Position numbers and translations under genes: made by a program. Below, piece by piece: positions 1 through 64,000 of a stretch of DNA of 64,000 nt; positions within the stretch are counted from its first letter, which is position 1; the number at the start of each line of letters is the position of its first letter. A model generated the notes under the pieces. The model saw only the letters and a list, made by a program, of their open reading frames with translations. It was not told the DNA's origin and made no database searches. The DNA is from Mycobacterium sp. HUMS_12744610 (GTDB lineage: Bacteria; Actinomycetota; Actinomycetes; Mycobacteriales; Mycobacteriaceae), in assembly GCF_041206865.1 (NCBI RefSeq), contig NZ_JBGEDP010000001.1, forward strand, positions 2,542,001-2,606,000, read 5' to 3'.

Positions 1-1
1 C

Positions 2-118
2 GGTATCACCGGCATCATCACCATGCCGTGGATGTTCTACGCCGGCCCCGACGCCACGCTGGCCGACAAGATCGACGGCATGGCGCGCTTCCGCAAGGAC
101 CTCGGGCTCGACGGGTAG
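2..118 (+). CDS. C-terminus of a probable LLM-class flavin/F420 oxidoreductase (partial)
   Basis: This is the last 38 codons of a gene that begins before the window; the frame is open from base 2 to the TAG at 116-118. The tail contains MPWMFYAGPDATL followed by an amphipathic DKIDGMARFRKDLG ending. That pattern resembles the C-terminal helix of mycobacterial luciferase-like monooxygenases, in which a glycine/aspartate turn precedes a final helix. The assignment rests on this short tail only. The gene converges on the two small minus-strand secreted-protein genes; the 120 bases between them hold nothing I recognise. Confidence 0.4.
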   Translation, partial: GITGIITMPWMFYAGPDATLADKIDGMARFRKDLGLDG

Positions 119-238
119 CCGCGGCGCGGCCCAGCCTCGCGGGACCCCGCGACACATAAACGGTTGCGACGACACGCCGACACGGCCCGCAGAGGTTTAT
201 GTCTCGCGTAGGGGGAGGCTCGCCGGCGGAGCGCGCTC

Positions 239-733
239 TCACACGGGCGCGGCGGTCATGTTCATGTCGATCGTGCCCTGACACGGGCCGCTGGCGATCT
301 CGGTGTGCATCGTGCCGGCAAGCGTCCCGTCGGGTTGGGGCGTGTAGCGCACCGTGGCGTGGGCGGGACTCCACTGGATCGTGGTGTCGGGCAACATGCA
401 GTCCCACTGGAAGTCGCTGGCCTGGGTCCACGACGAGCCGTCCCAGGTGAATTTCGGTTGCGGAGCCGTCGGGTTGCTCGGCGGTGGGCCGTCGACGATC
501 GTGGCCGTGCACGTTCCGTTCGTGCAGCTTGAGCGGAACGTGTAGACGTCGGTGTGCTGTTCCTCGGGGTCACCGGCCGCCAGGCTGGTCCCGGACTTCG
601 GGCCGACCATGAACGTGATCGCGTACTTGCCGTTCCACGAGGGAGAGTCGGCGGAGGCGATCGGGACGGCCGGCGCGACCGCGAGCGACGCGGCGCACAA
701 ACCCACGAGACCGCTCAGGCGCCCCGGGGTCAT
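239..733 (-). CDS. Small secreted protein, Cys-containing beta-rich type
   Basis: The product is 164 aa. The N-terminus is a classical Sec signal peptide: a basic start, a hydrophobic run rich in A, L and V, and cleavage probably after ASA near residue 28. The mature part has SSCTNGTC around residue 70, a WDC near 110 and a PC near 150, which could form two disulfides, and alternating W/T/Y strands. This resembles the secreted extracellular domains common in mycobacteria, but I cannot name a family. The ATG lies one base after the TGA of the upstream small gene (TGACATG), so the two are probably translationally coupled. A much longer upstream extension is open in this frame but has no signal peptide at its start, so I chose this ATG. 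Confidence 0.7.
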   Translation of the reverse strand: MTPGRLSGLVGLCAASLAVAPAVPIASADSPSWNGKYAITFMVGPKSGTSLAAGDPEEQHTDVYTFRSSCTNGTCTATIVDGPPPSNPTAPQPKFTWDGSSWTQASDFQWDCMLPDTTIQWSPAHATVRYTPQPDGTLAGTMHTEIASGPCQGTIDMNMTAAPV

Positions 734-734
734 G

Positions 735-959
735 TCAGGGTTTGGGTGTCGGGGCCGCGGTTCCATAGAGGCAATCGTGAAGTTCCTGACTACCCGGGTC
801 GAAGTCGAATCCGCAGTTGCACTCGCGAACTTCCTGCGGGGTGCCGAGCCCATCGCAATAGGGGGTGCCGGCCGACGCCGAGGGTGCGGTCCACACGACA
901 CCGGCGGCCAGGGCCGCCACCGCGGCGCCGACCGTGGCCATCAAAACTCTCGCCTTCAT
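735..959 (-). CDS. Very small secreted protein (74 aa), first gene of a two-gene unit
   Basis: The product begins MKARVLMATVGAAVAALAAG and continues to an ASA signal cleavage site near residue 30. The mature peptide is only about 44 residues, acidic, with four cysteines (YCDG, ECNCGF, HDCLYG), enough for two disulfides, and a proline-rich tail. A strong ribosome site (GGAGGGAAGGA) lies directly upstream of the ATG. Its stop is one base from the start of the next secreted-protein gene. Function is unknown. It lies downstream of glnA1 on the same strand but is separated from it by a hairpin, so it probably has its own promoter in the 153-base gap. Confidence 0.65.
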   Translation of the reverse strand: MKARVLMATVGAAVAALAAGVVWTAPSASAGTPYCDGLGTPQEVRECNCGFDFDPGSQELHDCLYGTAAPTPKP

Positions 960-1056
960 GTTGGGATCCTTCCCTCCGGTTACAGCCGGCCGCGCTTCTC
1001 GGCGGCATGCAGGGACGATAACGCCGTCGACCGTGGCTCGCCCGGCAAAGACGAAA

Positions 1057-1097
1057 CCACCCGCGCGGCAATCGGGGGGTGATCGCGGCGCGGGTGG
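1057..1097 (-). terminator. Probable intrinsic terminator of glnA1
   Basis: A perfect 10-bp inverted repeat (CCACCCGCGC at 1057-1066, GCGCGGGTGG at 1088-1097) starts 16 bases after the glnA1 stop in the direction of transcription. It is followed by TTTCG, a short T-run of the kind seen in GC-rich genomes. Confidence 0.6.
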
Positions 1098-1112
1098 CGT
1101 CGTCTCGACGCC

Positions 1113-2549
<1,437 letters not shown>

Positions 2550-2622
2550 AGCTTGCTCCTTTACTTGGTGAAATCCGCGGCCTGACGCTATGAAGCTGAT
2601 GTTGCCCGCCGGTCAACCCCGT

Positions 2623-2638
2623 GTTGCGCGCACGTTAC
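2623..2638 (-). promoter_or_regulatory. Candidate GlnR box upstream of glnA1
   Basis: On the minus strand the site reads GTAAC-N6-GCAAC, which fits the actinobacterial GlnR half-site pattern (GTNAC-N6-GNAAC). It lies 74 bases upstream of the glnA1 GTG, in the divergent region between glnA1 and the RDD gene. Regulation is inferred from the motif and from known GlnR control of glnA in other mycobacteria. Confidence 0.5.
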
Positions 2639-2792
2639 GTGCCCACGCCGCCCGCAAAAGTGGCCGGGTCGGCGCTATGCGCCGGGGGCTCTATTGTGGG
2701 GCCATGGACCGCAAGATCGTATCTGGTCCGGCGTGTGGGCGCACCGCAGTGCCGCGCTTACGCGTCGGGCAGCCGTGCCAAGACCGCGCCCG

Positions 2793-3215
2793 ATGACGCC
2801 GGGATCGCGATCCGCCTACCCGGGTGAGGCGCTCGGATTGCCCGAGAGCGGTGCGGGTTCGCTGGCGCCGATGGGGCGCCGCCTGGCCGCGCTGTTGATC
2901 GACTGGCTGATCTCCTACGGCCTGGCGGCGCTGGGCCTGACATTCGGCCTGCTCTCCCAGCGGAGCCTGGCGACCGCGGTGCTGGTCGTCTGGTGGGTGC
3001 TCGGCGTGGTGGCGGTGCGGCTGTTCGGCTCCACCCCCGGCCAGTTGACGCTGGGCCTGGGGGTGGCGGCCGTGGACGGACGGATACCGGTGGGCGTCGT
3101 CCGGCTGGCCGTGCGCGGCCTGCTCGTCGCGATGGTCATCCCGGCCCTGTTCACCGACTACGACGGCCGCGGCCTGCACGATCGCGTGACCGGCACGGCC
3201 GTGGTGCGGCGCTGA
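2793..3215 (+). CDS. RDD-family membrane protein
   Basis: The 140-aa product has the RDD arrangement. An N-terminal MGRRLAALLIDWLIS segment (the conserved R and D of the family) opens the first membrane helix. A second helix follows (ATAVLVVWWVLGVVAVRLF), then the STPGQLTLGL turn, a third helix, and a C-terminal TDYDGRGLHDRVTGT motif. RDD proteins are small membrane proteins, probably transporters or membrane-protein partners. The position, divergent from glnA1, matches M. tuberculosis Rv2219A. The first plausible ATG in frame is used. Another ATG at 2704 belongs to a different, short frame. Confidence 0.8.
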   Translation: MTPGSRSAYPGEALGLPESGAGSLAPMGRRLAALLIDWLISYGLAALGLTFGLLSQRSLATAVLVVWWVLGVVAVRLFGSTPGQLTLGLGVAAVDGRIPVGVVRLAVRGLLVAMVIPALFTDYDGRGLHDRVTGTAVVRR

Positions 3216-3243
3216 CGGTCGAGGGTGCGGAGATGCCCTGCCG

Positions 3244-3996
3244 CTACCGGCGGCGCACCGTGCGCTGCACGCCGCGCATCTTGCCGGCGTTCGGCTGTGG
3301 CCCCTTGGGCATGACCCCGGCGCCCGCCCGCGACCCGAGCGCGGCCATCCGCGACTCCAGGCTGTCCATCTGCTTGACGGTGATGTTGGCCGGCAGGCGG
3401 GTCAGGTGGCGCTCCAGCTTGCCCAGGGGCACCTCGCCCTCGCCCTTGCCGACGACGATGTCGTAGATCGGTACGTCGCCGACCAGGCGCGCGTGGCGCT
3501 TCTTCTCCTGCGCCAGCAGCGGTTTGACCCGGGCCGCCGACCCCTCGCCGACCAGGATGACCCCCGGCCGGCCGAGCACCCGATGTACGGCGTCGAAGTG
3601 GCCGGTCGCGGCGACGCCGGGGGTCACCCGCCACTTGCCGCGCATGTTGTCCAGCACCCACGCCGCGGCACCCGCCTGGCCCTCGGCTTTGCTGTAGACC
3701 GATTTCTGCGCCCGGCGGCTGAATATGATGAACGCGACCAACGCGCCGAGCAGCACCCCCAGCGGGATCAGCGTGATCATGGTGAGCCCGCCTGCCCAGA
3801 GGCCGACGGCCACCGAGGCGGCCACGATCAGCACGAAGGCGCCGATCATGTACGGCAGCAGCCGGTTGTCCTCCTGGCGCTGAATGTTGAACGCCTGCCA
3901 CAGCTGGGCGCGGCGCTCCTTGGCGGCGGCCTTGCGGGCGGCCTGTGCCTCGGCCCTGGCGGCTTTGTTCTCGGCGGCTTTGCGGGATTTAGCCAT
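3244..3996 (-). CDS. DUF4191 membrane protein (Rv2219-like)
   Basis: The 250-aa product starts with a strongly basic, alanine-rich helix ([20 protein letters not shown]). Two adjacent transmembrane segments follow around residues 50-95 ([18 protein letters not shown] and [20 protein letters not shown]), then a soluble C-terminal domain with [16 protein letters not shown]. This is the DUF4191 layout; function is unknown. It is the last gene of the lipB-lipA unit, 25 bases after lipA. Because of the lipA frameshift, the broken lipA frame runs straight into this gene without a stop, so an automated call may fuse the two. The conserved basic N-terminus supports the ATG at 3996. Confidence 0.85.
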
Positions 3997-4021
3997 AATC
4001 ACCAAGGATATGCGGTGCCGG

Positions 4022-4965
4022 TCAGGGCGCCGAGGCCTCCATGCTGTCCGGGCCGCGGGCAGCCTGCTCGTAGAGCCGCCCCGCGCGGTACGACGAGCGC
4101 ACCAGCGGCCCCGCCAGGACCCCGGAGAATCCAATTTCTCTGCGTGGCAGGCCAACTCGGTGAACTCACTGGGCTTGACCCAGCGCTCGACGGGATGGTG
4201 GCGCGCCGACGGCCGCAGGTACTGGGTGATGGTGACGATGTCGCAGCCGGCGTCGCGCAGGTCGGCCAGCGCGGTGCGCACCTCGTCGGGCGTCTCGCCC
4301 AGACCGAGGATCAGGTTGCTCTTGGTCACCAAACCGGCCTCGCGTGCGGCGGTCAGTACGTCCAGGCTGCGCCGGTAGGTGAACGCGGGTCGGACCCGCT
4401 TAAAGACCCGCGGCACGGTCTCGACGTTGTGGGCCAGCACCTCGGGGCGTGACTCGAACACCTCCGCCAGGCGGGCGGGGTCGCCGTTGAAGTCGGGGAT
4501 CAACAGCTCGACCCCCGTCGTCGGGTTGAGCTCCTTGATGGCGCGTACCGTGGCGGCGTACAGCCAGGCCCCGCCGTCGGGCAGGTCGTCGCGGGCGACG
4601 CCGGTGACCGTGGCGTAGCGCAGGCCCATCGTCCGGACGCTGTCGGCGACCCGGCGGGGCTCGTCGCGGTCCAGGTCGGCCGGCCGGCCGGTGTCGATCT
4701 GGCAGAAGTCGCAACGCCGTGTGCATTGGTCGCCGCCGATCAGGAAGGTGGCCTCCCGGTCCTCCCAGCATTCGAAGATGTTGGGGCAGCCGGCCTCCTC
4801 GCAGACCGTGTGCAAACCCTCGCGCCGGACCAGGGCCTTGAGCTGGGTGTACTCGGGTCCCATCCGCGCGCGGACCTTGATCCACGGGGGCTTGCGCTCG
4901 ATGGGGGTCTCGGCGTTGCGTACCTCGAGCCGCAGCAGTTTGCGGCCTTCGGGAGCGACAGTCAC
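4022..4965 (-). pseudogene. lipA: Lipoyl synthase with an apparent 1-base deletion near its 3' end
   Basis: LipA is a radical-SAM enzyme that inserts two sulfurs into octanoyl groups on lipoyl domains. Both cluster motifs are present: the auxiliary site [12 protein letters not shown] and the SAM cluster CTRRCDFC. The frame is correct from the GTG through [17 protein letters not shown]. After that one base is missing (about 4130-4132; AATCCAATTT where AATCCCAATTT would be expected). Restoring one C gives [21 protein letters not shown], the family ending, and a TGA at 4022-4024, for a total of 314 aa. As written, the ORF reads into the DUF4191 gene instead. The GTG overlaps the lipB stop by 4 bp (GTGA). 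LipA is normally needed for pyruvate dehydrogenase, so this is either a sequencing error or a real and consequential mutation. Confidence 0.85.
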
Positions 4966-5672
4966 ATCGCCGATGCTACGCGGGCGACGGGATGGTCCCG
5001 CACCGGCAAGACCCCATCCAGGGCGTCGCACACCGCGACCGCCACCGCCGCACATACGTCCTCGACGCGCACCGTGCGTCCCAGTTCGGCCGACACGGAC
5101 GTCACCCCGGCGTCGCTGATCCCGCACGGCACGATGGCGCCGAACGCCCCGAGGTCGCAGTCGCAGTTGAGCGCGAACCCGTGCAGGGTGGTCGCGCGGG
5201 ACACCCGTACGCCGATGGCGGCGACCTTGCGTGCGGGTCGTGCCGCGTCGCCCGGCACCCACACGCCCGAGCGGCCCGCGACGCGGACGGTTTCCAGGCC
5301 GAGGTCTGCGCAGACCTTGATCAGCGATTCCTCTAGCCGCCGAACGTAGTTGACGACGTCGAGCGGTTCGGCCAGCCCGATGATCGGGTAGCCGACCAGC
5401 TGACCCGGGCCGTGCCAGGTGATCTTGCCGCCGCGGTCGGTGTCGACGACGGGCATGCCGTCCACGGGTCGCTCGTGCGGTTCGGTGCGCCGCCCCGCGG
5501 TATACACCGGCGGGTGCTCCAGCAACAGCAATGCGTCGCGGCCGCCGGCGGACCGGGCGTCGGCCAGGTCACGCTGCAACTGCCAGGCGGTGCCGTAGTC
5601 GAGCGTGCCCAGCCGGCGGACGTCGATGGGGGCCGGCTGCGCCCTGATGGATGACCTGATGGGTGCGGTCAC
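4962..5672 (-). CDS. lipB: Octanoyl-ACP:protein octanoyltransferase
   Basis: LipB moves octanoate from acyl carrier protein to the lysine of lipoyl domains, the step before LipA. The 236-aa product has [32 protein letters not shown] (the substrate-pocket signature), GVWV and KVAAIGVRV with the catalytic lysine. It also has [12 protein letters not shown] and FGAIVPCGI with the catalytic cysteine. The GTG start gives [12 protein letters not shown], close in length to the 230-aa M. tuberculosis protein. The stop overlaps the lipA start by 4 bp, so the two are co-translated. Confidence 0.95.
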
Positions 5673-5707
5673 GGTGGCGACGGTACACCCCCGGCACGGC
5701 CGCGGAT

Positions 5708-6631
5708 CTAGTCGCGTTCCCGCCGGGCGGTCGCGTAGTCGAGCGCCTCGCCGATGGTGTTGTGGTGGAACTGGAAACCGGCCCGTTCCAGCGCCCCGGG
5801 GATGGCGCGCTGCCCGATCAGCAGCGCCTCGTCGGCGAACTCGCCGAGCGCCGCGCGCACCGCTACCCCCGGCAGCACCAGCGGGGTGGGACGGTTGACC
5901 GCGCGGCCTAACGCGGTGGTGAACTCGGCGTTGGTCACCGGCGCCGGACCGGTCATGTTCACGGGCCCGGCCAGCGCGCGATGCGACATCGCGAACAGCA
6001 GGGCGCGCACCTCGTCCTCGAGGCTGATCCACGACATGTACTGACGGCCGCTGCCCAGCCTGGCGCCGAGGCCGGACGAGAACAGCGGCCGCACCTTGCG
6101 CAGCGCCTGGCTTGCCGCGCCCAGCACCACCCCGGTGCGCGCCAGCACGACGCGGACCCCGCCGTATTGGGCCGGCAGTGTGGCGGCCTCCCAGTCCTGG
6201 CACAGCTGGGCCAGGAAACCGCTGCCGGCCCGGGCGTTCTCGTCGACCACACGGTCCCTGGTGTGCCCGTAATAGCCCACCGCGCTGGCATTGATCAGCG
6301 TTTCGATTCCGGCGTCGGCGACGGCCTTGGCCAGCACCTCGGTCGGAGTGATGCGGCTGTCGCGCAGGCTTTGCTTGAACGCCCCCGACCAGCGCCGCCG
6401 GCCGATGTCGACCCCGCACAAGTTCACCACGGCGTCGACGTCGTCCAGGGCGTCGGGATCGAACTTGCCGCTCTCCGGATTCCAATGCAGCTCTTCGGGA
6501 TTCGCCGGTGCCCTGCGCACGATGCGCAGCACCCGGTGGTCGGCGGCGCGCAGCGCGGCAGCCAGCGCGGAGCCGATCAGGCCGGACGAACCCGCGATCG
6601 CGACGACGGCCTTGTCACCAGCCCGGGCCAC
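5708..6631 (-). CDS. TIGR01777-type NAD(P)-binding epimerase (Rv2216-like)
   Basis: The 307-aa product starts with a Rossmann motif ([17 protein letters not shown], residues 11-27). It then has [27 protein letters not shown] and the [13 protein letters not shown] helix typical of the SDR39U1/TIGR01777 family. NASAVGYYG supplies the YG active-site strand, and the end is a DUF1731-like region ([29 protein letters not shown]). The substrate is unknown. It lies 4 bases downstream of dlaT on the same strand and 36 bases before lipB, so it is part of the dlaT-lipB-lipA transcription unit. Confidence 0.9.
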
Positions 6632-6635
6632 GCTC

Positions 6636-8381
6636 TCACAGCCCCAGGTCGGCCTCGAACGCTCCCTCTTCGAGCCGGTTCTTGATCGTGGTGAGGAAGC
6701 GTCCGGCGTCGGCCCCGTCGATGAGCCGGTGGTCGTAGGTCAGCGGCAGGTAGCAGACCGAGCGCACGCCGATCGACTCGTTGCCGAATTCGTCGACGAT
6801 CACCCGGGGCCGCTTGACGATGGCCCCGGTGCCCAGCATCGCGGCCTGCGGCGGCACCAGGATCGGGGTGTCGAACAACGCCCCCTGGCTGCCGATGTTG
6901 GTGATCGTGAAGGTGCCGCCGGACAACTCGTCCGGTTTGAGGTCGCCCGAGCGGGCGCGCGCGGCGATGTCGGCGATCGCGCGGGCCAGCCCGGCCAGGG
7001 ACAGATCGCCGGCGTTGTGGATCACCGGGGAAAGCAGGCCCTGCTCGGTGTCGACGGCGAACCCGAGGTGCTCGGCGTCGTAGTAGGTGATCTCCTTGGT
7101 GTCCTCGTTGTAGCTGGCGTTGATGTTCGGGTGGGTCTTCAGCGCGTCGATCACCGCGCGGGCGATGAACGGCAGGAAGGTCAGGTTCACCCCTTCGCGT
7201 TCGGCGAACGCCGCCTTGGCCCGCGCTCGCAACCCGACGATCCTGGTCATGTCGACCTCGTGGGTCTGGGTGAGCTGGGCCGTCGCCTGCAAGGATTCGC
7301 GAGTCTTGGCGGCGGTGAGCTGCCGGATACGGCTGGCCTTCTGCGTGGTGCCGCGCAGGTGCGCCAGCGCCGGTGCCGGGGTGGGTGCGGGCCGTCGGGA
7401 CTCCGCGGCCGCCCTCGGCGCGCCGGCGGCGGGAGCCGGCGCGGGTGCCCGGGTGGCCTGCTTCTTCTGTTCCGCCGCGGCGAGCACGTCCTGCTTGCGG
7501 ATCCGGCCGCCCACGCCGGTCCCGGTGACCGCGTTCAGGTCGATGTCGTGTTCGTTGGCCAGCTTGCGCACCAGCGGGGTGACGTACGGCGTCCGCTCCG
7601 CCACACCCTGGCCCTGCGACTCCGCAGCGGGCCGCGCCGGTGCCGGTTCGGCCTTCGGCGCGGGCTCGGTCTTGGGCTCGGGTTTGGGCTGGGGCGCCGG
7701 CTCGGGCTCGGCTTTGGGCTGGGGCGCCGGCTCGGGCTGGGATGGCTTGGTGGGGGCGGACACCGCGCCGGCTCCCGAGCCGATCCGTGCCAACTCGCCG
7801 CCGACCGGAACCGTGGCGTCCTCCTCGGCGGTGATGCTGACCAGCACACCGGCCACCGGCGAGGGAATCTCGGTGTCGACCTTGTCGGTGGACACCTCCA
7901 CCAGCGGCTCGTCGACCGCCACCGAATCGCCGACCTTCTTCAGCCAGCGGGTGACCATGCCCTCGGCAACGGACTCGCCGAGTTCGGGCATCAGCACTGG
8001 AGTGGCGTCGCCGGAAGCCCGGTCAGGTTGCGGGGCCTGCGCCTGCGCGGGCTCCGGTTCGGGCTCGGGCTCGGGTGCGGGCTCGGCCTGGGTCTCGGGC
8101 TGCGGGCGGCTCGGCGCCTGCGCGCCCGCCCCGCCGTCCTCGGCGGCGTCGCCGATGACGGCCAGCTCGCCGCCCACCTCGACGGTGTCGTCTTCCTGGG
8201 CGACGATCTTGATCAGCACCCCGGCCGCGGGGGAGGGGATCTCGGTGTCGACCTTGTCGGTGGACACCTCGACGAGGGGCTCGTCGACTTCGACCGTGTC
8301 GCCTTCCTGCTTGAGCCAGCGCGTGACCGTCCCCTCGGTGACGCTCTCACCGAGTGCCGGCATCTGGACGGAGAAGGCCAT
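6636..8381 (-). CDS. dlaT: Dihydrolipoamide acyltransferase (E2)
   Basis: This 581-aa protein is the E2 core of pyruvate dehydrogenase and, in M. tuberculosis, also of the peroxynitrite reductase/peroxidase. There are two lipoyl domains, each with the [10 protein letters not shown] hairpin (lysine 43 in the first and its counterpart near 165 in the second). They are separated by Pro/Ala/Glu/Gln-rich flexible linkers. A peripheral subunit-binding domain follows ([19 protein letters not shown]). The catalytic domain ends with the [14 protein letters not shown] active-site histidine. It is 28 aa longer than the M. tuberculosis protein, mainly through linker length. It heads the operon that also encodes its lipoylation enzymes LipB and LipA. 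The 249 bases upstream are shared with the divergent ephD, and no clear motif was seen there. Confidence 0.96.
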
Positions 8382-8630
8382 CTTTTCTGACTCCTCGAAT
8401 CGCTGGTGGTTCGGCGCAGGTCGAAGCCCGGTGGTGTAACGGCGGGAAACCGAGTCGTCCTCGGAACTCTCCCATTCGCTATCTTGTCATCGCCGCGGGA
8501 ACGGCACACATTCAGGGCTGCCGCGCGCCGATGCCGGGGCGAGGGTCAACCCGCTTGCTACGGTGTGGCCACTGCTGGTCACGTTGCCAGTCAGGGGCAG
8601 GCGGAGCACATCGGGGGTGGCGGAGTTCAG

Positions 8631-10403
8631 ATGGCGGCAACACAGCAGGTTTCCCAGCATTTCGTCGACAGCACGGACGGGGTGCGCATCGCGGCCTACG
8701 AAGAGGGCAACCCGGAGGGCCCGACCGTCGTCCTGGTGCACGGCTTTCCCGACTCGCACGTGTTGTGGGACGGGGTCGTGCCGCTGTTGGCCGAGCGGTT
8801 CCGCGTCATCCGCTACGACAACCGGGGGGTGGGCGGCTCGTCGACGCCCAAGCCGGTCGCCGCGTACACGATGGAGCGCTGCGCCGACGACTTCGCCGCG
8901 GTCACCGGTGCGCTGTCGCCCGGCCAACCCGTGCACGTCCTGGCCCACGACTGGGGGTCGGTGGGCGTGTGGGAGTACCTGAGCCGGCCCGGCGCCGCCG
9001 ACCGGGTCGCCTCGTTCACGTCGGTGTCGGGCCCCAGCCAGGACCAGCTCGTCGCCTACATCTTCGGCGGGCTGCGGCGGCCGTGGCGACCGCGCACCTT
9101 CGCCCGGGCGATCAGCCAGGCGCTGCGGCTGACCTACATGGTGTTCTTCTCGATACCGGTGCTCGCGCCGCTGGTGCTGCGGCTGGCGCTGCGGAGCAAG
9201 GCGGTCCGGCGCCACATGGTCGGCGGCATCCCCGACGACAAGATCCACCACTCCGCCGGCCTGGCCGGCGACGCCGCCCGCTCGGTGAAGACCTACCGCG
9301 CCAACTACTTCGCCGCGTTCGCCAGGAAGCGGCCGATCCCGGTGGTCGACGTGCCGGTGCAGTTGATCGTCAACACCGACGACCCCTACGTGCGGCCCTA
9401 CGGCTACGATGACACCGCGCGCTGGGTGCCGCGGCTGTGGCGCCGCGACATCAGGGCCGGTCACTTCTCCCCGATGTCGCACCCCCAGGTGATGGCGGCC
9501 GCGGTGCACGACCTGACCGACCTGGCCGAAGGCCGGCAGCCCAGCCGCGCGCTGCTGCGCGCGCAGGTCGGCCGCCCCCGCGGGGACTTCGGCGACACCC
9601 TGGTCGCGGTCAGCGGAGCCGGCAGCGGCATCGGCCGGGAGACCGCGTACGCCTTCGCCGCCGACGGCGCCGAACTCGTCGTCAGCGACATCGACGAGGC
9701 GTCCGTCAAGGAAACCGCGGCGGAGATCGCCGCGCGCGGCGGCGTCGCGCACAGTTATGTGCTCGACGTGTCCGACGCCGACGCGGTCGAGGCGTTCGCC
9801 GAGCGGGTCAGCGCCGAACACGGTGTCCCCGACATCGTCGTCAACAACGCGGGCATCGGGCACGCCGGCGGCTTCCTGGACACCCCCGCCGAGGAGTTCG
9901 ACCGCGTGATGGACGTCAACTTCGGCGGCGTGGTGAACGGCTGCCGGTCGTTCGCGCGGCGGTTGGTCGAACGCGGCACCGGCGGGCACATCGTCAACGT
10001 GGCGTCGATGGCCTCCTACTCACCGCTGCAGTCGCTGAGCGCCTACTGCAGCTCCAAGGCGGCGGCCTTCATGTTCTCCGACTGCCTGCGGGCCGAGCTC
10101 GACACCGCCGGCGTCGGGCTGACCACCATCTGCCCCGGCGTCATCAATACCAACATCATCAAGACCACTCGCATCGACGCGCCCCAGGGCAAGACGGAGC
10201 AGGTGGCCGGTCGCCGCGGACAGCTCGGCATGCTGTTCGCGCTGCGCCATTACGGCCCCGAGAACGTCGCCAACGCGATCCTGTCGTCCATCCGCAAGAA
10301 CAAGCCGATCCGTCCGGTCGCGCCGGAAGCCTACGCGTTCTACGCCCTTTCGCGGTTCGCGCCGCAGGCGCTGCGCAGTACCGCGCGGTTGCGGGTGATC
10401 TAG
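8631..10403 (+). CDS. ephD: EphD: alpha/beta hydrolase fused to short-chain dehydrogenase
   Basis: The 590-aa product is a two-domain fusion. Residues about 10-290 are an epoxide-hydrolase-type alpha/beta hydrolase, with the oxyanion motif VHGFPDSH and nucleophile Asp107 in AHDWGS. Residues about 320-580 are an SDR with SGAGSGIGRETA, NNAGIGHAGG, and the Tyr-Cys-Ser-Ser-Lys active site in SAYCSSKAAA. EphD is linked in the literature to turnover of epoxy-mycolic acids and to mycolate composition. The length is within two residues of the M. tuberculosis protein. The ATG was chosen because it begins the hydrolase domain; the open extension upstream shows no homology. Confidence 0.93.
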   Translation: MAATQQVSQHFVDSTDGVRIAAYEEGNPEGPTVVLVHGFPDSHVLWDGVVPLLAERFRVIRYDNRGVGGSSTPKPVAAYTMERCADDFAAVTGALSPGQPVHVLAHDWGSVGVWEYLSRPGAADRVASFTSVSGPSQDQLVAYIFGGLRRPWRPRTFARAISQALRLTYMVFFSIPVLAPLVLRLALRSKAVRRHMVGGIPDDKIHHSAGLAGDAARSVKTYRANYFAAFARKRPIPVVDVPVQLIVNTDDPYVRPYGYDDTARWVPRLWRRDIRAGHFSPMSHPQVMAAAVHDLTDLAEGRQPSRALLRAQVGRPRGDFGDTLVAVSGAGSGIGRETAYAFAADGAELVVSDIDEASVKETAAEIAARGGVAHSYVLDVSDADAVEAFAERVSAEHGVPDIVVNNAGIGHAGGFLDTPAEEFDRVMDVNFGGVVNGCRSFARRLVERGTGGHIVNVASMASYSPLQSLSAYCSSKAAAFMFSDCLRAELDTAGVGLTTICPGVINTNIIKTTRIDAPQGKTEQVAGRRGQLGMLFALRHYGPENVANAILSSIRKNKPIRPVAPEAYAFYALSRFAPQALRSTARLRVI

Positions 10404-10438
10404 CCGGGGCCGGCCCAACGGTCGGCGAACGATCGAGT

Positions 10439-11783
10439 TCAGCGACCGCCGAGAAGGCGCTGCTTCTGTTCGACGAACTCCGTGTCGGTCAAGGCGCCCC
10501 TGTCGCGGAGTTCGGCGAGTCTCCCCAGCACTTCGGTGATCTCGCGCAGCTCGGTAGTGGTACCGGACGGCCGGCCGCTCGAGGCCGTGCGGGACCGTTG
10601 CTCGCGGTCCCCGACGGCCGCCCCGGCACGTACCCGGCTGCCCGGGGCTCCCTCGTCGACCGGCCGGTCTTCTCGGGAACCGGATGCGCCGCGCGAGGGA
10701 AACGCCATCAGCGGAGTCCCACCGAAGAGGGGCATGTCGCCGAACGGGCCAAGGCCCGAACGTGGGCCCGGGACGGAACCGGCGATCGGCGATTCGACGG
10801 CGGCCAGACGCATCTCCGGGGCAGCCGACGTCCAGCCCGCCGGCACCGACAACCGGCCGCGGGAGCCTCCACCGCCCATGTGGGCTGAAACCGAGGTGGC
10901 CGCCGCGTGCGGGCGCGCCGCCTTCCCGGTCCCCGCCGGACGTTGCGGCGCGGCCGGGGCTTTCTCCCCGGCCCCCGGCCCCACGGCGTTGTGCTCGGCC
11001 TCGGAGATGAACCCCGCGGCGCCCGACACCCCGATCAGCCCGAAACCGTTGCCCAGAAATTCGGAGCCGAGTTCCACCAGGTCATAGACATTCGTGAAGT
11101 CCGAAAAGCCGGTCAAACCGAAGGGTGCGGCCCAGCGCCCGCAACGCATTCGGCACCGCGGACATCAGCGTGCCACTCGCCAGCGCCGCCTGTGCGTGGC
11201 CGGCCGAGGTGGCGGCGGCCCGGGCGGCCGCGGCGCTTTGTGCGATGACCCCGCCCTGGTCGGTGGCCGGCCGTGGCGGGTCGAACGGAGTCACCTCCGC
11301 GGCCGCCCGCGAGGTACCGGCATAGCCGTACATCGCGGCGACGTCCTGGGCCCACATCTCGGCATAGGCGACTTCGGTGGCCGCGATCGCCGGGGTGTTC
11401 TGGCCCAACACATTCGTCGCGATCAGCGACATCAGCTGTGCACGGTTGGACGCGATCACCGGCGGAGGCACCGTCATCGCATGGGCGGCCTCGTATGCCG
11501 CCACGGCAGCCCTGGCCTGGGCGCTGGTCTGACCCGCCTGCGCGGCGGCGATATTCAGCCATGCCACCTGCGATGCGGCCGACGCCGCCATCGACGCCGC
11601 GGACGGGCCCTCCCACGGTTCGCTGGTGAGCTCCGAGACCACCGACTCGAGGTTGGACGCGGTGGTGTGCAACTCGTTGGCCAGCTCATCCCATGCCCAC
11701 GCGGCGCTCAGCATCGAACCCGCACCAGGACCCGCATAGATGCGCGCGGAGTTGACCTCCGGCGGCAAAAACGCAAAATGCAT
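10439..11783 (-). pseudogene. PPE family protein (PPE-SVP type) with SHOCT-like C-terminus, frameshifted
   Basis: The N-terminus is a clear PPE domain: FLPPEVNSARIYAGPGAGSML, then WxxLA helices, SELTSEPWEGPSAASM and YEAAHAMTVPP, ending in TLMSAVPNALRALG. About 212 codons in (near 11118-11125) the frame changes and the protein continues as FGLTGFSDFTNVYDLVELGSEFLG. Dropping one C from an ACCC run would rejoin the frames as a 447-aa protein. The second part has GRLSVPAGWTSA, the SVP signature, and ends with REITEVLGRLAELRDRGALTDTEFVEQK, a pattern of SHOCT short C-terminal domains. No PE partner is adjacent. PPE proteins are usually exported by type VII secretion. Either a real pseudogene or a base-call error. 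Confidence 0.75.
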
Positions 11784-12003
11784 GTGTGCTTGGCTATCCC
11801 CTGCATCCCCGGGGGCGTCCTCGGCGGCCTCCGGTCATGTCCCCTTCGTACCACGCGCCGCCGATCCCGGATCGGGCCCGGTGTCAACGCCGGGTGATCC
11901 GCACTGCGAATCCTGCTCGGCAACAAGCGCTTTCACCCAACGCGACGATCACGGTCACGGCTCACCGGCATCGATCGACGGCACGCGGGACGAACGGAGG
12001 GCC

Positions 12004-12363
12004 CTAGACGGACGGGGACGCGCCCTCGGACCGTCGGACCAGGAACGCGCCGGCGACCGCCAAGACCCCGACCACCGTCAGCGGGATCGTCCAGGCGCGC
12101 CGGCTGCCCACCGCCGAGTTGCACTGTGCCACGTAATTGGGCGAATGCGGGGCGAACTGGCCGACGATCGGGATGTTCGCCCCGGTCTGGTTGTTGGTTG
12201 TCTGCGTCGCGTTACGGGCGCCCTGCGTATTCTCCGCCACGGCGTTCCCGCAGCCGATGGAATTTCCGTTCCCGTCGGAAATGGAAACCGGCACCAGCAA
12301 ACCGATCACCCCGGCCAGCAACAGCACGGCGCCCACCGCCATGATCAACCGTCGTACCGTCAC
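12004..12363 (-). CDS. Small membrane protein with two transmembrane helices
   Basis: The 119-aa product has an N-terminal helix (MAVGAVLLLAGVIGLLVPV). A loop of about 65 residues follows, rich in Asn/Gln/Thr with two cysteines (IGCGNAVAEN and VAQCNSAVG) and probably outside the membrane. A second helix (WTIPLTVVGVLAVAGAFLVRR) precedes a short cytoplasmic tail. I do not recognise a family beyond mycobacterial small membrane proteins. The GTG at 12363 follows a plausible AAGGCGAG ribosome site; the longer open frame upstream lacks membrane-protein character. The 220 bases towards the PPE gene hold nothing recognisable. Confidence 0.65.
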   Translation of the reverse strand: MTVRRLIMAVGAVLLLAGVIGLLVPVSISDGNGNSIGCGNAVAENTQGARNATQTTNNQTGANIPIVGQFAPHSPNYVAQCNSAVGSRRAWTIPLTVVGVLAVAGAFLVRRSEGASPSV

Positions 12364-12514
12364 GATCTCGCCTTTCTCGTCAGCGAATGAAAACGCTGGA
12401 AGATTAGCCACTGGGGGCGGCCAGTAAACCTGCGGTTCGCCAGGGTCGGGTGCTTGGCTCCCGGCCCCGGGCGGGTACTCGGCGGCGGTAACCCGAGCAG
12501 CGAGAGGATTTGCC

Positions 12515-12656
12515 GTGATCATTGCGACGCGGGGCGTGGCCGTGCCCTGCCAGCGGGTCTGGGACGTGATGGCCGACGGGTGGACCTACACGCAGTAGGT
12601 GGTGGGCAACCGCCGCATGCGCGCGGTCGACCCGAACTGGCCGGCACCGGGCACCA
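12515..12656 (+). pseudogene. Fragment of an SRPBCC (polyketide cyclase/START-like) protein
   Basis: Reading from a GTG after a GAGAGGA ribosome-like site gives VIIATRGVAVPCQRVWDVMADGWTYTQ, then an in-frame TAG, then VVGNRRMRAVDPNWPAPG. This matches the first 45 or so residues of mycobacterial SRPBCC proteins (the RVW-DVLADGW-Y-xWVVGA-RMRAVD pattern), with the tryptophan codon before VVG changed to a stop. The rest of the gene is absent, because the sequence runs directly into an oxidoreductase fragment. Confidence 0.6.
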
Positions 12657-12792
12657 TGGGCTGGTCGCCGCGGCGATGCTCGCCGACGCGGGGTGGGACG
12701 GGCTGGTGCTGGAGGCGCAGCCCGAGCCCGGCGGCGCGGTGCGCAGCGCCGAGCTGACACCGGGCTACGTCACCGACCTGTTCAGCTCCTAG
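12645..12792 (+). pseudogene. N-terminal fragment of a phytoene-dehydrogenase-like FAD oxidoreductase
   Basis: In another frame from the SRPBCC remnant, the sequence encodes GTGHHGLVAAAMLADAGWDGLVLEAQPEPGGAVRSAELTPGYVTDLFSS followed by a stop. This is the dinucleotide-binding start of NAD(P)/FAD-dependent oxidoreductases (GxGHNGLVAA...VLExxxxxGGAVRS). Only about 48 residues remain of a family that is normally around 500 aa. It sits just past the end of pepB and is evidently the debris of a large deletion. Confidence 0.6.
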
Positions 12793-12872
12793 CACTCGAT
12801 GACCTGCCGCCCGTCGACGTGGTCCCGGCCGGACTCCCGCGCGGTGCTCGCAATGCTGACCAAATGAGCCGG

Positions 12873-14420
12873 TCAGCCGTTCTCGCAGATGTCTTCCAGC
12901 ACCGCCCAGATCGTGCGGGTCGGCACGCCCGTGGCGCCCTTGGGGCTGTACCCCCACGGGCCGCCGGTGTTGTAGGCCGGGCCGGCCACGTCGATGTGCG
13001 CCCACGCCACCCCGTCGGCGACGAACTCGCGCAGGAACACACCGGCCACCAGCATGCCGGCGAAGCGCTGGCCGCTGACGTTGGCCAGGTCGGCCACTCC
13101 TGACTTCAGTTCTTCCTTGAGCTCGTCGGGCAGCGGCATCGGCCAGCCGTTCTCGCCGACCCGCTGTGAGATCCCCGCGACCCGGTCGCGGAACTCGTCG
13201 CTGCCCATCACCCCGGGGATGCGCGAGCCCAGCGCCACCGTCTGCGCGCCGGTCAGCGTGGAGGTCTCGATCAGGTAGTCGGGCTTGTCCTCGCAGGCCC
13301 GCACGATCGCGTCGGCCAGGATGAGCCGGCCCTCCGCGTCGGTGTTGAGCACTTCGACCGTCGTCCCGCCGTACTGCGTCAGCACGTCGCCGGGGCGCTG
13401 CGCGGTGGCCGACGGCATGTTCTCGGCCATCGGCACCGTGGCGATAACGTCGATGGGCAGCCGCAGCTGCGCGGCCAGGGCGACGGTCGCCACGACAGCG
13501 GCCGCCCCGCCCATGTCGGAGGTCATGTAGTGCATCGACGCCGCCGGCTTGATCGAGATGCCGCCGGTGTCGAACGTGACGCCCTTGCCGACCAGCGCGA
13601 CCTTCTTGGCGTTCTGCGGTTTGTTGGCCAGCCGCGACCCGCGGTGGATCAGCCGCACCAGCCGCGGTGGGCGCGACGAGCCCTGGCCGACGCCGATGAT
13701 GCCGCCGTAACCGCCCTTCTGCAGGGCCTTTTCGTCGAGGATCTCAACGTCGAGGCCGACGGATTCGCCCAAAGCCTTTGCCCGTTTGGCGAATTCGGCG
13801 GGGTACAGGTGGTTCGGCGGGGTGTTGACGAGGTCGCGGGCGGTGGCGACCGCGGTCGCGACGGCCGCGGCGTGTGCGGTCTGCTTGTTGGCGTTCTTGG
13901 AGCCGGACAGCACGGTGATCTTGCGCAGCCCTTTGTCTTTCGGCGCCGTCTTGGCGCTGCGGAAGTCGGTGAACCGGTAGCTGCCCAGGATCAGCCCCTC
14001 GACCGCGGCCGCGCAGACGCCCTCGCCGGGCAAATCGGCCAGGGTGGTGAGCACGGTCTCGGCGTTGCCCAGGGAGCGTGCCGCCACACCGGCGGCGCGG
14101 CGGACCGTGTCGGCCGGCCACTCGGGTCGGGGTTTGCCCAGCCCGACGGTCAGCACGCTGCCCACCGGCAGCGAGTTGACCACCAGCCGGTGAACCTGTT
14201 CGCTGCCGCCGGTGGCGTCCAGGGCACGCAGGCCGGCCTCGATCTCGGCGACCGCGTCGGCGGGCAGGAACGGCTCGGCCGACGCCACGACCGCGCCCGG
14301 CTTGTCCTCCTCGCCGGCCGACACGACCGGCACCAGCAGGACCGAGGCACCCGCGCCGCGCTTCGGCAGCGAGGTGGCGACGTTGACGGCAGGGGATCGG
14401 TAGCCCGGTTCGGTGGTCAC
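12873..14420 (-). CDS. pepB: Leucyl aminopeptidase, M17 family
   Basis: The 515-aa cytoplasmic metallopeptidase removes N-terminal amino acids from peptides. The C-terminal catalytic half has [20 protein letters not shown] (metal-binding Lys and Asp), [11 protein letters not shown], and [14 protein letters not shown], the M17 signature with the catalytic Arg and metal ligands. The GTG at 14420 gives exactly the M. tuberculosis length; a TTG two codons earlier is an alternative. It is divergent from gcvT with 83 bases between. Confidence 0.95.
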
Positions 14421-14503
14421 GGGCAATCACCCTAGTCACCTGCGGCGGGCCCAGGCCCCCTGCCCCGACGTGGCGATGGCGGCGCCGATTAGGGTGGGAT
14501 GGC

Positions 14504-15607
14504 GTGAGCGACGGGCCAGAGCTGCTGCACGGACCACTGGAAGACCGCCATCGCGAGCTGGGCGCCAACCTCGGCGAATTCGGCGGGTGGCTGATGCCGG
14601 TGTCCTATGCCGGCACCGTCAGCGAGCACAACGCCACCCGCAACGCCGTCGGCCTGTTCGACGTCAGCCACCTCGGCAAGGCGCTGGTTCGCGGACCGGG
14701 CGCCAAGGAGTTCGTCAACTCCGCGCTCACCAACGACTTGAACCGCATCGGCCCGGGCAAGGCGCAATACACGTTGTGCTGCACCGAATCCGGTGGGGTC
14801 ATCGACGACCTGATCGCCTACTACGTCGCCGCCGACGAGATATTCCTGGTGCCCAACGCCGCCAACACCGCCGCGGTCGTGGCGGCGCTGCGGGCGGTCG
14901 CGCCGTCGGGCGTGACTGTCGCCGACGAGCACCGCGACTACGCGGTGCTGGCGGTGCAGGGGCCGCGGTCGGCCGACGTGCTCGGCGAGCTGGGGCTACC
15001 CACCGACATGGAGTACATGGCCTACGCGGACGCCTCCTACTCGGGGGTGCCGGTGCGGGTGTGCCGCAGCGGCTACACCGGCGAGCACGGCTACGAGCTG
15101 CTGCCGCCCTGGGATTCGGCGGGGGTGGTGTTCGACGCGCTGGTCGCTTCCGTGCGTGCCGCCGGCGGCGAGCCAGCCGGCCTGGGCGCCCGCGACACCC
15201 TGCGCACCGAGATGGGCTACCCGCTGCACGGGCACGAGCTCTCGCCGGACATCTCCCCGCTGCAGGCCCGGTGCGGCTGGGCGGTCGGCTGGAAGAAGCC
15301 CGCCTTCTTCGGTCGCGACGCGCTGCTGGCCGAGAAGGCCGCCGGGCCGCGGCGGCTGCTGCGGGGGCTGCGCATGGTCGGACGCGGGGTGCTGCGCCCC
15401 GGGCTCACGGTGCTCGCCGGGGACACCCCCGTCGGGGTCACCACCTCCGGAACGTTCTCGCCCACGCTGCAAGTCGGCATAGGTCTGGCGTTGATCGACA
15501 CCGACGCCGGCATCGAGGACGGCCGGCGCGTCACCGTCGACGTGCGTGGCCGCGCCGTCGAATGCGACGTCGTGCGGCCACCTTTCGTCGCGGCGAAAAC
15601 CCATTAG
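14504..15607 (+). CDS. gcvT: Aminomethyltransferase, glycine cleavage T-protein
   Basis: The T-protein takes the aminomethyl group from the lipoylated H-protein, releases ammonia and makes methylene-tetrahydrofolate. The 367-aa product has [19 protein letters not shown] (the folate-binding N-terminal domain), [44 protein letters not shown] ([16 protein letters not shown]) and [20 protein letters not shown]. The C-terminal barrel has [21 protein letters not shown]. The start is a GTG. H- and P-protein genes are not in the window, as in M. tuberculosis. It depends on lipoate, linking it to the lipB-lipA genes 9 kb away. Confidence 0.95.
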
Positions 15608-15678
15608 CCGCCATTTGAGTTCGGGTCGCGTTCCCCGGCCGCAAAAGCACCATCGCATCCGGAGATACAATCGGCGCC

Positions 15679-16785
15679 ATGACGAGCGGCTCCCCTGAAT
15701 TCACGGTTTCACGCTCGCCACACCCGGCGACCGACGAGGAACGCCAATCCATCCTGGCCGAACCGGGTTTCGGCAAGTACCACACCGACCACATGGTGTC
15801 GATCGACTACACCGACGGCCAGGGCTGGCACGACGCACGGGTGATCCCGTACGGGCCGATCGAGCTGGATCCCTCGGCGATCGTGCTGCACTACGCGCAG
15901 GAGATCTTCGAGGGGCTCAAGGCGTACCGGTGGTCCGACGACTCGATCGTGTCGTTCCGCGCCGAGGCCAATGCCGCCAGGTTGCGCTCGTCGGCTCGGC
16001 GGCTGGCCATGCCCGAACTGCCCGACGAACTGTTCATGGGCTCGCTGTGTCAGCTCATCGGCGTCGACAAGGCCTGGGTGCCCGCCGCCGGCGGGGAAGA
16101 GGCGCTGTACCTGCGCCCGTTCATGATCGCCACCGAGCCGGGCCTGGGGGTGCGGCCGGCCAAGCAGTTCCGCTACCTGCTGATCGCCTCGCCGGCCGGC
16201 GCCTACTTCAAGGGCGGCATCAGCCCGGTCAGCGTCTGGGTGTCCACGGAGTATGTGCGGGCCTGCCCGGGCGGCACAGGTGCGGCCAAGTTCGGCGGCA
16301 ACTACGCCGCCTCGCTGCTGGCCCAGGCCGAAGCCGCCGACAACGGGTGCGACCAGGTGGTGTGGCTGGACGCCGTCGAGCGCCGTTTCGTCGAGGAGAT
16401 GGGCGGGATGAACATCTTCTTCGTCTTCGGCAGCGGCGGCTCCGCGCGGCTGGTCACCCCGGAGCTGTCCGGCTCGCTGCTGCCGGGCATCACGCGGGAT
16501 TCGTTGCTGCAGTTGGCGATCGACGCGGGCTTCAGCGTCGAGGAGCGCAAGGTCGACATCGACGAGTGGCAGAAGAAGGCGGCCGCCGGCGAGATCACCG
16601 AGGTGTTCGCCTGCGGCACCGCCGCCGTCATCACCCCGGTGTCGCGGGTCAAGTACGGCGACGGCGAGTTCACCATCGCCGACGGCGATCCCGGCGAGGT
16701 GACGATGGCGCTGCGCGACACGTTGACCGGAATCCAGCGCGGCACCTTCGCCGACACCCACGGCTGGATGGCCCGGCTGGGCTAG
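15679..16785 (+). CDS. ilvE: Branched-chain amino acid aminotransferase
   Basis: This 368-aa PLP enzyme performs the last step of leucine, isoleucine and valine synthesis. Fold-type IV features are present: [11 protein letters not shown], the [20 protein letters not shown] segment, [16 protein letters not shown], and [19 protein letters not shown] with the PLP-binding lysine. [28 protein letters not shown] and the [17 protein letters not shown] ending follow. It is 71 bases downstream of gcvT on the same strand and convergent with cobS. The length matches mycobacterial IlvE. Confidence 0.96.
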
Positions 16786-16798
16786 CTTTGCTGTCCGC

Positions 16799-17536
16799 TC
16801 ACCCCTGGAAGCCGGCCAGCGTCACCGCGCCGACCGTCGTCGTCAACTCGATGGCGGCGCCCAGCACGTCACCGGTGATACCGCCGAACCGCCGCACGCA
16901 GTGCCCCGCCAGGACCGCCCCGCAGCACGCCGCCACCAGCACCGCCACCGGCCCCTGCCACGGCCGCGGAGCGGCCGGCACGGAGGCGGCGAGCAACACC
17001 GCGACCCAGGCCGCCGCCACCGCCGCGGGCTGGCTGCCGGCGACGCGCGCGCCCAGGGCGCTGCCCTCGGCCGCCGGGACCGCTCGGCGACAGGCCAGCA
17101 CCGCGGTGACCCGGCCCGCGACGACCGCCACGACGATCCCCGCCGGTGCCAGGGCTGCGAACGCGAAGCCCTGCAGCGCGATCGTGAGCACGACGGCGGC
17201 CACGCCGAACGCCCCGGTGGACCCCTCGCGCATCACCGCCAGCGCGCGCTCCGGTGGCCCGTAGCAGCCCAGCCCGTCGGCCGTGTCGGCCACGCCGTCG
17301 AGATGCAGGCCGCGGGTCGCGAGCAGCAGCACCGCCACCGCGAGCAGCCCGGGCAACGGGCTGGCCGGCCCGAACACCGCCGCGCCGCCCCGCACGACGG
17401 CCGCGGCCAGCGCGCCCAGGGCGGCGCCAACCACCGGCAGCGCCGTCATGGCGCCCCGGCCCAGCGGGCCGGTCGCGGCGCGCGGGACCGGCAGCACCGT
17501 CGCGAACGCGAAAGCCGTTGCCAGCGAACGTATCAC
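16799..17536 (-). CDS. cobS: Adenosylcobinamide-GDP ribazoletransferase (cobalamin synthase)
   Basis: CobS is an integral membrane enzyme that joins adenosylcobinamide-GDP and alpha-ribazole in the last part of B12 synthesis. The 245-aa product has the family markers [39 protein letters not shown] (the conserved DG and MREGxxGxxG motifs) and [14 protein letters not shown]. Several alanine-rich hydrophobic helices lie between them. The GTG overlaps the cobT stop by 4 bp (GTGA), indicating translational coupling. Confidence 0.93.
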
Positions 17537-18579
17537 GGGGACGGTCGGTCGGAGACGCCGGCCTCGCCGAAGGTTGCCATGGACGCCAGCGTGGCCACCG
17601 CAGCGCGCAGCACCGGCAGCGCCGTCGCCGCGCCGCTGCCCTCGCCCAGCCGCATCCCCAGCTCCAAAATCGGCTCCAGCGACAGGGCCGCCAGGGCCAG
17701 CGTGTGGCCCGGCTCGGCGGAGCGGTGACCCGCCTGCCACCACTGCCGGGCGCCCGGGGCCAGGCGCTCGGCGACCAGCGCCGCGGCCGTGACCGCCATG
17801 CCGTCGAGCAGCAGCGGCGTGCGCCGCACCGCCGCCTGCGCACAAAAACCCGCCAGGGCCGCGAGGTCCGCACCGGCGCAGCAGCGCAGCAGCCCCACCG
17901 GGTCGGGCAGCACCAGCCGCGTCCGGAACAGTGCATCGCGCACGGCGGCCGTTTTGCGCACCCACGCGGCGTCGTCGATCCCGGTGCCGAAGCCGACGGC
18001 CGCGACGGGCTCGGTGTTGGTCAGCGCCGCCACCAGCACCGTCGCCGGGGTGGTGTTGCCGATGCCCATGTCGCCGGCGATGAGCAGGTCGGCGCCGGCG
18101 TCGACCTCTTCGTCGGCGATGCGCCGGCCCGCGTCGATCGCCGCGACCGTCTCCTCGTCGCTCAATGCGTCCTGCACGCTGATGTCGCCGCTGCCGCGGC
18201 GCACCTTGTGGGCGCCGATGCGCTCGGAGGCAGCGTCGGCGTCGACCGCCAGGTCCGCGACCCGCACCGTCGCCCCCGCGATCTCGGCCAACACGTTGAT
18301 CGCCGCGCCGCCGGCCGCGATGTTGGCGACCATCTGCGCAGTGACCTCCGGCGGATACGCCGACACCCCGGAGGCGGCGACGCCGTGGTCGCCGGCGAAC
18401 ACCACCACCCGGGCGCGCCCGAACTGCCGCGGCGGGCACTGCCCCTGGCACGACGCGGTCCAGACCGCCAGGTCCTCGAGGCGGCCGAGGGCGCCCCGCG
18501 GTTTGGTCAGAATGTCCTGACGGGCGCGCGCGGCCGCGGCGACGGCCGCATCCGGCGGCGAGATCGGCGGGAACTCCAT
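17533..18579 (-). CDS. cobT: Nicotinate-nucleotide-dimethylbenzimidazole phosphoribosyltransferase
   Basis: CobT makes alpha-ribazole phosphate from dimethylbenzimidazole and nicotinate mononucleotide, the substrate line for CobS. The 348-aa product has [68 protein letters not shown], and [17 protein letters not shown], followed by [27 protein letters not shown]. These are the conserved blocks of the family. The start codon shares its A with the stop of cobU (TGATG). Confidence 0.95.
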
Positions 18580-19139
18580 CAGATTCCCGCCGACGGATTG
18601 ATCGGCTTGATCGGCACCGCTTGCCCGGCCACCACCAGCACCACCCGATCGCACAACGCGGCGACGCGCTGGTTGAGCCCGCCCAGTTCGTCGGCGAACC
18701 GGCGTCCGGCCGCGGTGGCCGGCACGACGGTCAGCCCGACCTCCGGGCTGACCAGCACCAGCGGGGCGGCGAACGCAGCGACGGCGGCCAGCATGTCGTC
18801 GATCATCTCCTGCACCGGCTCCGCCGGCGAACCGGCGTCCCACGCGTTGTTGCCGTCCAGTACGGCCGTCAGCCAGGCGCCGAGATCGTCGACCAGCGCC
18901 GGGGCGTGCGGCGACTGCCGCAGCTGGGCGGCGACCTCCCCGGTTTCCACCGTCGCCCAGTGCGCGGGCCGGCGGCCGCGGTGCCGCGCGACGCGTTCCG
19001 CCCAGGCCGCGTCGGTCTCGTCGACCTGGCCGGGGGCCAGGTAACGGACGGGCTCGCCGGGCGGCAGCGACCCGGCGATGGCTTCCTCGGCCCAGCGCGA
19101 CTTGCCCGACCTGATCCCGCCGAGCACCAGCGTGCGCAC
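18579..19139 (-). CDS. cobU: Adenosylcobinamide kinase / guanylyltransferase
   Basis: The 186-aa product begins [20 protein letters not shown], the P-loop of CobU. It also has [27 protein letters not shown] with the guanylylated-histidine region, VDDLGAWLT, and [30 protein letters not shown]. It phosphorylates and then guanylylates adenosylcobinamide for CobS. cobU-cobT-cobS form one tightly overlapping operon; in M. tuberculosis, cobU lies elsewhere in the genome, so this compact arrangement differs. No cobalamin riboswitch is visible upstream. Confidence 0.93.
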
Positions 19140-19166
19140 CGGGTTCAGGCGGCTTTCAGGCGACGC

Positions 19167-19847
19167 TCAGCCGACACTGCTGCCGCGCTCGACCTGGGGC
19201 TTGGGCGCCCGCATCCGGCGCATCTGGGAAGCCCGACTGGCGGCGTAAAGGCCCAGCTTCCAACGGCTTTCGGTGTTCTTCGGGAACTTCGCGTCGACCA
19301 TTTTGGTGACCTTGCGGCCCAGAATGAACGCGTCGACGGCCATCACCGCCATCAGCACCAGCATCGCCGGGGACATATAGAGCTGCACCTGGGGGACCGC
19401 GAACATCACGAACAGCAGGAACAGCGTCGCCGGCATGAACAGCCCCAGCAGGTTGCGCCGGGAGTCCACCACGTCGCGCACGTACCGGCGTATCGGCCCC
19501 TGGTCGCGCGGCAGCAGGTAGCCCTCCTCGCCGGCCATCATGCGCTCGCGGCGTTCGGTCATCCGGGCCCGGCTGGCGGCCTTGTCGGCCCGGCGCTCCT
19601 CGCGGGTGAGCTTGGGCTTGGCGAGCGACTTGCGCCGGGCCCGCGCCTCCGACGCGGTCATGGGTGCGGGCGCGACCGGGCCCTTCTTGGCGCTGCGCCG
19701 GGCGTCGTTGCGTTTGGGGGTGGGCCGGCCCTTGGGTGCGGTGCGGCGCGACTCGCCGCGGTCTGCGTCGCCGGAACCGGAGCCCGGCTCCGGCGCGCCT
19801 TCGCCGAGGTCGTCTTCGTGGCTCTTCCTGCGGCCCAGTAGCTTCAC
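19167..19847 (-). CDS. DUF3043 membrane protein (Rv2206-like)
   Basis: The 226-aa product starts with a long, highly charged region rich in Arg, Lys and Glu (KPKLTREERRADKAASRARMTERRERMMAGEE). GYLLPRDQGPIRRYVRDVVDSRRN precedes two membrane helices (LLGLFMPATLFLLFVMFAV and MSPAMLVLMAVMAVDAFIL). A short basic tail contains GRKVTKMVDAKFPKNTESRWKLGLYA. This is the DUF3043 pattern of actinobacteria; function is unknown. The GTG start gives MKLLGRRKSHEDD. It lies 27 bases upstream of cobU on the same strand. Confidence 0.88.
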   Translation of the reverse strand: MKLLGRRKSHEDDLGEGAPEPGSGSGDADRGESRRTAPKGRPTPKRNDARRSAKKGPVAPAPMTASEARARRKSLAKPKLTREERRADKAASRARMTERRERMMAGEEGYLLPRDQGPIRRYVRDVVDSRRNLLGLFMPATLFLLFVMFAVPQVQLYMSPAMLVLMAVMAVDAFILGRKVTKMVDAKFPKNTESRWKLGLYAASRASQMRRMRAPKPQVERGSSVG

Positions 19848-20040
19848 AGCCGCCAGGTTACTTCGCGGCGGACCCGACACGGAATCGCCCCGGAAAGCAT
19901 TGCTATTAGGCATGCGCCGGCGATGAGGATGGCCCTACGCTTAGCCCTGTGCTGAACGGCTGGCTGTGATGGACGATGGCTCGATGGCGTCGGGTGGTGG
20001 CCCCGCCGGCCTCGCGCCAGGTCGTCTCCAGCTGCCGGCC

Positions 20041-21117
20041 ATGCTGGTTCTGGTGGCCCCGGACTGCTACGGCGACAGCCTGTCGGCCGTGCAGGCCGCC
20101 GCCTCCATCGCGACGGGCTGGACGCGGTCACGGCCGGGCGACCGGTTCATCGTGGCCCCGCAGTCCGACGGCGGCCCGGGTTTCGTCGAGGTGCTGGCCA
20201 ACAGGCTGGGGCAGAAGCGGCGCCTGAAGGTGTCCGGGCCGCTGGACACCACGGTCCGCGCCGACTGGGTGCTGGATGCCGCGTCGTCGACGGCGTACCT
20301 GGAGTGCGCCCAGGCGTGTGGCCTGGCCCTGCTGGGTGGCCCGCCGACCCCGGAGACCGCGCTGGCGGCCCACAGCAGGGGCGTGGGGCAGCTCATCGAC
20401 GAGGCGCTGTGCTACGGGGCCAGGCGGATCGTGGTCGGGCTGGGTGGCAGCGCCTGCACCGACGGCGGCCTGGCCATGATCGCCGAGCTGGGCGGGCTGG
20501 ACGTCGCGCGGCGGCGACTGGCCGGCGTCGAGCTGATCATCGCCTCGGACACCGAATACCCGCTGACGGGCCCGTGGGGGGCCGCCCGCGTCTTCGGTCC
20601 GCAGAAGGGTGCCGATACGGCCACCGTCGCGGCACTCGAGGTGCGCCTCGAGGCGTGGGCCCTCGAACTGGAAGCGGCGGCCGGACGTGACGTGAGCTCC
20701 GAGCCGGGAGCGGGCGCCGCCGGCGGTATCGGCGCCGGCTTGCTGGCGCTCGGCGCCCGCTGCGAGTCGGGCGCCGCCATCATCGCCGAGCACACCCACC
20801 TGGCCGACGACCTCGACATCGCGGAACTGATCCTGACCGGGGAGGGGCGGTTCGACGAGCAGTCGCTGCACGGCAAGGTGGTGGGGTACCTCGCCGACGA
20901 GGCCCGTCCGCGGGGCATCCCCGTGATCGTGCTGGCCGGGCAGGTCGAGCTGGACAATTCGGCAGTGCGCACCGCGGGCATCATGTCCGCCTTGTCGATC
21001 GCCGACTACGCCGGCTCGGCGCGGCTCGCGCAGGCCGACGCGGCCAACCAGCTGATGGGATTGGCCTCACAGGTGGCGGCACGGCTCGGGAATAGCGGTC
21101 CGGCGAGGTACCGTTGA
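20041..21117 (+). CDS. Glycerate kinase, type 2 family
   Basis: The product phosphorylates glycerate with ATP. The N-terminus [20 protein letters not shown] matches the VLVAPDSFKGSLSA start of the family, and the core has [22 protein letters not shown]. Also present are the [25 protein letters not shown] block, [15 protein letters not shown], and the [22 protein letters not shown] block near the end. From this ATG the length is 358 aa. The frame is open from 19966, and an earlier ATG at 19969 would add 24 residues without homology. It corresponds to Rv2205c and is divergent from the DUF3043 gene. Confidence 0.88.
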
Positions 21118-21196
21118 ACGTGTGGGTTTTCCGGAGCCGATCGGGCCCTGCTGAAGCCGACCCACCCAAGTACCGATGAGGCATGTAGGAGAAGCA

Positions 21197-21553
21197 ATGA
21201 CGGTGCAAAACGAGTCGGACGCCAAGACCCACGGCGTGATCCTGACCGAGGCCGCCGCCGCCAAGGCGAAGTCCCTCCTCGACCAGGAGGGCCGTGACGA
21301 CCTCGCGTTGCGCATCGCGGTCCAGCCGGGCGGCTGCGCCGGCCTGCGCTACAACCTCTTTTTCGACGACCGGACACTGGACGGCGACCTGACCGCGGAG
21401 TTCGGCGGCGTCACCTTGACGGTGGACCGGATGAGCGCGCCCTACGTCGAGGGTGCCTCCATCGACTTCGTTGACACGATCGAGAAGCAGGGCTTCACGA
21501 TCGACAACCCCAACGCCACCGGCTCGTGCGCCTGCGGGGACTCCTTCAACTGA
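21197..21553 (+). CDS. A-type iron-sulfur carrier (HesB/ErpA-like)
   Basis: The 118-aa product has the HesB/IscA fold signatures: VILTEAAAAKAKSLLDQEG, LRIAVQPGGCAGLRYNLFFDD with the first conserved cysteine, SAPYVEGASIDFVDT, and GSCACGDSF with the C-terminal CxC pair. Such proteins pass Fe-S clusters to apo-enzymes, plausibly including LipA and respiratory proteins of this region. An AGGAG lies 6 bases upstream of the ATG, which decides the start over a longer frame from 21176. Confidence 0.92.
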   Translation: MTVQNESDAKTHGVILTEAAAAKAKSLLDQEGRDDLALRIAVQPGGCAGLRYNLFFDDRTLDGDLTAEFGGVTLTVDRMSAPYVEGASIDFVDTIEKQGFTIDNPNATGSCACGDSFN

Positions 21554-21593
21554 CCCGATGACGACCCGCTGACCGGGTCTACGGTGCGCGGGG

Positions 21594-22265
21594 CTAGTAC
21601 GAGCCGCCGGTGCGTAACACGTACGAGCAGACCATGATCTGGCCGCGCTGGAAGAGCAGCTGCGCGATGCCCTGCACCTGTCCGCGCATCGGGCCACCGG
21701 TGGCGGGGGAGACGCGCATCGTGAACAGCGCCTGAGCCTGATACTGCGACAGGTACACGATCTTGTCTATAGAGGTCACCTCGACCTGGGAGAACTGTTT
21801 GCGGAACGCGTCGCTGGCGAGCCTGGCCAGCGCCAGGTCGGAGCGTTTGTCGCGCACGCCGTCGTACATGCCGCACAGCGCGTTGCGGACGACGAAGTCG
21901 AGCTCGCGGTGGTCCAGCGCGTTCAGATACTCCTGAATCGCCGTCTTGGCCGCTGACTCCGAGAACGTCGCGCCGGTGTTGGCCCCGTTGGTGCGCACCC
22001 CGTACACGATCGCCACGGTCGTCACGGCGGCCAGCGCGATGGCCACCAGAACGCTGACCAGCAAACGTCGCTTGGACCGTCGCTGCGGGTAGCCGACGGG
22101 CGCGGGCGGCGGACCTGCATAATTGGGCGGCGGGGGTCCCGCGGGGCCCCCGAAGACCGGGTTGCCGGCGGCGCGCCCGTCGGGATACTCGAGCGGCCGG
22201 GACTCCGGGTGCGGTGCTGGACGGTCGCTTCCGACGGTGTGGTTCGGCGGGTGCGGACCGGCCAT
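21594..22265 (-). CDS. Proline-rich single-pass membrane protein (Rv2203-like)
   Basis: The 223-aa product has a cytoplasmic proline/glycine-rich N-terminus (residues 1-62; repeated PPP, PNY and PAP motifs) and a basic stop (QRRSKRRL). One transmembrane helix follows (LLVSVLVAIALAAVTTVAIVYGV). The external domain of about 135 residues begins SESAAKTAIQEYLNALDHREL and contains LARLASDAFRKQFSQVEV. This resembles the DUF4878/NTF2-like extracellular domains of mycobacterial membrane proteins. Function is unknown. The gene converges on the Fe-S carrier gene. Confidence 0.8.
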   Translation of the reverse strand: MAGPHPPNHTVGSDRPAPHPESRPLEYPDGRAAGNPVFGGPAGPPPPNYAGPPPAPVGYPQRRSKRRLLVSVLVAIALAAVTTVAIVYGVRTNGANTGATFSESAAKTAIQEYLNALDHRELDFVVRNALCGMYDGVRDKRSDLALARLASDAFRKQFSQVEVTSIDKIVYLSQYQAQALFTMRVSPATGGPMRGQVQGIAQLLFQRGQIMVCSYVLRTGGSY

Positions 22266-22438
22266 CGTGGTTCTCCTACGGTGGTAGTTGGGGCGCCCGG
22301 GAGGACGTCGGGGGCGGCAAACGCCCGCGCTCGGGTCTGGGCAAGGGTCTCGCGACTGGTCAGGTTTGTAGGCAGGCTAGCGCACCGGCTCCCGCAGACC
22401 GTGGACGCAACGGCGGTCGATGCGCGTGAGTAAGCTAG

Positions 22439-23443
<1,005 letters not shown>

Positions 23444-23458
23444 GTTTGCGCTCGTCCC

Positions 23459-25411
23459 TCAGAGCTGCACCGGGTAGACCGGCTCGCTGATCCGCGGCAC
23501 GACGCTGTGCTCGACGAAGATGGCGTGCCACAGCATGAAGATGAGCACCGTCCACAGCCGGCGGCTGTGATCGCTGACGCCGTTGCGGTGCTCGTCGAGC
23601 ATGCGGCGGACGGTGGGCAGGTCGACGAGGCGCCCGGCCTGCGAGGAGTCCACCATCGCGTAGGCCCACTCCAGCAGCTCGCCCGCGCGCAGCCAATGGC
23701 GGATCGGCACCGGGAAGCCCAGCTTGGGCCGGTGCAGCACGTGGGCCGGTACGACGGGCTCCAGCGCGCGGCGCAGCGCGTACTTGGTGGTGGTGCGGGT
23801 GATCTTGGCATCCACGGGCAACCGGGACGCGACGGCGAACACCTCCGGGTCCAGAAACGGCACCCGCAGCTCCAGCGAGTTGGCCATCGTCATCTTGTCG
23901 GCCTTGACCAGGATGTCGCCGCGCAGCCAGGTGAACAGGTCGAGGTGCTGCATACGGGCCACCGGGTCCCAGCCGGCCGATCGGGCGTACACCGAGGCGG
24001 TGACGTCGGTGTGCGTCCAGTCCTCGCGGAAACCGGGCAGCACGGCGCGCAACTGCGCGTCGGAGAAACTGCGGGCGTTGCCGTAGTAGCGCTCCTCGAG
24101 CGTCAGCGATCCGCGGTACAGCAGGCTCTTGCCGCGCATGCCCTCCGGCAGCGGCCCCGACATCTTGCCCACCGACCGCCGGACCGGTCGCGGCAGATAG
24201 TCGAAAGGCTTCAGCGACAACGGTTCCCGATAGATGGTGTACCCGCCGAACAACTCGTCGGCGCCCTCGCCGGAGAGCACCACCTTGACGTGTTTGCGGG
24301 CTTCGCGGGCGACGAAGAACAGGGGCACCAGCGCGGGGTCGGCGACCGGCTCGTCGAGGTACCAGACGATCTCGGGCAGCGCGGCGACGAACTCCTCCGG
24401 GCTGACCACCTTGGCGATGTGGCGGGCGCCGATCGCCTCCGCGGAGGCGACCGCGACGTCGATCTCGGAGAATCCCTCCCGTTCGAAACCCGTGGTGAAC
24501 GTGATCAGCCGCGGGTTGTGGCGGATGGCCAGCGCCGCGATGGCCGTGGAGTCGATGCCGCCGGACAGGAAAGCGCCCACCGTGACGTCGGCGCGCATGT
24601 GCTTGGCCACCGAGTCCTGCAGCACCGCGGTGATCTCGTCATAGCGGGCCTGCTCGGTGTCGCGGGTCAGCGGCTCGGCGGAGAACCGCGGGACGAAATA
24701 CCGGGTGACCTCCGGTTGCCGGCCGGGACGGATCCGGGCGTAACAGCCCGATTCCAGCCGGCGCACCCCGCGGTGCAGCGTCTCGGGCTCGGGCACGTAC
24801 TGCAGGACCGTGTAGTGCTGCACCGCCCGCTCGTCGATCCCGGTCTCGAATCCCAGCAGCTCGACCAGGTCCAGCAGGCACTTCTTCTCGCTGGCCACCG
24901 CGGTGCCGCCGGCGCCGGTGGCCATGAACAGCGGCTTGATACCGAAAGGGTCACGCGCGCAGAACAATTCGCGCGTCATCGTGTCCCACAGCGCGAACGC
25001 GAACATGCCGCGCAGGCGGCCCAGCACCTCGGTGCCCCAGTGGTGGAACCCGGCGACGATGGCCTCGCCGTCGCCGTCGGTGGCGAACGCAGCGTCGTGG
25101 CGGGCGGCCAGTTCGTCGCGCAGCTCGAGGTAGTTGTAGATCTCGCCGTTGAACACCAGCACGTAGCGGCCGGGTTGCTCGGGCGGGCCCCAGCGCAGCG
25201 GCTGGTGCGAATGGGCGATGTCGATGATCGACAGCCGGTTGAAGCCGAAGACGACCGCGCCGTCGGCGCTGGGGTCGGTCCAGGTGCCCGGCTCGTCGGG
25301 ACCGCGGTGCCGCATCAGCCGCAGCGCCGCGGTGACGGCACCGTCGACGTCGGAGGCACCGGCGCCGTCGCCGGCCGCCGGGTCCGCGACAAAAGCCAGC
25401 AGTCCGCACAC
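23459..25411 (-). CDS. asnB: Asparagine synthetase, glutamine-hydrolysing
   Basis: The 650-aa enzyme makes asparagine from aspartate, ATP and glutamine; family members also act as amidotransferases on cell-wall substrates. The GTG start places a cysteine at residue 2 (MCGLLAFVAD), the N-terminal nucleophile of class II glutaminases. Then come RHRGPDEPGTW, FNRLSIIDIAHSHQPL and FNGEIYNYLELR. The synthetase half has AFLSGGIDSTAIAALA (PP-loop), VVLSGEGADELFGGY, and VKADKMTMANSLELRVPFLD. The gene converges on adoK with 15 bases between. No damage is seen. Confidence 0.95.
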   Translation of the reverse strand: MCGLLAFVADPAAGDGAGASDVDGAVTAALRLMRHRGPDEPGTWTDPSADGAVVFGFNRLSIIDIAHSHQPLRWGPPEQPGRYVLVFNGEIYNYLELRDELAARHDAAFATDGDGEAIVAGFHHWGTEVLGRLRGMFAFALWDTMTRELFCARDPFGIKPLFMATGAGGTAVASEKKCLLDLVELLGFETGIDERAVQHYTVLQYVPEPETLHRGVRRLESGCYARIRPGRQPEVTRYFVPRFSAEPLTRDTEQARYDEITAVLQDSVAKHMRADVTVGAFLSGGIDSTAIAALAIRHNPRLITFTTGFEREGFSEIDVAVASAEAIGARHIAKVVSPEEFVAALPEIVWYLDEPVADPALVPLFFVAREARKHVKVVLSGEGADELFGGYTIYREPLSLKPFDYLPRPVRRSVGKMSGPLPEGMRGKSLLYRGSLTLEERYYGNARSFSDAQLRAVLPGFREDWTHTDVTASVYARSAGWDPVARMQHLDLFTWLRGDILVKADKMTMANSLELRVPFLDPEVFAVASRLPVDAKITRTTTKYALRRALEPVVPAHVLHRPKLGFPVPIRHWLRAGELLEWAYAMVDSSQAGRLVDLPTVRRMLDEHRNGVSDHSRRLWTVLIFMLWHAIFVEHSVVPRISEPVYPVQL

Positions 25412-25579
25412 GGCGCCCCAGTATGCCGCACTCGGGCGGCGCGCGTGGGCGCCGCGCGTGACGCGCCCCGATGGGCCCGTGACGTGCCGCGCGGCCCGAG
25501 CGGCCGGGGTTTCGTCGCCCGCGTCAGCGCCGTGGTCTACGCTGCGTAGTATTCGATATCCGAGCATGGAGGCGCCGAC

Positions 25580-26689
25580 GTGACACCTCGCGAGCAGGTC
25601 CGTTCGCAACGTTTGTCGCAGGGCAGGTTTCAAGGGCTTTTTGGCCGCCTTCCCGTGAGTGTTCCGCGGGTTCCGGTCCGCCGTCGCCGGCCGTTGGCGC
25701 TGGCCGGGACGCTGGGGCTGCTTGCGGTCACTCTGAGTGGCTGCAGCTGGTCGGAAGCGCTGGGGATGGGCTGGCCGGAAGGCATCACCCCGGAGGCCCA
25801 CCTTAACCGGGAGCTGTGGATCGGCGCCGTCATCGCCTCGCTCGCCGTCGGCGGCATCGTGTGGGGACTCATCTTCTGGTCGTCGGCCTTCCACCGCAAG
25901 AAGGCCACAGACACCGACCTGCCCCGCCAGTTCGGCTACAACATGCCCCTGGAGCTGGTGCTCACGGTGATGCCGTTCCTGATCATCTCGGTGCTGTTCT
26001 ACTTCACCGTGGTGGTCCAGGAGAAGGTGCTGCACATCGCCAAGGACCCCGAAGTGGTGATCGACGTCACGGCCTTCCAGTGGAACTGGAAGTTCGGTTA
26101 CCAGCGCGTGGATTTCAAGGACGGCACCTTCACCTACGACGGCGCCGACCCCGCCCGCAAGAAGGCCGCAGCGCCCAAGCCAGTGGGCGTCGACAAGCAC
26201 GGCGATGAACTCGTGGGGCCACCCCACGGTCTCCACGGCGAGGACCTCAGCTACCTGAACTTCGACAAGGTCGAGACCCTGGGCACCACCAGCGAGATCC
26301 CGGTGCTCGTGCTGCCCGAGGGCAAGCGCATCGAGTTCCAGCTGGCCTCCGCCGACGTGGTGCACTCGTTCTGGGTGCCCGAGTTCCTGTTCAAGCGCGA
26401 CGTGATGCCCAACCCGAAGGCGAACAACTCGGTCAACGTCTTCCAGGTGGAGCAGATCAACCGGACCGGCGCGTTCGTCGGTCACTGCGCCGAGATGTGC
26501 GGCACGTATCACTCGATGATGAACTTCGAGGTCCGGGTCGTGTCGGCGAACGACTTCAAGGCCTACCTGCACCAGCGGATGGACGGCAAGACCAACGCCC
26601 AGGCGCTGCAGGCGATCAACCAGTCCCCGGTGGCGGTGACCACCCACCCGTTCGACACCCGCCGCGGTGAATTGACCACAAGCCAGTAG
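25580..26689 (+). CDS. ctaC: Cytochrome c oxidase subunit II
   Basis: Subunit II carries the CuA centre of the aa3 oxidase and receives electrons from the bcc complex. The 369-aa product has a basic N-terminus and a lipobox-type [10 protein letters not shown] (lipoprotein cleavage before Cys). Two membrane helices follow ([20 protein letters not shown] and [20 protein letters not shown]), then FQWNWKFGY. The CuA ligands are in [12 protein letters not shown] and [14 protein letters not shown]. An insert of about 40 residues between WNWKFGY and the cupredoxin core is typical of actinobacteria. It is the first gene of ctaC-ctaF, starting with GTG and 14 bases before ctaF. Confidence 0.95.
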
Positions 26690-26702
26690 GTGAGGACCCC
26701 CA

Positions 26703-27122
26703 ATGCATATCGAAGCGAGGCTGTTCGAGTTCGTCGCCGGGTTCTTTGTCATCGTCGCGGTGCTGTACGGGGTGTTGACGTCGCTGTACGCCACCGGTGG
26801 CGTGGAGTGGGCGGGCACGGCAGCGCTGGCGCTGACCGGAGGCATGGCGCTGATCGTGGCCACCTTCTTCCGGTTCGTGGCACGCCGGCTCGACACTCGG
26901 CCCGAGGACTATGAGGGCGCCGAGATCAGCGACGGCGCAGGCGAATTGGGCTTCTTCAGCCCACACAGCTGGTGGCCGATCCTGGTCGCGCTGTCGGCGT
27001 CGGTGACGGCGGTCGGCGTGGCGCTGTGGCTGCCCTGGCTGCTCACCGCCGGGGTGGTGTTCATCCTCGCCTCGGTGGGCGGGTTGGTCTTCGAGTACTA
27101 CATCGGACCCGAGAAGCACTGA
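26703..27122 (+). CDS. ctaF: Cytochrome c oxidase subunit IV, actinobacterial type
   Basis: The 139-aa membrane protein has four hydrophobic helices and the conserved start [55 protein letters not shown] lies in the middle loop and the end is [11 protein letters not shown]. This is the small subunit IV found in the actinobacterial bcc-aa3 supercomplex. The length equals that of the M. tuberculosis protein. It is cotranscribed with ctaC. The 180 bases downstream to mmpS3 contain no gene. Confidence 0.94.
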
Positions 27123-27302
27123 TTTCGCACCCGAAGGTCACAATCGGATCACGTGACCGGCGGCCGGTTCGCCAGGACGTTTTTGCCGCTTTCGGTTCGG
27201 TAGGGTTTGTCCAGGCAGGATGAGAACTTGTGAAGTGCGCGCGCAACGATGTGACCGTGGAGCCCCGCGCGCTTGTTACGCAGTTGGACAGGGCAGGCAA
27301 AG

Positions 27303-28214
27303 ATGAGCGGGCCGAACCCCCCGGGATGGGAACCTGAAGAACCGGATTCCGTCAGCAAGCTCAGCCCCGAACCGGATACTGACAGCGAACACGGCGACGA
27401 AGCCGGGCCGGTGGAGGAGCTCGAACCCTTCGACGACGCCGAGATGGCGGCCTCGGAGCGGGCCGGCCAGACCGACGCATACTCCCGGGCCTATTCGGCA
27501 CCGGAGTCCGAGCACTTCACCAGCGGCCCCTACGTGCCGGCCGATCTTCGGCTCTACGAGTACGACGACTACGACGAGTCGCCCGAACCGGACGATGAAC
27601 ATCGCGCCCCGCGCTGGCCGTGGGTGGTCGGCGTCGCCGCGATCGTGGCGGCGATCGCGCTCGTGGTGTCGGTGTCGCTGCTCGTCGCGCGTACCGACAC
27701 CAGCAAGCTCGCCAACCCCGCCACCACCACCCCCTCCATCCCGCCGATCCAGGATCAGATCACCACGACGAAGCCCCCGCCGCCACCACCACCGCCGCCG
27801 CCACCCACCGCCACGGAAACCCAGACGGTGACGGTGACCCCGCCGCCACCGCCGCCCCCGCCGGTGAGCACCTCGGCGGCGCCGCCCGCCACCTCGACCG
27901 CCGCGGCGCCCCCGCCGACGACAACGACAACAACCCCGGCCGGTCCGCGGCAGGTCACCTATTCGGTGACCGGCACCAAGGCGCCGGGGGACATCATCTC
28001 GGTGACCTACGTCGACGCCTCCGGTCGCCGGCGCACGCAGCACAACGTGTACATTCCCTGGTCGATGACCGTCACGCCGATCTCGCAGTCCGACGTGGGC
28101 TCGGTCGAGGCGTCCAGCCTGTTCCGGCTCAGCCGGCTCAACTGCTCGATCACCACGAGCGACGGCACCGTGCTGTCCTCGAACTCCAACGACGCACCGC
28201 AGACGAGCTGCTGA
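27303..28214 (+). CDS. mmpS3: MmpS3-type membrane protein with Pro/Thr-rich linker
   Basis: The 303-aa product has an acidic cytoplasmic region of about 105 residues (repeated E/D-rich segments, [33 protein letters not shown]). One membrane helix follows ([22 protein letters not shown]), then an outside linker with long proline runs mixed with Thr/Ala. The C-terminal MmpS domain has [30 protein letters not shown] and [16 protein letters not shown]. MmpS proteins normally support MmpL transporters; MmpS3 has no adjacent MmpL here, as in M. tuberculosis. The stop overlaps the next start (TGATG). Confidence 0.92.
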
Positions 28215-28867
28215 TGGTCAGCAGATACTCCTATCGGCGTGGCTCGGACACCGTTCCGCCGGACGCGATCGACCGCCTCCTGATCGGGGCCTGCGCGGCG
28301 ATCTGGCTGGTGGTGCTTGGCGTGAGCGTCGCCGCGGCCGTCGCGCTGGTGGACCTGGGCCGCGGCTTCCACAAGACGTCCGGCAGCAGCACGCACACCA
28401 CCTGGGTGTTGTACGCGGTCATCATCGTTTCCGCGCTGATCATCGCCGGGGCCATCCCGGTGCTGTTGCGTGCTCGCCGCACGGCCCAGGAGGAGCCGCC
28501 CGCCCGGCCGACCGCCGGGGCGGCGCGCGGCCCGGTCGGTGGCGCCGCGCTGCGCACCGGTTTCTCCGCGACGGCGCGCACGATGGGGGAGCGGACGCGC
28601 CAGCCGCGGGTGCAGGCGGCGGATTCGGCCGCCGAGTGGTCCGGCGAGGCGGTGGATCGCGTGTGGCTGCGCGGCACCGTGCTGCTGGCGGGCACGATGG
28701 GCGTCGCGCTGGTCGCCGTTGCGACGGCGACCTACCTGATGGCCGTCGGCCACGACGGCCCGTCCTGGATCGGCTACGGCCTGGCCGGCGCCGTCACCGC
28801 GGGGATGCCGGTGATCGAGTTCCTGCATGTTCGACAACTGCGCCGCCTGGTGGCCGGTTCCGAGTAA
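28214..28867 (+). CDS. Membrane protein with three to four helices (Rv2197c-like)
   Basis: The 217-aa product has a helix at about residues 24-50 (LIGACAAIWLVVLGVSVAAAVALV) and a second at about 65-87 (WVLYAVIIVSALIIAGAIPVLL). An Arg/Ala/Pro-rich cytoplasmic loop follows, then two further hydrophobic segments (GTVLLAGTMGVALVAVATATYLM and WIGYGLAGAVTAGMPVIEFL) and a basic end. It is a DUF2561-like mycobacterial membrane protein of unknown role, translationally coupled to mmpS3. It is the last backbone gene before accessory island 1; the left Tn3-type repeat starts 65 bases after its stop. Confidence 0.85.
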   Translation: MVSRYSYRRGSDTVPPDAIDRLLIGACAAIWLVVLGVSVAAAVALVDLGRGFHKTSGSSTHTTWVLYAVIIVSALIIAGAIPVLLRARRTAQEEPPARPTAGAARGPVGGAALRTGFSATARTMGERTRQPRVQAADSAAEWSGEAVDRVWLRGTVLLAGTMGVALVAVATATYLMAVGHDGPSWIGYGLAGAVTAGMPVIEFLHVRQLRRLVAGSE

Positions 28868-28932
28868 CCGGCGGCGCCGCGGACCAGAGCTGGTCGTCGG
28901 GTCCCGGCTTGGCCGGCTCGCGGCGGGAGTTC

Positions 28933-28967
28933 GGGTTCTCTCAGCAACAGAGCGGATCTGGTCCCTT
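28933..28967 (+). repeat. Left terminal inverted repeat of the Tn3-type element
   Basis: This 35-bp sequence matches 43389-43424 in reverse complement, with one gap and five mismatches. The inner half (GATCTGGTCCCTT) is identical. The 100 bases from here to the transposase fragment hold no gene. Confidence 0.65.
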
Positions 28968-29067
28968 GACACCCTTGATCCGGAGGCGGGGTTGTTGGAG
29001 TTCGGGCGGCTGGTGAGCGAAGTGGCCGGCGTCCTTGGCGACGCAATTCGGTTTCGACGTCAAAGGA

Positions 29068-29403
29068 TTAGGTGCCGTAGAAGTTGATGTGGTCGTGCTG
29101 CGCGGGTGTCAGGTGCGCGGTGGCCTCGTCGGTGACCGGGTGGCCCTCGGAGCGCAGGGCATCGAGGGAGTCACCAAGGTAAGCGGTGGTCCACAGTACC
29201 GAGGCGTTGGTGATCAGGTTGAGACACAGCGCCTGGTCGACCTGGTCATCGAGGTGTCGGCGCCGGACATGGCCTTGATGGGCGAAGAGATCACGACGCA
29301 GAGCGTGCAGGCTTTTGCCCTTGTTGAGTTGGCGGTGCAGGCATTGCGGTTCGTGCTCGACTTGTGAAGGTATTCGTTCGCGAGCGACAACCGAACCGTG
29401 CAC
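29068..29403 (-). pseudogene. Tn3-family transposase, C-terminal fragment
   Basis: The homologous part reads LHRQLNKGKSLHALRRDLF, then RRRHLDDQVDQALCLNLITNASVLWTTAYLGDSLDALRSEG and ends in LTPAQHDHINFYGT. This is the well-conserved end of Tn3-type DDE transposases (QLNKGExLHALRR...DQANQALCLNLVTNAVVxWNT...EHINFYG). Only about 95 of roughly 1000 residues remain. Upstream of QLNKG the frame becomes unrecognisable, and the IS21 end follows at about 29447. The stop comes two residues earlier than the usual YSFD ending. It is non-functional. Confidence 0.75.
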
Positions 29404-29446
29404 GACGTGTCACAAAATCGATGTGAAGAAGGTGGATATCGCGCTC

Positions 29447-29540
29447 GGTGAGAGCCGGTGTTCCGCTGTGGGGTGAGCCACTGTTCCGTTGGCGGGTGAG
29501 CCACTGCGACGTTATCGGGTGAGCCGTGGCACCGTTATGC
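29447..29540 (+). repeat. Left IS21 end with multiple terminal repeats
   Basis: GGGTGAGCC occurs at 29471-29479, 29494-29502 and 29517-29525, spaced 23 bases, with a related GGTGAGAGCC at the outer tip. The block is repeated in reverse complement at about 39705-39798 with only a few differences. Such arrays bind the IstA transposase. Confidence 0.85.
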
Positions 29541-29632
29541 CGGTCGAGGTTCGAGTATGCGCGCAGCATCAGTGTTGGCGTGGGGACCAGCGTCCGGCGG
29601 GACGCGTGGCGCCCCGTCCCGCCGGACGCTGG

Positions 29633-30376
29633 TCAGCCGAGTTGGCTGAAGTGCTTGCGCATCGATTCATCGCAGGTCAGCACGGTGGCGTGAGCGTTGG
29701 TGGTGATGCGATCGATGATCGCATCGGCGAGAATCTTTTCCTCCATGCGGTCGTGCCATTGGCCGGGCGGCAGTTGGGTGCAGTAGATCGTCGACGCCGT
29801 CTTGTGGCGCCGGTCGATCAAGGTGTGCAGCTGCTGGATCTGCTGGCGACTCGGCGTGGTGAGGAACCAGTCATCGATGATCAACAGCTCCACTTTGACC
29901 AGGGTGTCCAGGCAGCGTTTGCGCTCCCCGGTGCGTTCGGCGATGGTGAGGCGGTCGAACAGTTCACCGGCCGGCAGGTAAAGCACACTGCGGTACTGCT
30001 GGCAGGCCTTGTTGTCCAGCGCGCAGGCCACGTAGGTCTTCCCTGCGCCGGTCGGGCCTTGCAGGATGACGTCCTGATGGGTTTGCAGGTAGTTGCCGAC
30101 GGCGAGCCGGGTGATCAACTCGGTGTCCACACTGCGACCAGGCATGGCTTTGATGTCGGCGATGTCGGCAGCAGGTTGGGCCAGTGCCGCGTGTCGGCGC
30201 AGCCGGTGCAGCTTGCTGTTGCGGCGCCGCTCGTATTCCCAGTCGATGGCCATCTTGACCATCTCCGGGCCGGTGGGCCGTTGCGCACCGGTGGTGGCGG
30301 CGAGGTTCTCGAAGTACTCAGCCATGCCGGACAGGCGCATCGCCTTGAGCCTGGCCAGGGTTTCGGTATCGATCAT
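29633..30376 (-). CDS. istB: IS21-family helper ATPase IstB
   Basis: The 247-aa product begins MIDTETLARLKAMRLSGMAE and has the Walker A motif LQGPTGAGKTYVACALDNKAC and Walker B LLIIDDWFL. The family segment TIYCTQLPPGQWHDRMEEKILADAIIDRI follows. IstB is a DnaC-like AAA ATPase that helps IstA choose and capture target DNA. The ATG overlaps the istA stop (ATGA). The gene is intact, although its partner istA is broken. Confidence 0.92.
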   Translation of the reverse strand: MIDTETLARLKAMRLSGMAEYFENLAATTGAQRPTGPEMVKMAIDWEYERRRNSKLHRLRRHAALAQPAADIADIKAMPGRSVDTELITRLAVGNYLQTHQDVILQGPTGAGKTYVACALDNKACQQYRSVLYLPAGELFDRLTIAERTGERKRCLDTLVKVELLIIDDWFLTTPSRQQIQQLHTLIDRRHKTASTIYCTQLPPGQWHDRMEEKILADAIIDRITTNAHATVLTCDESMRKHFSQLG

Positions 30377-30930
30377 GCCGGGCCCCCGTCCTGGCCGTAG
30401 TAGTCGGCGCCGCGCACGAACCCGGCGTCGCCGAGGGACGCCACCGGCGGCGGATCGGCGGGTTCCCAAGTGGCCCATAGTTTCTTGATCAGCGTGTAGG
30501 ACGGCGCCGATGTGGCAGCCAAGGCCCGACCGCAGCTGTCTTCCAGCCGGGCCGTGCCGCCTTGGCGTTTGGCCAGCGACATCACCCCCAGGCAGGACCG
30601 GTAGGACTGCTCGACGATCTTGCGGGAGGCCAGGATCGCCTGGATCGCCGCCACGGTGTTCGGGCCGATGGTCGCCGCCCACTGCTCGAAGCGTTGCGCG
30701 CTCCAGTCGGCCAGCCGGTGCCGATGCCCTGCAGGCATGTGCTCGGCGACGGTGGAATACCGCCCGCGCACACCTTTTGTGGCGCGACTCTTTGGGTGAG
30801 CACGGCGGGGTGGTGGTGCGTCATGTGGGTTGAGGACGGGCTGGGCGTGACGCCGACCGGCGGGCGGGTTGTGGGTGGTGCTGTCACGGTGAGGACGGTC
30901 GGTTTAGGGTCCGGGTGATCTTGAAAGTCG

Positions 30931-30975
30931 ACGGCCCTTCCCACGTGCTTTGACTGGGCTACTGGGAAGGGCCGT
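30931..30975 (+). promoter_or_regulatory. Perfect 13-bp hairpin upstream of the three-gene operon
   Basis: ACGGCCCTTCCCA (30931-30943) and TGGGAAGGGCCGT (30963-30975) are perfect inverted copies around a 19-base loop, ending about 20 bases before the TTG start of the first gene. It could be an attenuator, a protection hairpin against outside transcription, or a transposase-binding site. The roughly 150 bases to the left of it, up to the element's end, hold no gene. Confidence 0.55.
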
Positions 30976-30995
30976 CCGAACGCCCGGAGGCGTCG

Positions 30996-31631
30996 TTGCT
31001 CAGTGTAGGTGTCGATCCTGTTGTTGTTGAACGTCAGTTGCGCTCGGGCGTGCTGAGCTGCCCGCGGTGCGGGCAGCGGTTGGCGCCGTGGGGGCACGCC
31101 GCGCCGCGGTTTGTGCGTCGTGCGACGGCGGTGGTGGAGCGGATCTGGCCGCGGCGGGCGATCTGTTCGAGCGCGGCGGGCTGTGGCCGCTCACACGTGC
31201 TGCTACCCCGGTTCTGTCTGGGCCGGCGGGTCGACGCGGTTTCGGTGATTTGGGCGGCGCTGCTGGCCCGGGCGGCGGGTTGGGGGTGGCGGCGGATCTG
31301 CGCGGCGGCGGGTCGCCCGGCCTCCACGGTTCGGGGCTGGCTGTCGCGGTTTTGCGTGCATGCCGAGTCGATCCGGGTCGGGTTCGCCCGGCTGGAACGC
31401 CACGCCAATACCGGCGCCGACATGGATCGTCTGGCTCCTGCGGCAAGCCCGGTCGCCGATGCGGTCGCCCAGATCGGTGTGGCGTGCGCGGCGGTGCGCC
31501 GGGTGGCCGGTTCGGCCGTGTTCGAGGTGTCGGCGGCCGAGCTGGTGGCGGCGTGCTCGGGTGGCTGGCTGTTGGGGTCGGGGCCGCCGGCGGTGGCGGC
31601 GTTGTCGATCAACATGAGCCCGCGTCTGTGA
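30996..31631 (+). CDS. Zinc-ribbon and HTH protein of the three-gene transposon
   Basis: The 211-aa product has LSCPRCGQRLAPWGHAAPRFVRR near residues 20-42 and then CSSAAGCGRSHVLLPRFC. This makes a treble-clef or zinc-ribbon-like N-terminus. A helical segment WGWRRICAAAGRPASTVRGWLSRF resembles a helix-turn-helix. The C-terminal 90 residues are Ala/Val-rich and featureless. The arrangement is like the DUF6431-type proteins that accompany transposase/ExeA pairs in actinobacteria (from memory, not checked). It probably binds transposon ends or target DNA. The start is a TTG with GGAGG 8 bases upstream. Confidence 0.6.
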   Translation: MLSVGVDPVVVERQLRSGVLSCPRCGQRLAPWGHAAPRFVRRATAVVERIWPRRAICSSAAGCGRSHVLLPRFCLGRRVDAVSVIWAALLARAAGWGWRRICAAAGRPASTVRGWLSRFCVHAESIRVGFARLERHANTGADMDRLAPAASPVADAVAQIGVACAAVRRVAGSAVFEVSAAELVAACSGGWLLGSGPPAVAALSINMSPRL

Positions 31632-32533
31632 ACGGCCGCCTCGGCGCGTCAGGGTCGAGCGCGTCACTGCCGTCGACCGTGGGAAGCGTTGAGGTGCCAA
31701 TAGATGTCGAAGAAGAAGTCGCGGGCCGAGCGGGCGCGCGATATCGCGCTGTACCGGTATGCGCTGATTAGGCCGCTGGCCGATCCGGGCCTGTCAGCGA
31801 CCGAGCGGGGTCGGCTGGTGCGGGAGCTGGCCGCCCAGGTGCATCTGGGCCCATCCGGTGAGCCGGTGACGGTGTCCCGCGCCAGCCTGGACCGCTGGAT
31901 TAGGGCGTGGCGGGCCGGCGGGTTCGACGCGCTGATCCCGGGCGTGTCATTCCATCTGTGTAAGTCCGGGGTGGTCCATCATCGGACCGCCGTTGGGCGG
32001 ACAGAAGGAGTGTTTTGTGACCAAGACCATGCAGATGCCGGCTGAGGAGACGACCGCGGCGCGGCGGCTGGCCGAGATGTTCACCGAAGAGACGCTGGAC
32101 TCGTTGATTAAGGATGCGGTGAAGACCGGGACCCCGATCGACGGCGCGGACGGTTTGCTGAACCAGCTGACTAAGGCCGTGCTGGAGCGGGCGCTGAATG
32201 CGGAGCTAACCCACCATCTGGGTTATGAGGCCGGCGATCCGGCCGGACGCGGATCGGGAAATTCGCGCAACGGCACCACGCCGAAAACGGTGACCACCGT
32301 CAACGGCCCGGTGCAGATCGATGCGCCGCGTGATCGCAACGGCTCGTTTGAGCCGGCGATTGTGCCGAAGAAGACCCGCCGGCTCAACAACATCAATTCG
32401 GTGGTGTTGTCGCTGTATTCACGGGGAATGACCACCCGCGATATCGAAGCCCACCTGCAGGAGGTCTATGGGGCGTCGGTGTCGCGGGAGTTGATCTCCA
32501 ATATCACCGAGGTGGTGGTCGATGAGATCAAGG

Positions 32534-33951
32534 GGGCGTGTCATTCCATCTGTGTAAGTCCGGGGTGGTCCATCATCGGACCGCCGTTGGGCGGACAGAA
32601 GGAGTGTTTTGTGACCAAGACCATGCAGATGCCGGCTGAGGAGACGACCGCGGCGCGGCGGCTGGCCGAGATGTTCACCGAAGAGACGCTGGACTCGTTG
32701 ATTAAGGATGCGGTGAAGACCGGGACCCCGATCGACGGCGCGGACGGTTTGCTGAACCAGCTGACTAAGGCCGTGCTGGAGCGGGCGCTGAATGCGGAGC
32801 TAACCCACCATCTGGGCTATGAGGCCGGCGATCCGGCCGGACGCGGATCGGGAAATTCGCGCAACGGCACCACGCCGAAAACGGTGACCACCGTCAACGG
32901 CCCGGTGCAGATCGATGCGCCGCGTGATCGCAACGGCTCGTTTGAGCCGGCGATTGTGCCGAAGAAGACCCGCCGGCTCAACAACATCAATTCGGTGGTG
33001 TTGTCGCTGTATTCACGGGGAATGACCACCCGCGATATCGAAGCCCACCTGCAGGAGGTCTATGGGGCGTCGGTGTCGCGGGAGTTGATCTCCAATATCA
33101 CCGAGGTGGTGGTCGATGAGATCAAGGCCTGGCAGGCCCGCCCGCTCGATGAGGTCTACCCGATCCTCTACATCGATGGGCTGCGGCTGCGGATCGGCGA
33201 CAACGGGGTCATCACCACCAAGGTCGCCTATTTGGCCATTGGCGTGGATCTGGAGGGCCGCAAACACGCCTTGGGCTGCTGGATCCAGGACTCCGAGGGG
33301 GCGAAGTTCTGGCAGAAGGTCGTCATCGACCTGCGCAACCGCGGGGTGCGCGACATCCTCATCGCCTGCTGCGACGGGCTGACCGGTCTGCCTGATGCGA
33401 TCCGCTCGATCTATCCCGATACCGTGGTGCAGACCTGCGTCGTGCACGTCATTAGGAATGCGATGCGCTTCGTGTCTTATAAGGACCGCAAGAAGGTCGC
33501 CACCGCGATGCGGGCGATCTACAGTGCGCCGACCGTCGATGGAGCCGAACTCGCACTCAAGGAGTTCGACCAGCAATTCGGCGCCCAATATCCGGGTGCA
33601 ATTGACGTGTGGCACAACGCCTGGGGGGAATTCGTTCCGTTCCTGGACTATCCGGTGGAGTTGCGCAAGATCGTCTACACCACCAATGCGATCGAGTCGA
33701 TCAACTTCCAGTTGCGCAAGATCACCAAGAACCGTGGTCATTTCACGGACAAGGACGCCGCGATGAAGTTGCTGTACCTCGGGCTGCGCAACATCTCCAG
33801 CGAGAGAGGAGGCTATTCGGGTACTGGAACGCACAACTGGACTGTGGCGCTCAACACACTCGCCAGACTATTCCCTGGGCGAATCCCATTGTGCTAGAAT
33901 ACAACTCGTAGTCAAATCACCTCTGACTTACACAGAAATCGTGACAGGCTC
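32534..33951 (+). mobile_element. IS256-family element, copy 2, inserted inside copy 1
   Basis: A complete 1418-bp copy in the same orientation as its host copy. The target duplication GATCAAGG is at 32526-32533 and 33952-33959. It differs from the other copies by at least one base (GGGCTATGAG at about 32814, where the others have GGGTTATGAG). Confidence 0.93.
32611..33897 (+). CDS. IS256-family (mutator-type) transposase, intact
   Basis: The 428-aa DDE transposase has the mutator signatures LYIDGLRLRIGDNG (first Asp), IACCDGLTGLPDAI (second Asp), CVVHVIRNAMRFV (the CxxH motif) and YTTNAIESINFQLRKI (Glu). N-terminal text is LLNQLTKAVLERALNAELTHHLGYE, the Mut-family oligomerisation/DNA-binding region. 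The GTG follows AAGGAG at a 7-base spacing. It ends in a TAG before the right inverted repeat. This and copy 5 are the only full-length frames in the window, so they are the likely source of activity. Confidence 0.95.
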   Translation: MTKTMQMPAEETTAARRLAEMFTEETLDSLIKDAVKTGTPIDGADGLLNQLTKAVLERALNAELTHHLGYEAGDPAGRGSGNSRNGTTPKTVTTVNGPVQIDAPRDRNGSFEPAIVPKKTRRLNNINSVVLSLYSRGMTTRDIEAHLQEVYGASVSRELISNITEVVVDEIKAWQARPLDEVYPILYIDGLRLRIGDNGVITTKVAYLAIGVDLEGRKHALGCWIQDSEGAKFWQKVVIDLRNRGVRDILIACCDGLTGLPDAIRSIYPDTVVQTCVVHVIRNAMRFVSYKDRKKVATAMRAIYSAPTVDGAELALKEFDQQFGAQYPGAIDVWHNAWGEFVPFLDYPVELRKIVYTTNAIESINFQLRKITKNRGHFTDKDAAMKLLYLGLRNISSERGGYSGTGTHNWTVALNTLARLFPGRIPLC

Positions 33952-35981
33952 GATCAAGGCCTGGCAGGCCCGCCCGCTCGATGAGGTCTACCCGATCCTC
34001 TACATCGATGGGCTGCGGCTGCGGATCGGCGACAACGGGGTCATCACCACCAAGGTCGCCTATTTGGCCATTGGCGTGGATCTGGAGGGCCGCAAACACG
34101 CCTTGGGCTGCTGGATCCAGGACTCCGAGGGGGCGAAGTTCTGGCAGAAGGTCGTCATCGACCTGCGCAACCGCGGGGTGCGCGACATCCTCATCGCCTG
34201 CTGCGACGGGCTGACCGGTCTGCCTGATGCGATCCGCTCGATCTATCCCGATACCGTGGTGCAGACCTGCGTCGTGCACGTCATTAGGAATGCGATGCGC
34301 TTCGTGTCTTATAAGGACCGCAAGAAGGTCGCCACCGCGATGCGGGCGATCTACAGTGCGCCGACCGTCGATGGAGCCGAACTCGCACTCAAGGAGTTCG
34401 ACCAGCAATTCGGCGCCCAATATCCGGGTGCAATTGACGTGTGGCACAACGCCTGGGGGGAATTCGTTCCGTTCCTGGACTATCCGGTGGAGTTGCGCAA
34501 GATCGTCTACACCACCAATGCGATCGAGTCGATCAACTTCCAGTTGCGCAAGATCACCAAGAACCGTGGTCATTTCACGGACAAGGACGCCGCGATGAAG
34601 TTGCTGTACCTCGGGCTGCGCAACATCTCCAGCGAGAGAGGAGGCTATTCGGGTACTGGAACGCACAACTGGACTGTGGCGCTCAACACACTCGCCAGAC
34701 TATTCCCTGGGCGAATCCCATTGTGCTAGAATACAACTCGTAGTCAAATCACCTCTGACTTACACAGAAATCGTGACAGGCTCCTGATCCCGCCCGAACG
34801 CCAGGTGGCCCCGCGCACCGACGCCGAGGTGTTGGAGCTCGCGGCGCGGCTCAAGCGCGAACACCCCGCCCGTACTGCGGCCCACATCGCCCGCATCGTG
34901 GAGGCCGAGCAGGGGTGGGCGCCCTCGGCGCGCACTTTGCAACGCCACTTCGCCCGGCTCGAGCTCAACACCCGCCCGGACGGCAACCCGCCGGCCGCGT
35001 TCGGCCGATTCGAGGCCGAGGCGCCCGACCAGATGTGGATCAGCGACGGGCTGCACGGCCCGATCGTCGCCGGCCGCCGGGCGGTGTTGTTCGCGCTGCT
35101 TGACGACCACTCCCGCTACGTGCCCGGGCACCGGTGGGGCCACGGCGAGGACACCCTGGGCATGCAGGCCGCGCTGCACGACGCGGTCAAAACCCACGGC
35201 TGCCCGCGAAAACTGTACTGCGACAACGGAGCTGCCTACGTCAGCGGTCAGCTGGCCTGGTCGGCGGCGGTGCTCGACATCGCGCTGGTGCACAGCCGGC
35301 CCGGAAAACCGCAAGGGCGGGGCAAAATAGAACGCTGGAACCGCACCGTGCGCGACCAGTTCCTGGTCGAGATCGAGGCCGCCGGGGAGGTGGCCTCGCT
35401 CGAGGAGCTGAACCGGTTGTTCACCGCCTGGTGCCACCAGCACTACCACCGCAGCGTGCATTCAGAAACCGGCGCCACCCCGCTGGCGCGCTATCACGCC
35501 CAGGGCCGCACCCCGGCGCCGCGCCCGGACGCGGGGCTTTTGCGGCGCGCGTTTTTGTGGCGCGAGCAGCGCAGGGTCACCGCCACCGCCACGGTGTCGT
35601 TGCACGGCAACCGCTATGAGCTCGACCCCGCCCTGGTCGGCCGTGTCGTGGATCTGCTGTTCACCCCGTTCGACCTGACCGTCATCGACATCGAATACCA
35701 GGGCAAGGCGATGGGCCGGGCCATTCCGCACACCATCGGCCGCCACACCCACCCCGCGGTCAAACCCGACATCCCCGCACCGGTGCAAGCCACCGGCATC
35801 GACTACCTGCACCTGCTGGAGCAGGCACATCAAGCCGATGTGGGTCAGGCGATCAACTATCTCGCCCTGGCCGACAGCGACATCCAAGCACCCCGCCACG
35901 ACCAAACCGGACCGCAAAACCCTTAAGCAGCAACGCTATCCACCTCGACCACCGTGGCGAGCCCACGGGGAACGGACCATC

Positions 35982-36812
35982 ATGCTCGACAAGATCCAAT
36001 CCTATTTCGGTTTGACGACCATGCCCTTCGGCCGCGCCCTGGCGCCGGGCATGCTGTTTCCCAGTGCCGACCACTCCCAGGCCGCCGCCCGCATCGGCTA
36101 CGGCATCGCCACCCGCGGTATCACCGTGATCACCGGCGAAGTCGGTGTCGGCAAGACCGTCGCCGCCCGCGCCGCGATCGAGCGCGCCGAACCGGCACGT
36201 CACCACCTGATCTACATCCCCGACCCCACCGTCGCCGCCCGCGGCATCTACCACCACATCGTGACCGCGCTGGGCTGCCGGCCCAGCTTCCACAACGCCG
36301 CCCTGGTTCCCCAAGCCCGCGATGCGCTGGCCGCCGAAGCCGCCGAACGCGGCCGCGTCCCCATCTTGTGCATCGACGAGGCCCACCTGCTTTCCCACGA
36401 CGCCCTCGAAGCGCTGCGGCTGCTCACCAATCACCGTCTCGACACCGAATCACCGTTCGCCACAATACTTCTCGGCCAACCCACACTCGCCGCCAAAATG
36501 TCCCTGGGCATCTTGGCCGCCCTGGAACAACGCATCACCGTGCGCCGCACCATGACCGGCATGACCAGCGAGGAGACCGCCGGATACATCCGCCACCACC
36601 TACAGCTCGCCGGCCGATCCGACCCGCTGTTCACCGACGATGCCCTCGCCCTGATCCACGACTCCGGTCGCGGCAAGCCCCGCGGTGTCAACCGGCTCGC
36701 CATCGCCGCGCTCATCGCCGCCTGCGCCGCAGGCAAAAACCTCGTCGACGAGTCCAGCGCACGATCGGCGATCACCGAAACCAACCACGACATCCAGCCC
36801 GCGACACCCTGA
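35982..36812 (+). CDS. AAA ATPase of the ExeA/TniB type
   Basis: The 276-aa product begins MLDKIQSYFGLTTMPFGRAL, the ExeA-like start, and has Walker A in TVITGEVGVGKTVAARAAIE. It also has Walker B PILCIDEAHLLSHDALEALRLLTNH and a sensor segment ATILLGQPTLAAKM. A winged/helical C-terminus reads SGRGKPRGVNRLAIAALIAACA. In Tn402/Tn7-like systems such ATPases choose target sites and activate the transposase. It begins 55 bases after the transposase gene, with the same orientation. It is intact. Confidence 0.88.
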   Translation: MLDKIQSYFGLTTMPFGRALAPGMLFPSADHSQAAARIGYGIATRGITVITGEVGVGKTVAARAAIERAEPARHHLIYIPDPTVAARGIYHHIVTALGCRPSFHNAALVPQARDALAAEAAERGRVPILCIDEAHLLSHDALEALRLLTNHRLDTESPFATILLGQPTLAAKMSLGILAALEQRITVRRTMTGMTSEETAGYIRHHLQLAGRSDPLFTDDALALIHDSGRGKPRGVNRLAIAALIAACAAGKNLVDESSARSAITETNHDIQPATP

Positions 36813-37635
36813 GCACCGCCGCGACATCACGACCACCGACAGCCCCGCTCGACACGATTGAGCGGGGCTATTTCACACCCGAACCAGCCTCAACAGGAAT
36901 GACGCCACCATGTCCAAGATCAGTGACGCGCAACACCTTTGAGCCGGGCGTGGCAGGCCACGCGTTCGATACCGGCGAAGACCTCCACGGTGTTAGAGGT
37001 GACCCGCACATCCAGGCTGCACCCGATCAGCGCCGATGGCACCGAGTAGAAATTCCGGTCCACTTGAACGTGATAATTAGGGACCGCCTTGGCTTTTCGG
37101 AGATCGGCCAACTCGAACCGCACCGGCGGCAAGGGATTGAGCAGTGGCTTCTCGTCCCGGATGAACACGATCTGTCGGGAGTCTTCCCGCTTCTGGAACG
37201 GCCGCGTGTTGATCTGGTCGACCAGTTCGAAGATGGCCTCGTTCAACTCGGCCAGGCCGACAAACCGGCGATCACGCAGTACCGCGGCGACCTGGTTGGC
37301 GACGAACCGCACACTGCCCTCCACGACCGGCTTGTCACGCGGCCGCTTGACCCGGGCCGGGACGATCGCGGTGCTGTAATGCTCGGCCAGCCCGGCATAG
37401 GCCTTGGTTCAGCGCCGGCTCATAGCGGTCGGCCCGCGACACCCCGGTGCGAAGGTTGTCCGGCACGAGTAGCCGGGCCGTGCCACCAAACGCCTCGAAC
37501 GCATGCACATGGGCATCAATCCACGAAACCAGCGTCATATCGGTGAATGTTTTGCGTCTGACTTCGCGATAGAGATCGGTGTGTCGATCAGACGACATCC
37601 GACGGGTTCTCCGAGCTCTCTTGGAGGATCTGATC

Positions 37636-37980
37636 ATGTCCGAAGCAAACTCTGGTGGCGACCGCTCGCACCGTCGCCCGAAGCGGTTCTTGAGCCCGTC
37701 GCAGAAGTACGAGATATGGCTGCAGCTGGTACGCCAGGAGGTGACGATCGCCGAGGCCGCCGCCAACCATCAGGTGGATCGCACGACGATCATGCGCATC
37801 CGCACGATCGCCAAGGAAGGTGCGCTGGCCGCGCTGGCGGCAGCCAAGCCAGGCGCGGCGGCCCGCCAACGCGACTACGAACTCGATGCCGCCAAGGCCG
37901 AGAACGCGCGGCTGTCCGAGGCACTCAAGGAGATGGCCGTGCGGCTGACGTTGGTCGAGGGAAAAGGGCGCTGGGGCTAA
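37636..37980 (+). CDS. IS3-type OrfA (HTH protein)
   Basis: The 114-aa product has an HTH (RFLSPSQKYEIWLQLVRQ, then TIAEAAANHQVDRTTIMRI) followed by a leucine-rich helix (KAENARLSEALKEMAVRLTLVEG). This is typical of OrfA proteins, which bind element ends and dimerise. Near its end the frame reads GGA AAA GGG, an A-rich slip site. A -1 shift there would fuse it to OrfB as OrfAB. Confidence 0.8.
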   Translation: MSEANSGGDRSHRRPKRFLSPSQKYEIWLQLVRQEVTIAEAAANHQVDRTTIMRIRTIAKEGALAALAAAKPGAAARQRDYELDAAKAENARLSEALKEMAVRLTLVEGKGRWG

Positions 37981-38006
37981 GTGGCCGAGTCCCACACCGT
38001 GTCGAC

Positions 38007-39056
38007 GTGGCCACCAAGACGGCGCTGTTGGGCTTGCTCGACCAGGCGGTCGATGAAGGTTGGACACTGCGCCAGGCATGCCATGCGTTGGAGCTCGGCG
38101 AGCTGCGGGCACATCGCTGGATCGCTCGCCGAGCGATCGGCCAGCTGGTCGACAAGATCCCTGGTGGGTCGCCCATGCATGGGCTGCTCGACGAAGAAGT
38201 CAGCGAGATCTTGGCGTTGTTCGACCAGTGGGGCGAGACCGACCGCTCGCACCGCAAGCTTGCTCACCGCGGCTCTTATCTGGGCCGGGTATGGGTGTCA
38301 CCGTCGAGTGTTCGTCGGGTCCTGTTCTTGGCGGACAAGCACTTTCGACCACTTCCCAAGCCTGGACGTTCTCAACGCAAGCCCTTCCCGGATTGGGTGG
38401 ACTACAAGCCGAACTCGATCTGGATTTACGATACGACGCACTTCACCAGGGCGGGGATGGCAGTGTTGATCATTCAGGATTTGGTCTCGCGCAAGTGGAT
38501 CACCGAGGTCGTCTCCGCTGAGGAAACCTCCACCCAGGTCGAGATCGGGTTCACCGACGCGCTCGACATCGAGGGACTCCTGCAGGCCGTTGAGCGACGC
38601 GCCGACGGCCTGGTCGATATCGGCATCGACGACCAGGCCCGGCCGATCCTGCTCGCGGTGTCCGATAACGGTCCCCAGATGACGTCGGGCTCGACGCGGG
38701 AGTTCATGGCCATGTCTGCGATCGCCCAGCACTTCGGACGCCCCGGAACGCCGACCGATCAAGCCTGGATCGAGAGTTTCAACGGGCACCTCAAGGCCGA
38801 GTTCCCGCACCTGCTCGCGATCGAGGACCCCGCCACCCTGCGCGCCGAACTTGCCGTCACCCGCCAATTCTGGAACGGAGTCCGGTTGCACGCCGGCATC
38901 GGCTATGTCACGCCCAACGACGAACACGAAGGACGAGGGGAGGCCATCCGCAAAGCACGCCAAGCCGGGCTCGAATCCGCCCGCAACCGCCGACTTGCCT
39001 GGCACCGCCAGCAAAGGCACACTCAACCCATACAGGATCCCGACGATGTTGTCTGA
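38007..39056 (+). CDS. IS3-type OrfB (rve-fold DDE transposase)
   Basis: The integrase-core protein has SIWIYDTTHFTRAGMAVLII (first Asp), LAVSDNGPQMTSG (second Asp) and TPTDQAWIESFNGHLKAEF (Glu). The N-terminal region has VDEGWTLRQACHALELGELRAHRW. I start it at a GTG at 38007, but a fusion from OrfA through a -1 frameshift is more likely in vivo, because the same frame is open back through RALGLSGRVPHRVDVATK. The catalytic residues are complete. Confidence 0.82.
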   Translation: MATKTALLGLLDQAVDEGWTLRQACHALELGELRAHRWIARRAIGQLVDKIPGGSPMHGLLDEEVSEILALFDQWGETDRSHRKLAHRGSYLGRVWVSPSSVRRVLFLADKHFRPLPKPGRSQRKPFPDWVDYKPNSIWIYDTTHFTRAGMAVLIIQDLVSRKWITEVVSAEETSTQVEIGFTDALDIEGLLQAVERRADGLVDIGIDDQARPILLAVSDNGPQMTSGSTREFMAMSAIAQHFGRPGTPTDQAWIESFNGHLKAEFPHLLAIEDPATLRAELAVTRQFWNGVRLHAGIGYVTPNDEHEGRGEAIRKARQAGLESARNRRLAWHRQQRHTQPIQDPDDVV

Positions 39057-39704
39057 TCAAACGCGAATGTCTATCGCAAAGTCAGAAACACCTCAGTGAA
39101 CGCCTCCACATACGTGAAGGCCGAAAACGACAGCGCGGCCACGAACAACCACGCATCGGTCGGGGCGCCGCTGAGCGGATCGACGAAGCTCATCGCATCA
39201 CCGGCCCAGTCGACCTCGATGGACTCGCCCGGGGTGCGCTGAATACGCATCGACGCCCCCGTCGAGGCCACCCAGCGGCGGTACTGTTCGTTGAAAAACG
39301 AATACCGATACGGAACCCCGCCGCAGGCCCGGCAGGCCGCAACATACTCGTTCCACAACAGCAGCAGCGTCACCGACGGACGCCCCAGTTCGCGGTGCAC
39401 ATACTCGAAATCCGGCGCCACACGGTCAGAGTCCGGCCTGGCCGGTTCGGGCAGCAGCAGGTGGCGGACCTCATCGGCGGCGAGGTCGGCCACCTCCCCG
39501 AAACCCACCCCGGCCGCGGTTGCGGCGGCGAATACTGCCGCCACCGTGTTCCGGGAGCAGCCCAGCACATCCGCGATACCGCGCTGGCTCACCCCTTCGG
39601 CGCGTAGCCGCAGGATCCGTTTGTAGTCGACCATCGAAGGTGACCCCTTTCGTCACGTCCGCGTCCCAGCGACACGGACCGACGAACGATCGCACCCTCA
39701 ACAC

Positions 39705-39798
39705 CAGCAACGGTGCCACGGCTCACCCGATAACGTCGCAGTGGCTCACCCGCCAACGGAACAGTGGCTCACCTCACAGCGGAACACCGGCTCTTACC
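39705..39798 (-). repeat. Right IS21 end with multiple terminal repeats
   Basis: This is the mirror image of the left end. GGCTCACC-type subrepeats lie at 39720-39728, 39743-39751 and 39766-39774, spaced 23 bases. The outermost bases read GGTAAGAGCC when reversed, against GGTGAGAGCC on the left. Confidence 0.85.
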
Positions 39799-40592
39799 AG
39801 CCGCAATATCCAGCCGTCGAGGTTGACCAGGGGAAGCGGCGTTGCGATCAGCCCTACGAACGGCTCCGCGATACGGGACAGGTTGACGACGTATTCGATG
39901 TTGTAGATGTCGTTGCCCAACATGGTGTGGTGGACAACAGCGTCCTTGCCGTCCCAGTGGTCCTTGCGGATGATCTCTTCCTCGGGGAAGTCATAGACGA
40001 CCGCCTTAACACCGTGGTCGACCAGCCAGCGCGCGCCATCGCCGGTCAGGAAGGGTGCTGCGGTCAAAAACTCCGGCTTTCCCCACATGCGGTCCGTCCA
40101 GTCGGTGCGCAGGATCGCGATGTCATTCGCCGCTAGGCCGGGGTCACGTTCGGTCAGGATGTTGGCGTCATTGGGCCGTGGTCGGACCAGTCCAGCGGCG
40201 CCACCTTGGATGAATCGCCGCGTGAAGTGCGCGTGTCGAGGATTGAACGCCATGCTCTTCGAACGTAAAACTCGCGAGGTGTAACGGCTTTCCCAGGTCA
40301 CATGCCGTCCTAACAACCCCGGTCTGGGCGTGGTTTCGAATTGGTTGTTTCCGACGTCGAAGACGAAGACGGCTCCACGGCCCATCAGTCGCTGAGGCGG
40401 TATCTCGTCAATGGTGTCGCCACCTTGGATGAAGTGGCGCGGCGCGTCCACGTGTGTCCCAAAGTGCGCGAACATTTTAAATGTCGAGGATTGAACGCCA
40501 TGCTCTTCGAACGTATGCGGCGCGGGGTAGAAAGTATTTCGCGAGGTGTAACGGCCGTCGTTTTCCCGAATTGGCATCGTCAGGTCGATCAT
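39774..40592 (-). pseudogene. Cyclase-family (kynurenine-formamidase-like) protein, rearranged and truncated
   Basis: N-terminal MIDLTMPIRENDGRYTSRN and HFGTHVDAPRHFIQGGDTIDEIPPQRLMGRGAVF match metal-dependent cyclase-family hydrolases (the HxGTHxDAP ligand motif). The C-terminal NDIAILRTDWTDRMWGKPEFLT, HGVKAVVYDFPEE and NDIYNIEYVVNLSRI also match. Between them is a shortened second copy of the gene's own start, including its upstream flank and an IS5-like end, with several small deletions. It reads GNNQFETTPRPGLLGRH, then RSKSMAFNPRHAHF. The frame stays open, but about 50 foreign residues split the metal site region. The 3' end is lost at the IS21 end, with the stop inside its repeat. Confidence 0.7.
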
Positions 40593-40619
40593 GGTGCGTG
40601 CCGTCCTAACAACCCCGGT

Positions 40620-41180
40620 CTAGGGCGTGTCTCCCAATTGGTTGTTTCCGACGCGGGAATGGATTACGGCGCAGGCCAATAGGACACCGCCGAGGTAGGT
40701 CAGGGCGTATTTGTCGTAGCGGGTCGCGATACCGCGCCATTGCTTGAGCCGGTTGTAGCCTCGTTCGACGGTGTTGCGCAGACCGTAGAGCTCGGCGTCG
40801 AACGCCGGTGGGCGACCCCCGGCCGATCCCTTGGCCTTGCGCCGGGCGATCTGGTCTTTGCGTTCGGGAATCGTGTGCTTGATTCTTCGGGAACGTAATT
40901 CGGTGCGCGTGCTCGGGTGTGAATACGCCTTGTCGGCGAGCAATCGGAAGTCGCCACCGGTCACACCGTGCTCAGCGCAGGCGTGGTCGTAGTCGTCGAG
41001 CAAAGGCAGCAACTGCGGATTGTCGCCGGCCTGGCCAGCGGTCAACCGGACCGCGACAACAGCTTCGCGCTGATCGGTCAGGGTGTGGATCTTGGTGGTC
41101 AGCCCGCCTCGCGAACGCCCAATTGCATGGTCGTCGGGTTCATCGGCGGATTTCTTGTAATTCGACAGGGCCCCCTTTTG
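40620..41180 (-). CDS. IS5-family transposase, C-terminal frame (orfB)
   Basis: The frame carries ALSNYKKSADEPDDHAIGRSRGGLTTKIH, FRLLADKAYSHPSTR (second Asp of DDE) and AELYGLRNTVERGYNRLKQWRGIATRYDK (Glu, in the YREK-like NTVERGYNRLKQ signature). It continues orfA after a frame change at the AAAAGGGGGCCC run (about 41178-41189). The stop TAG is made from the last bases of the IS end plus the target TA. In-frame sequence upstream of about 41180 is a shadow of orfA. Confidence 0.8.
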   Translation of the reverse strand, partial: QKGALSNYKKSADEPDDHAIGRSRGGLTTKIHTLTDQREAVVAVRLTAGQAGDNPQLLPLLDDYDHACAEHGVTGGDFRLLADKAYSHPSTRTELRSRRIKHTIPERKDQIARRKAKGSAGGRPPAFDAELYGLRNTVERGYNRLKQWRGIATRYDKYALTYLGGVLLACAVIHSRVGNNQLGDTP

Positions 41181-41594
41181 CCAGCGTGTCCGACCGGGCA
41201 CCCGCCGAATGTTGATGCGCCCGTACGTTCGTCGAATCCACCGACAACAGCTTCTCGATATCGCCGGCCATCTCGGCGTCGAACCCGAAGGCGTGCGCCA
41301 CCTGAGCAAACATCACGTCATAGGTGCCATCCAGCGACCATCGGTGATGACGCTTCCACACCGTTTTCCATGGCCCGAAATCAGCGGGCAGGTCCCGCCA
41401 CGGGCATCCCGTGCGAAACCGCCAGGCAATCCCCTCCAAAATCAACCGGTGATCACCAAACCTCCGGCCCCGCTTGCCCTCATGCGAAGGCATCAACGGC
41501 TCAACCACCGCCCAGAACTCGTCAGAAATCACACCAATCCGCGTCACCAGCCAATCCTGGCTGGTCAACAGTCGAAAAATTGGGAGACACGCCC
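40623..41594 (-). mobile_element. IS5-family element (IS427-like)
   Basis: The perfect 17-bp inverted ends are GGGCGTGTCTCCCAATT at 40623-40639 and its reverse at 41578-41594. CTA/TAG flanks both sides (a CTAG on each side), consistent with a TA or CTAG target duplication. It holds two overlapping frames on the minus strand. It lies just upstream of the cyclase-family start. Confidence 0.85.
41140..41568 (-). CDS. IS5-family transposase, N-terminal frame (orfA)
   Basis: The 142-codon frame has ISDEFWAVVEPLMPSHEGKRGRRFGDHRLILEGIAWRFRTGCPWRDLPADFGPW, the DUF4096-like N-terminus of IS5/IS427 transposases. FGFDAEMAGDIEKLLSVDSTNVRAHQH follows, with the first DDE aspartate in VDSTNV. It leaves the productive frame in a G5 run after LAKGG. 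One base fewer, or ribosomal slippage, would join it to orfB. IS427-group elements commonly use such frame shifts, so it may be functional. Confidence 0.8.
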   Translation of the reverse strand: MTSQDWLVTRIGVISDEFWAVVEPLMPSHEGKRGRRFGDHRLILEGIAWRFRTGCPWRDLPADFGPWKTVWKRHHRWSLDGTYDVMFAQVAHAFGFDAEMAGDIEKLLSVDSTNVRAHQHSAGARSDTLAKGGPVELQEIRR

Positions 41595-41708
41595 TAGGCC
41601 GCCAGCTGGCGCCGGAGCCGCCTCAGGTCCTATCGGTCGCGCAGCCTACCAGATCTGATATGCCCCATTGATCGATCCTGGTTGGTCTCGACGCAATGGG
41701 ACGACGAC

Positions 41709-43125
41709 GAGCCTGTCACGATTTCTGTGTAAGTCAGAGGTGATTTGACTACGAGTTGTATTCTAGCACAATGGGATTCGCCCAGGGAATAGTCTGGCGA
41801 GTGTGTTGAGCGCACAGTCCAGTTGTGCGTTCCAGTACCCGAATAGCCTCCTCTCTCGCTGGAGATGTTGCGCAGCCCGAGGTACAGCAACTTCATCGCG
41901 GCGTCCTTGTCCGTGAAATGACCACGGTTCTTGGTGATCTTGCGCAACTGGAAGTTGATCGACTCGATCGCATTGGTGGTGTAGACGATCTTGCGCAACT
42001 CCACCGGATAGTCCAGGAACGGAACGAATTCCCCCCAGGCGTTGTGCCACACGTCAATTGCACCCGGATATTGGGCGCCGAATTGCTGGTCGAACTCCTT
42101 GAGTGCGAGTTCGGCTCCATCGACGGTCGGCGCACTGTAGATCGCCCGCATCGCGGTGGCGACCTTCTTGCGGTCCTTATAAGACACGAAGCGCATCGCA
42201 TTCCTAATGACGTGCACGACGCAGGTCTGCACCACGGTATCGGGATAGATCGAGCGGATCGCATCAGGCAGACCGGTCAGCCCGTCGCAGCAGGCGATGA
42301 GGATGTCGCGCACCCCGCGGTTGCGCAGGTCGATGACGACCTTCTGCCAGAACTTCGCCCCCTCGGAGTCCTGGATCCAGCAGCCCAAGGCGTGTTTGCG
42401 GCCCTCCAGATCCACGCCAATGGCCAAATAGGCGACCTTGGTGGTGATGACCCCGTTGTCGCCGATCCGCAGCCGCAGCCCATCGATGTAGAGGATCGGG
42501 TAGACCTCATCGAGCGGGCGGGCCTGCCAGGCCTTGATCTCATCGACCACCACCTCGGTGATATTGGAGATCAACTCCCGCGACACCGACGCCCCATAGA
42601 CCTCCTGCAGGTGGGCTTCGATATCGCGGGTGGTCATTCCCCGTGAATACAGCGACAACACCACCGAATTGATGTTGTTGAGCCGGCGGGTCTTCTTCGG
42701 CACAATCGCCGGCTCAAACGAGCCGTTGCGATCACGCGGCGCATCGATCTGCACCGGGCCGTTGACGGTGGTCACCGTTTTCGGCGTGGTGCCGTTGCGC
42801 GAATTTCCCGATCCGCGTCCGGCCGGATCGCCGGCCTCATAACCCAGATGGTGGGTTAGCTCCGCATTCAGCGCCCGCTCCAGCACGGCCTTAGTCAGCT
42901 GGTTCAGCAAACCGTCCGCGCCGTCGATCGGGGTCCCGGTCTTCACCGCATCCTTAATCAACGAGTCCAGCGTCTCTTCGGTGAACATCTCGGCCAGCCG
43001 CCGCGCCGCGGTCGTCTCCTCAGCCGGCATCTGCATGGTCTTGGTCACAAAACACTCCTTCTGTCCGCCCAACGGCGGTCCGATGATGGACCACCCCGGA
43101 CTTACACAGATGGAATGACACGCCC
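41709..43125 (-). mobile_element. IS256-family element, copy 3
   Basis: A complete copy in minus orientation with the target duplication ACGACGAC at 41701-41708 and 43126-43133. It is 1417 bp, one base shorter than the others, because of a deletion in the transposase gene. Confidence 0.92.
41763..43048 (-). pseudogene. IS256-family transposase, copy 3, frameshifted near the C-terminus
   Basis: The sequence is identical in layout to copy 2 up to GTGTHNWTV. One C is missing at about 41812 (GAGCGCACAG against GAGCGCCACAG in the others), so the last 16 residues are replaced by about 50 unrelated ones. The DDE residues and CxxH motif lie before the shift. Activity may be reduced or kept. Confidence 0.88.
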
Positions 43126-43388
43126 ACGACGACTGGACCTGTATCGGTGGACCAGTTGCGCTGGCCGATGGCTTCTTGCGCGACCCCGATCTCGGGCCCC
43201 GCACCCGGCAGGTGGCGAGCCTGAACGAGGACGCCACCCACCCGTCCACCAACCGATCTGGCCAATGCGCGCTGTATTGAAATCCCTCGCCGCAAGCCAG
43301 GCAACGGCGATACCATCTCACCCAACGCCAAGCCAGTCTCCTTTGTACCTGGTGACACGATCCTTAACGGCCCATCGCCCCGGAGCCG

Positions 43389-43424
43389 AAGGGACCAGAT
43401 CTGTTCCGTTGCTAAGGGAACCCC
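43389..43424 (-). repeat. Right terminal inverted repeat of the Tn3-type element
   Basis: In reverse complement this starts GGGGTTCCCTTAGCAAC and matches the left repeat at 28933-28967. It marks the right edge of island 1. Backbone sequence resumes about 100 bases before the qcrB terminator. Confidence 0.65.
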
Positions 43425-43526
43425 GAGTCCGACCATCATGATCGGCGGCCCGAATGGGCACTCCGGCCCCCGGCCCCACGACAGTCGGCGACCGGAAGAC
43501 GCGTCCCGGGGCGGCGGCCCCGAAAA

Positions 43527-43564
43527 CACGGTTGGCCCCCCACCGGAGCGGGGGGCCAACCGTG
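43527..43564 (-). terminator. Strong intrinsic terminator of the qcr operon
   Basis: A perfect 15-bp stem (CACGGTTGGCCCCCC / GGGGGGCCAACCGTG) with an 8-base loop starts 12 bases after the qcrB stop. It is followed on the minus strand by TTTTCG. It would also insulate qcrB from transcription coming out of island 1. Confidence 0.88.
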
Positions 43565-43576
43565 ACTGTCGTCGAG

Positions 43577-45265
43577 CTAGTGCTCGTCGTGCTCGCCGTT
43601 GGAGGAACCGACGACGGTGTCCTGGTGCTCGCGCAGGGCGGTCAGGGCGCGGTGCTCGGCGGCGTGCGCCGCCTCGCGCAGCGCCGCATCCTCGGACGCC
43701 GGGTCGGCGTACAACAGGCTGCCGCTGCCCGGCGAGCCCGCCGAGCCCAGCTTGTTCATCCGCTTGGGCAGCGGCGCACCCTGGTACTCCAGCGGCAGCG
43801 GGTGTCCGTGCTCGTCGACCGGACCGAGCGGCTGGTGCAGCTCGATGTAGGCGCCGTGCGGCAACCGCTTGATGATGCCCGTTTCGATGCCGTGCTCGAG
43901 CACATCCCGGTCGCTGCGCTGCAGGGCGATGCACCACCGGTAGGTGACGAAGTACACGATCGGGGGGAGCACCACCATGCCGATACGCCCGATCCAGGTC
44001 GTCGCGTTCAGCGAGATGTCGAACTTCAGCGCGATGATGTCGTTCATCGCGCTCAGCGTGAGCACCATGTAGAACGCGATCGCCATCGCGCCGATCGAGG
44101 TGCGCACCGGCGCGTCCCGCGGCCGCTGCAGCAGGTTGTGGTGCGCGTGATCGCCGCTGAACCGCTTCTCCAGGAAGGGGTAGATGATCAGCAGAACAAA
44201 GATCAGGCCCATGAGGAGGGCGACCCAGACCGGAGCCGGGATGGTGTGGTGCCAGAAGTAGAACTCCCACGGCGGCCAGATACGGGCCAGGCCCTCGGTC
44301 CACATCATGTAGAAGTCCGGCTGCGAGCCGGCCGAGACGTGAGACGGCTTGTAGGGGCCCAGGTTCCAGATCGGGTTGATCTGCAGCAGCCCGCCCATCA
44401 GGCCCAGCACGCCGACGATGGCCGCGAAGAAGGCGCCCGACTTGACCGCGAAGATCGGCATGACGCGCACGCCGACGACGTTGTGCTCGGTGCGGCCCGG
44501 CCCCGGGAACTGCGTGTGCTTCTGGAACCACACCATGGCCAGGTGTGCGCCGATGAGCGCCAGGATGATGCCGGGTAGCAGCAGGATGTGCAGGGAGTAC
44601 ATGCGCGGGATGATGTAGCCCGCCTCGGCGCAGTGGTAACCCACTCCGCCGCAGGGGAAGTCACCGCCGAACAGCGCCCAGTGCAGCCAGGTGCCGATCA
44701 CGGGCATGCCCAACGTGATCGAGGACAGCGCCGCGCGCAACCCGATGCCCGACAGCAGGTCGTCGGGCAGCGAGTAGCCGAAGTAGCCCTCGAACATGGC
44801 CAGGATCAGCAGCAGCGAACCGATGACCCAGTTGGCCTCGCGTGGCCGCCGGAACGCACCGGTGAAGAAGATGCGCGCCAGGTGCACCATGATCGCGGCG
44901 GCGAACATCAGCGCGGCCCAGTGGTGCACCTGCCGGACGAACAGGCCGCCGCGCACCTCGAAGGAGATGTCGAGGGTCGATTGGTACGCCTTCGACATGT
45001 CCACGCCCCGCAGCGGCTGGTAGGCACCGTTGTAGGTGACTTCGCCCATGGTGGGGTCGAAGAACAGCGACAGGTACACGCCGGTGAGCAGCAGCACGAT
45101 GAAGCTGTACATCGCGATCTCACCGAGCAGGAACGACCAGTGCGTCGGGAACACCTTGTTGAGCTGCCGGCGCACCGCGGCCGACGGGTGGTACCGGGTG
45201 TCGATGTCCTCGCCCTGGCGGGCCAGGACGTCACCGATCTTCGGAGGACTGAGCTTCGGACTCAT
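43577..45265 (-). CDS. qcrB: Cytochrome b subunit of the bcc complex
   Basis: The 562-aa protein binds two b hemes and the menaquinol sites of the actinobacterial bcc-aa3 supercomplex. Heme-ligand helices are visible ([33 protein letters not shown] and [32 protein letters not shown]). The Qo-site motif is [15 protein letters not shown]. The threonine in [13 protein letters not shown] (residue 323 here) corresponds, as I recall, to Thr313 in M. tuberculosis, where Q203 (telacebec) resistance changes occur; it is unchanged. The ATG overlaps the qcrA stop (ATGA). The charged C-terminal tail is typical of mycobacteria. Confidence 0.96.
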
Positions 45266-46437
45266 GTGGTGCGCTCCCAGAATGCCGGTCCGACGGGTTC
45301 GATGAAGTTGCCGTTGGCAACCAGATACCCGTTGGTGTCGATGGTGATGGGCAGTTGCGCCAGGGCGCGGGCTGCGGGACCGAAGATCGGCTTGGCGTAG
45401 TGCATCGCGTCGAACTGTGACTGGTGACACGGGCACAGGATCCGGTAGGACTGCTCCTCGTACAGCGAGGCCGGGCAGCCCAGGTGCGAGCAGACCTTCG
45501 TGTAGGCGAACAGCTCACCGAAGTTGAAGCTCTCCTGGCCCTGCCTCTTGACGACGCGATGCATGTCGGTCGGCCGGATGCGGATGAGCATCACGGGGTT
45601 GCGCACGCCCATTTGGATGCCCCGCAGCTTCTCGCGCGACTCCGCTGTCGTGCCGTCGCCGTCGGACTCCCGCCAGGGGAACACCGTCTCCATGCCGCCC
45701 GCGTCGATGTCTTCCGGCCGCATCTTGATGAAGGGAGCACCCTCGGTGGTGCCCGTTGCGCGCGCCAGGAAGATAGTTTCGCCGTGGTAGCGGGGGGTCC
45801 AGCCGGACGTCCAGAGGACGGCCTCCATGCCGTTCTCGGTGGGCACTACCGGCTTCCACGGGTTCTTGACCAGACCCCCGATGAACGCCACCAGGGAGCT
45901 CAGGCCGAACGCGCCCAGGCCCATCCCCAGGGACAGCCCGATCAGCTTGCGGCGTCCGATGGTCGACGTCTGGTAGGCATCGGTCAGGTTGGCCACGACG
46001 GTCTTGCGGTCGATCTCGCGCGACGCGCCGTCATGGCGCTGCTGGATCGAGATCTCCTCGGGGATGAACCGCTTCTGGTAGAGGATCGCGCCGATAGCGA
46101 TCGCCAGGATGGACAGCCCGAACGTCAGCCCGTACAGCGGCGTGGTCAGCGTGTACAGGATGCTGCCCGGCGCGTCCTTGGGCTTGTACTCCCACGGCCA
46201 GAACAAGAAGATCAGCAGCAGCGCGAGCCCGAAGCCGCCGCCGGCCAGCAGCCACAGGGCCACGCCGCGCTCGGCGCGCTTCTCGGCCTTGGTGCCCTCG
46301 ACCGGCCATCGCGACTCTTTGAAGACGGTCTCGACGCCGTCGAGCTTGCCGCCCAGCTCCAGCAGTTGCTGTTGTGACATGTTGGCCAGGGTGGCGTCGT
46401 CGGGCTCCGGGGAGCCGCCGTGATCGATGTCGCTCAT
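45262..46437 (-). CDS. qcrA: Rieske iron-sulfur subunit of the bcc complex
   Basis: The 391-aa product has the actinobacterial layout: a long N-terminal extension, three membrane helices ([64 protein letters not shown]) and a Rieske domain. The 2Fe-2S ligands are in [13 protein letters not shown] and [13 protein letters not shown] twin-arginine-like GRRKL lies before the third helix. It passes electrons from quinol to QcrC. Start and stop both overlap the neighbouring genes by 4 bp. Confidence 0.96.
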
Positions 46438-47291
46438 GCTCGCGCCCCAATCCACAGTGCCAGCCCGATGGCGGCGACCATCCCGATGATCCACATCGCC
46501 ATGCCCTCGGGTGCGGGTCCGAAGCCGCCGAGGCCGTAGCCGCCCGGCTGGCGCTCCTCGGAGACCGACTTCACGTACGCGATGATGTCCTTCTTGTTGT
46601 CGAAGGACAGCTGACGGTCGGAGAACTTGGGCATGTTCTGCGGACCGGTGCGCATCGCGGCTAGGATCTGCTGTTCGTTGGCGTCGCCCAGGTCGGGTGC
46701 GTACTTGCCCGACGACAGCGCCCCGCCCTTGCCGGTGAAGTTGTGGCACGAGGAGCAGTTGAGCCGGAACAGGTCGCCGCCGCGGCCGACGTCGTTACCG
46801 CGCAGCGACTGCATCGCCAGGCTGCCGTCGGGGTTGCGGACCACGGTCGGGCCGCCGCCGTTGGCCTGCACGAAGGCGCCGATCGCCTCGATCTGCGACT
46901 CGTCGAAGATCGGCTCCTTGCGCGGCGCCTGGGCCTCGCCCCGCATGGCGGGCATGCGGCCGGTGGACACCTGGAAGTACACGGCCTCCTCGCCGACCCC
47001 GATCAGGCTGGGCCCGTGCTGGTTCACACCCTGCAGGTTCGCACCGTGGCAGGACACACAGGAGGTGTCGAACAGCTGCTTGCCGGTGCGCAGCAGCGCC
47101 GAGGACGATTCGTCGGCGACGGCCACCTGTGGCGTGGGCGTCAGTACGGCGGCCAGCCCGCCGGCGATCGTCAGCGCTATCAGCAGCAGCAGGCCGCCCG
47201 ACAGGCGCCGGCGCAGCCGCCGCCGCGCGCGATCACTGCGCTGGTTACGTGGCTTGCGGCCACCGGACCGGGTGACCCGCAGATTCTTCAA
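46434..47291 (-). CDS. qcrC: Diheme cytochrome c subunit of the bcc complex
   Basis: The product has a basic N-terminus, one helix ([21 protein letters not shown]) and two c-type heme motifs: [11 protein letters not shown] and [11 protein letters not shown], each followed by a distal methionine region. A C-terminal anchor follows ([22 protein letters not shown]). Two hemes allow direct electron transfer to CtaC without a soluble cytochrome. I use the TTG at 47291 (285 aa), which has GAGGAG at 7 bases. An ATG at 47324 that overlaps the ctaE stop lacks a ribosome site and would add 11 residues. Confidence 0.94.
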
Positions 47292-47320
47292 CCGCTCACT
47301 CCTCTTCGTCCCGAGCCGGC

Positions 47321-47932
47321 TCATCGAATGAAATAGATGACGGTGAACAGCGCGATCCACACGATGTCGACGAAATGCCAGTAGTAGGAGACGACGATGC
47401 TCGCCGTCGCCTGCGCGGGCGTGAACTTGCTCATCGTCGTGCGGGCCAGCAGAAAGATGAAGGCGATCAGACCGCCCGTGACGTGCAACCCGTGGAAGCC
47501 GGTGCACAGATAGAAGACGGTGCCGTAGGCGCTGCCGGGGATGGTCGTGCCGTGGGTAATCAGGTGGTAGTACTCGTAGCCCTGGCCGAGGACGAAGAAC
47601 AGCCCCATCAAGAACGTGATCACGTACCAGCGGCGCAGGCCGAAGACGTCGCCGCGTTCGGCCGCGAACACCCCCATCTGGCAGGTGAACGACGAGGCGA
47701 TCAGCACCAGCGTCACCGGGACGGCCTGGTACAGATTCAGCTCGGTCGGCGGCGGCGGCCACTTCCCGCCGGCCTGCGAGCGCGCTGTGAAGTACATCGC
47801 GAACAGGCCAGCAAAGAACATCAGCTCACTGGAAAGCCACACTATGGTGCCGACACTGACCATGTTCGGTCGGTTCAGCGAATGAATCCGCGAGGTGATG
47901 GCAGTACCTGAGGTCCCGGCAGCGCTGGTCAC
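47321..47932 (-). CDS. ctaE: Cytochrome c oxidase subunit III
   Basis: The 203-aa membrane protein has five hydrophobic helices. Landmarks are [64 protein letters not shown] and [21 protein letters not shown], the WHFVDxVW signature. It is the first gene of the ctaE-qcrC-qcrA-qcrB operon. The GTG gives the same length as in M. tuberculosis. The 151 bases upstream are shared with the divergent trpD and must hold the operon promoter, though no motif is clear. Confidence 0.96.
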
Positions 47933-48083
47933 ATCCGCAAGTATGACGCTTTGTAGTTGTCGAACTCCACCCGGGGCGGCAATTCGGGGTGCCGCGCGTC
48001 GCGTCCGCTGCGGTTCGGCACTTCTCGGGGGGCCTGTCGGGGGTGTCGTGGGGCGCGGCCGCCGAGCGTGGGACCATCGGCGC

Positions 48084-49163
48084 GTGCCCGTGCCACCCGA
48101 GACGCCCGCCGCCGGGCCGGCGGCGTCGTGGCGGCAGGTGCTGGCCCGGTTGACGGGCGGGCACGCGCTGGCGCGGGGCCAGGCGGCCTGGGCCATGGAC
48201 CAGATCATGGCCGGCGCCGCGACGCCCGCCCAGATCGCGGCGTTCGCCGTGGCGATGACGATGAAGGTGCCCACCGCGGCGGAAGTCGGCGAGCTGGCCG
48301 AGGCGATGCTGAGTCACGCGCGCCCGATGCCCGAGGGCGTCGTTCCCGCCGGTGCCCTCGACATCGTGGGCACCGGCGGCGACGGGGTCAGCACCGTCAA
48401 CCTGTCCACCATGGCCGCGATCGTGGTCGCGGCCGCCGGCGTGCCGGTAGTCAAGCACGGCAACCGGGCGTCGTCGTCGCTGTCCGGGGGCGCCGACACC
48501 CTCGAGGCGCTCGGGGTGCGCATCGACCTCGAACCAGACCAGGTGGCGCGCTGCCTCACCGACGTCGGGATCGGGTTCTGCTTCGCCCCGGTGTTTCACC
48601 CGTCGTACCGGCACGCCTCGGCCGTGCGGCGCGAGATCGGTGTGCCGACCGTCTTCAACCTCCTCGGGCCGCTGACGAATCCGGCGTCACCCCGGGCCGG
48701 CCTGATCGGCTGCGCGTTCGCCGATCTCGCCGAGGTGATGGCGGGGGTGTTCGCCGCGCGCCGGTGCAGCGTGCTGGTGGTGCACGGCGACGACGGGCTC
48801 GACGAGCTGACCACGACGACCACCAGCACGATCTGGCGGGTGCAGGCCGGGACGGTGGACAAGCTGACGTTCGACCCGGCCGGTTTCGGGTTCGCCCGCG
48901 CCGAGCTCGACGAATTGCTGGGCGGCGACGCCCGGGCCAACGCCGCGGAGGTGCGCGCGGTGCTGGCCGGCGCCGGGGGGCCGGTGCGCGACGCGGTCGT
49001 GCTCAACGCCGCCGGGGCGATCGTCGCGCACGCCGGGCTATCCAGCCGCGCCGAATGGCTGCCGGCGTGGGAGGACGGGCTGCGGCGGGCCGCCGCCGCC
49101 ATCGACTCGGGCGCGGCCGAACAGCTGCTCGCGCGATGGGTGCGGTTCGGTCGCGAACTCTGA
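48084..49163 (+). CDS. trpD: Anthranilate phosphoribosyltransferase
   Basis: TrpD joins anthranilate and PRPP in tryptophan synthesis. The 359-aa product has the PRPP motif [22 protein letters not shown], then [64 protein letters not shown] and [20 protein letters not shown]. All are conserved blocks. The GTG was chosen because the helical N-terminal domain starts about 12 residues later; a longer open frame upstream overlaps ctaE. Its last 126 bases overlap the converging nuclease gene. Confidence 0.94.
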
Positions 49164-50930
49164 GTCGGCGGCGCCCGCTTGCTTGCAGGCCAGCCGGGCG
49201 GAGCGCGCCGAGGCCGCCCACGCCGCCCAGGCGCCGGCCGACCGCAGCGGGGACGCCCAGCCGTCGGCCTCGGGGTCGCCGACCCGCACGATGCGCGCCC
49301 CGGCGCCGGCCAGCCAGCGCGCGATCAGGGCGGTCTCCTCGACGAGCGCGCCGCCCAGCGGGGCCGGGGCCGGCAGGATCGTTTGGGCGGCAGCGCAAAT
49401 GGCGTCGACCACGGGCATCGGCGGCACCCCGCGCCGGGCGCTGCCGGCGGCGGCGAGCTGGCCGTGGCGGATGACCACGAGGTGATATCCGCCCTCGCCG
49501 TCGGGCGCCGCCGCGATCAGCTCCGGCAGCGCGGCCAGGGCACGCAGCCGCTGGCCGCGCCACAGGGTTTCGACGGCGGTGGCGGTGCGGTCGCGCAGGC
49601 GCGCCGCGCTCTCGTAGTGGCGGCGCCCGGCCAGCGTGGTGACCTGGTCGACCGCCGCGGCCAGGGCGGCGTTGTCCTGGCCGTCGATCAGGGCCGTCAC
49701 GCGCGCCACCGCCGCCGCGTACCGGGCGGCCGTGACGTCGCGCGCGGCCGGGCACGGCGACACCTCGGCCTCGGGGCACGCGGGCCCGTGCAACGCGGAG
49801 CGCCCCAGCCGGGTGGTGCAAGTTCGCAGGCCCGTGAAGCGGGCGAGCAGGTCACCGGTGTCGGCGGCGTCGGATCGGGAGCGAAACGGCCCGACGGCGC
49901 GGTCGTGTCGGGGGGCGCGAACCACCGCCAGCCGGGGGAACGCCTCGTCGGTCAGGGCCAGCCACCACCAGCGCTGCGGGAACCTCGACCGGCGGTTGTA
50001 CGGCGGCGCGTGGGCGGCCAGCATGCGCAGTTCCCGCACGCCGGCCTCGAGCGCGTGCGCGCACTCGACGTGCTCGACCGTGGTGGCCAGGGAGACCATC
50101 TCCTTCATCCGGCCGCGGGGGTCGGCGCCGGTGAAGTACTGGCGCACCCGGCGGCGCAGGTCGACCGCGGTGCCGACATAGAGCACCTCGGCCGCCGGCC
50201 CGCGGAACAGGTAGACCCCAGGCCGGCGCGGCAGGTGATCCGCGAGGACCCGCTTGCTGCGCTGCGCGGGCGTCACGTCGGGCAGATAGGAGCGCAGGTC
50301 GGCGTAGGTGTGCACGCCCTGGTTGCCCACCCGCTCGATCAGCGCGTGCAGCACCTCGACGGTGGCGCGGGCGTCGTCGAGGGCGCGGTGGGTGGGCTGG
50401 GCCGCGACGGCGAACAGCTGCGCCAGGGCGCCCAACCGCACGCTGGGCGCCTCCTCGCGACCGAGCACCCGGCGGGCCAGCCGAACGGTGCACAGCACCT
50501 GCGGCCGGGGCCAGGCGATGTGGCAGCGCTCGGCCGCCGCGCGCAGGAACCCGATGTCGAACCCAGCGTTGTGGGCGACGAGCACCGCGCTCCCGGCAAA
50601 CTCGAGGAACATCGGCAGGACGGCATCGATGGTCGGGGCGTCGCCCACCATCGCCGTGGTGATGCCGGTGAGCTGGACGATCTGCGGCGGGATGCTGCGC
50701 TGCGGGTCGACCAGCGTGGCGAACTCGCCGAGCACAACGCCGCCGCGGACCTTGACCGCCCCGATCTCGGTGATCGCGTCGGGCGGCGCCGTGTCCGTGC
50801 CGCGGCTGCGACCTCCGGTGGTTTCGAGGTCCACCACGACGAAAGTCGTTTCGCGCAAAGGCATTTCGTCGGCCGTGCACGGCGTCCCCACGTCGGCGAA
50901 ACTCAGTTGAGCCGCGCCACCTGCACCCAT
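49038..50930 (-). CDS. DnaQ-type exonuclease fused to UvrC-like GIY-YIG nuclease (Rv2191-like)
   Basis: The 630-aa product has an N-terminal DEDD 3'-5' exonuclease ([33 protein letters not shown] and [15 protein letters not shown], supplying the acidic residues). It is followed by a GIY-YIG domain ([31 protein letters not shown]). A UvrC-like region then has a cysteine cluster and a UVR-like helix pair ([19 protein letters not shown]). This fusion is seen in actinobacteria and probably acts in DNA repair, nicking and trimming. The last 42 codons lie antisense to trpD and may not be conserved. An ATG 15 codons into the open frame was taken as the start. Confidence 0.88.
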
Positions 50931-51085
50931 GGCTTGCCACGTTAGGCAGGACCACCGACACCGGCGGCTCGCCACGCCGCGGGCCGGTCGGGGGCGGCGG
51001 CGGGGCGATGTCGGTGCCCGCGGTTAGCGTGCGGGCTAGCCCGGACACGGGGATCGTCGACAACCAGACCGAGAGGATCGACCCG

Positions 51086-51340
51086 ATGACACGAATCAGC
51101 GGACCCGACAGCCCAGGCGGGGCGGGGACCGAAACGTCCGAACCGGTGGTGATCGACTGCGACGACTGCGCGGTCCGCGGGCCCGGTTGCCGCGATTGCG
51201 TGGTGAGCGTGCTGCTCGGGGTGCCCGAGACCCTGCTGCAGGACGAGCGCGCCGCCCTGGAGGTTCTCGCCGACGCGGGGCTGGCGCCACGGCTGCGCCT
51301 GGTGCCGATCCGACGCGCCCGCGGGGCCGGTGTGGCTTAA
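51086..51340 (+). CDS. Small protein with two CxxC-type pairs
   Basis: The 84-aa product has VVIDCDDCAVRGPGCRDCVVSVLLG near its centre, giving two CxxC pairs that could bind a metal or form disulfides. A helical segment follows (LLQDERAALEVLADAGLAPRLRLVP). It is a mycobacterial conserved hypothetical, without signal peptide or membrane helix. A GAGAGG ribosome-like site supports the ATG; the frame itself is open from 51008. Its role is unknown. Confidence 0.65.
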   Translation: MTRISGPDSPGGAGTETSEPVVIDCDDCAVRGPGCRDCVVSVLLGVPETLLQDERAALEVLADAGLAPRLRLVPIRRARGAGVA

Positions 51341-51527
51341 CCGCCCTGCGCCGCATACACTTCGGGGCGCGGCCAACCCGCCGTCACTCACAGAGAAATG
51401 ACAGAAATCTTTCTAATTTCTTAATTGATGACTTTGGACAAACGCCTTTATCGTTTCGTAACCTGTTTGAGACCTAAACCAGCTCGGCGGCCGTCGGTCG
51501 CCGAAGGCCGTTCGAGGATGCACAATC
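51341..51527 (+). promoter_or_regulatory. AT-rich leader upstream of ripC
   Basis: A stretch around 51395-51475 is unusually AT-rich for this genome (ATGACAGAAATCTTTC, then TTTCTTAATTGATGAC and TTTCGTAACCTG). It includes GTAAC and TTGGAC-like elements and lies directly before ripC. This is the expected promoter and long 5' leader of a cell-wall hydrolase gene. I see no defined riboswitch fold and no ORF. Confidence 0.45.
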
Positions 51528-52679
51528 TTGAGCTTTGACGTCGGGTACCCGATTGCGCGGGGTCTAACACGTTGTCTGGTGGGTACGTTAGCGGGCTTCA
51601 TCGTGTTTTCCGGCGTTTTCGCAGCAAATGTGGCCGCCGACCCTGCCCAGGACGCGCTGGCCAAACTCACCGAGCTGTCGCGGCGGGCCGAGCAGACCAC
51701 CGAGGCGATGCACAGTGCCCAGCTCGACCTGAACGACAAGCTGGCGGCCCAGCGCGAGGCGGAGCGCAAGCACGCGGACGACCAGGCCGCCGCCGACGCG
51801 GCGAAGGCCCGCCTGGCCGGATTCCAGCACGCGGTCGACAAGCTGGCTGCCGCGACGTACATGGGTGGCCGCGTCGACGGCATGGAAGCCATGCTGACCG
51901 CGGGATCGCCGCAGGGACTGATCGACAAGCTGGGCATGCAGCGGATCATGGCTACCCAGATGACCAACCAGATGGCCAGTTACCGCTTCGCCGGCCAGCA
52001 GGCCGCCAACGCGGAGCGGGAGTCGGCCAAGTCCGAGGCCCAGGCGAAGAGCGCGGCCGAACAGGCCGCCGCGGTCCGGGCCGGCCTGCAGTCCAAGCAG
52101 AGTCAGCTGCAGGTGCAGATCGCCGTCGTCAAGTCGCAGTACCTCGCCCTGACGGCCGATCAGCGCACCGCGCTGGCAAACCCCGGGCCGGTCCCGGAAG
52201 GCGCGCCCGCGCCGGGCGCCCCCGCGCCGGACGCGGCGCCGCCGGGCACCCCCCCTGGTGACGGCCAGAGGCCCGGTGGGCCTCCGGCGCCCTTTGGCTG
52301 GGCTGCCCCGGCTCCCGGCGGTGGCGGTGGCGGTGACCGTGCCAACGTGGTGCAGGCGGCGCTGACGCAGGTCGGTTCGCCGTATGTGTGGGGCGGCGCC
52401 GGCCCCGGCGGGTTCGACTGTTCCGGGCTGGTGATGTGGGCCTTCCAGCAGGCCGGCATCTCGCTGCCGCACTCCAGCCAGGCGCAGGCCCAGGGCGGTC
52501 AGCCGGTGGCGGTGTCGGACCTGCAACCCGGCGACGTCATCACCTTTTATAACGACGCGTCACACAGCGGCATCTACGTCGGCGACGGCATGGTGATCCA
52601 TTCCTCCACCTACGGCCAGCCTGTGCGCGTGGTGCCGATGAATGCCGCGGGCCCGATCCACGACGCCCGCCGCTACTAG
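51528..52679 (+). CDS. ripC: NlpC/P60 peptidoglycan endopeptidase RipC
   Basis: The 383-aa exported hydrolase cuts the D-glutamyl-mDAP bond in peptidoglycan stems. It has a signal peptide (LVGTLAGFIVFSGVFAANVAA) and a long coiled coil (residues about 40-220, with LTELSRRAEQTTEAMHSAQLDLNDKLAAQ-type heptads) that in homologues is regulated by FtsEX. A Pro/Gly-rich linker and an NlpC/P60 domain follow, with catalytic Cys near 298 in GGFDCSGLVMWAFQ, His in DASHSGIYVGDG and a third residue in VIHSSTYG. The start is a TTG, with GAGGA upstream. The coiled coil and catalytic text closely match M. tuberculosis Rv2190c. Confidence 0.94.
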   Translation: MSFDVGYPIARGLTRCLVGTLAGFIVFSGVFAANVAADPAQDALAKLTELSRRAEQTTEAMHSAQLDLNDKLAAQREAERKHADDQAAADAAKARLAGFQHAVDKLAAATYMGGRVDGMEAMLTAGSPQGLIDKLGMQRIMATQMTNQMASYRFAGQQAANAERESAKSEAQAKSAAEQAAAVRAGLQSKQSQLQVQIAVVKSQYLALTADQRTALANPGPVPEGAPAPGAPAPDAAPPGTPPGDGQRPGGPPAPFGWAAPAPGGGGGGDRANVVQAALTQVGSPYVWGGAGPGGFDCSGLVMWAFQQAGISLPHSSQAQAQGGQPVAVSDLQPGDVITFYNDASHSGIYVGDGMVIHSSTYGQPVRVVPMNAAGPIHDARRY

Positions 52680-53541
52680 GCGCCCCGCGGCGCACCCCGA
52701 TGCCCCGCGGCGTCGGCGCCTTTCGACACTGCTGGCGTGGGTATTCGTCGCCGAGGCGGTCGTGGCCTCAGCCCTGCCGCTTCGTCCGCATCCCGACACG
52801 CCGGTGCGCCCCACCGACCACCCGGTGGCCGCAGCGGCGGCTGTGGTCGTCGGTGACCGAACCGTCCGGCTGCTCGGCCCCGACAAGCGCCTGCTGTCGC
52901 GGGTCGCGTCGGACGTCGGCGCCGCGGTGCGGCGGGTGGAGGCGTTCTGGGGCGCGGAGTGGCCGCCCGACGTCGAGGTGGTGGCCGCCGGCTCCGACGC
53001 ACAGTTCCGCGCCGCCGCCGGCGGGGGACCGGCGGCGCAGTGGGCCGACATCGCCGCGGTGACGGTCGCGGACCGCGTCGACGCGGCCCGCCGGGTGGCG
53101 CTCGGCGAGCGGATCGTGTTCGCCCCGGGCGCTGCCGGTATGAGCGAACCCGCACTGCGGATCGTGTTGGCGCACGAGCTCTTTCATTACGCCGCCCGTC
53201 CCGACACCGCCCTGGACGCGCCGCGGTGGCTGACCGAGGGCGTCGCCGACTTCGTTGCCCGGCCGATCACCCCGGTGCCCGCCGGCGCCGCGGCCGGGAC
53301 GGCGGCGCTGCCCTCGGACGCCGACTTGGACGCGCCGGGGCCGCAGCGCTCGTCGGCCTACGACCGTGCGTGGTGGTTCGCCCGGTTCGTCGCCGACAGC
53401 TACGGGACGGCGACGCTGCGCGCGTTCTACGTGGCCGCCTGCGGCGTGGGACACACCGACCTGCCGACCGCCGTCCGCGACGTTCTGGGCACCGAGCCGG
53501 CGCAGCTACTCGGCCGCTGGCGGCGGTGGCTGGCGCAGTAG
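52642..53541 (+). CDS. Membrane-anchored metalloprotease-like protein (Rv2189c-like)
   Basis: The 299-aa product has an Arg/Pro-rich start and one hydrophobic segment at about residues 28-46 (LSTLLAWVFVAEAVVASAL), probably a signal anchor. A domain follows with HELFHY (residues 178-183 in IVLAHELFHYAARPD), an HExxH zinc motif, and then PRWLTEGVADFVA, the downstream glutamate region of gluzincin peptidases. This suggests an extracytoplasmic peptidase next to the cell-wall hydrolase RipC. The ATG overlaps the ripC end by 38 bases; a later start is possible. Confidence 0.75.
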   Translation: MPRARSTTPAATRRPAAHPDAPRRRRLSTLLAWVFVAEAVVASALPLRPHPDTPVRPTDHPVAAAAAVVVGDRTVRLLGPDKRLLSRVASDVGAAVRRVEAFWGAEWPPDVEVVAAGSDAQFRAAAGGGPAAQWADIAAVTVADRVDAARRVALGERIVFAPGAAGMSEPALRIVLAHELFHYAARPDTALDAPRWLTEGVADFVARPITPVPAGAAAGTAALPSDADLDAPGPQRSSAYDRAWWFARFVADSYGTATLRAFYVAACGVGHTDLPTAVRDVLGTEPAQLLGRWRRWLAQ

Positions 53542-53581
53542 CGCGCAGGCCTGGGCGACCGGCACGCTAGCCTGTCGCACT

Positions 53582-54724
53582 GTGAGCCGGGTCCTGCTGG
53601 TGACCAACGACTTTCCGCCGCGGCCGGGCGGTATCCAGTCGTATCTGGTCGAGTTCGTCGGCCGGCTGGCCGGCGCCGGGTCGCACTCCGTGACCGTATA
53701 CGCGCCGCAATGGAAAGGCGCCGACGCCTTCGACGAGGCGGCCGCGGCCACCGGCTACCGCGTGGTGCGCCATCCCGGCACGTTGATGCTGCCGGGGCCG
53801 GCGGTCGATGCCCGGATGCGCCGGCTGATCGGCGACCACGGCATCGACACCGTCTGGTTCGGGGCCGCCGCCCCGCTGGCCCTGCTGGCGTCGCGGGCCC
53901 GCGGCGCCGGGGCGACCCGCGTGCTGGCCAGCACCCACGGCCACGAGGTGGGCTGGTCGATGCTCCCGGTGGCCCGGTCGGTGCTGCGCCGCATCGGCGA
54001 CGACACCGACGTCGTGACGTTTGTCAGCCGCTACACCCGCTCCCGGTTCGCCCCGGCCTTCGGGCCGAACGCCTCGCTGGAGTACCTGCCGCCCGGGGTG
54101 GACACCGACCGGTTCCGGCCCGACGCGGCCGCCCGCGCCGAGCTGCGCGACCGCTACCGGCTCGGTGAGCGGCCGACCGTGGTGTGCCTGTCGCGGCTGG
54201 TGCCCCGCAAGGGCCAGGACACGCTGATCAAGGCGCTGCCTTCGGTCCGTCGGCGCGTCGACGGCGCGGCGCTGGTGATCGTCGGCGGCGGCCCGCACTC
54301 CGACGCGCTGCGCAGGCTGGCCCGCGACTGCGGGGTCGCCGAGCACGTGACGTTCACCGGCGGCGTGCCGGCGGCCGAGCTGGCCGCGCACCACGCCCTG
54401 GCCGACGTCTTCGCGATGCCGTGCCGCACGCGCGGCGCCGGCATGGACGTCGAGGGGCTGGGCATCGTATTCCTCGAGGCGTCGGCGACCGGCGTGCCGG
54501 TCATCGCCGGTCGGTCCGGCGGAGCCCCGGAAGCCGTGCAGCACAACAAGACCGGCTTCGTGGTCGACGGCCGCTCGGTGGACGAGGTCGCCGCGGCCGT
54601 CGCCAGGTTGCTGGCCGACCGCGATCGCGCCGCGGCCATGGGCGCGGCCGGCCGCGAGTGGGTGATGGCGCAGTGGCGCTGGGACACGCTGGCCGCGCGG
54701 CTGGCCGGCCTGCTCCGCGGCTAA
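53582..54724 (+). CDS. pimB: Mannosyltransferase PimB' (GT-B, GT4 type)
   Basis: The 380-aa enzyme adds the second mannose to phosphatidylinositol monomannoside in PIM, LM and LAM synthesis. It has the N-terminal VLLVTNDFPPRPGGIQSYL (glycine-rich acceptor loop) and ASTHGHEVGWSML. The C-terminal Rossmann half has VVCLSRLVPRKGQDTLIKAL, VFAMPCRTRGAGMDVEGLGIVFLEASATGVPVIAG (the GDP-mannose Glu motif) and SGGAPEAV. The start is a GTG. The stop TAA at 54722-54724 also forms the target duplication of the IS630-type element that begins at the next base. Confidence 0.95.
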   Translation: MSRVLLVTNDFPPRPGGIQSYLVEFVGRLAGAGSHSVTVYAPQWKGADAFDEAAAATGYRVVRHPGTLMLPGPAVDARMRRLIGDHGIDTVWFGAAAPLALLASRARGAGATRVLASTHGHEVGWSMLPVARSVLRRIGDDTDVVTFVSRYTRSRFAPAFGPNASLEYLPPGVDTDRFRPDAAARAELRDRYRLGERPTVVCLSRLVPRKGQDTLIKALPSVRRRVDGAALVIVGGGPHSDALRRLARDCGVAEHVTFTGGVPAAELAAHHALADVFAMPCRTRGAGMDVEGLGIVFLEASATGVPVIAGRSGGAPEAVQHNKTGFVVDGRSVDEVAAAVARLLADRDRAAAMGAAGREWVMAQWRWDTLAARLAGLLRG

Positions 54725-54737
54725 GTGGTCTTGCCCG

Positions 54738-55085
54738 TTAATTCGTCGGGGGTTGTTGCCATGCGGTGGGGTCGCCGAGGTAGAGGCCACAGGCGCAGTC
54801 GAGGGCTTCTTCGGGACTGCCCGAGGGAGTTCCGTTGGGCAGGAATGAGTCTTCATATTTGTCGCTGCTGGCCAGGTAGATGGCGAATCCCCAGATGCTG
54901 GCCGAGCCGTTGTAGCGCAGCCGCATCAAGGGCATGACGGCTTGGTCGGGCAGGGCGGCTTCGACGTAGGCGAATTGGCCGTGGAATCGGGTGGTGATCG
55001 CGCTCAGCTGCGGCCACCTGTTACTGGCATGTTCGCGCAGCTTCCAGCGCAGTGAATTCTTGGTTGATTCCGGTGGTTTCGGCAT
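54738..55085 (-). CDS. Passenger ORF of the IS630-type element
   Basis: The 115-aa product begins MPKPPESTKNSLRWKLREHA. It has RFHGQFAYVEAALPDQAVMPLMRLRYNGSASIWGFAIYLASSDKYEDSFLPNG and PEEALDCACGLYLGDPTAW. The Arg/Lys-rich start could bind DNA, and the remainder looks like a compact alpha/beta domain. I believe similar proteins are widespread in actinobacteria, but I cannot name a family. The stop codon lies inside the left inverted repeat, so the gene belongs to the element. It points away from the transposase. Confidence 0.65.
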   Translation of the reverse strand: MPKPPESTKNSLRWKLREHASNRWPQLSAITTRFHGQFAYVEAALPDQAVMPLMRLRYNGSASIWGFAIYLASSDKYEDSFLPNGTPSGSPEEALDCACGLYLGDPTAWQQPPTN

Positions 55086-55162
55086 GGCTTCGATGGTGCC
55101 CGATCAGCGTGGCGCGGGCCGGTCATCGGCGTGTCGTGACCAGCCCGTGATCCGCCAAAATG

Positions 55163-56484
55163 GGCGCTTCCGGGTTTTCTGTGGGTCTGGTCTGGGCGTG
55201 ATGGGCGCAGGGCGGCAGGATGTGCTGTGTGCGCGACACCGAGTTGTACCGCCATCTGCTGGGACTGGTAGCGCCGTGGGAGGTGCAACGGGTGGAGCTG
55301 TCGGCTCAGGAAGGTCGGGTGGACGTCTGGGTCGTGCATCCGGGCCGGACCCGGTTCGCCTGCCCGGACTGCGAGCGCGAGCTGTCGGTGTATGACCATG
55401 GCGAGGAACGGGCGTGGCGGCATCTGGACTCGTGTGCGTTTCTGACGTTCCTGCATGCCAGCCCGCCGCGGGTGGCCTGTCCCGAGCACGGGGTGCATCA
55501 GGTGCGGCTGCCGTGGGCCGAGCCGCATTCGCGGTTCACCATGTTGTTTGAGCGGCTGGCCATCGACGTGCTCGCCGCGTGCGACGTGGCGGCCGCGGCC
55601 GGGCTGCTGCGGGTCAGCTGGGACGAGGCGTGGCACCTGATGGACCGTGCGGTGGCCCGCGGCCTGGCCGCCAAACCGCTGGTGGCGCCGGCCCACGTCG
55701 GGGTCGATGAGAAGGCGGCCGGGAAGGGACAGGACTACATCACCGTGGTCAGTGACCTGGACGCGGGCACGGTGGACTACATCGCCGACGAACGCCGCCA
55801 GGCCAGCCTGGACGGCTACTTCGACCGGTTCACCCCCGAGCAGCTGGCCGGGATCGAGGCGGTGGCAATGGACATGTGGGAGCCGTTCGCCGCCTCGGTG
55901 CGCGCGCACCTGAGCGACGCCGAGAACAAGATCGTCTTCGACCGCTACCACCTGATGGGCTACCTGACCAAGGCCGTGGACACCGTGCGCAAGGCCGAGA
56001 ACCGGGCGCTGGCCGCGGCCGGCGATAAGAGCCTGGCCGGCAGCAAGTACCTGTGGCTGTATTCGGCGGAGAACCTGCCCGACCGTCACCAAGACCGCTT
56101 CGCCACGCTGCGCTCCGGTGACCTGAAAACCGCTCGGGCATGGGCGATCAAGGAGAGCCTGCGGCACTTCTGGTCCTACCAGCGTCGCGGCTGGGCAGCC
56201 AAACACTTTAAGCGCTGGTACTTCTGGGCCACCCACTGCCGTCTCAAGCCGATCATCGACGCGGCCAAGACGTTGAAGCGCCACGAGGCGGGGCTGTTGT
56301 CCTACTTCGCCCACCGCATCACCAACGCCGGTGCCGAGGGCCTGAACTCACGCATCCAGGCCATCCGGGTTTCGGCCCGCGGCTACCGCAACCGCGAGCA
56401 CTTCAAGACCGCGATCTACTTCCACCTCGGCGGGCTCCAGCTCTATCCGGCCATCCCATGACCCACGGAGTTCCCAGAAGAGCC
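55163..56484 (+). mobile_element. ISL3-family element, apparently intact
   Basis: The inverted ends start GGCGCTTCCGGG and GGCTCTTCTGGG, close to the GGCTCTTC tip typical of ISL3. The 8-bp target duplication CCAAAATG is at 55155-55162 and 56485-56492. It is 1322 bp with one gene. Confidence 0.9.
55220..56461 (+). CDS. ISL3-family transposase, intact
   Basis: The 413-aa protein has an N-terminal zinc finger (FACPDCERELSVYDHGEERAWRHLDSC and VACPEHG). VGVDEKAAGKGQDYITVVSDLD carries the first Asp and IEAVAMDMWEPFAASVRAHL the second; NKIVFDRYHLMGYLTKAVDTVRK follows. C-terminal text is SNAGAEGLNSRIQ-like (ITNAGAEGLNSRIQAIRVSARGYRN), with the catalytic Glu. All family blocks are present. Confidence 0.94.
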   Translation: MCCVRDTELYRHLLGLVAPWEVQRVELSAQEGRVDVWVVHPGRTRFACPDCERELSVYDHGEERAWRHLDSCAFLTFLHASPPRVACPEHGVHQVRLPWAEPHSRFTMLFERLAIDVLAACDVAAAAGLLRVSWDEAWHLMDRAVARGLAAKPLVAPAHVGVDEKAAGKGQDYITVVSDLDAGTVDYIADERRQASLDGYFDRFTPEQLAGIEAVAMDMWEPFAASVRAHLSDAENKIVFDRYHLMGYLTKAVDTVRKAENRALAAAGDKSLAGSKYLWLYSAENLPDRHQDRFATLRSGDLKTARAWAIKESLRHFWSYQRRGWAAKHFKRWYFWATHCRLKPIIDAAKTLKRHEAGLLSYFAHRITNAGAEGLNSRIQAIRVSARGYRNREHFKTAIYFHLGGLQLYPAIP

Positions 56485-58995
56485 CCAAAATGTGACGGTT
56501 GAGGCATGAGTGATGGATGTGACGACAGGGTCGGGGCCCGGGCATGGTGATGGTCAGCCCGCACCGGATCACGCTGAGCGCCCAAGACCGCGACACCCTC
56601 AACGGGTGGGTGCGCGCCGGGCCACACCACAAAAACTGGTGCTGCGCGCGATGATCGTGTTGCTGGCCGCCGACGGCGCGCCGAACGCGGCGATCGCCGA
56701 GGAACTGGGCATCTGCGTGGACACCGCGCGTAAGTGGCGGGCCCGGTTCGCCGGCAAGGGCATCGAGGGCCTGGCCGATGCGCCGCGTTCGGGGCGCCCA
56801 CCGATCTACACCCCGGCCGACCGGGCCAAGGTCACCGCTTGGGCGTGCGAGCTGCCCGCCGAACACGACCTGCCGCTGTCGCGATGGAGTGCTGTGGATC
56901 TAGGACGGCGCTGATGTAGTGACCTCCAGCAGGGCGGGGATTTCGCGGTATCGGGGTCTCGACGGCTGGGAGGGGCTTGCGCTGGCTGATATTAATGGGA
57001 TCGTAGGTGGCCTGGTGGCCTGGTGGCCTGGTGGTCCCGATCAGGCGATGGCCCAGCCCCCGGCCGCTGAATGCAGGCCCAGGCTGGCCAATCGGGCGAG
57101 GTTGATCGCGCCGGCTCGGGCGAGGATGTCGGTCAGGATGCGTTGTTGTCCGCGGCAGCGAGCCTTGCGACCACCCCAGGGGCGCCGGGTGAAGTGACTG
57201 ATCTTGCGTTCCACAACCGGCCGATACGTTCGGTAATCGGTCTGCCAGGCCGGGTCGCGTTGGCGGGCCTTGGCCAGCTGTAGGGCGGCCTCATGGGCAT
57301 GGATGGTGATCACCCGTCCACGGCGGGCTTTGGTGCATTGCGCCCGCAGCGGACACGACCCACACAATGCCCCGAAGCGAGCGACCTGCTGACGCCGCCC
57401 GGTGCTGATGGCCACAGTGTGCTCGGCCGGGCAGGTGACGGTGCCCGCAGTCAGGTCGATACCGAACTGGTCTTTGGAATAGCCGTTGGCGTTGCGCACC
57501 GGGGGCACTTTGGCGCGCATGTCATGGCCACGTTGGGTCTGCTCATCGAGGGTGGCCCCATCAGCGTAAGCCGAATCGCCATACACCTCAAAGACATTGG
57601 GCTCCGACTCGTTTCGCACATGCTCACCGTGATCGGTGATCGTTTCATCGGCATCGGCATCGGCATCGGCATCGGTGGCGGCATCGGTGGCGGCGGAATC
57701 GGGTGCAGCACTCGTGGTGTCGGTGACCGGGTTGCCCAGCAGCTCGTCGATGACCTCACGGTCGGCGGCGTTGGCCGCGGTGACGGCCACCGCGGTGATC
57801 AGCTCGTCATCGGGATCGATACCCAAATGGGACTTGTGGGCGTGTCATTCCATCTGTGTAAGTCCGGGGTGGTCCATCATCGGACCGCCGTTGGGCGGAC
57901 AGAAGGAGTGTTTTGTGACCAAGACCATGCAGATGCCGGCTGAGGAGACGACCGCGGCGCGGCGGCTGGCCGAGATGTTCACCGAAGAGACGCTGGACTC
58001 GTTGATTAAGGATGCGGTGAAGACCGGGACCCCGATCGACGGCGCGGACGGTTTGCTGAACCAGCTGACTAAGGCCGTGCTGGAGCGGGCGCTGAATGCG
58101 GAGCTAACCCACCATCTGGGTTATGAGGCCGGCGATCCGGCCGGACGCGGATCGGGAAATTCGCGCAACGGCACCACGCCGAAAACGGTGACCACCGTCA
58201 ACGGCCCGGTGCAGATCGATGCGCCGCGTGATCGCAACGGCTCGTTTGAGCCGGCGATTGTGCCGAAGAAGACCCGCCGGCTCAACAACATCAATTCGGT
58301 GGTGTTGTCGCTGTATTCACGGGGAATGACCACCCGCGATATCGAAGCCCACCTGCAGGAGGTCTATGGGGCGTCGGTGTCGCGGGAGTTGATCTCCAAT
58401 ATCACCGAGGTGGTGGTCGATGAGATCAAGGCCTGGCAGGCCCGCCCGCTCGATGAGGTCTACCCGATCCTCTACATCGATGGGCTGCGGCTGCGGATCG
58501 GCGACAACGGGGTCATCACCACCAAGGTCGCCTATTTGGCCATTGGCGTGGATCTGGAGGGCCGCAAACACGCCTTGGGCTGCTGGATCCAGGACTCCGA
58601 GGGGGCGAAGTTCTGGCAGAAGGTCGTCATCGACCTGCGCAACCGCGGGGTGCGCGACATCCTCATCGCCTGCTGCGACGGGCTGACCGGTCTGCCTGAT
58701 GCGATCCGCTCGATCTATCCCGATACCGTGGTGCAGACCTGCGTCGTGCACGTCATTAGGAATGCGATGCGCTTCGTGTCTTATAAGGACCGCAAGAAGG
58801 TCGCCACCGCGATGCGGGCGATCTACAGTGCGCCGACCGTCGATGGAGCCGAACTCGCACTCAAGGAGTTCGACCAGCAATTCGGCGCCCAATATCCGGG
58901 TGCAATTGACGTGTGGCACAACGCCTGGGGGGAATTCGTTCCGTTCCTGGACTATCCGGTGGAGTTGCGCAAGATCGTCTACACCACCAATGCGA

Positions 58996-60413
58996 GAGCC
59001 TGTCACGATTTCTGTGTAAGTCAGAGGTGATTTGACTACGAGTTGTATTCTAGCACAATGGGATTCGCCCAGGGAATAGTCTGGCGAGTGTGTTGAGCGC
59101 CACAGTCCAGTTGTGCGTTCCAGTACCCGAATAGCCTCCTCTCTCGCTGGAGATGTTGCGCAGCCCGAGGTACAGCAACTTCATCGCGGCGTCCTTGTCC
59201 GTGAAATGACCACGGTTCTTGGTGATCTTGCGCAACTGGAAGTTGATCGACTCGATCGCATTGGTGGTGTAGACGATCTTGCGCAACTCCACCGGATAGT
59301 CCAGGAACGGAACGAATTCCCCCCAGGCGTTGTGCCACACGTCAATTGCACCCGGATATTGGGCGCCGAATTGCTGGTCGAACTCCTTGAGTGCGAGTTC
59401 GGCTCCATCGACGGTCGGCGCACTGTAGATCGCCCGCATCGCGGTGGCGACCTTCTTGCGGTCCTTATAAGACACGAAGCGCATCGCATTCCTAATGACG
59501 TGCACGACGCAGGTCTGCACCACGGTATCGGGATAGATCGAGCGGATCGCATCAGGCAGACCGGTCAGCCCGTCGCAGCAGGCGATGAGGATGTCGCGCA
59601 CCCCGCGGTTGCGCAGGTCGATGACGACCTTCTGCCAGAACTTCGCCCCCTCGGAGTCCTGGATCCAGCAGCCCAAGGCGTGTTTGCGGCCCTCCAGATC
59701 CACGCCAATGGCCAAATAGGCGACCTTGGTGGTGATGACCCCGTTGTCGCCGATCCGCAGCCGCAGCCCATCGATGTAGAGGATCGGGTAGACCTCATCG
59801 AGCGGGCGGGCCTGCCAGGCCTTGATCTCATCGACCACCACCTCGGTGATATTGGAGATCAACTCCCGCGACACCGACGCCCCATAGACCTCCTGCAGGT
59901 GGGCTTCGATATCGCGGGTGGTCATTCCCCGTGAATACAGCGACAACACCACCGAATTGATGTTGTTGAGCCGGCGGGTCTTCTTCGGCACAATCGCCGG
60001 CTCAAACGAGCCGTTGCGATCACGCGGCGCATCGATCTGCACCGGGCCGTTGACGGTGGTCACCGTTTTCGGCGTGGTGCCGTTGCGCGAATTTCCCGAT
60101 CCGCGTCCGGCCGGATCGCCGGCCTCATAACCCAGATGGTGGGTTAGCTCCGCATTCAGCGCCCGCTCCAGCACGGCCTTAGTCAGCTGGTTCAGCAAAC
60201 CGTCCGCGCCGTCGATCGGGGTCCCGGTCTTCACCGCATCCTTAATCAACGAGTCCAGCGTCTCTTCGGTGAACATCTCGGCCAGCCGCCGCGCCGCGGT
60301 CGTCTCCTCAGCCGGCATCTGCATGGTCTTGGTCACAAAACACTCCTTCTGTCCGCCCAACGGCGGTCCGATGATGGACCACCCCGGACTTACACAGATG
60401 GAATGACACGCCC
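58996..60413 (-). mobile_element. IS256-family element, copy 5, inserted in copy 4 in inverse orientation
   Basis: A complete 1418-bp copy with the target duplication CAATGCGA at 58988-58995 and 60414-60421. Together with its host it forms a long inverted repeat: about 1.1 kb of copy 4 upstream is complementary to most of copy 5. Confidence 0.93.
59050..60336 (-). CDS. IS256-family transposase, copy 5, intact
   Basis: The 428-aa frame is complete from the GTG at 60336 to the TAG at 59050, with the same DDE and CxxH motifs as copy 2. It differs from copy 2 at least at the GGGTTATGAG/GGGCTATGAG position, where it matches copies 1, 3 and 4. It is one of two undamaged transposase genes of this family in the window. 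Confidence 0.94.
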   Translation of the reverse strand: MTKTMQMPAEETTAARRLAEMFTEETLDSLIKDAVKTGTPIDGADGLLNQLTKAVLERALNAELTHHLGYEAGDPAGRGSGNSRNGTTPKTVTTVNGPVQIDAPRDRNGSFEPAIVPKKTRRLNNINSVVLSLYSRGMTTRDIEAHLQEVYGASVSRELISNITEVVVDEIKAWQARPLDEVYPILYIDGLRLRIGDNGVITTKVAYLAIGVDLEGRKHALGCWIQDSEGAKFWQKVVIDLRNRGVRDILIACCDGLTGLPDAIRSIYPDTVVQTCVVHVIRNAMRFVSYKDRKKVATAMRAIYSAPTVDGAELALKEFDQQFGAQYPGAIDVWHNAWGEFVPFLDYPVELRKIVYTTNAIESINFQLRKITKNRGHFTDKDAAMKLLYLGLRNISSERGGYSGTGTHNWTVALNTLARLFPGRIPLC

Positions 60414-62456
60414 CAATGCGATCGAGTCGATCAACTTCCAGTTGCGCAAGATCACCAAGAACCGTGGTCATTTCACGGACAAGGACGCCGCGATGAAGTT
60501 GCTGTACCTCGGGCTGCGCAACATCTCCAGCGAGAGAGGAGGCTATTCGGGTACTGGAACGCACAACTGGACTGTGGCGCTCAACACACTCGCCAGACTA
60601 TTCCCTGGGCGAATCCCATTGTGCTAGAATACAACTCGTAGTCAAATCACCTCTGACTTACACAGAAATCGTGACAGGCTCGGACTTGTAGCCATCGAAG
60701 GTCCGCGCCCGCGACTTATGCCCATGGCGGGCCTCGGTATCAACGGTGGAGATCAGCCGATCCCGGGCCACCCGCCTCGCGATGCGAAACACCCCGTCGT
60801 CGCCGGCCTCGACGTCCTGGCCGGCCACCAGCGCCAGCAACTCGACCGCCTCACCGAGTGCCCCGTCAAGCTGGCGGCCATCGCAGGCCTCCAGTGCTGC
60901 CTTGGCGTCGCGCACCAGCGCATCGACCAAGGCTTCACGCGCCGTGGGATCGTCCCAGTCACACGGTGGTTTTCCCAGGCTGGCGTAGTCATCGTCGCGG
61001 GTCAGCACGGTGCGCACCGCACCGGCCACCTCCGGATCGGCCCGATCGGCCACCGCCAGTAGTTTGCGGATCGCGGCCCGCAGCTGGATCACCGTGTCCT
61101 GGGTGGCCACCGCATCCAACAGCGGAGTGGAATCGAGCACCCGGCGCCGTCCCCGCAACAACCCCGCCGCCCGCGCCGTGGTGTGTTGACGTCCTCGAAC
61201 AACCGCCGTGGCCGATCCGATGCGCGTAGCCGGTTGCGCATCCCGACCAGCACCGTGGGATGAAACGCCTCCGCATCCACGGTCAACCCGGCGGCCGCTT
61301 TCCAGCGCAGGTCAAAGGCCAGCCGGTCGCAGGCCTCCCGATCCGAAAGCCCCTCGTAGGCCTGCAGCAGCATCACCGCGGCCATCACCCGCGCCGGCAC
61401 CGTTGGCCGACCCAACGCCGAACGCTTGAACACATCAGCGAAATAATCGTCGTCGAACAGTGCACCGCCGTGGTCGGCCAGCAGCCGATAGATGCTGCCC
61501 GCCGGCAGCTGATCGCCGACAAGCAGCATCACGTCATCGAACCGGCCCTGCCGATTTTCCCGTCCCAAAGCCACGCATCTGATCCTCGCCGCCCATCCAT
61601 GCGAAACCCGCTCAGCCACGCCGAAAGTCAGCGACTAAAACAGCACCGTCCTAGCCGCCCAACTGCGCCGCGACGGCATCGCGGCATCGGTGTCCACGGT
61701 GCGCCGCTGGCTGGACCACGATGCGCTCAAACCATGGCAGCACCGATCGTGGATCTTCGTGCGCGACCCCGACTTCGAGGCCAAAGCCGCCGTTGTGCTC
61801 GAGTTGTACGCCCGCACCTATCAGGGCACCCCACTGGGAGCCGATGAATACGTGATCTCCGCCGACGAGAAACCCTCGATCCAGGCCCGCGACCGGTGCC
61901 ACCGCACCGTAGCGACCCGGCCGGGGCGCCCGATGCGGGTCAATCACGACTACCACCGCCGCGGCGCGCTGGCGTATCTGGCCGCCTACGACGTGCACCA
62001 GGCCCGGGTCTTCGGCCGTTGCGAGACCTCCACCGGCATCAAGGCGTTCACCCGACTGGTCGACCAGGTCATGACCAGCCAGCCCTACGCATCAGCCACG
62101 CGGGTGTTCTTCATCGTCGATAACGGCTCCTCACACCGCGGTATCGCCGCGATCGACCGGCTCAGCGCCCGCTACCCGAATGCGACCATGATCCACACCC
62201 CCGTGCACGCCTCCTGGCTCAACCAAGTCGAGATCTACTTCTCCATCGTCCAGCGGAAAGTACTCACCCCCAACGACTTCCCCGACCTCACCGTGCTCGA
62301 GCAACGCCTGGCAACATTCCAGGATTGCTACAACCGCACCGCCGAACCATTCCGCTGGCGATACACCAGCGCTGACCTTCACCAACACCTCACCCGGCTC
62401 GACCACCACACCCCTGCCGCATGACCCCCGACGAATTAACGGGCAAGACCACTAAG

Positions 62457-64000
62457 TCAGTCCTTGGCGTAGATCGCTTCGATGTCGGTGGCGAACTTCT
62501 CGGCCACCACTTTGCGCTTGACCTTCATCGTCGGTGTCAGCTCGCCGGTGTCCTCGGTGAAGTCGACCGGCAGGATGCGGAACTTGCGGATCGACTCGGC
62601 GTGCGACACCGCGAGGTTGGCCTGCTTGACGGCGGCGTCCACCTCGGCGATCAGGTCGGGATCGTTGGCCAGATCGCCGACCGAGGCACCGGCCGCCTTG
62701 CTGTTGCGTTGCTTCCAGCCGTCGAACGCCTCGGGGTCGATGGTGATCAGCGCGCCGATGAACGGCTTGTTGTCACCGACGACCATTGCCTGGCTGATCA
62801 GCGGGTGACCCCGCAGTTGGTCCTCGAGCACGGCGGGTGCGACGTTCTTGCCGCCCGCGGTGACGATGATCTCCTTTTTGCGGCCGGTGATCGTCAGGAA
62901 GCCGTCCTCGTCGACCGCACCCAGGTCGCCCGTCTTGAACCAGCCGTCGGTGAACGCCTCGGCGGTAGCCTGCTCGTTGCCCCAGTAGCCGCTGAACACC
63001 ACGCCCCCGCGCACCAGCAGCTCCCCGTCCTCGCCGATGCGTAAGCTGTTGCCGGGCACCAGCGTTCCGACGGTCCCGACCTTGACGTTGTCGACCTGGT
63101 TGACCGTGATGGCCGCGCTGGTCTCGGTCAGGCCGTAGCCCTCGTGGATGGTGACCCCCACGCCGCGGTAGAAGTGGCCCAGCCGCGCACCCAGCGGCGC
63201 ACCGCCGGACACCGATGCGCGGCAGTCGCCGCCCAGCGCCGCGCGCAGCTTGCTGTAGACCACGCGGTCGAACAGCGCGTGCTTGGCGCGCAGCCGCAGC
63301 CCGGGCCGACCGCGGTCGTGGGCCTGGCTCCACTCGACCGCGGTCTGGGCGGCGATCGCGAAGATCCGTCCCTTGCCGTCGTTGGCGGCGTTCTGCTCGG
63401 CCGTGTTGTACACCTTCTCGAACACCCTCGGCACCGACACCACGACCGTCGGCTTGAACTCCGCCAGCAGCGCCAGCAGGTTCTTGATGTCGCTGGTGAA
63501 GCCGACGGTCACCTTGTTGGCGAATGCGCCCAGGGTGAGCGCGCGGGCCAGCACGTGGGCCAGCGGCAGGAACACCAGCAGCCGCTGCCCCTTGTCGAGT
63601 AGCGTCGGGAGGCACTCCTTGGTGCCCCGCGTCTCGTAGAGCAGGTTGGAATGGGTGAGCTGACAGCCCTTGGGCCGGCCGGTCGTGCCCGAGGTGTAGA
63701 TCAGCGTCGCCGGATGCTCGGCCCGCAGCGCCCCGAGCCGCGCCGTCAGTTCCGCCGGGTCGACCGACGCACCGGCCTCGACCAGCTGATCGAGGGCCTT
63801 GGGGCCCGACCCGTCGATGTGTAGCACCCGGCGCAGCGCGGGCAGGTCACCGGCGAGCTCGGTCACCATCGCGGCGTGGGCGTCGGTTTCGGCGAACGCC
63901 AGCACCGCCGCCGAGTCCTGCAGCACCCATCGCACCTGCTCGGCCGACGACGTCTCGTAGATCGGCACCGTGACCGCGCCCACCGACAGGATCGCCAGGT
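62457..64000 (-). CDS. fadD15: Long-chain fatty-acid-CoA ligase (5' end outside the window)
   Basis: The last 514 or so codons of an AMP-forming acyl-CoA synthetase are present; the start lies beyond the right edge. Family motifs are [23 protein letters not shown] (AMP-binding P-loop), [33 protein letters not shown], and [36 protein letters not shown] (the hinge and ATP-binding A8 region). The catalytic lysine region near the end is [11 protein letters not shown]. It activates long-chain fatty acids as acyl-CoAs. Its stop lies four bases from the right end of the IS630-type element and is not disturbed. Confidence 0.94.

Follow-up and report, generated by a model that had tools for sequence, protein, structure and literature searches.

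A 3.3-kb Mu/TnsB-class transposon with a zinc-ribbon protein and a covarying leader in Mycobacterium

Introduction

What kind of mobile element pairs a Mu-like transposase with a partner ATPase, lacks both TniQ and a resolvase, and places a small zinc-ribbon protein first in its operon? The question is raised by a locus in Mycobacterium sp. HUMS_12744610, in a 64,000-nucleotide stretch of contig NZ_JBGEDP010000001.1 (the window, positions 2,542,001 to 2,606,000), where a reading of the sequence by itself had suggested a discrete three-gene transposon. We followed up this original prediction by comparing copies, relatives and known systems. We consider it probable that the locus holds a 3.3-kb transposon of the Mu/TnsB class, belonging to a widespread and apparently undescribed family with the fixed gene order zinc-ribbon protein (ZR), transposase (TN) and ATPase (AT).

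Results

Ends and target duplication

Comparison of five copies in the host genome places the window element at 30778..36935 on the forward strand (TGTGGCGC...GCGCAACA), a span of 6158 bp that includes an IS256 load. An uninterrupted copy in the same genome (L011:5604-8909) measures 3306 bp. L009, L010 and L011 are ∼100% identical to the window copy and L012 is ∼85% identical; all four lie in the host genome. With six further copies from two related genomes, the comparison sets the tips as TGT...ACA and the target duplication as 5 bp in 10 of 11 copies, L043 being the sole exception with 7 bp. The window copy is flanked by CCTTT (30773..30777 and 36936..36940), and the other four host-genome copies by TCAGT, CCCCT, CCGAG and CCGCG. 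The first 24 bp (30778..30801, + strand) and the last 24 bp (36912..36935, − strand) form the terminal repeats, and a terminator-like hairpin (36841..36869, +) lies near the right end.

The original prediction had defined the element by an 8-bp duplication and TG...CA tips. A discrete, multi-copy element is indeed present, but the 8 bp and the TG...CA tips did not hold. The prediction had itself named different true ends as grounds against it, and the ends do differ: TGT...ACA at 30778-36935, with a 5-bp duplication. The ACA following the right tip as first read (GCGCAACA) is element sequence, as the comparison with L009, L010, L011 and L012 demonstrates. The duplicated 8-mer ACACCTTT does stand at both borders (30770-30777 and 36933-36940) with no third site in the window, i.e. 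two matches against 0.50 expected; since 12 of 100 shuffles also reach two, it is weak evidence by itself. The 5-bp duplication looked like 8 bp because the left flank reads ACA before CCTTT.

Insertion into istA, also predicted, is borne out on the right, where the flanking ORF is similar to IS21 transposase (E 7e-10); the ORF on the left had no match in either NCBIfam or Pfam. A search of the genome with the right flank, for an empty-site copy of the target, gave no second copy. The ends of distant relatives were sought with a 5-bp repeat as a requirement. Near-matching tips were found for L087, L097 and L021 (3/24 loci, against 2/552 mismatched pairs as null), L077 and L102 were weaker, and the remaining distant loci had poor tips or none. 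These ends are circular as evidence for duplication length and were kept out of the count of 10 in 11.

Gene content and protein families

All three predicted genes are present. ZR (30996..31631, +) is a zinc-ribbon/helix-turn-helix (HTH) protein of 211 aa with a TTG start, a relative of DUF6431 with C22, C25, C57, C63 and H67. The DDE transposase gene is broken into a 5′ piece (31704..31940, +) and a 3′ piece (34793..35926, +) that carries the rve domain, DD(35)E and a Mu-type C-terminal domain. Between them, at 31941..34783 (+), lies an IS256-family element foreign to the transposon, holding a second, nested IS256 (∼32534-33951) and flanked by the 9-bp repeat CTGATCCCG; this pair had been missed in the first reading. 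AT (35982..36812, +) is a MuB/TnsC-like AAA+ ATPase of 276 aa, its start chosen where the ORF of copy L012 begins. As predicted, the element lacks TniQ-like and resolvase genes: TniQ is absent among the main window ORFs scanned, and the 3306-bp copy is filled by ZR, TN and AT, which leaves no space for a resolvase gene.

At class level TN and AT match a TniA-type transposase with a Mu-type C-terminal domain and a TniB-type ATPase, so that the predicted resemblance of the two-protein core to Tn402/Tn7-like elements is upheld. The best match of the TN profile was TnsB (E 1e-7), and those of the AT profile were MuB (E 3e-11) and VchTnsC (5e-7), with TnsC matches ranging from 5e-7 to 1.5e-4. Pfam TniB gave no match to the window ATPase and a sub-cut-off match to a Ruminococcus relative, and the IstB model was absent among AT matches at E 0.1. 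TN of L011 scored 159.7 bits with IS481 (curated cut-off 224) and 54.6 with IS21 (cut-off 160), below both. The window ZR reached 19.1 with DUF6431 (PF20020; cut-off 26.6), and a search with that family misses the ZR of the host genome; aligned relatives beside the same transposase (L063, L064, L066 and L067) scored above the cut-off, at 28.9-56.5. A first structure model of ZR was poor (pLDDT 57.7), and a second, from a more diverse alignment, reached 84.2. Fold searches returned no match at E < 0.001 and weak HTH-like matches, with TniQ absent among the matches listed.

The trio across phyla

The trio element occurs in several bacterial phyla. The order ZR-TN-AT is kept in 22 of 26 transposase-centred relatives inspected, drawn from Actinomycetota, Bacillota, Pseudomonadota and two MAG contigs, with ZR linked to the other two genes across phyla. 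The proteins also diverge together: across 26 trios the Mantel r was 0.93 (ZR-TN), 0.91 (ZR-AT) and 0.97 (TN-AT), each with 0/2000 permutations, and the 11 non-actinobacterial trios alone gave 0.90, 0.89 and 0.95, respectively. This set comprised 26 of 28 loci, L063 and L090 having been dropped after missing the all-three criterion in the second ZR profile run. Host phylogeny may account for part of the co-divergence. Chance linkage of the three genes is ruled out by trio conservation together with co-divergence. In an order-level sample TN was found in 4 of 200 genomes, all four with ZR.

Four of the 26 loci have TN and AT without a recognisable ZR (Scytonema, Desulfobacula and two sphingomonad elements, the latter with an annotated recombinase and a TN ∼30% identical), and the ZR stretch shown for L019 contains one cysteine only. 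Conversely, ZR occurs apart from the other two genes at plasmid loci L058-L061 and, in the phylum sample, at four of the nine places with DUF6431; its linkage is consequently strong, not exclusive. Concerning spread by phages, the 50,697 phage records searched contained no match to ZR, and relatives of TN were likewise absent from viral contigs in one scan.

A covarying leader upstream of ZR

Directly upstream of ZR, in many actinobacterial members, lies a new covarying RNA element, composed of a hairpin of 10-14 bp and a smaller one that encloses the Shine-Dalgarno sequence. In the window (30930..30976, +) the first stem pairs 30930-30943 with 30963-30976, 14 bp perfect with a loop of 19, and the small hairpin (30980..30993, +) holds GGAGG at 30986-30990. 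Of the 29 actinobacterial ZR loci scanned, 18 have the leader and the other 11 have no such hairpin. Its model matched the host genome six times, at the six ZR genes found; none of the Bacillota or Pseudomonadota loci searched gave a match. The leader alignment contains 20 double-change cells, where shuffles gave 6.0 (sd 2.2) and none of 500 reached this value; covariation was 0.303 against 0.147, and ≤0.106 for slid versions. The stem loop is 16-24 nt long in 17 of 18 loci. Folded as single sequences and compared with shuffles, the leaders gave z scores of -3.6 (window), -2.8 (L042), -2.2 (L038) and -0.9 (L097). A known RNA family was rejected, as window positions 30500-37200 had no Rfam match up to E 1, and five relatives had none at the gathering score.

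Discussion

By analogy with the families they resemble, TN would bind the end repeats via N-terminal HTH domains and join them to the target at positions staggered by 5 bp, and AT would bind target DNA as an ATP-dependent oligomer, activating TN there, like MuB/TnsC. ZR, apparently a free-standing zinc ribbon and HTH with a conserved C-terminal tail, may be their DNA-binding partner. The leader RNA would most likely limit translation of ZR, e.g. on transcripts entering from outside.

We tentatively propose, at close to even confidence, that ZR is a core partner linking AT/TN to target or end DNA, in the place that TniQ holds in Tn402/Tn7. It is quite conceivable instead that ZR stands outside the transposition machine and represses the operon, transcriptionally or translationally, by binding the left end or the leader; CvkR, which represses a CAST, offers an analogy for such autoregulation. 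Against this stands the retention of ZR across phyla and its co-divergence with TN and AT, which in our judgement exceed what is usual for a replaceable repressor. A more speculative, and to us improbable, extension adds one more class of AAA+ transposons to Mu, Tn7/Tn402 and IS21, with DUF6431 proteins as its RNA- or nucleic-acid-sensing part: ZR would bind its own leader RNA, and this ribonucleoprotein or its feedback would set the time or the site of transposition. The leader is unlikely to be a guide rewritten at every insertion, since copies inserted at different targets have identical leader-model scores and are 100% identical over the leader part.

The leader itself could be read as DNA, its inverted repeat serving as an operator or a read-through terminator and not as an RNA control element. 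Insertion elements commonly carry read-through shields, most leaders contain perfect dyads of 10-14 bp, and single sequences do not always fold better than their shuffles, as seen in L097. We nevertheless hold this to be somewhat unlikely, as loop length varies, the arms change with compensation, the Shine-Dalgarno sequence lies in another hairpin that also covaries, and no T-run follows in the leader sequences listed. Very unlikely, in our view, is the reading as a Tn402/Tn5053 or Tn7 group element that lost TniQ and resolvase and carries ZR as chance cargo. The catalytic pair is the same, and the tips and 5-bp duplication resemble those of that group. However, the gene order found in Mycobacterium recurs in Ruminococcus, Geobacillus and Cupriavidus, which argues that ZR is not chance cargo, and the sphingomonad elements that combine TN and AT with a recombinase are distant in TN and lack any match to ZR.

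The element thus shares features with several systems. As in phage Mu, which also makes a 5-bp target duplication, it has a DDE transposase with a Mu-type C-terminal domain, and MuB is the best solved relative of AT; unlike Mu, it has no phage genes (none lie between the ends of L011) and carries ZR, accompanied by the leader RNA in many of the actinobacterial members. The Tn402/Tn5053 family (TniA, TniB, TniQ, TniR) is characterized by TGT...ACA tips and a 5-bp duplication, both found here in 10 of 11 copies, and shares the TniA/TniB-type pair, but our element lacks TniQ and a resolvase, for which L011 has no room, and begins its operon with ZR. Tn7 and CAST (TnsB, TnsC, TniQ) are related through the TN and AT profile matches and differ by TnsA, TniQ/TnsD and Cas, all absent here; the genes of L011 include neither TnsA nor TniQ/TnsD or another target selector of the Tn7/CAST kind. 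Tn552, as generally described, likewise has a transposase and an ATPase without TniQ, and is set apart by its resolvase, its resistance cargo and the lack of ZR. IS481 and IS21 share the rve domain; IS481 has one gene where the element has three, and the sub-cut-off TN scores and, for IS21, the lack of IstB among AT matches separate them further. With DUF6431 the likeness is the zinc ribbon of ZR. TnRErm46 was rejected as the same element; it is described as an IS481 element that targets CTAG and has different ATPases (PMC6794481).

The literature listings searched showed no description of the trio, which may nonetheless bear a name in ISfinder or TnCentral, and the sole mention of DUF6431 in the literature searched was one table row. 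The present analysis proposes an area of function for this domain. Three genes that often carry unconnected annotations ('DDE-type integrase' or 'IS481 transposase'; 'ExeA' or 'AAA family ATPase'; 'DUF6431') are united as one mobile element. With its new and directly testable covarying leader, this element offers a natural example in which the task of TniQ may fall to a small zinc-ribbon/HTH protein.

Results

The original prediction tied the zinc-ribbon/HTH protein (ZR) to the Mu/TnsB-like transposase (TN) and the MuB/TnsC-like ATPase (AT), a linkage that was borne out from the transposase side but proved looser from the side of ZR. We examined 26 transposase-centred loci, picked for spread and not at random: of the 84 plasmid records and 7 genome contigs with a TN match, we took 23 and 3, respectively. 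In 22 of them a ZR recognized by profile lies directly upstream of TN on the same strand, including one frameshifted copy (L099) and four loci that had contributed to the profile (L063, L064, L066, L067); by profile it was absent from this position at L021, L065, L091 and L095. The remaining four TN contigs carry ZR at L016 and L017 and are without it at the fragments L018 and L022. A sample of 200 genomes of the order yielded ZR in seven (E 1e-10) and TN in four (E 1e-30), and each of the latter four had ZR. Within the phylum, nine places with DUF6431, the family related to ZR, were found in at least 6 of 296 genomes, a lower bound because this model fails to recognize the ZR of the window itself; four are trios (ZR, TN and AT), one runs off its contig, and four show neither TN nor AT, with L083 also giving no ZR-profile match. 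The plasmid loci L058-L061 carry DUF6431 genes that stand alone, with neither transposase nor leader match, and are possibly domesticated or of other function.

Trio members include those of Mycobacterium, Rhodococcus, Streptomyces and Kitasatospora, of Thermobacillus, Geobacillus, Alicyclobacillus, Planococcus and Ruminococcus, and of Acidithiobacillus, Cupriavidus, Paraburkholderia and Pandoraea; metagenome-assembled contigs labelled as Porphyromonadaceae (E 4e-8) and as Deltaproteobacteria (E 7e-9) gave weaker matches. Over 26 trios, the pairwise distances of ZR, TN and AT are strongly correlated (0.91-0.97), which may in part reflect host phylogeny (28 loci were entered; L063 and L090 fell out). 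Database relatives among scored candidates numbered 1177 for ZR, 6327 for TN and 3138 for AT, the candidates for the latter two being only those sharing most words. An extra short annotated ORF separates TN and AT in the Streptomyces and Kitasatospora members L067 (279 bp) and L102 (207 bp). A small fourth ORF of ~74-86 aa lies downstream of AT in six Bacillota and Betaproteobacteria members (L066, L087, L088, L089, L090, L093); one of the six scores as DUF5348 (25.8 bits), and the other five had no Pfam match at E 0.01.

The TN protein has HTH, rve and Mu-type C-terminal domains. Across 11 sequences its D164 and D223 are invariant, and E259, with 35 residues between it and D223, is nearly so. 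The closest named relatives of TN come from mycobacteria (M. gastri, Ca. M. methanotrophicum and M. helveticum), and against solved structures its profile matched TnsB (E 1e-7), retroviral integrases and IS21 transposase (0.002), while that of AT matched MuB (3e-11) and TnsC (5e-7, 1.5e-4). ZR had no relative among solved structures by sequence; its AlphaFold2 model (pLDDT 84.2) combines a beta zinc ribbon with an HTH at ~82-121, helices that extend to residue 188 and a loose tail. Among 13 aligned sequences of close relatives, Cys 22, 25, 57 and 63 and His 67 do not vary.

Four near-identical elements occur in the host genome (window 30778-36935, L009, L010, L011), together with a further copy at ~85% (L012) and two relatives, L013 and L014, that are damaged or more distant. 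The uninterrupted copy, L011, is 3306 bp long and encodes ZR of 211 aa, TN of 456 aa and AT of 276 aa. In the other three near-identical copies TN is broken at three different points by the same IS256-family element of ~1418 bp, which in the window (31941-34783) has a second copy nested inside it. L014 (G000:C1:973532-975111) may be a recombinant: its AT is family-like as far as the Walker A region and beyond that reads as another AAA protein, IstB-like by eye. On the opposite strand, ~4 kb from L014, there is a ZR with a good leader.

An 8-bp duplication had been proposed for the window element, and the window has two copies of ACACCTTT, starting at 30770 and 36933. Aligned tips and flanks of the host-genome copies instead gave tips TGTGGCGC...GCGCAACA and duplications CCTTT (the window element), TCAGT, CCCCT, CCGAG and CCGCG. 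Copies in a genome of another family of the order (G080: L037, L038, L039, L041) and in one of the same genus (G052: L042, L043) showed TTGGT, CCTGG, CCAGG, GCTCC and CCTTG, and the 7-bp GTCGCAT at L043. Across the three genomes the duplication is 5 bp in 10 of 11 copies, with L043 as the exception; L013 and L040 were left out, their ends being damaged. Position 2 of the 5-bp target sites is C in 9/10 (raw count). Within 29633-39634 the target istA-like gene adjoins a further transposase ORF (37503-39056; IS3/IS481-like, below both cut-offs), and the IS21 is in pieces. Just inside the right end, a GC-rich terminator-like hairpin was present in all four actinobacterial elements examined (window 36841-36869, L038, L042, L097).

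Directly upstream of ZR, predicted RNA hairpins form a leader; in the window they include a perfect 14-bp inverted repeat, separated from the ZR start by 19 nt. Folding z-scores were -3.6 (window), -2.8 (L042), -2.2 (L038) and -0.9 (L097). When 36 ZR loci from all phyla were first scanned (100 mononucleotide shuffles, p 0.03 or better), 20 had a hairpin, and none reached that threshold at the other 16 (L045, L046, L058-L061, L063, L078, L081, L082, L086-L089, L092, L093). A further scan covered 19 actinobacterial loci, for the most part first-scan positives together with six new ones (200 dinucleotide shuffles), and found it in the same place at 18, with 0-5 of 200 shuffles as good; it was not supported at L067 (12/200). 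Both scans combined, 18 of 29 actinobacterial loci have the hairpin. The Bacillota loci L062, L064, L066 and L094 have strong hairpins of different sequence.

RNAalifold folded the 18 leaders into a stem of 10 bp and a hairpin of 3 bp that surrounds the Shine-Dalgarno, with changes on both sides in 6 of 13 pairs. Paired cells (93.2% vs 84.7 shuffled), double-change cells (20 vs 6.0) and covariation (0.303 vs 0.147; slid versions at most 0.106) were each reached by 0/500 shuffles; the six pairs with a double change were matched by 15/500, and the 12 further pair types were equalled by 110/500. A model built from these leaders gave 39 matches over 62 loci at E 0.1: 26 forward before ZR, 12 on the reverse strand that are the same hairpins seen from the other strand, and a weak one at L081. 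The best match outside the training set and its copies, L017 (68.5 bits), is itself a near relative. Across the host genome the six matches fall at the six known ZR genes (150 of 5967 first-look candidates scored). With stricter filters, 8 of the 200 genomes of the order had matches, 18 in all, of which 14 fall at known ZR genes; three of the other four are followed directly by a ZR remnant (L107 and L108, two of the three, have identical leader sequences), and L106 is without one. Under these filters the ZR genomes G054, G124 and G172 had no leader match, the G172 ZR being cut at its start. Rfam had no match for the leader.

Discussion

Two clades of TnsC homologues, MuB and Tn7, have been described, TniQ/TnsD being ubiquitous in the latter (PMC10293859), and the parts of that survey available to us do not mention the trio. 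In the open-access literature searched, DUF6431 appeared in one paper, as a table row beside a DDE integrase (PMC12323340). We found no description of the trio in that literature, which is not proof of novelty.

By membership of the MuA/TnsB and MuB/TnsC families, TN would carry out catalysis and AT would act as target adaptor. For ZR the main rival reading is that it is a repressor. We favor a role as a core transposition partner, inferred from sequence comparison, because ZR stays linked to TN and AT in different phyla and the three diverge together. The leader, in turn, probably controls the translation of ZR, and perhaps also that of the whole operon.
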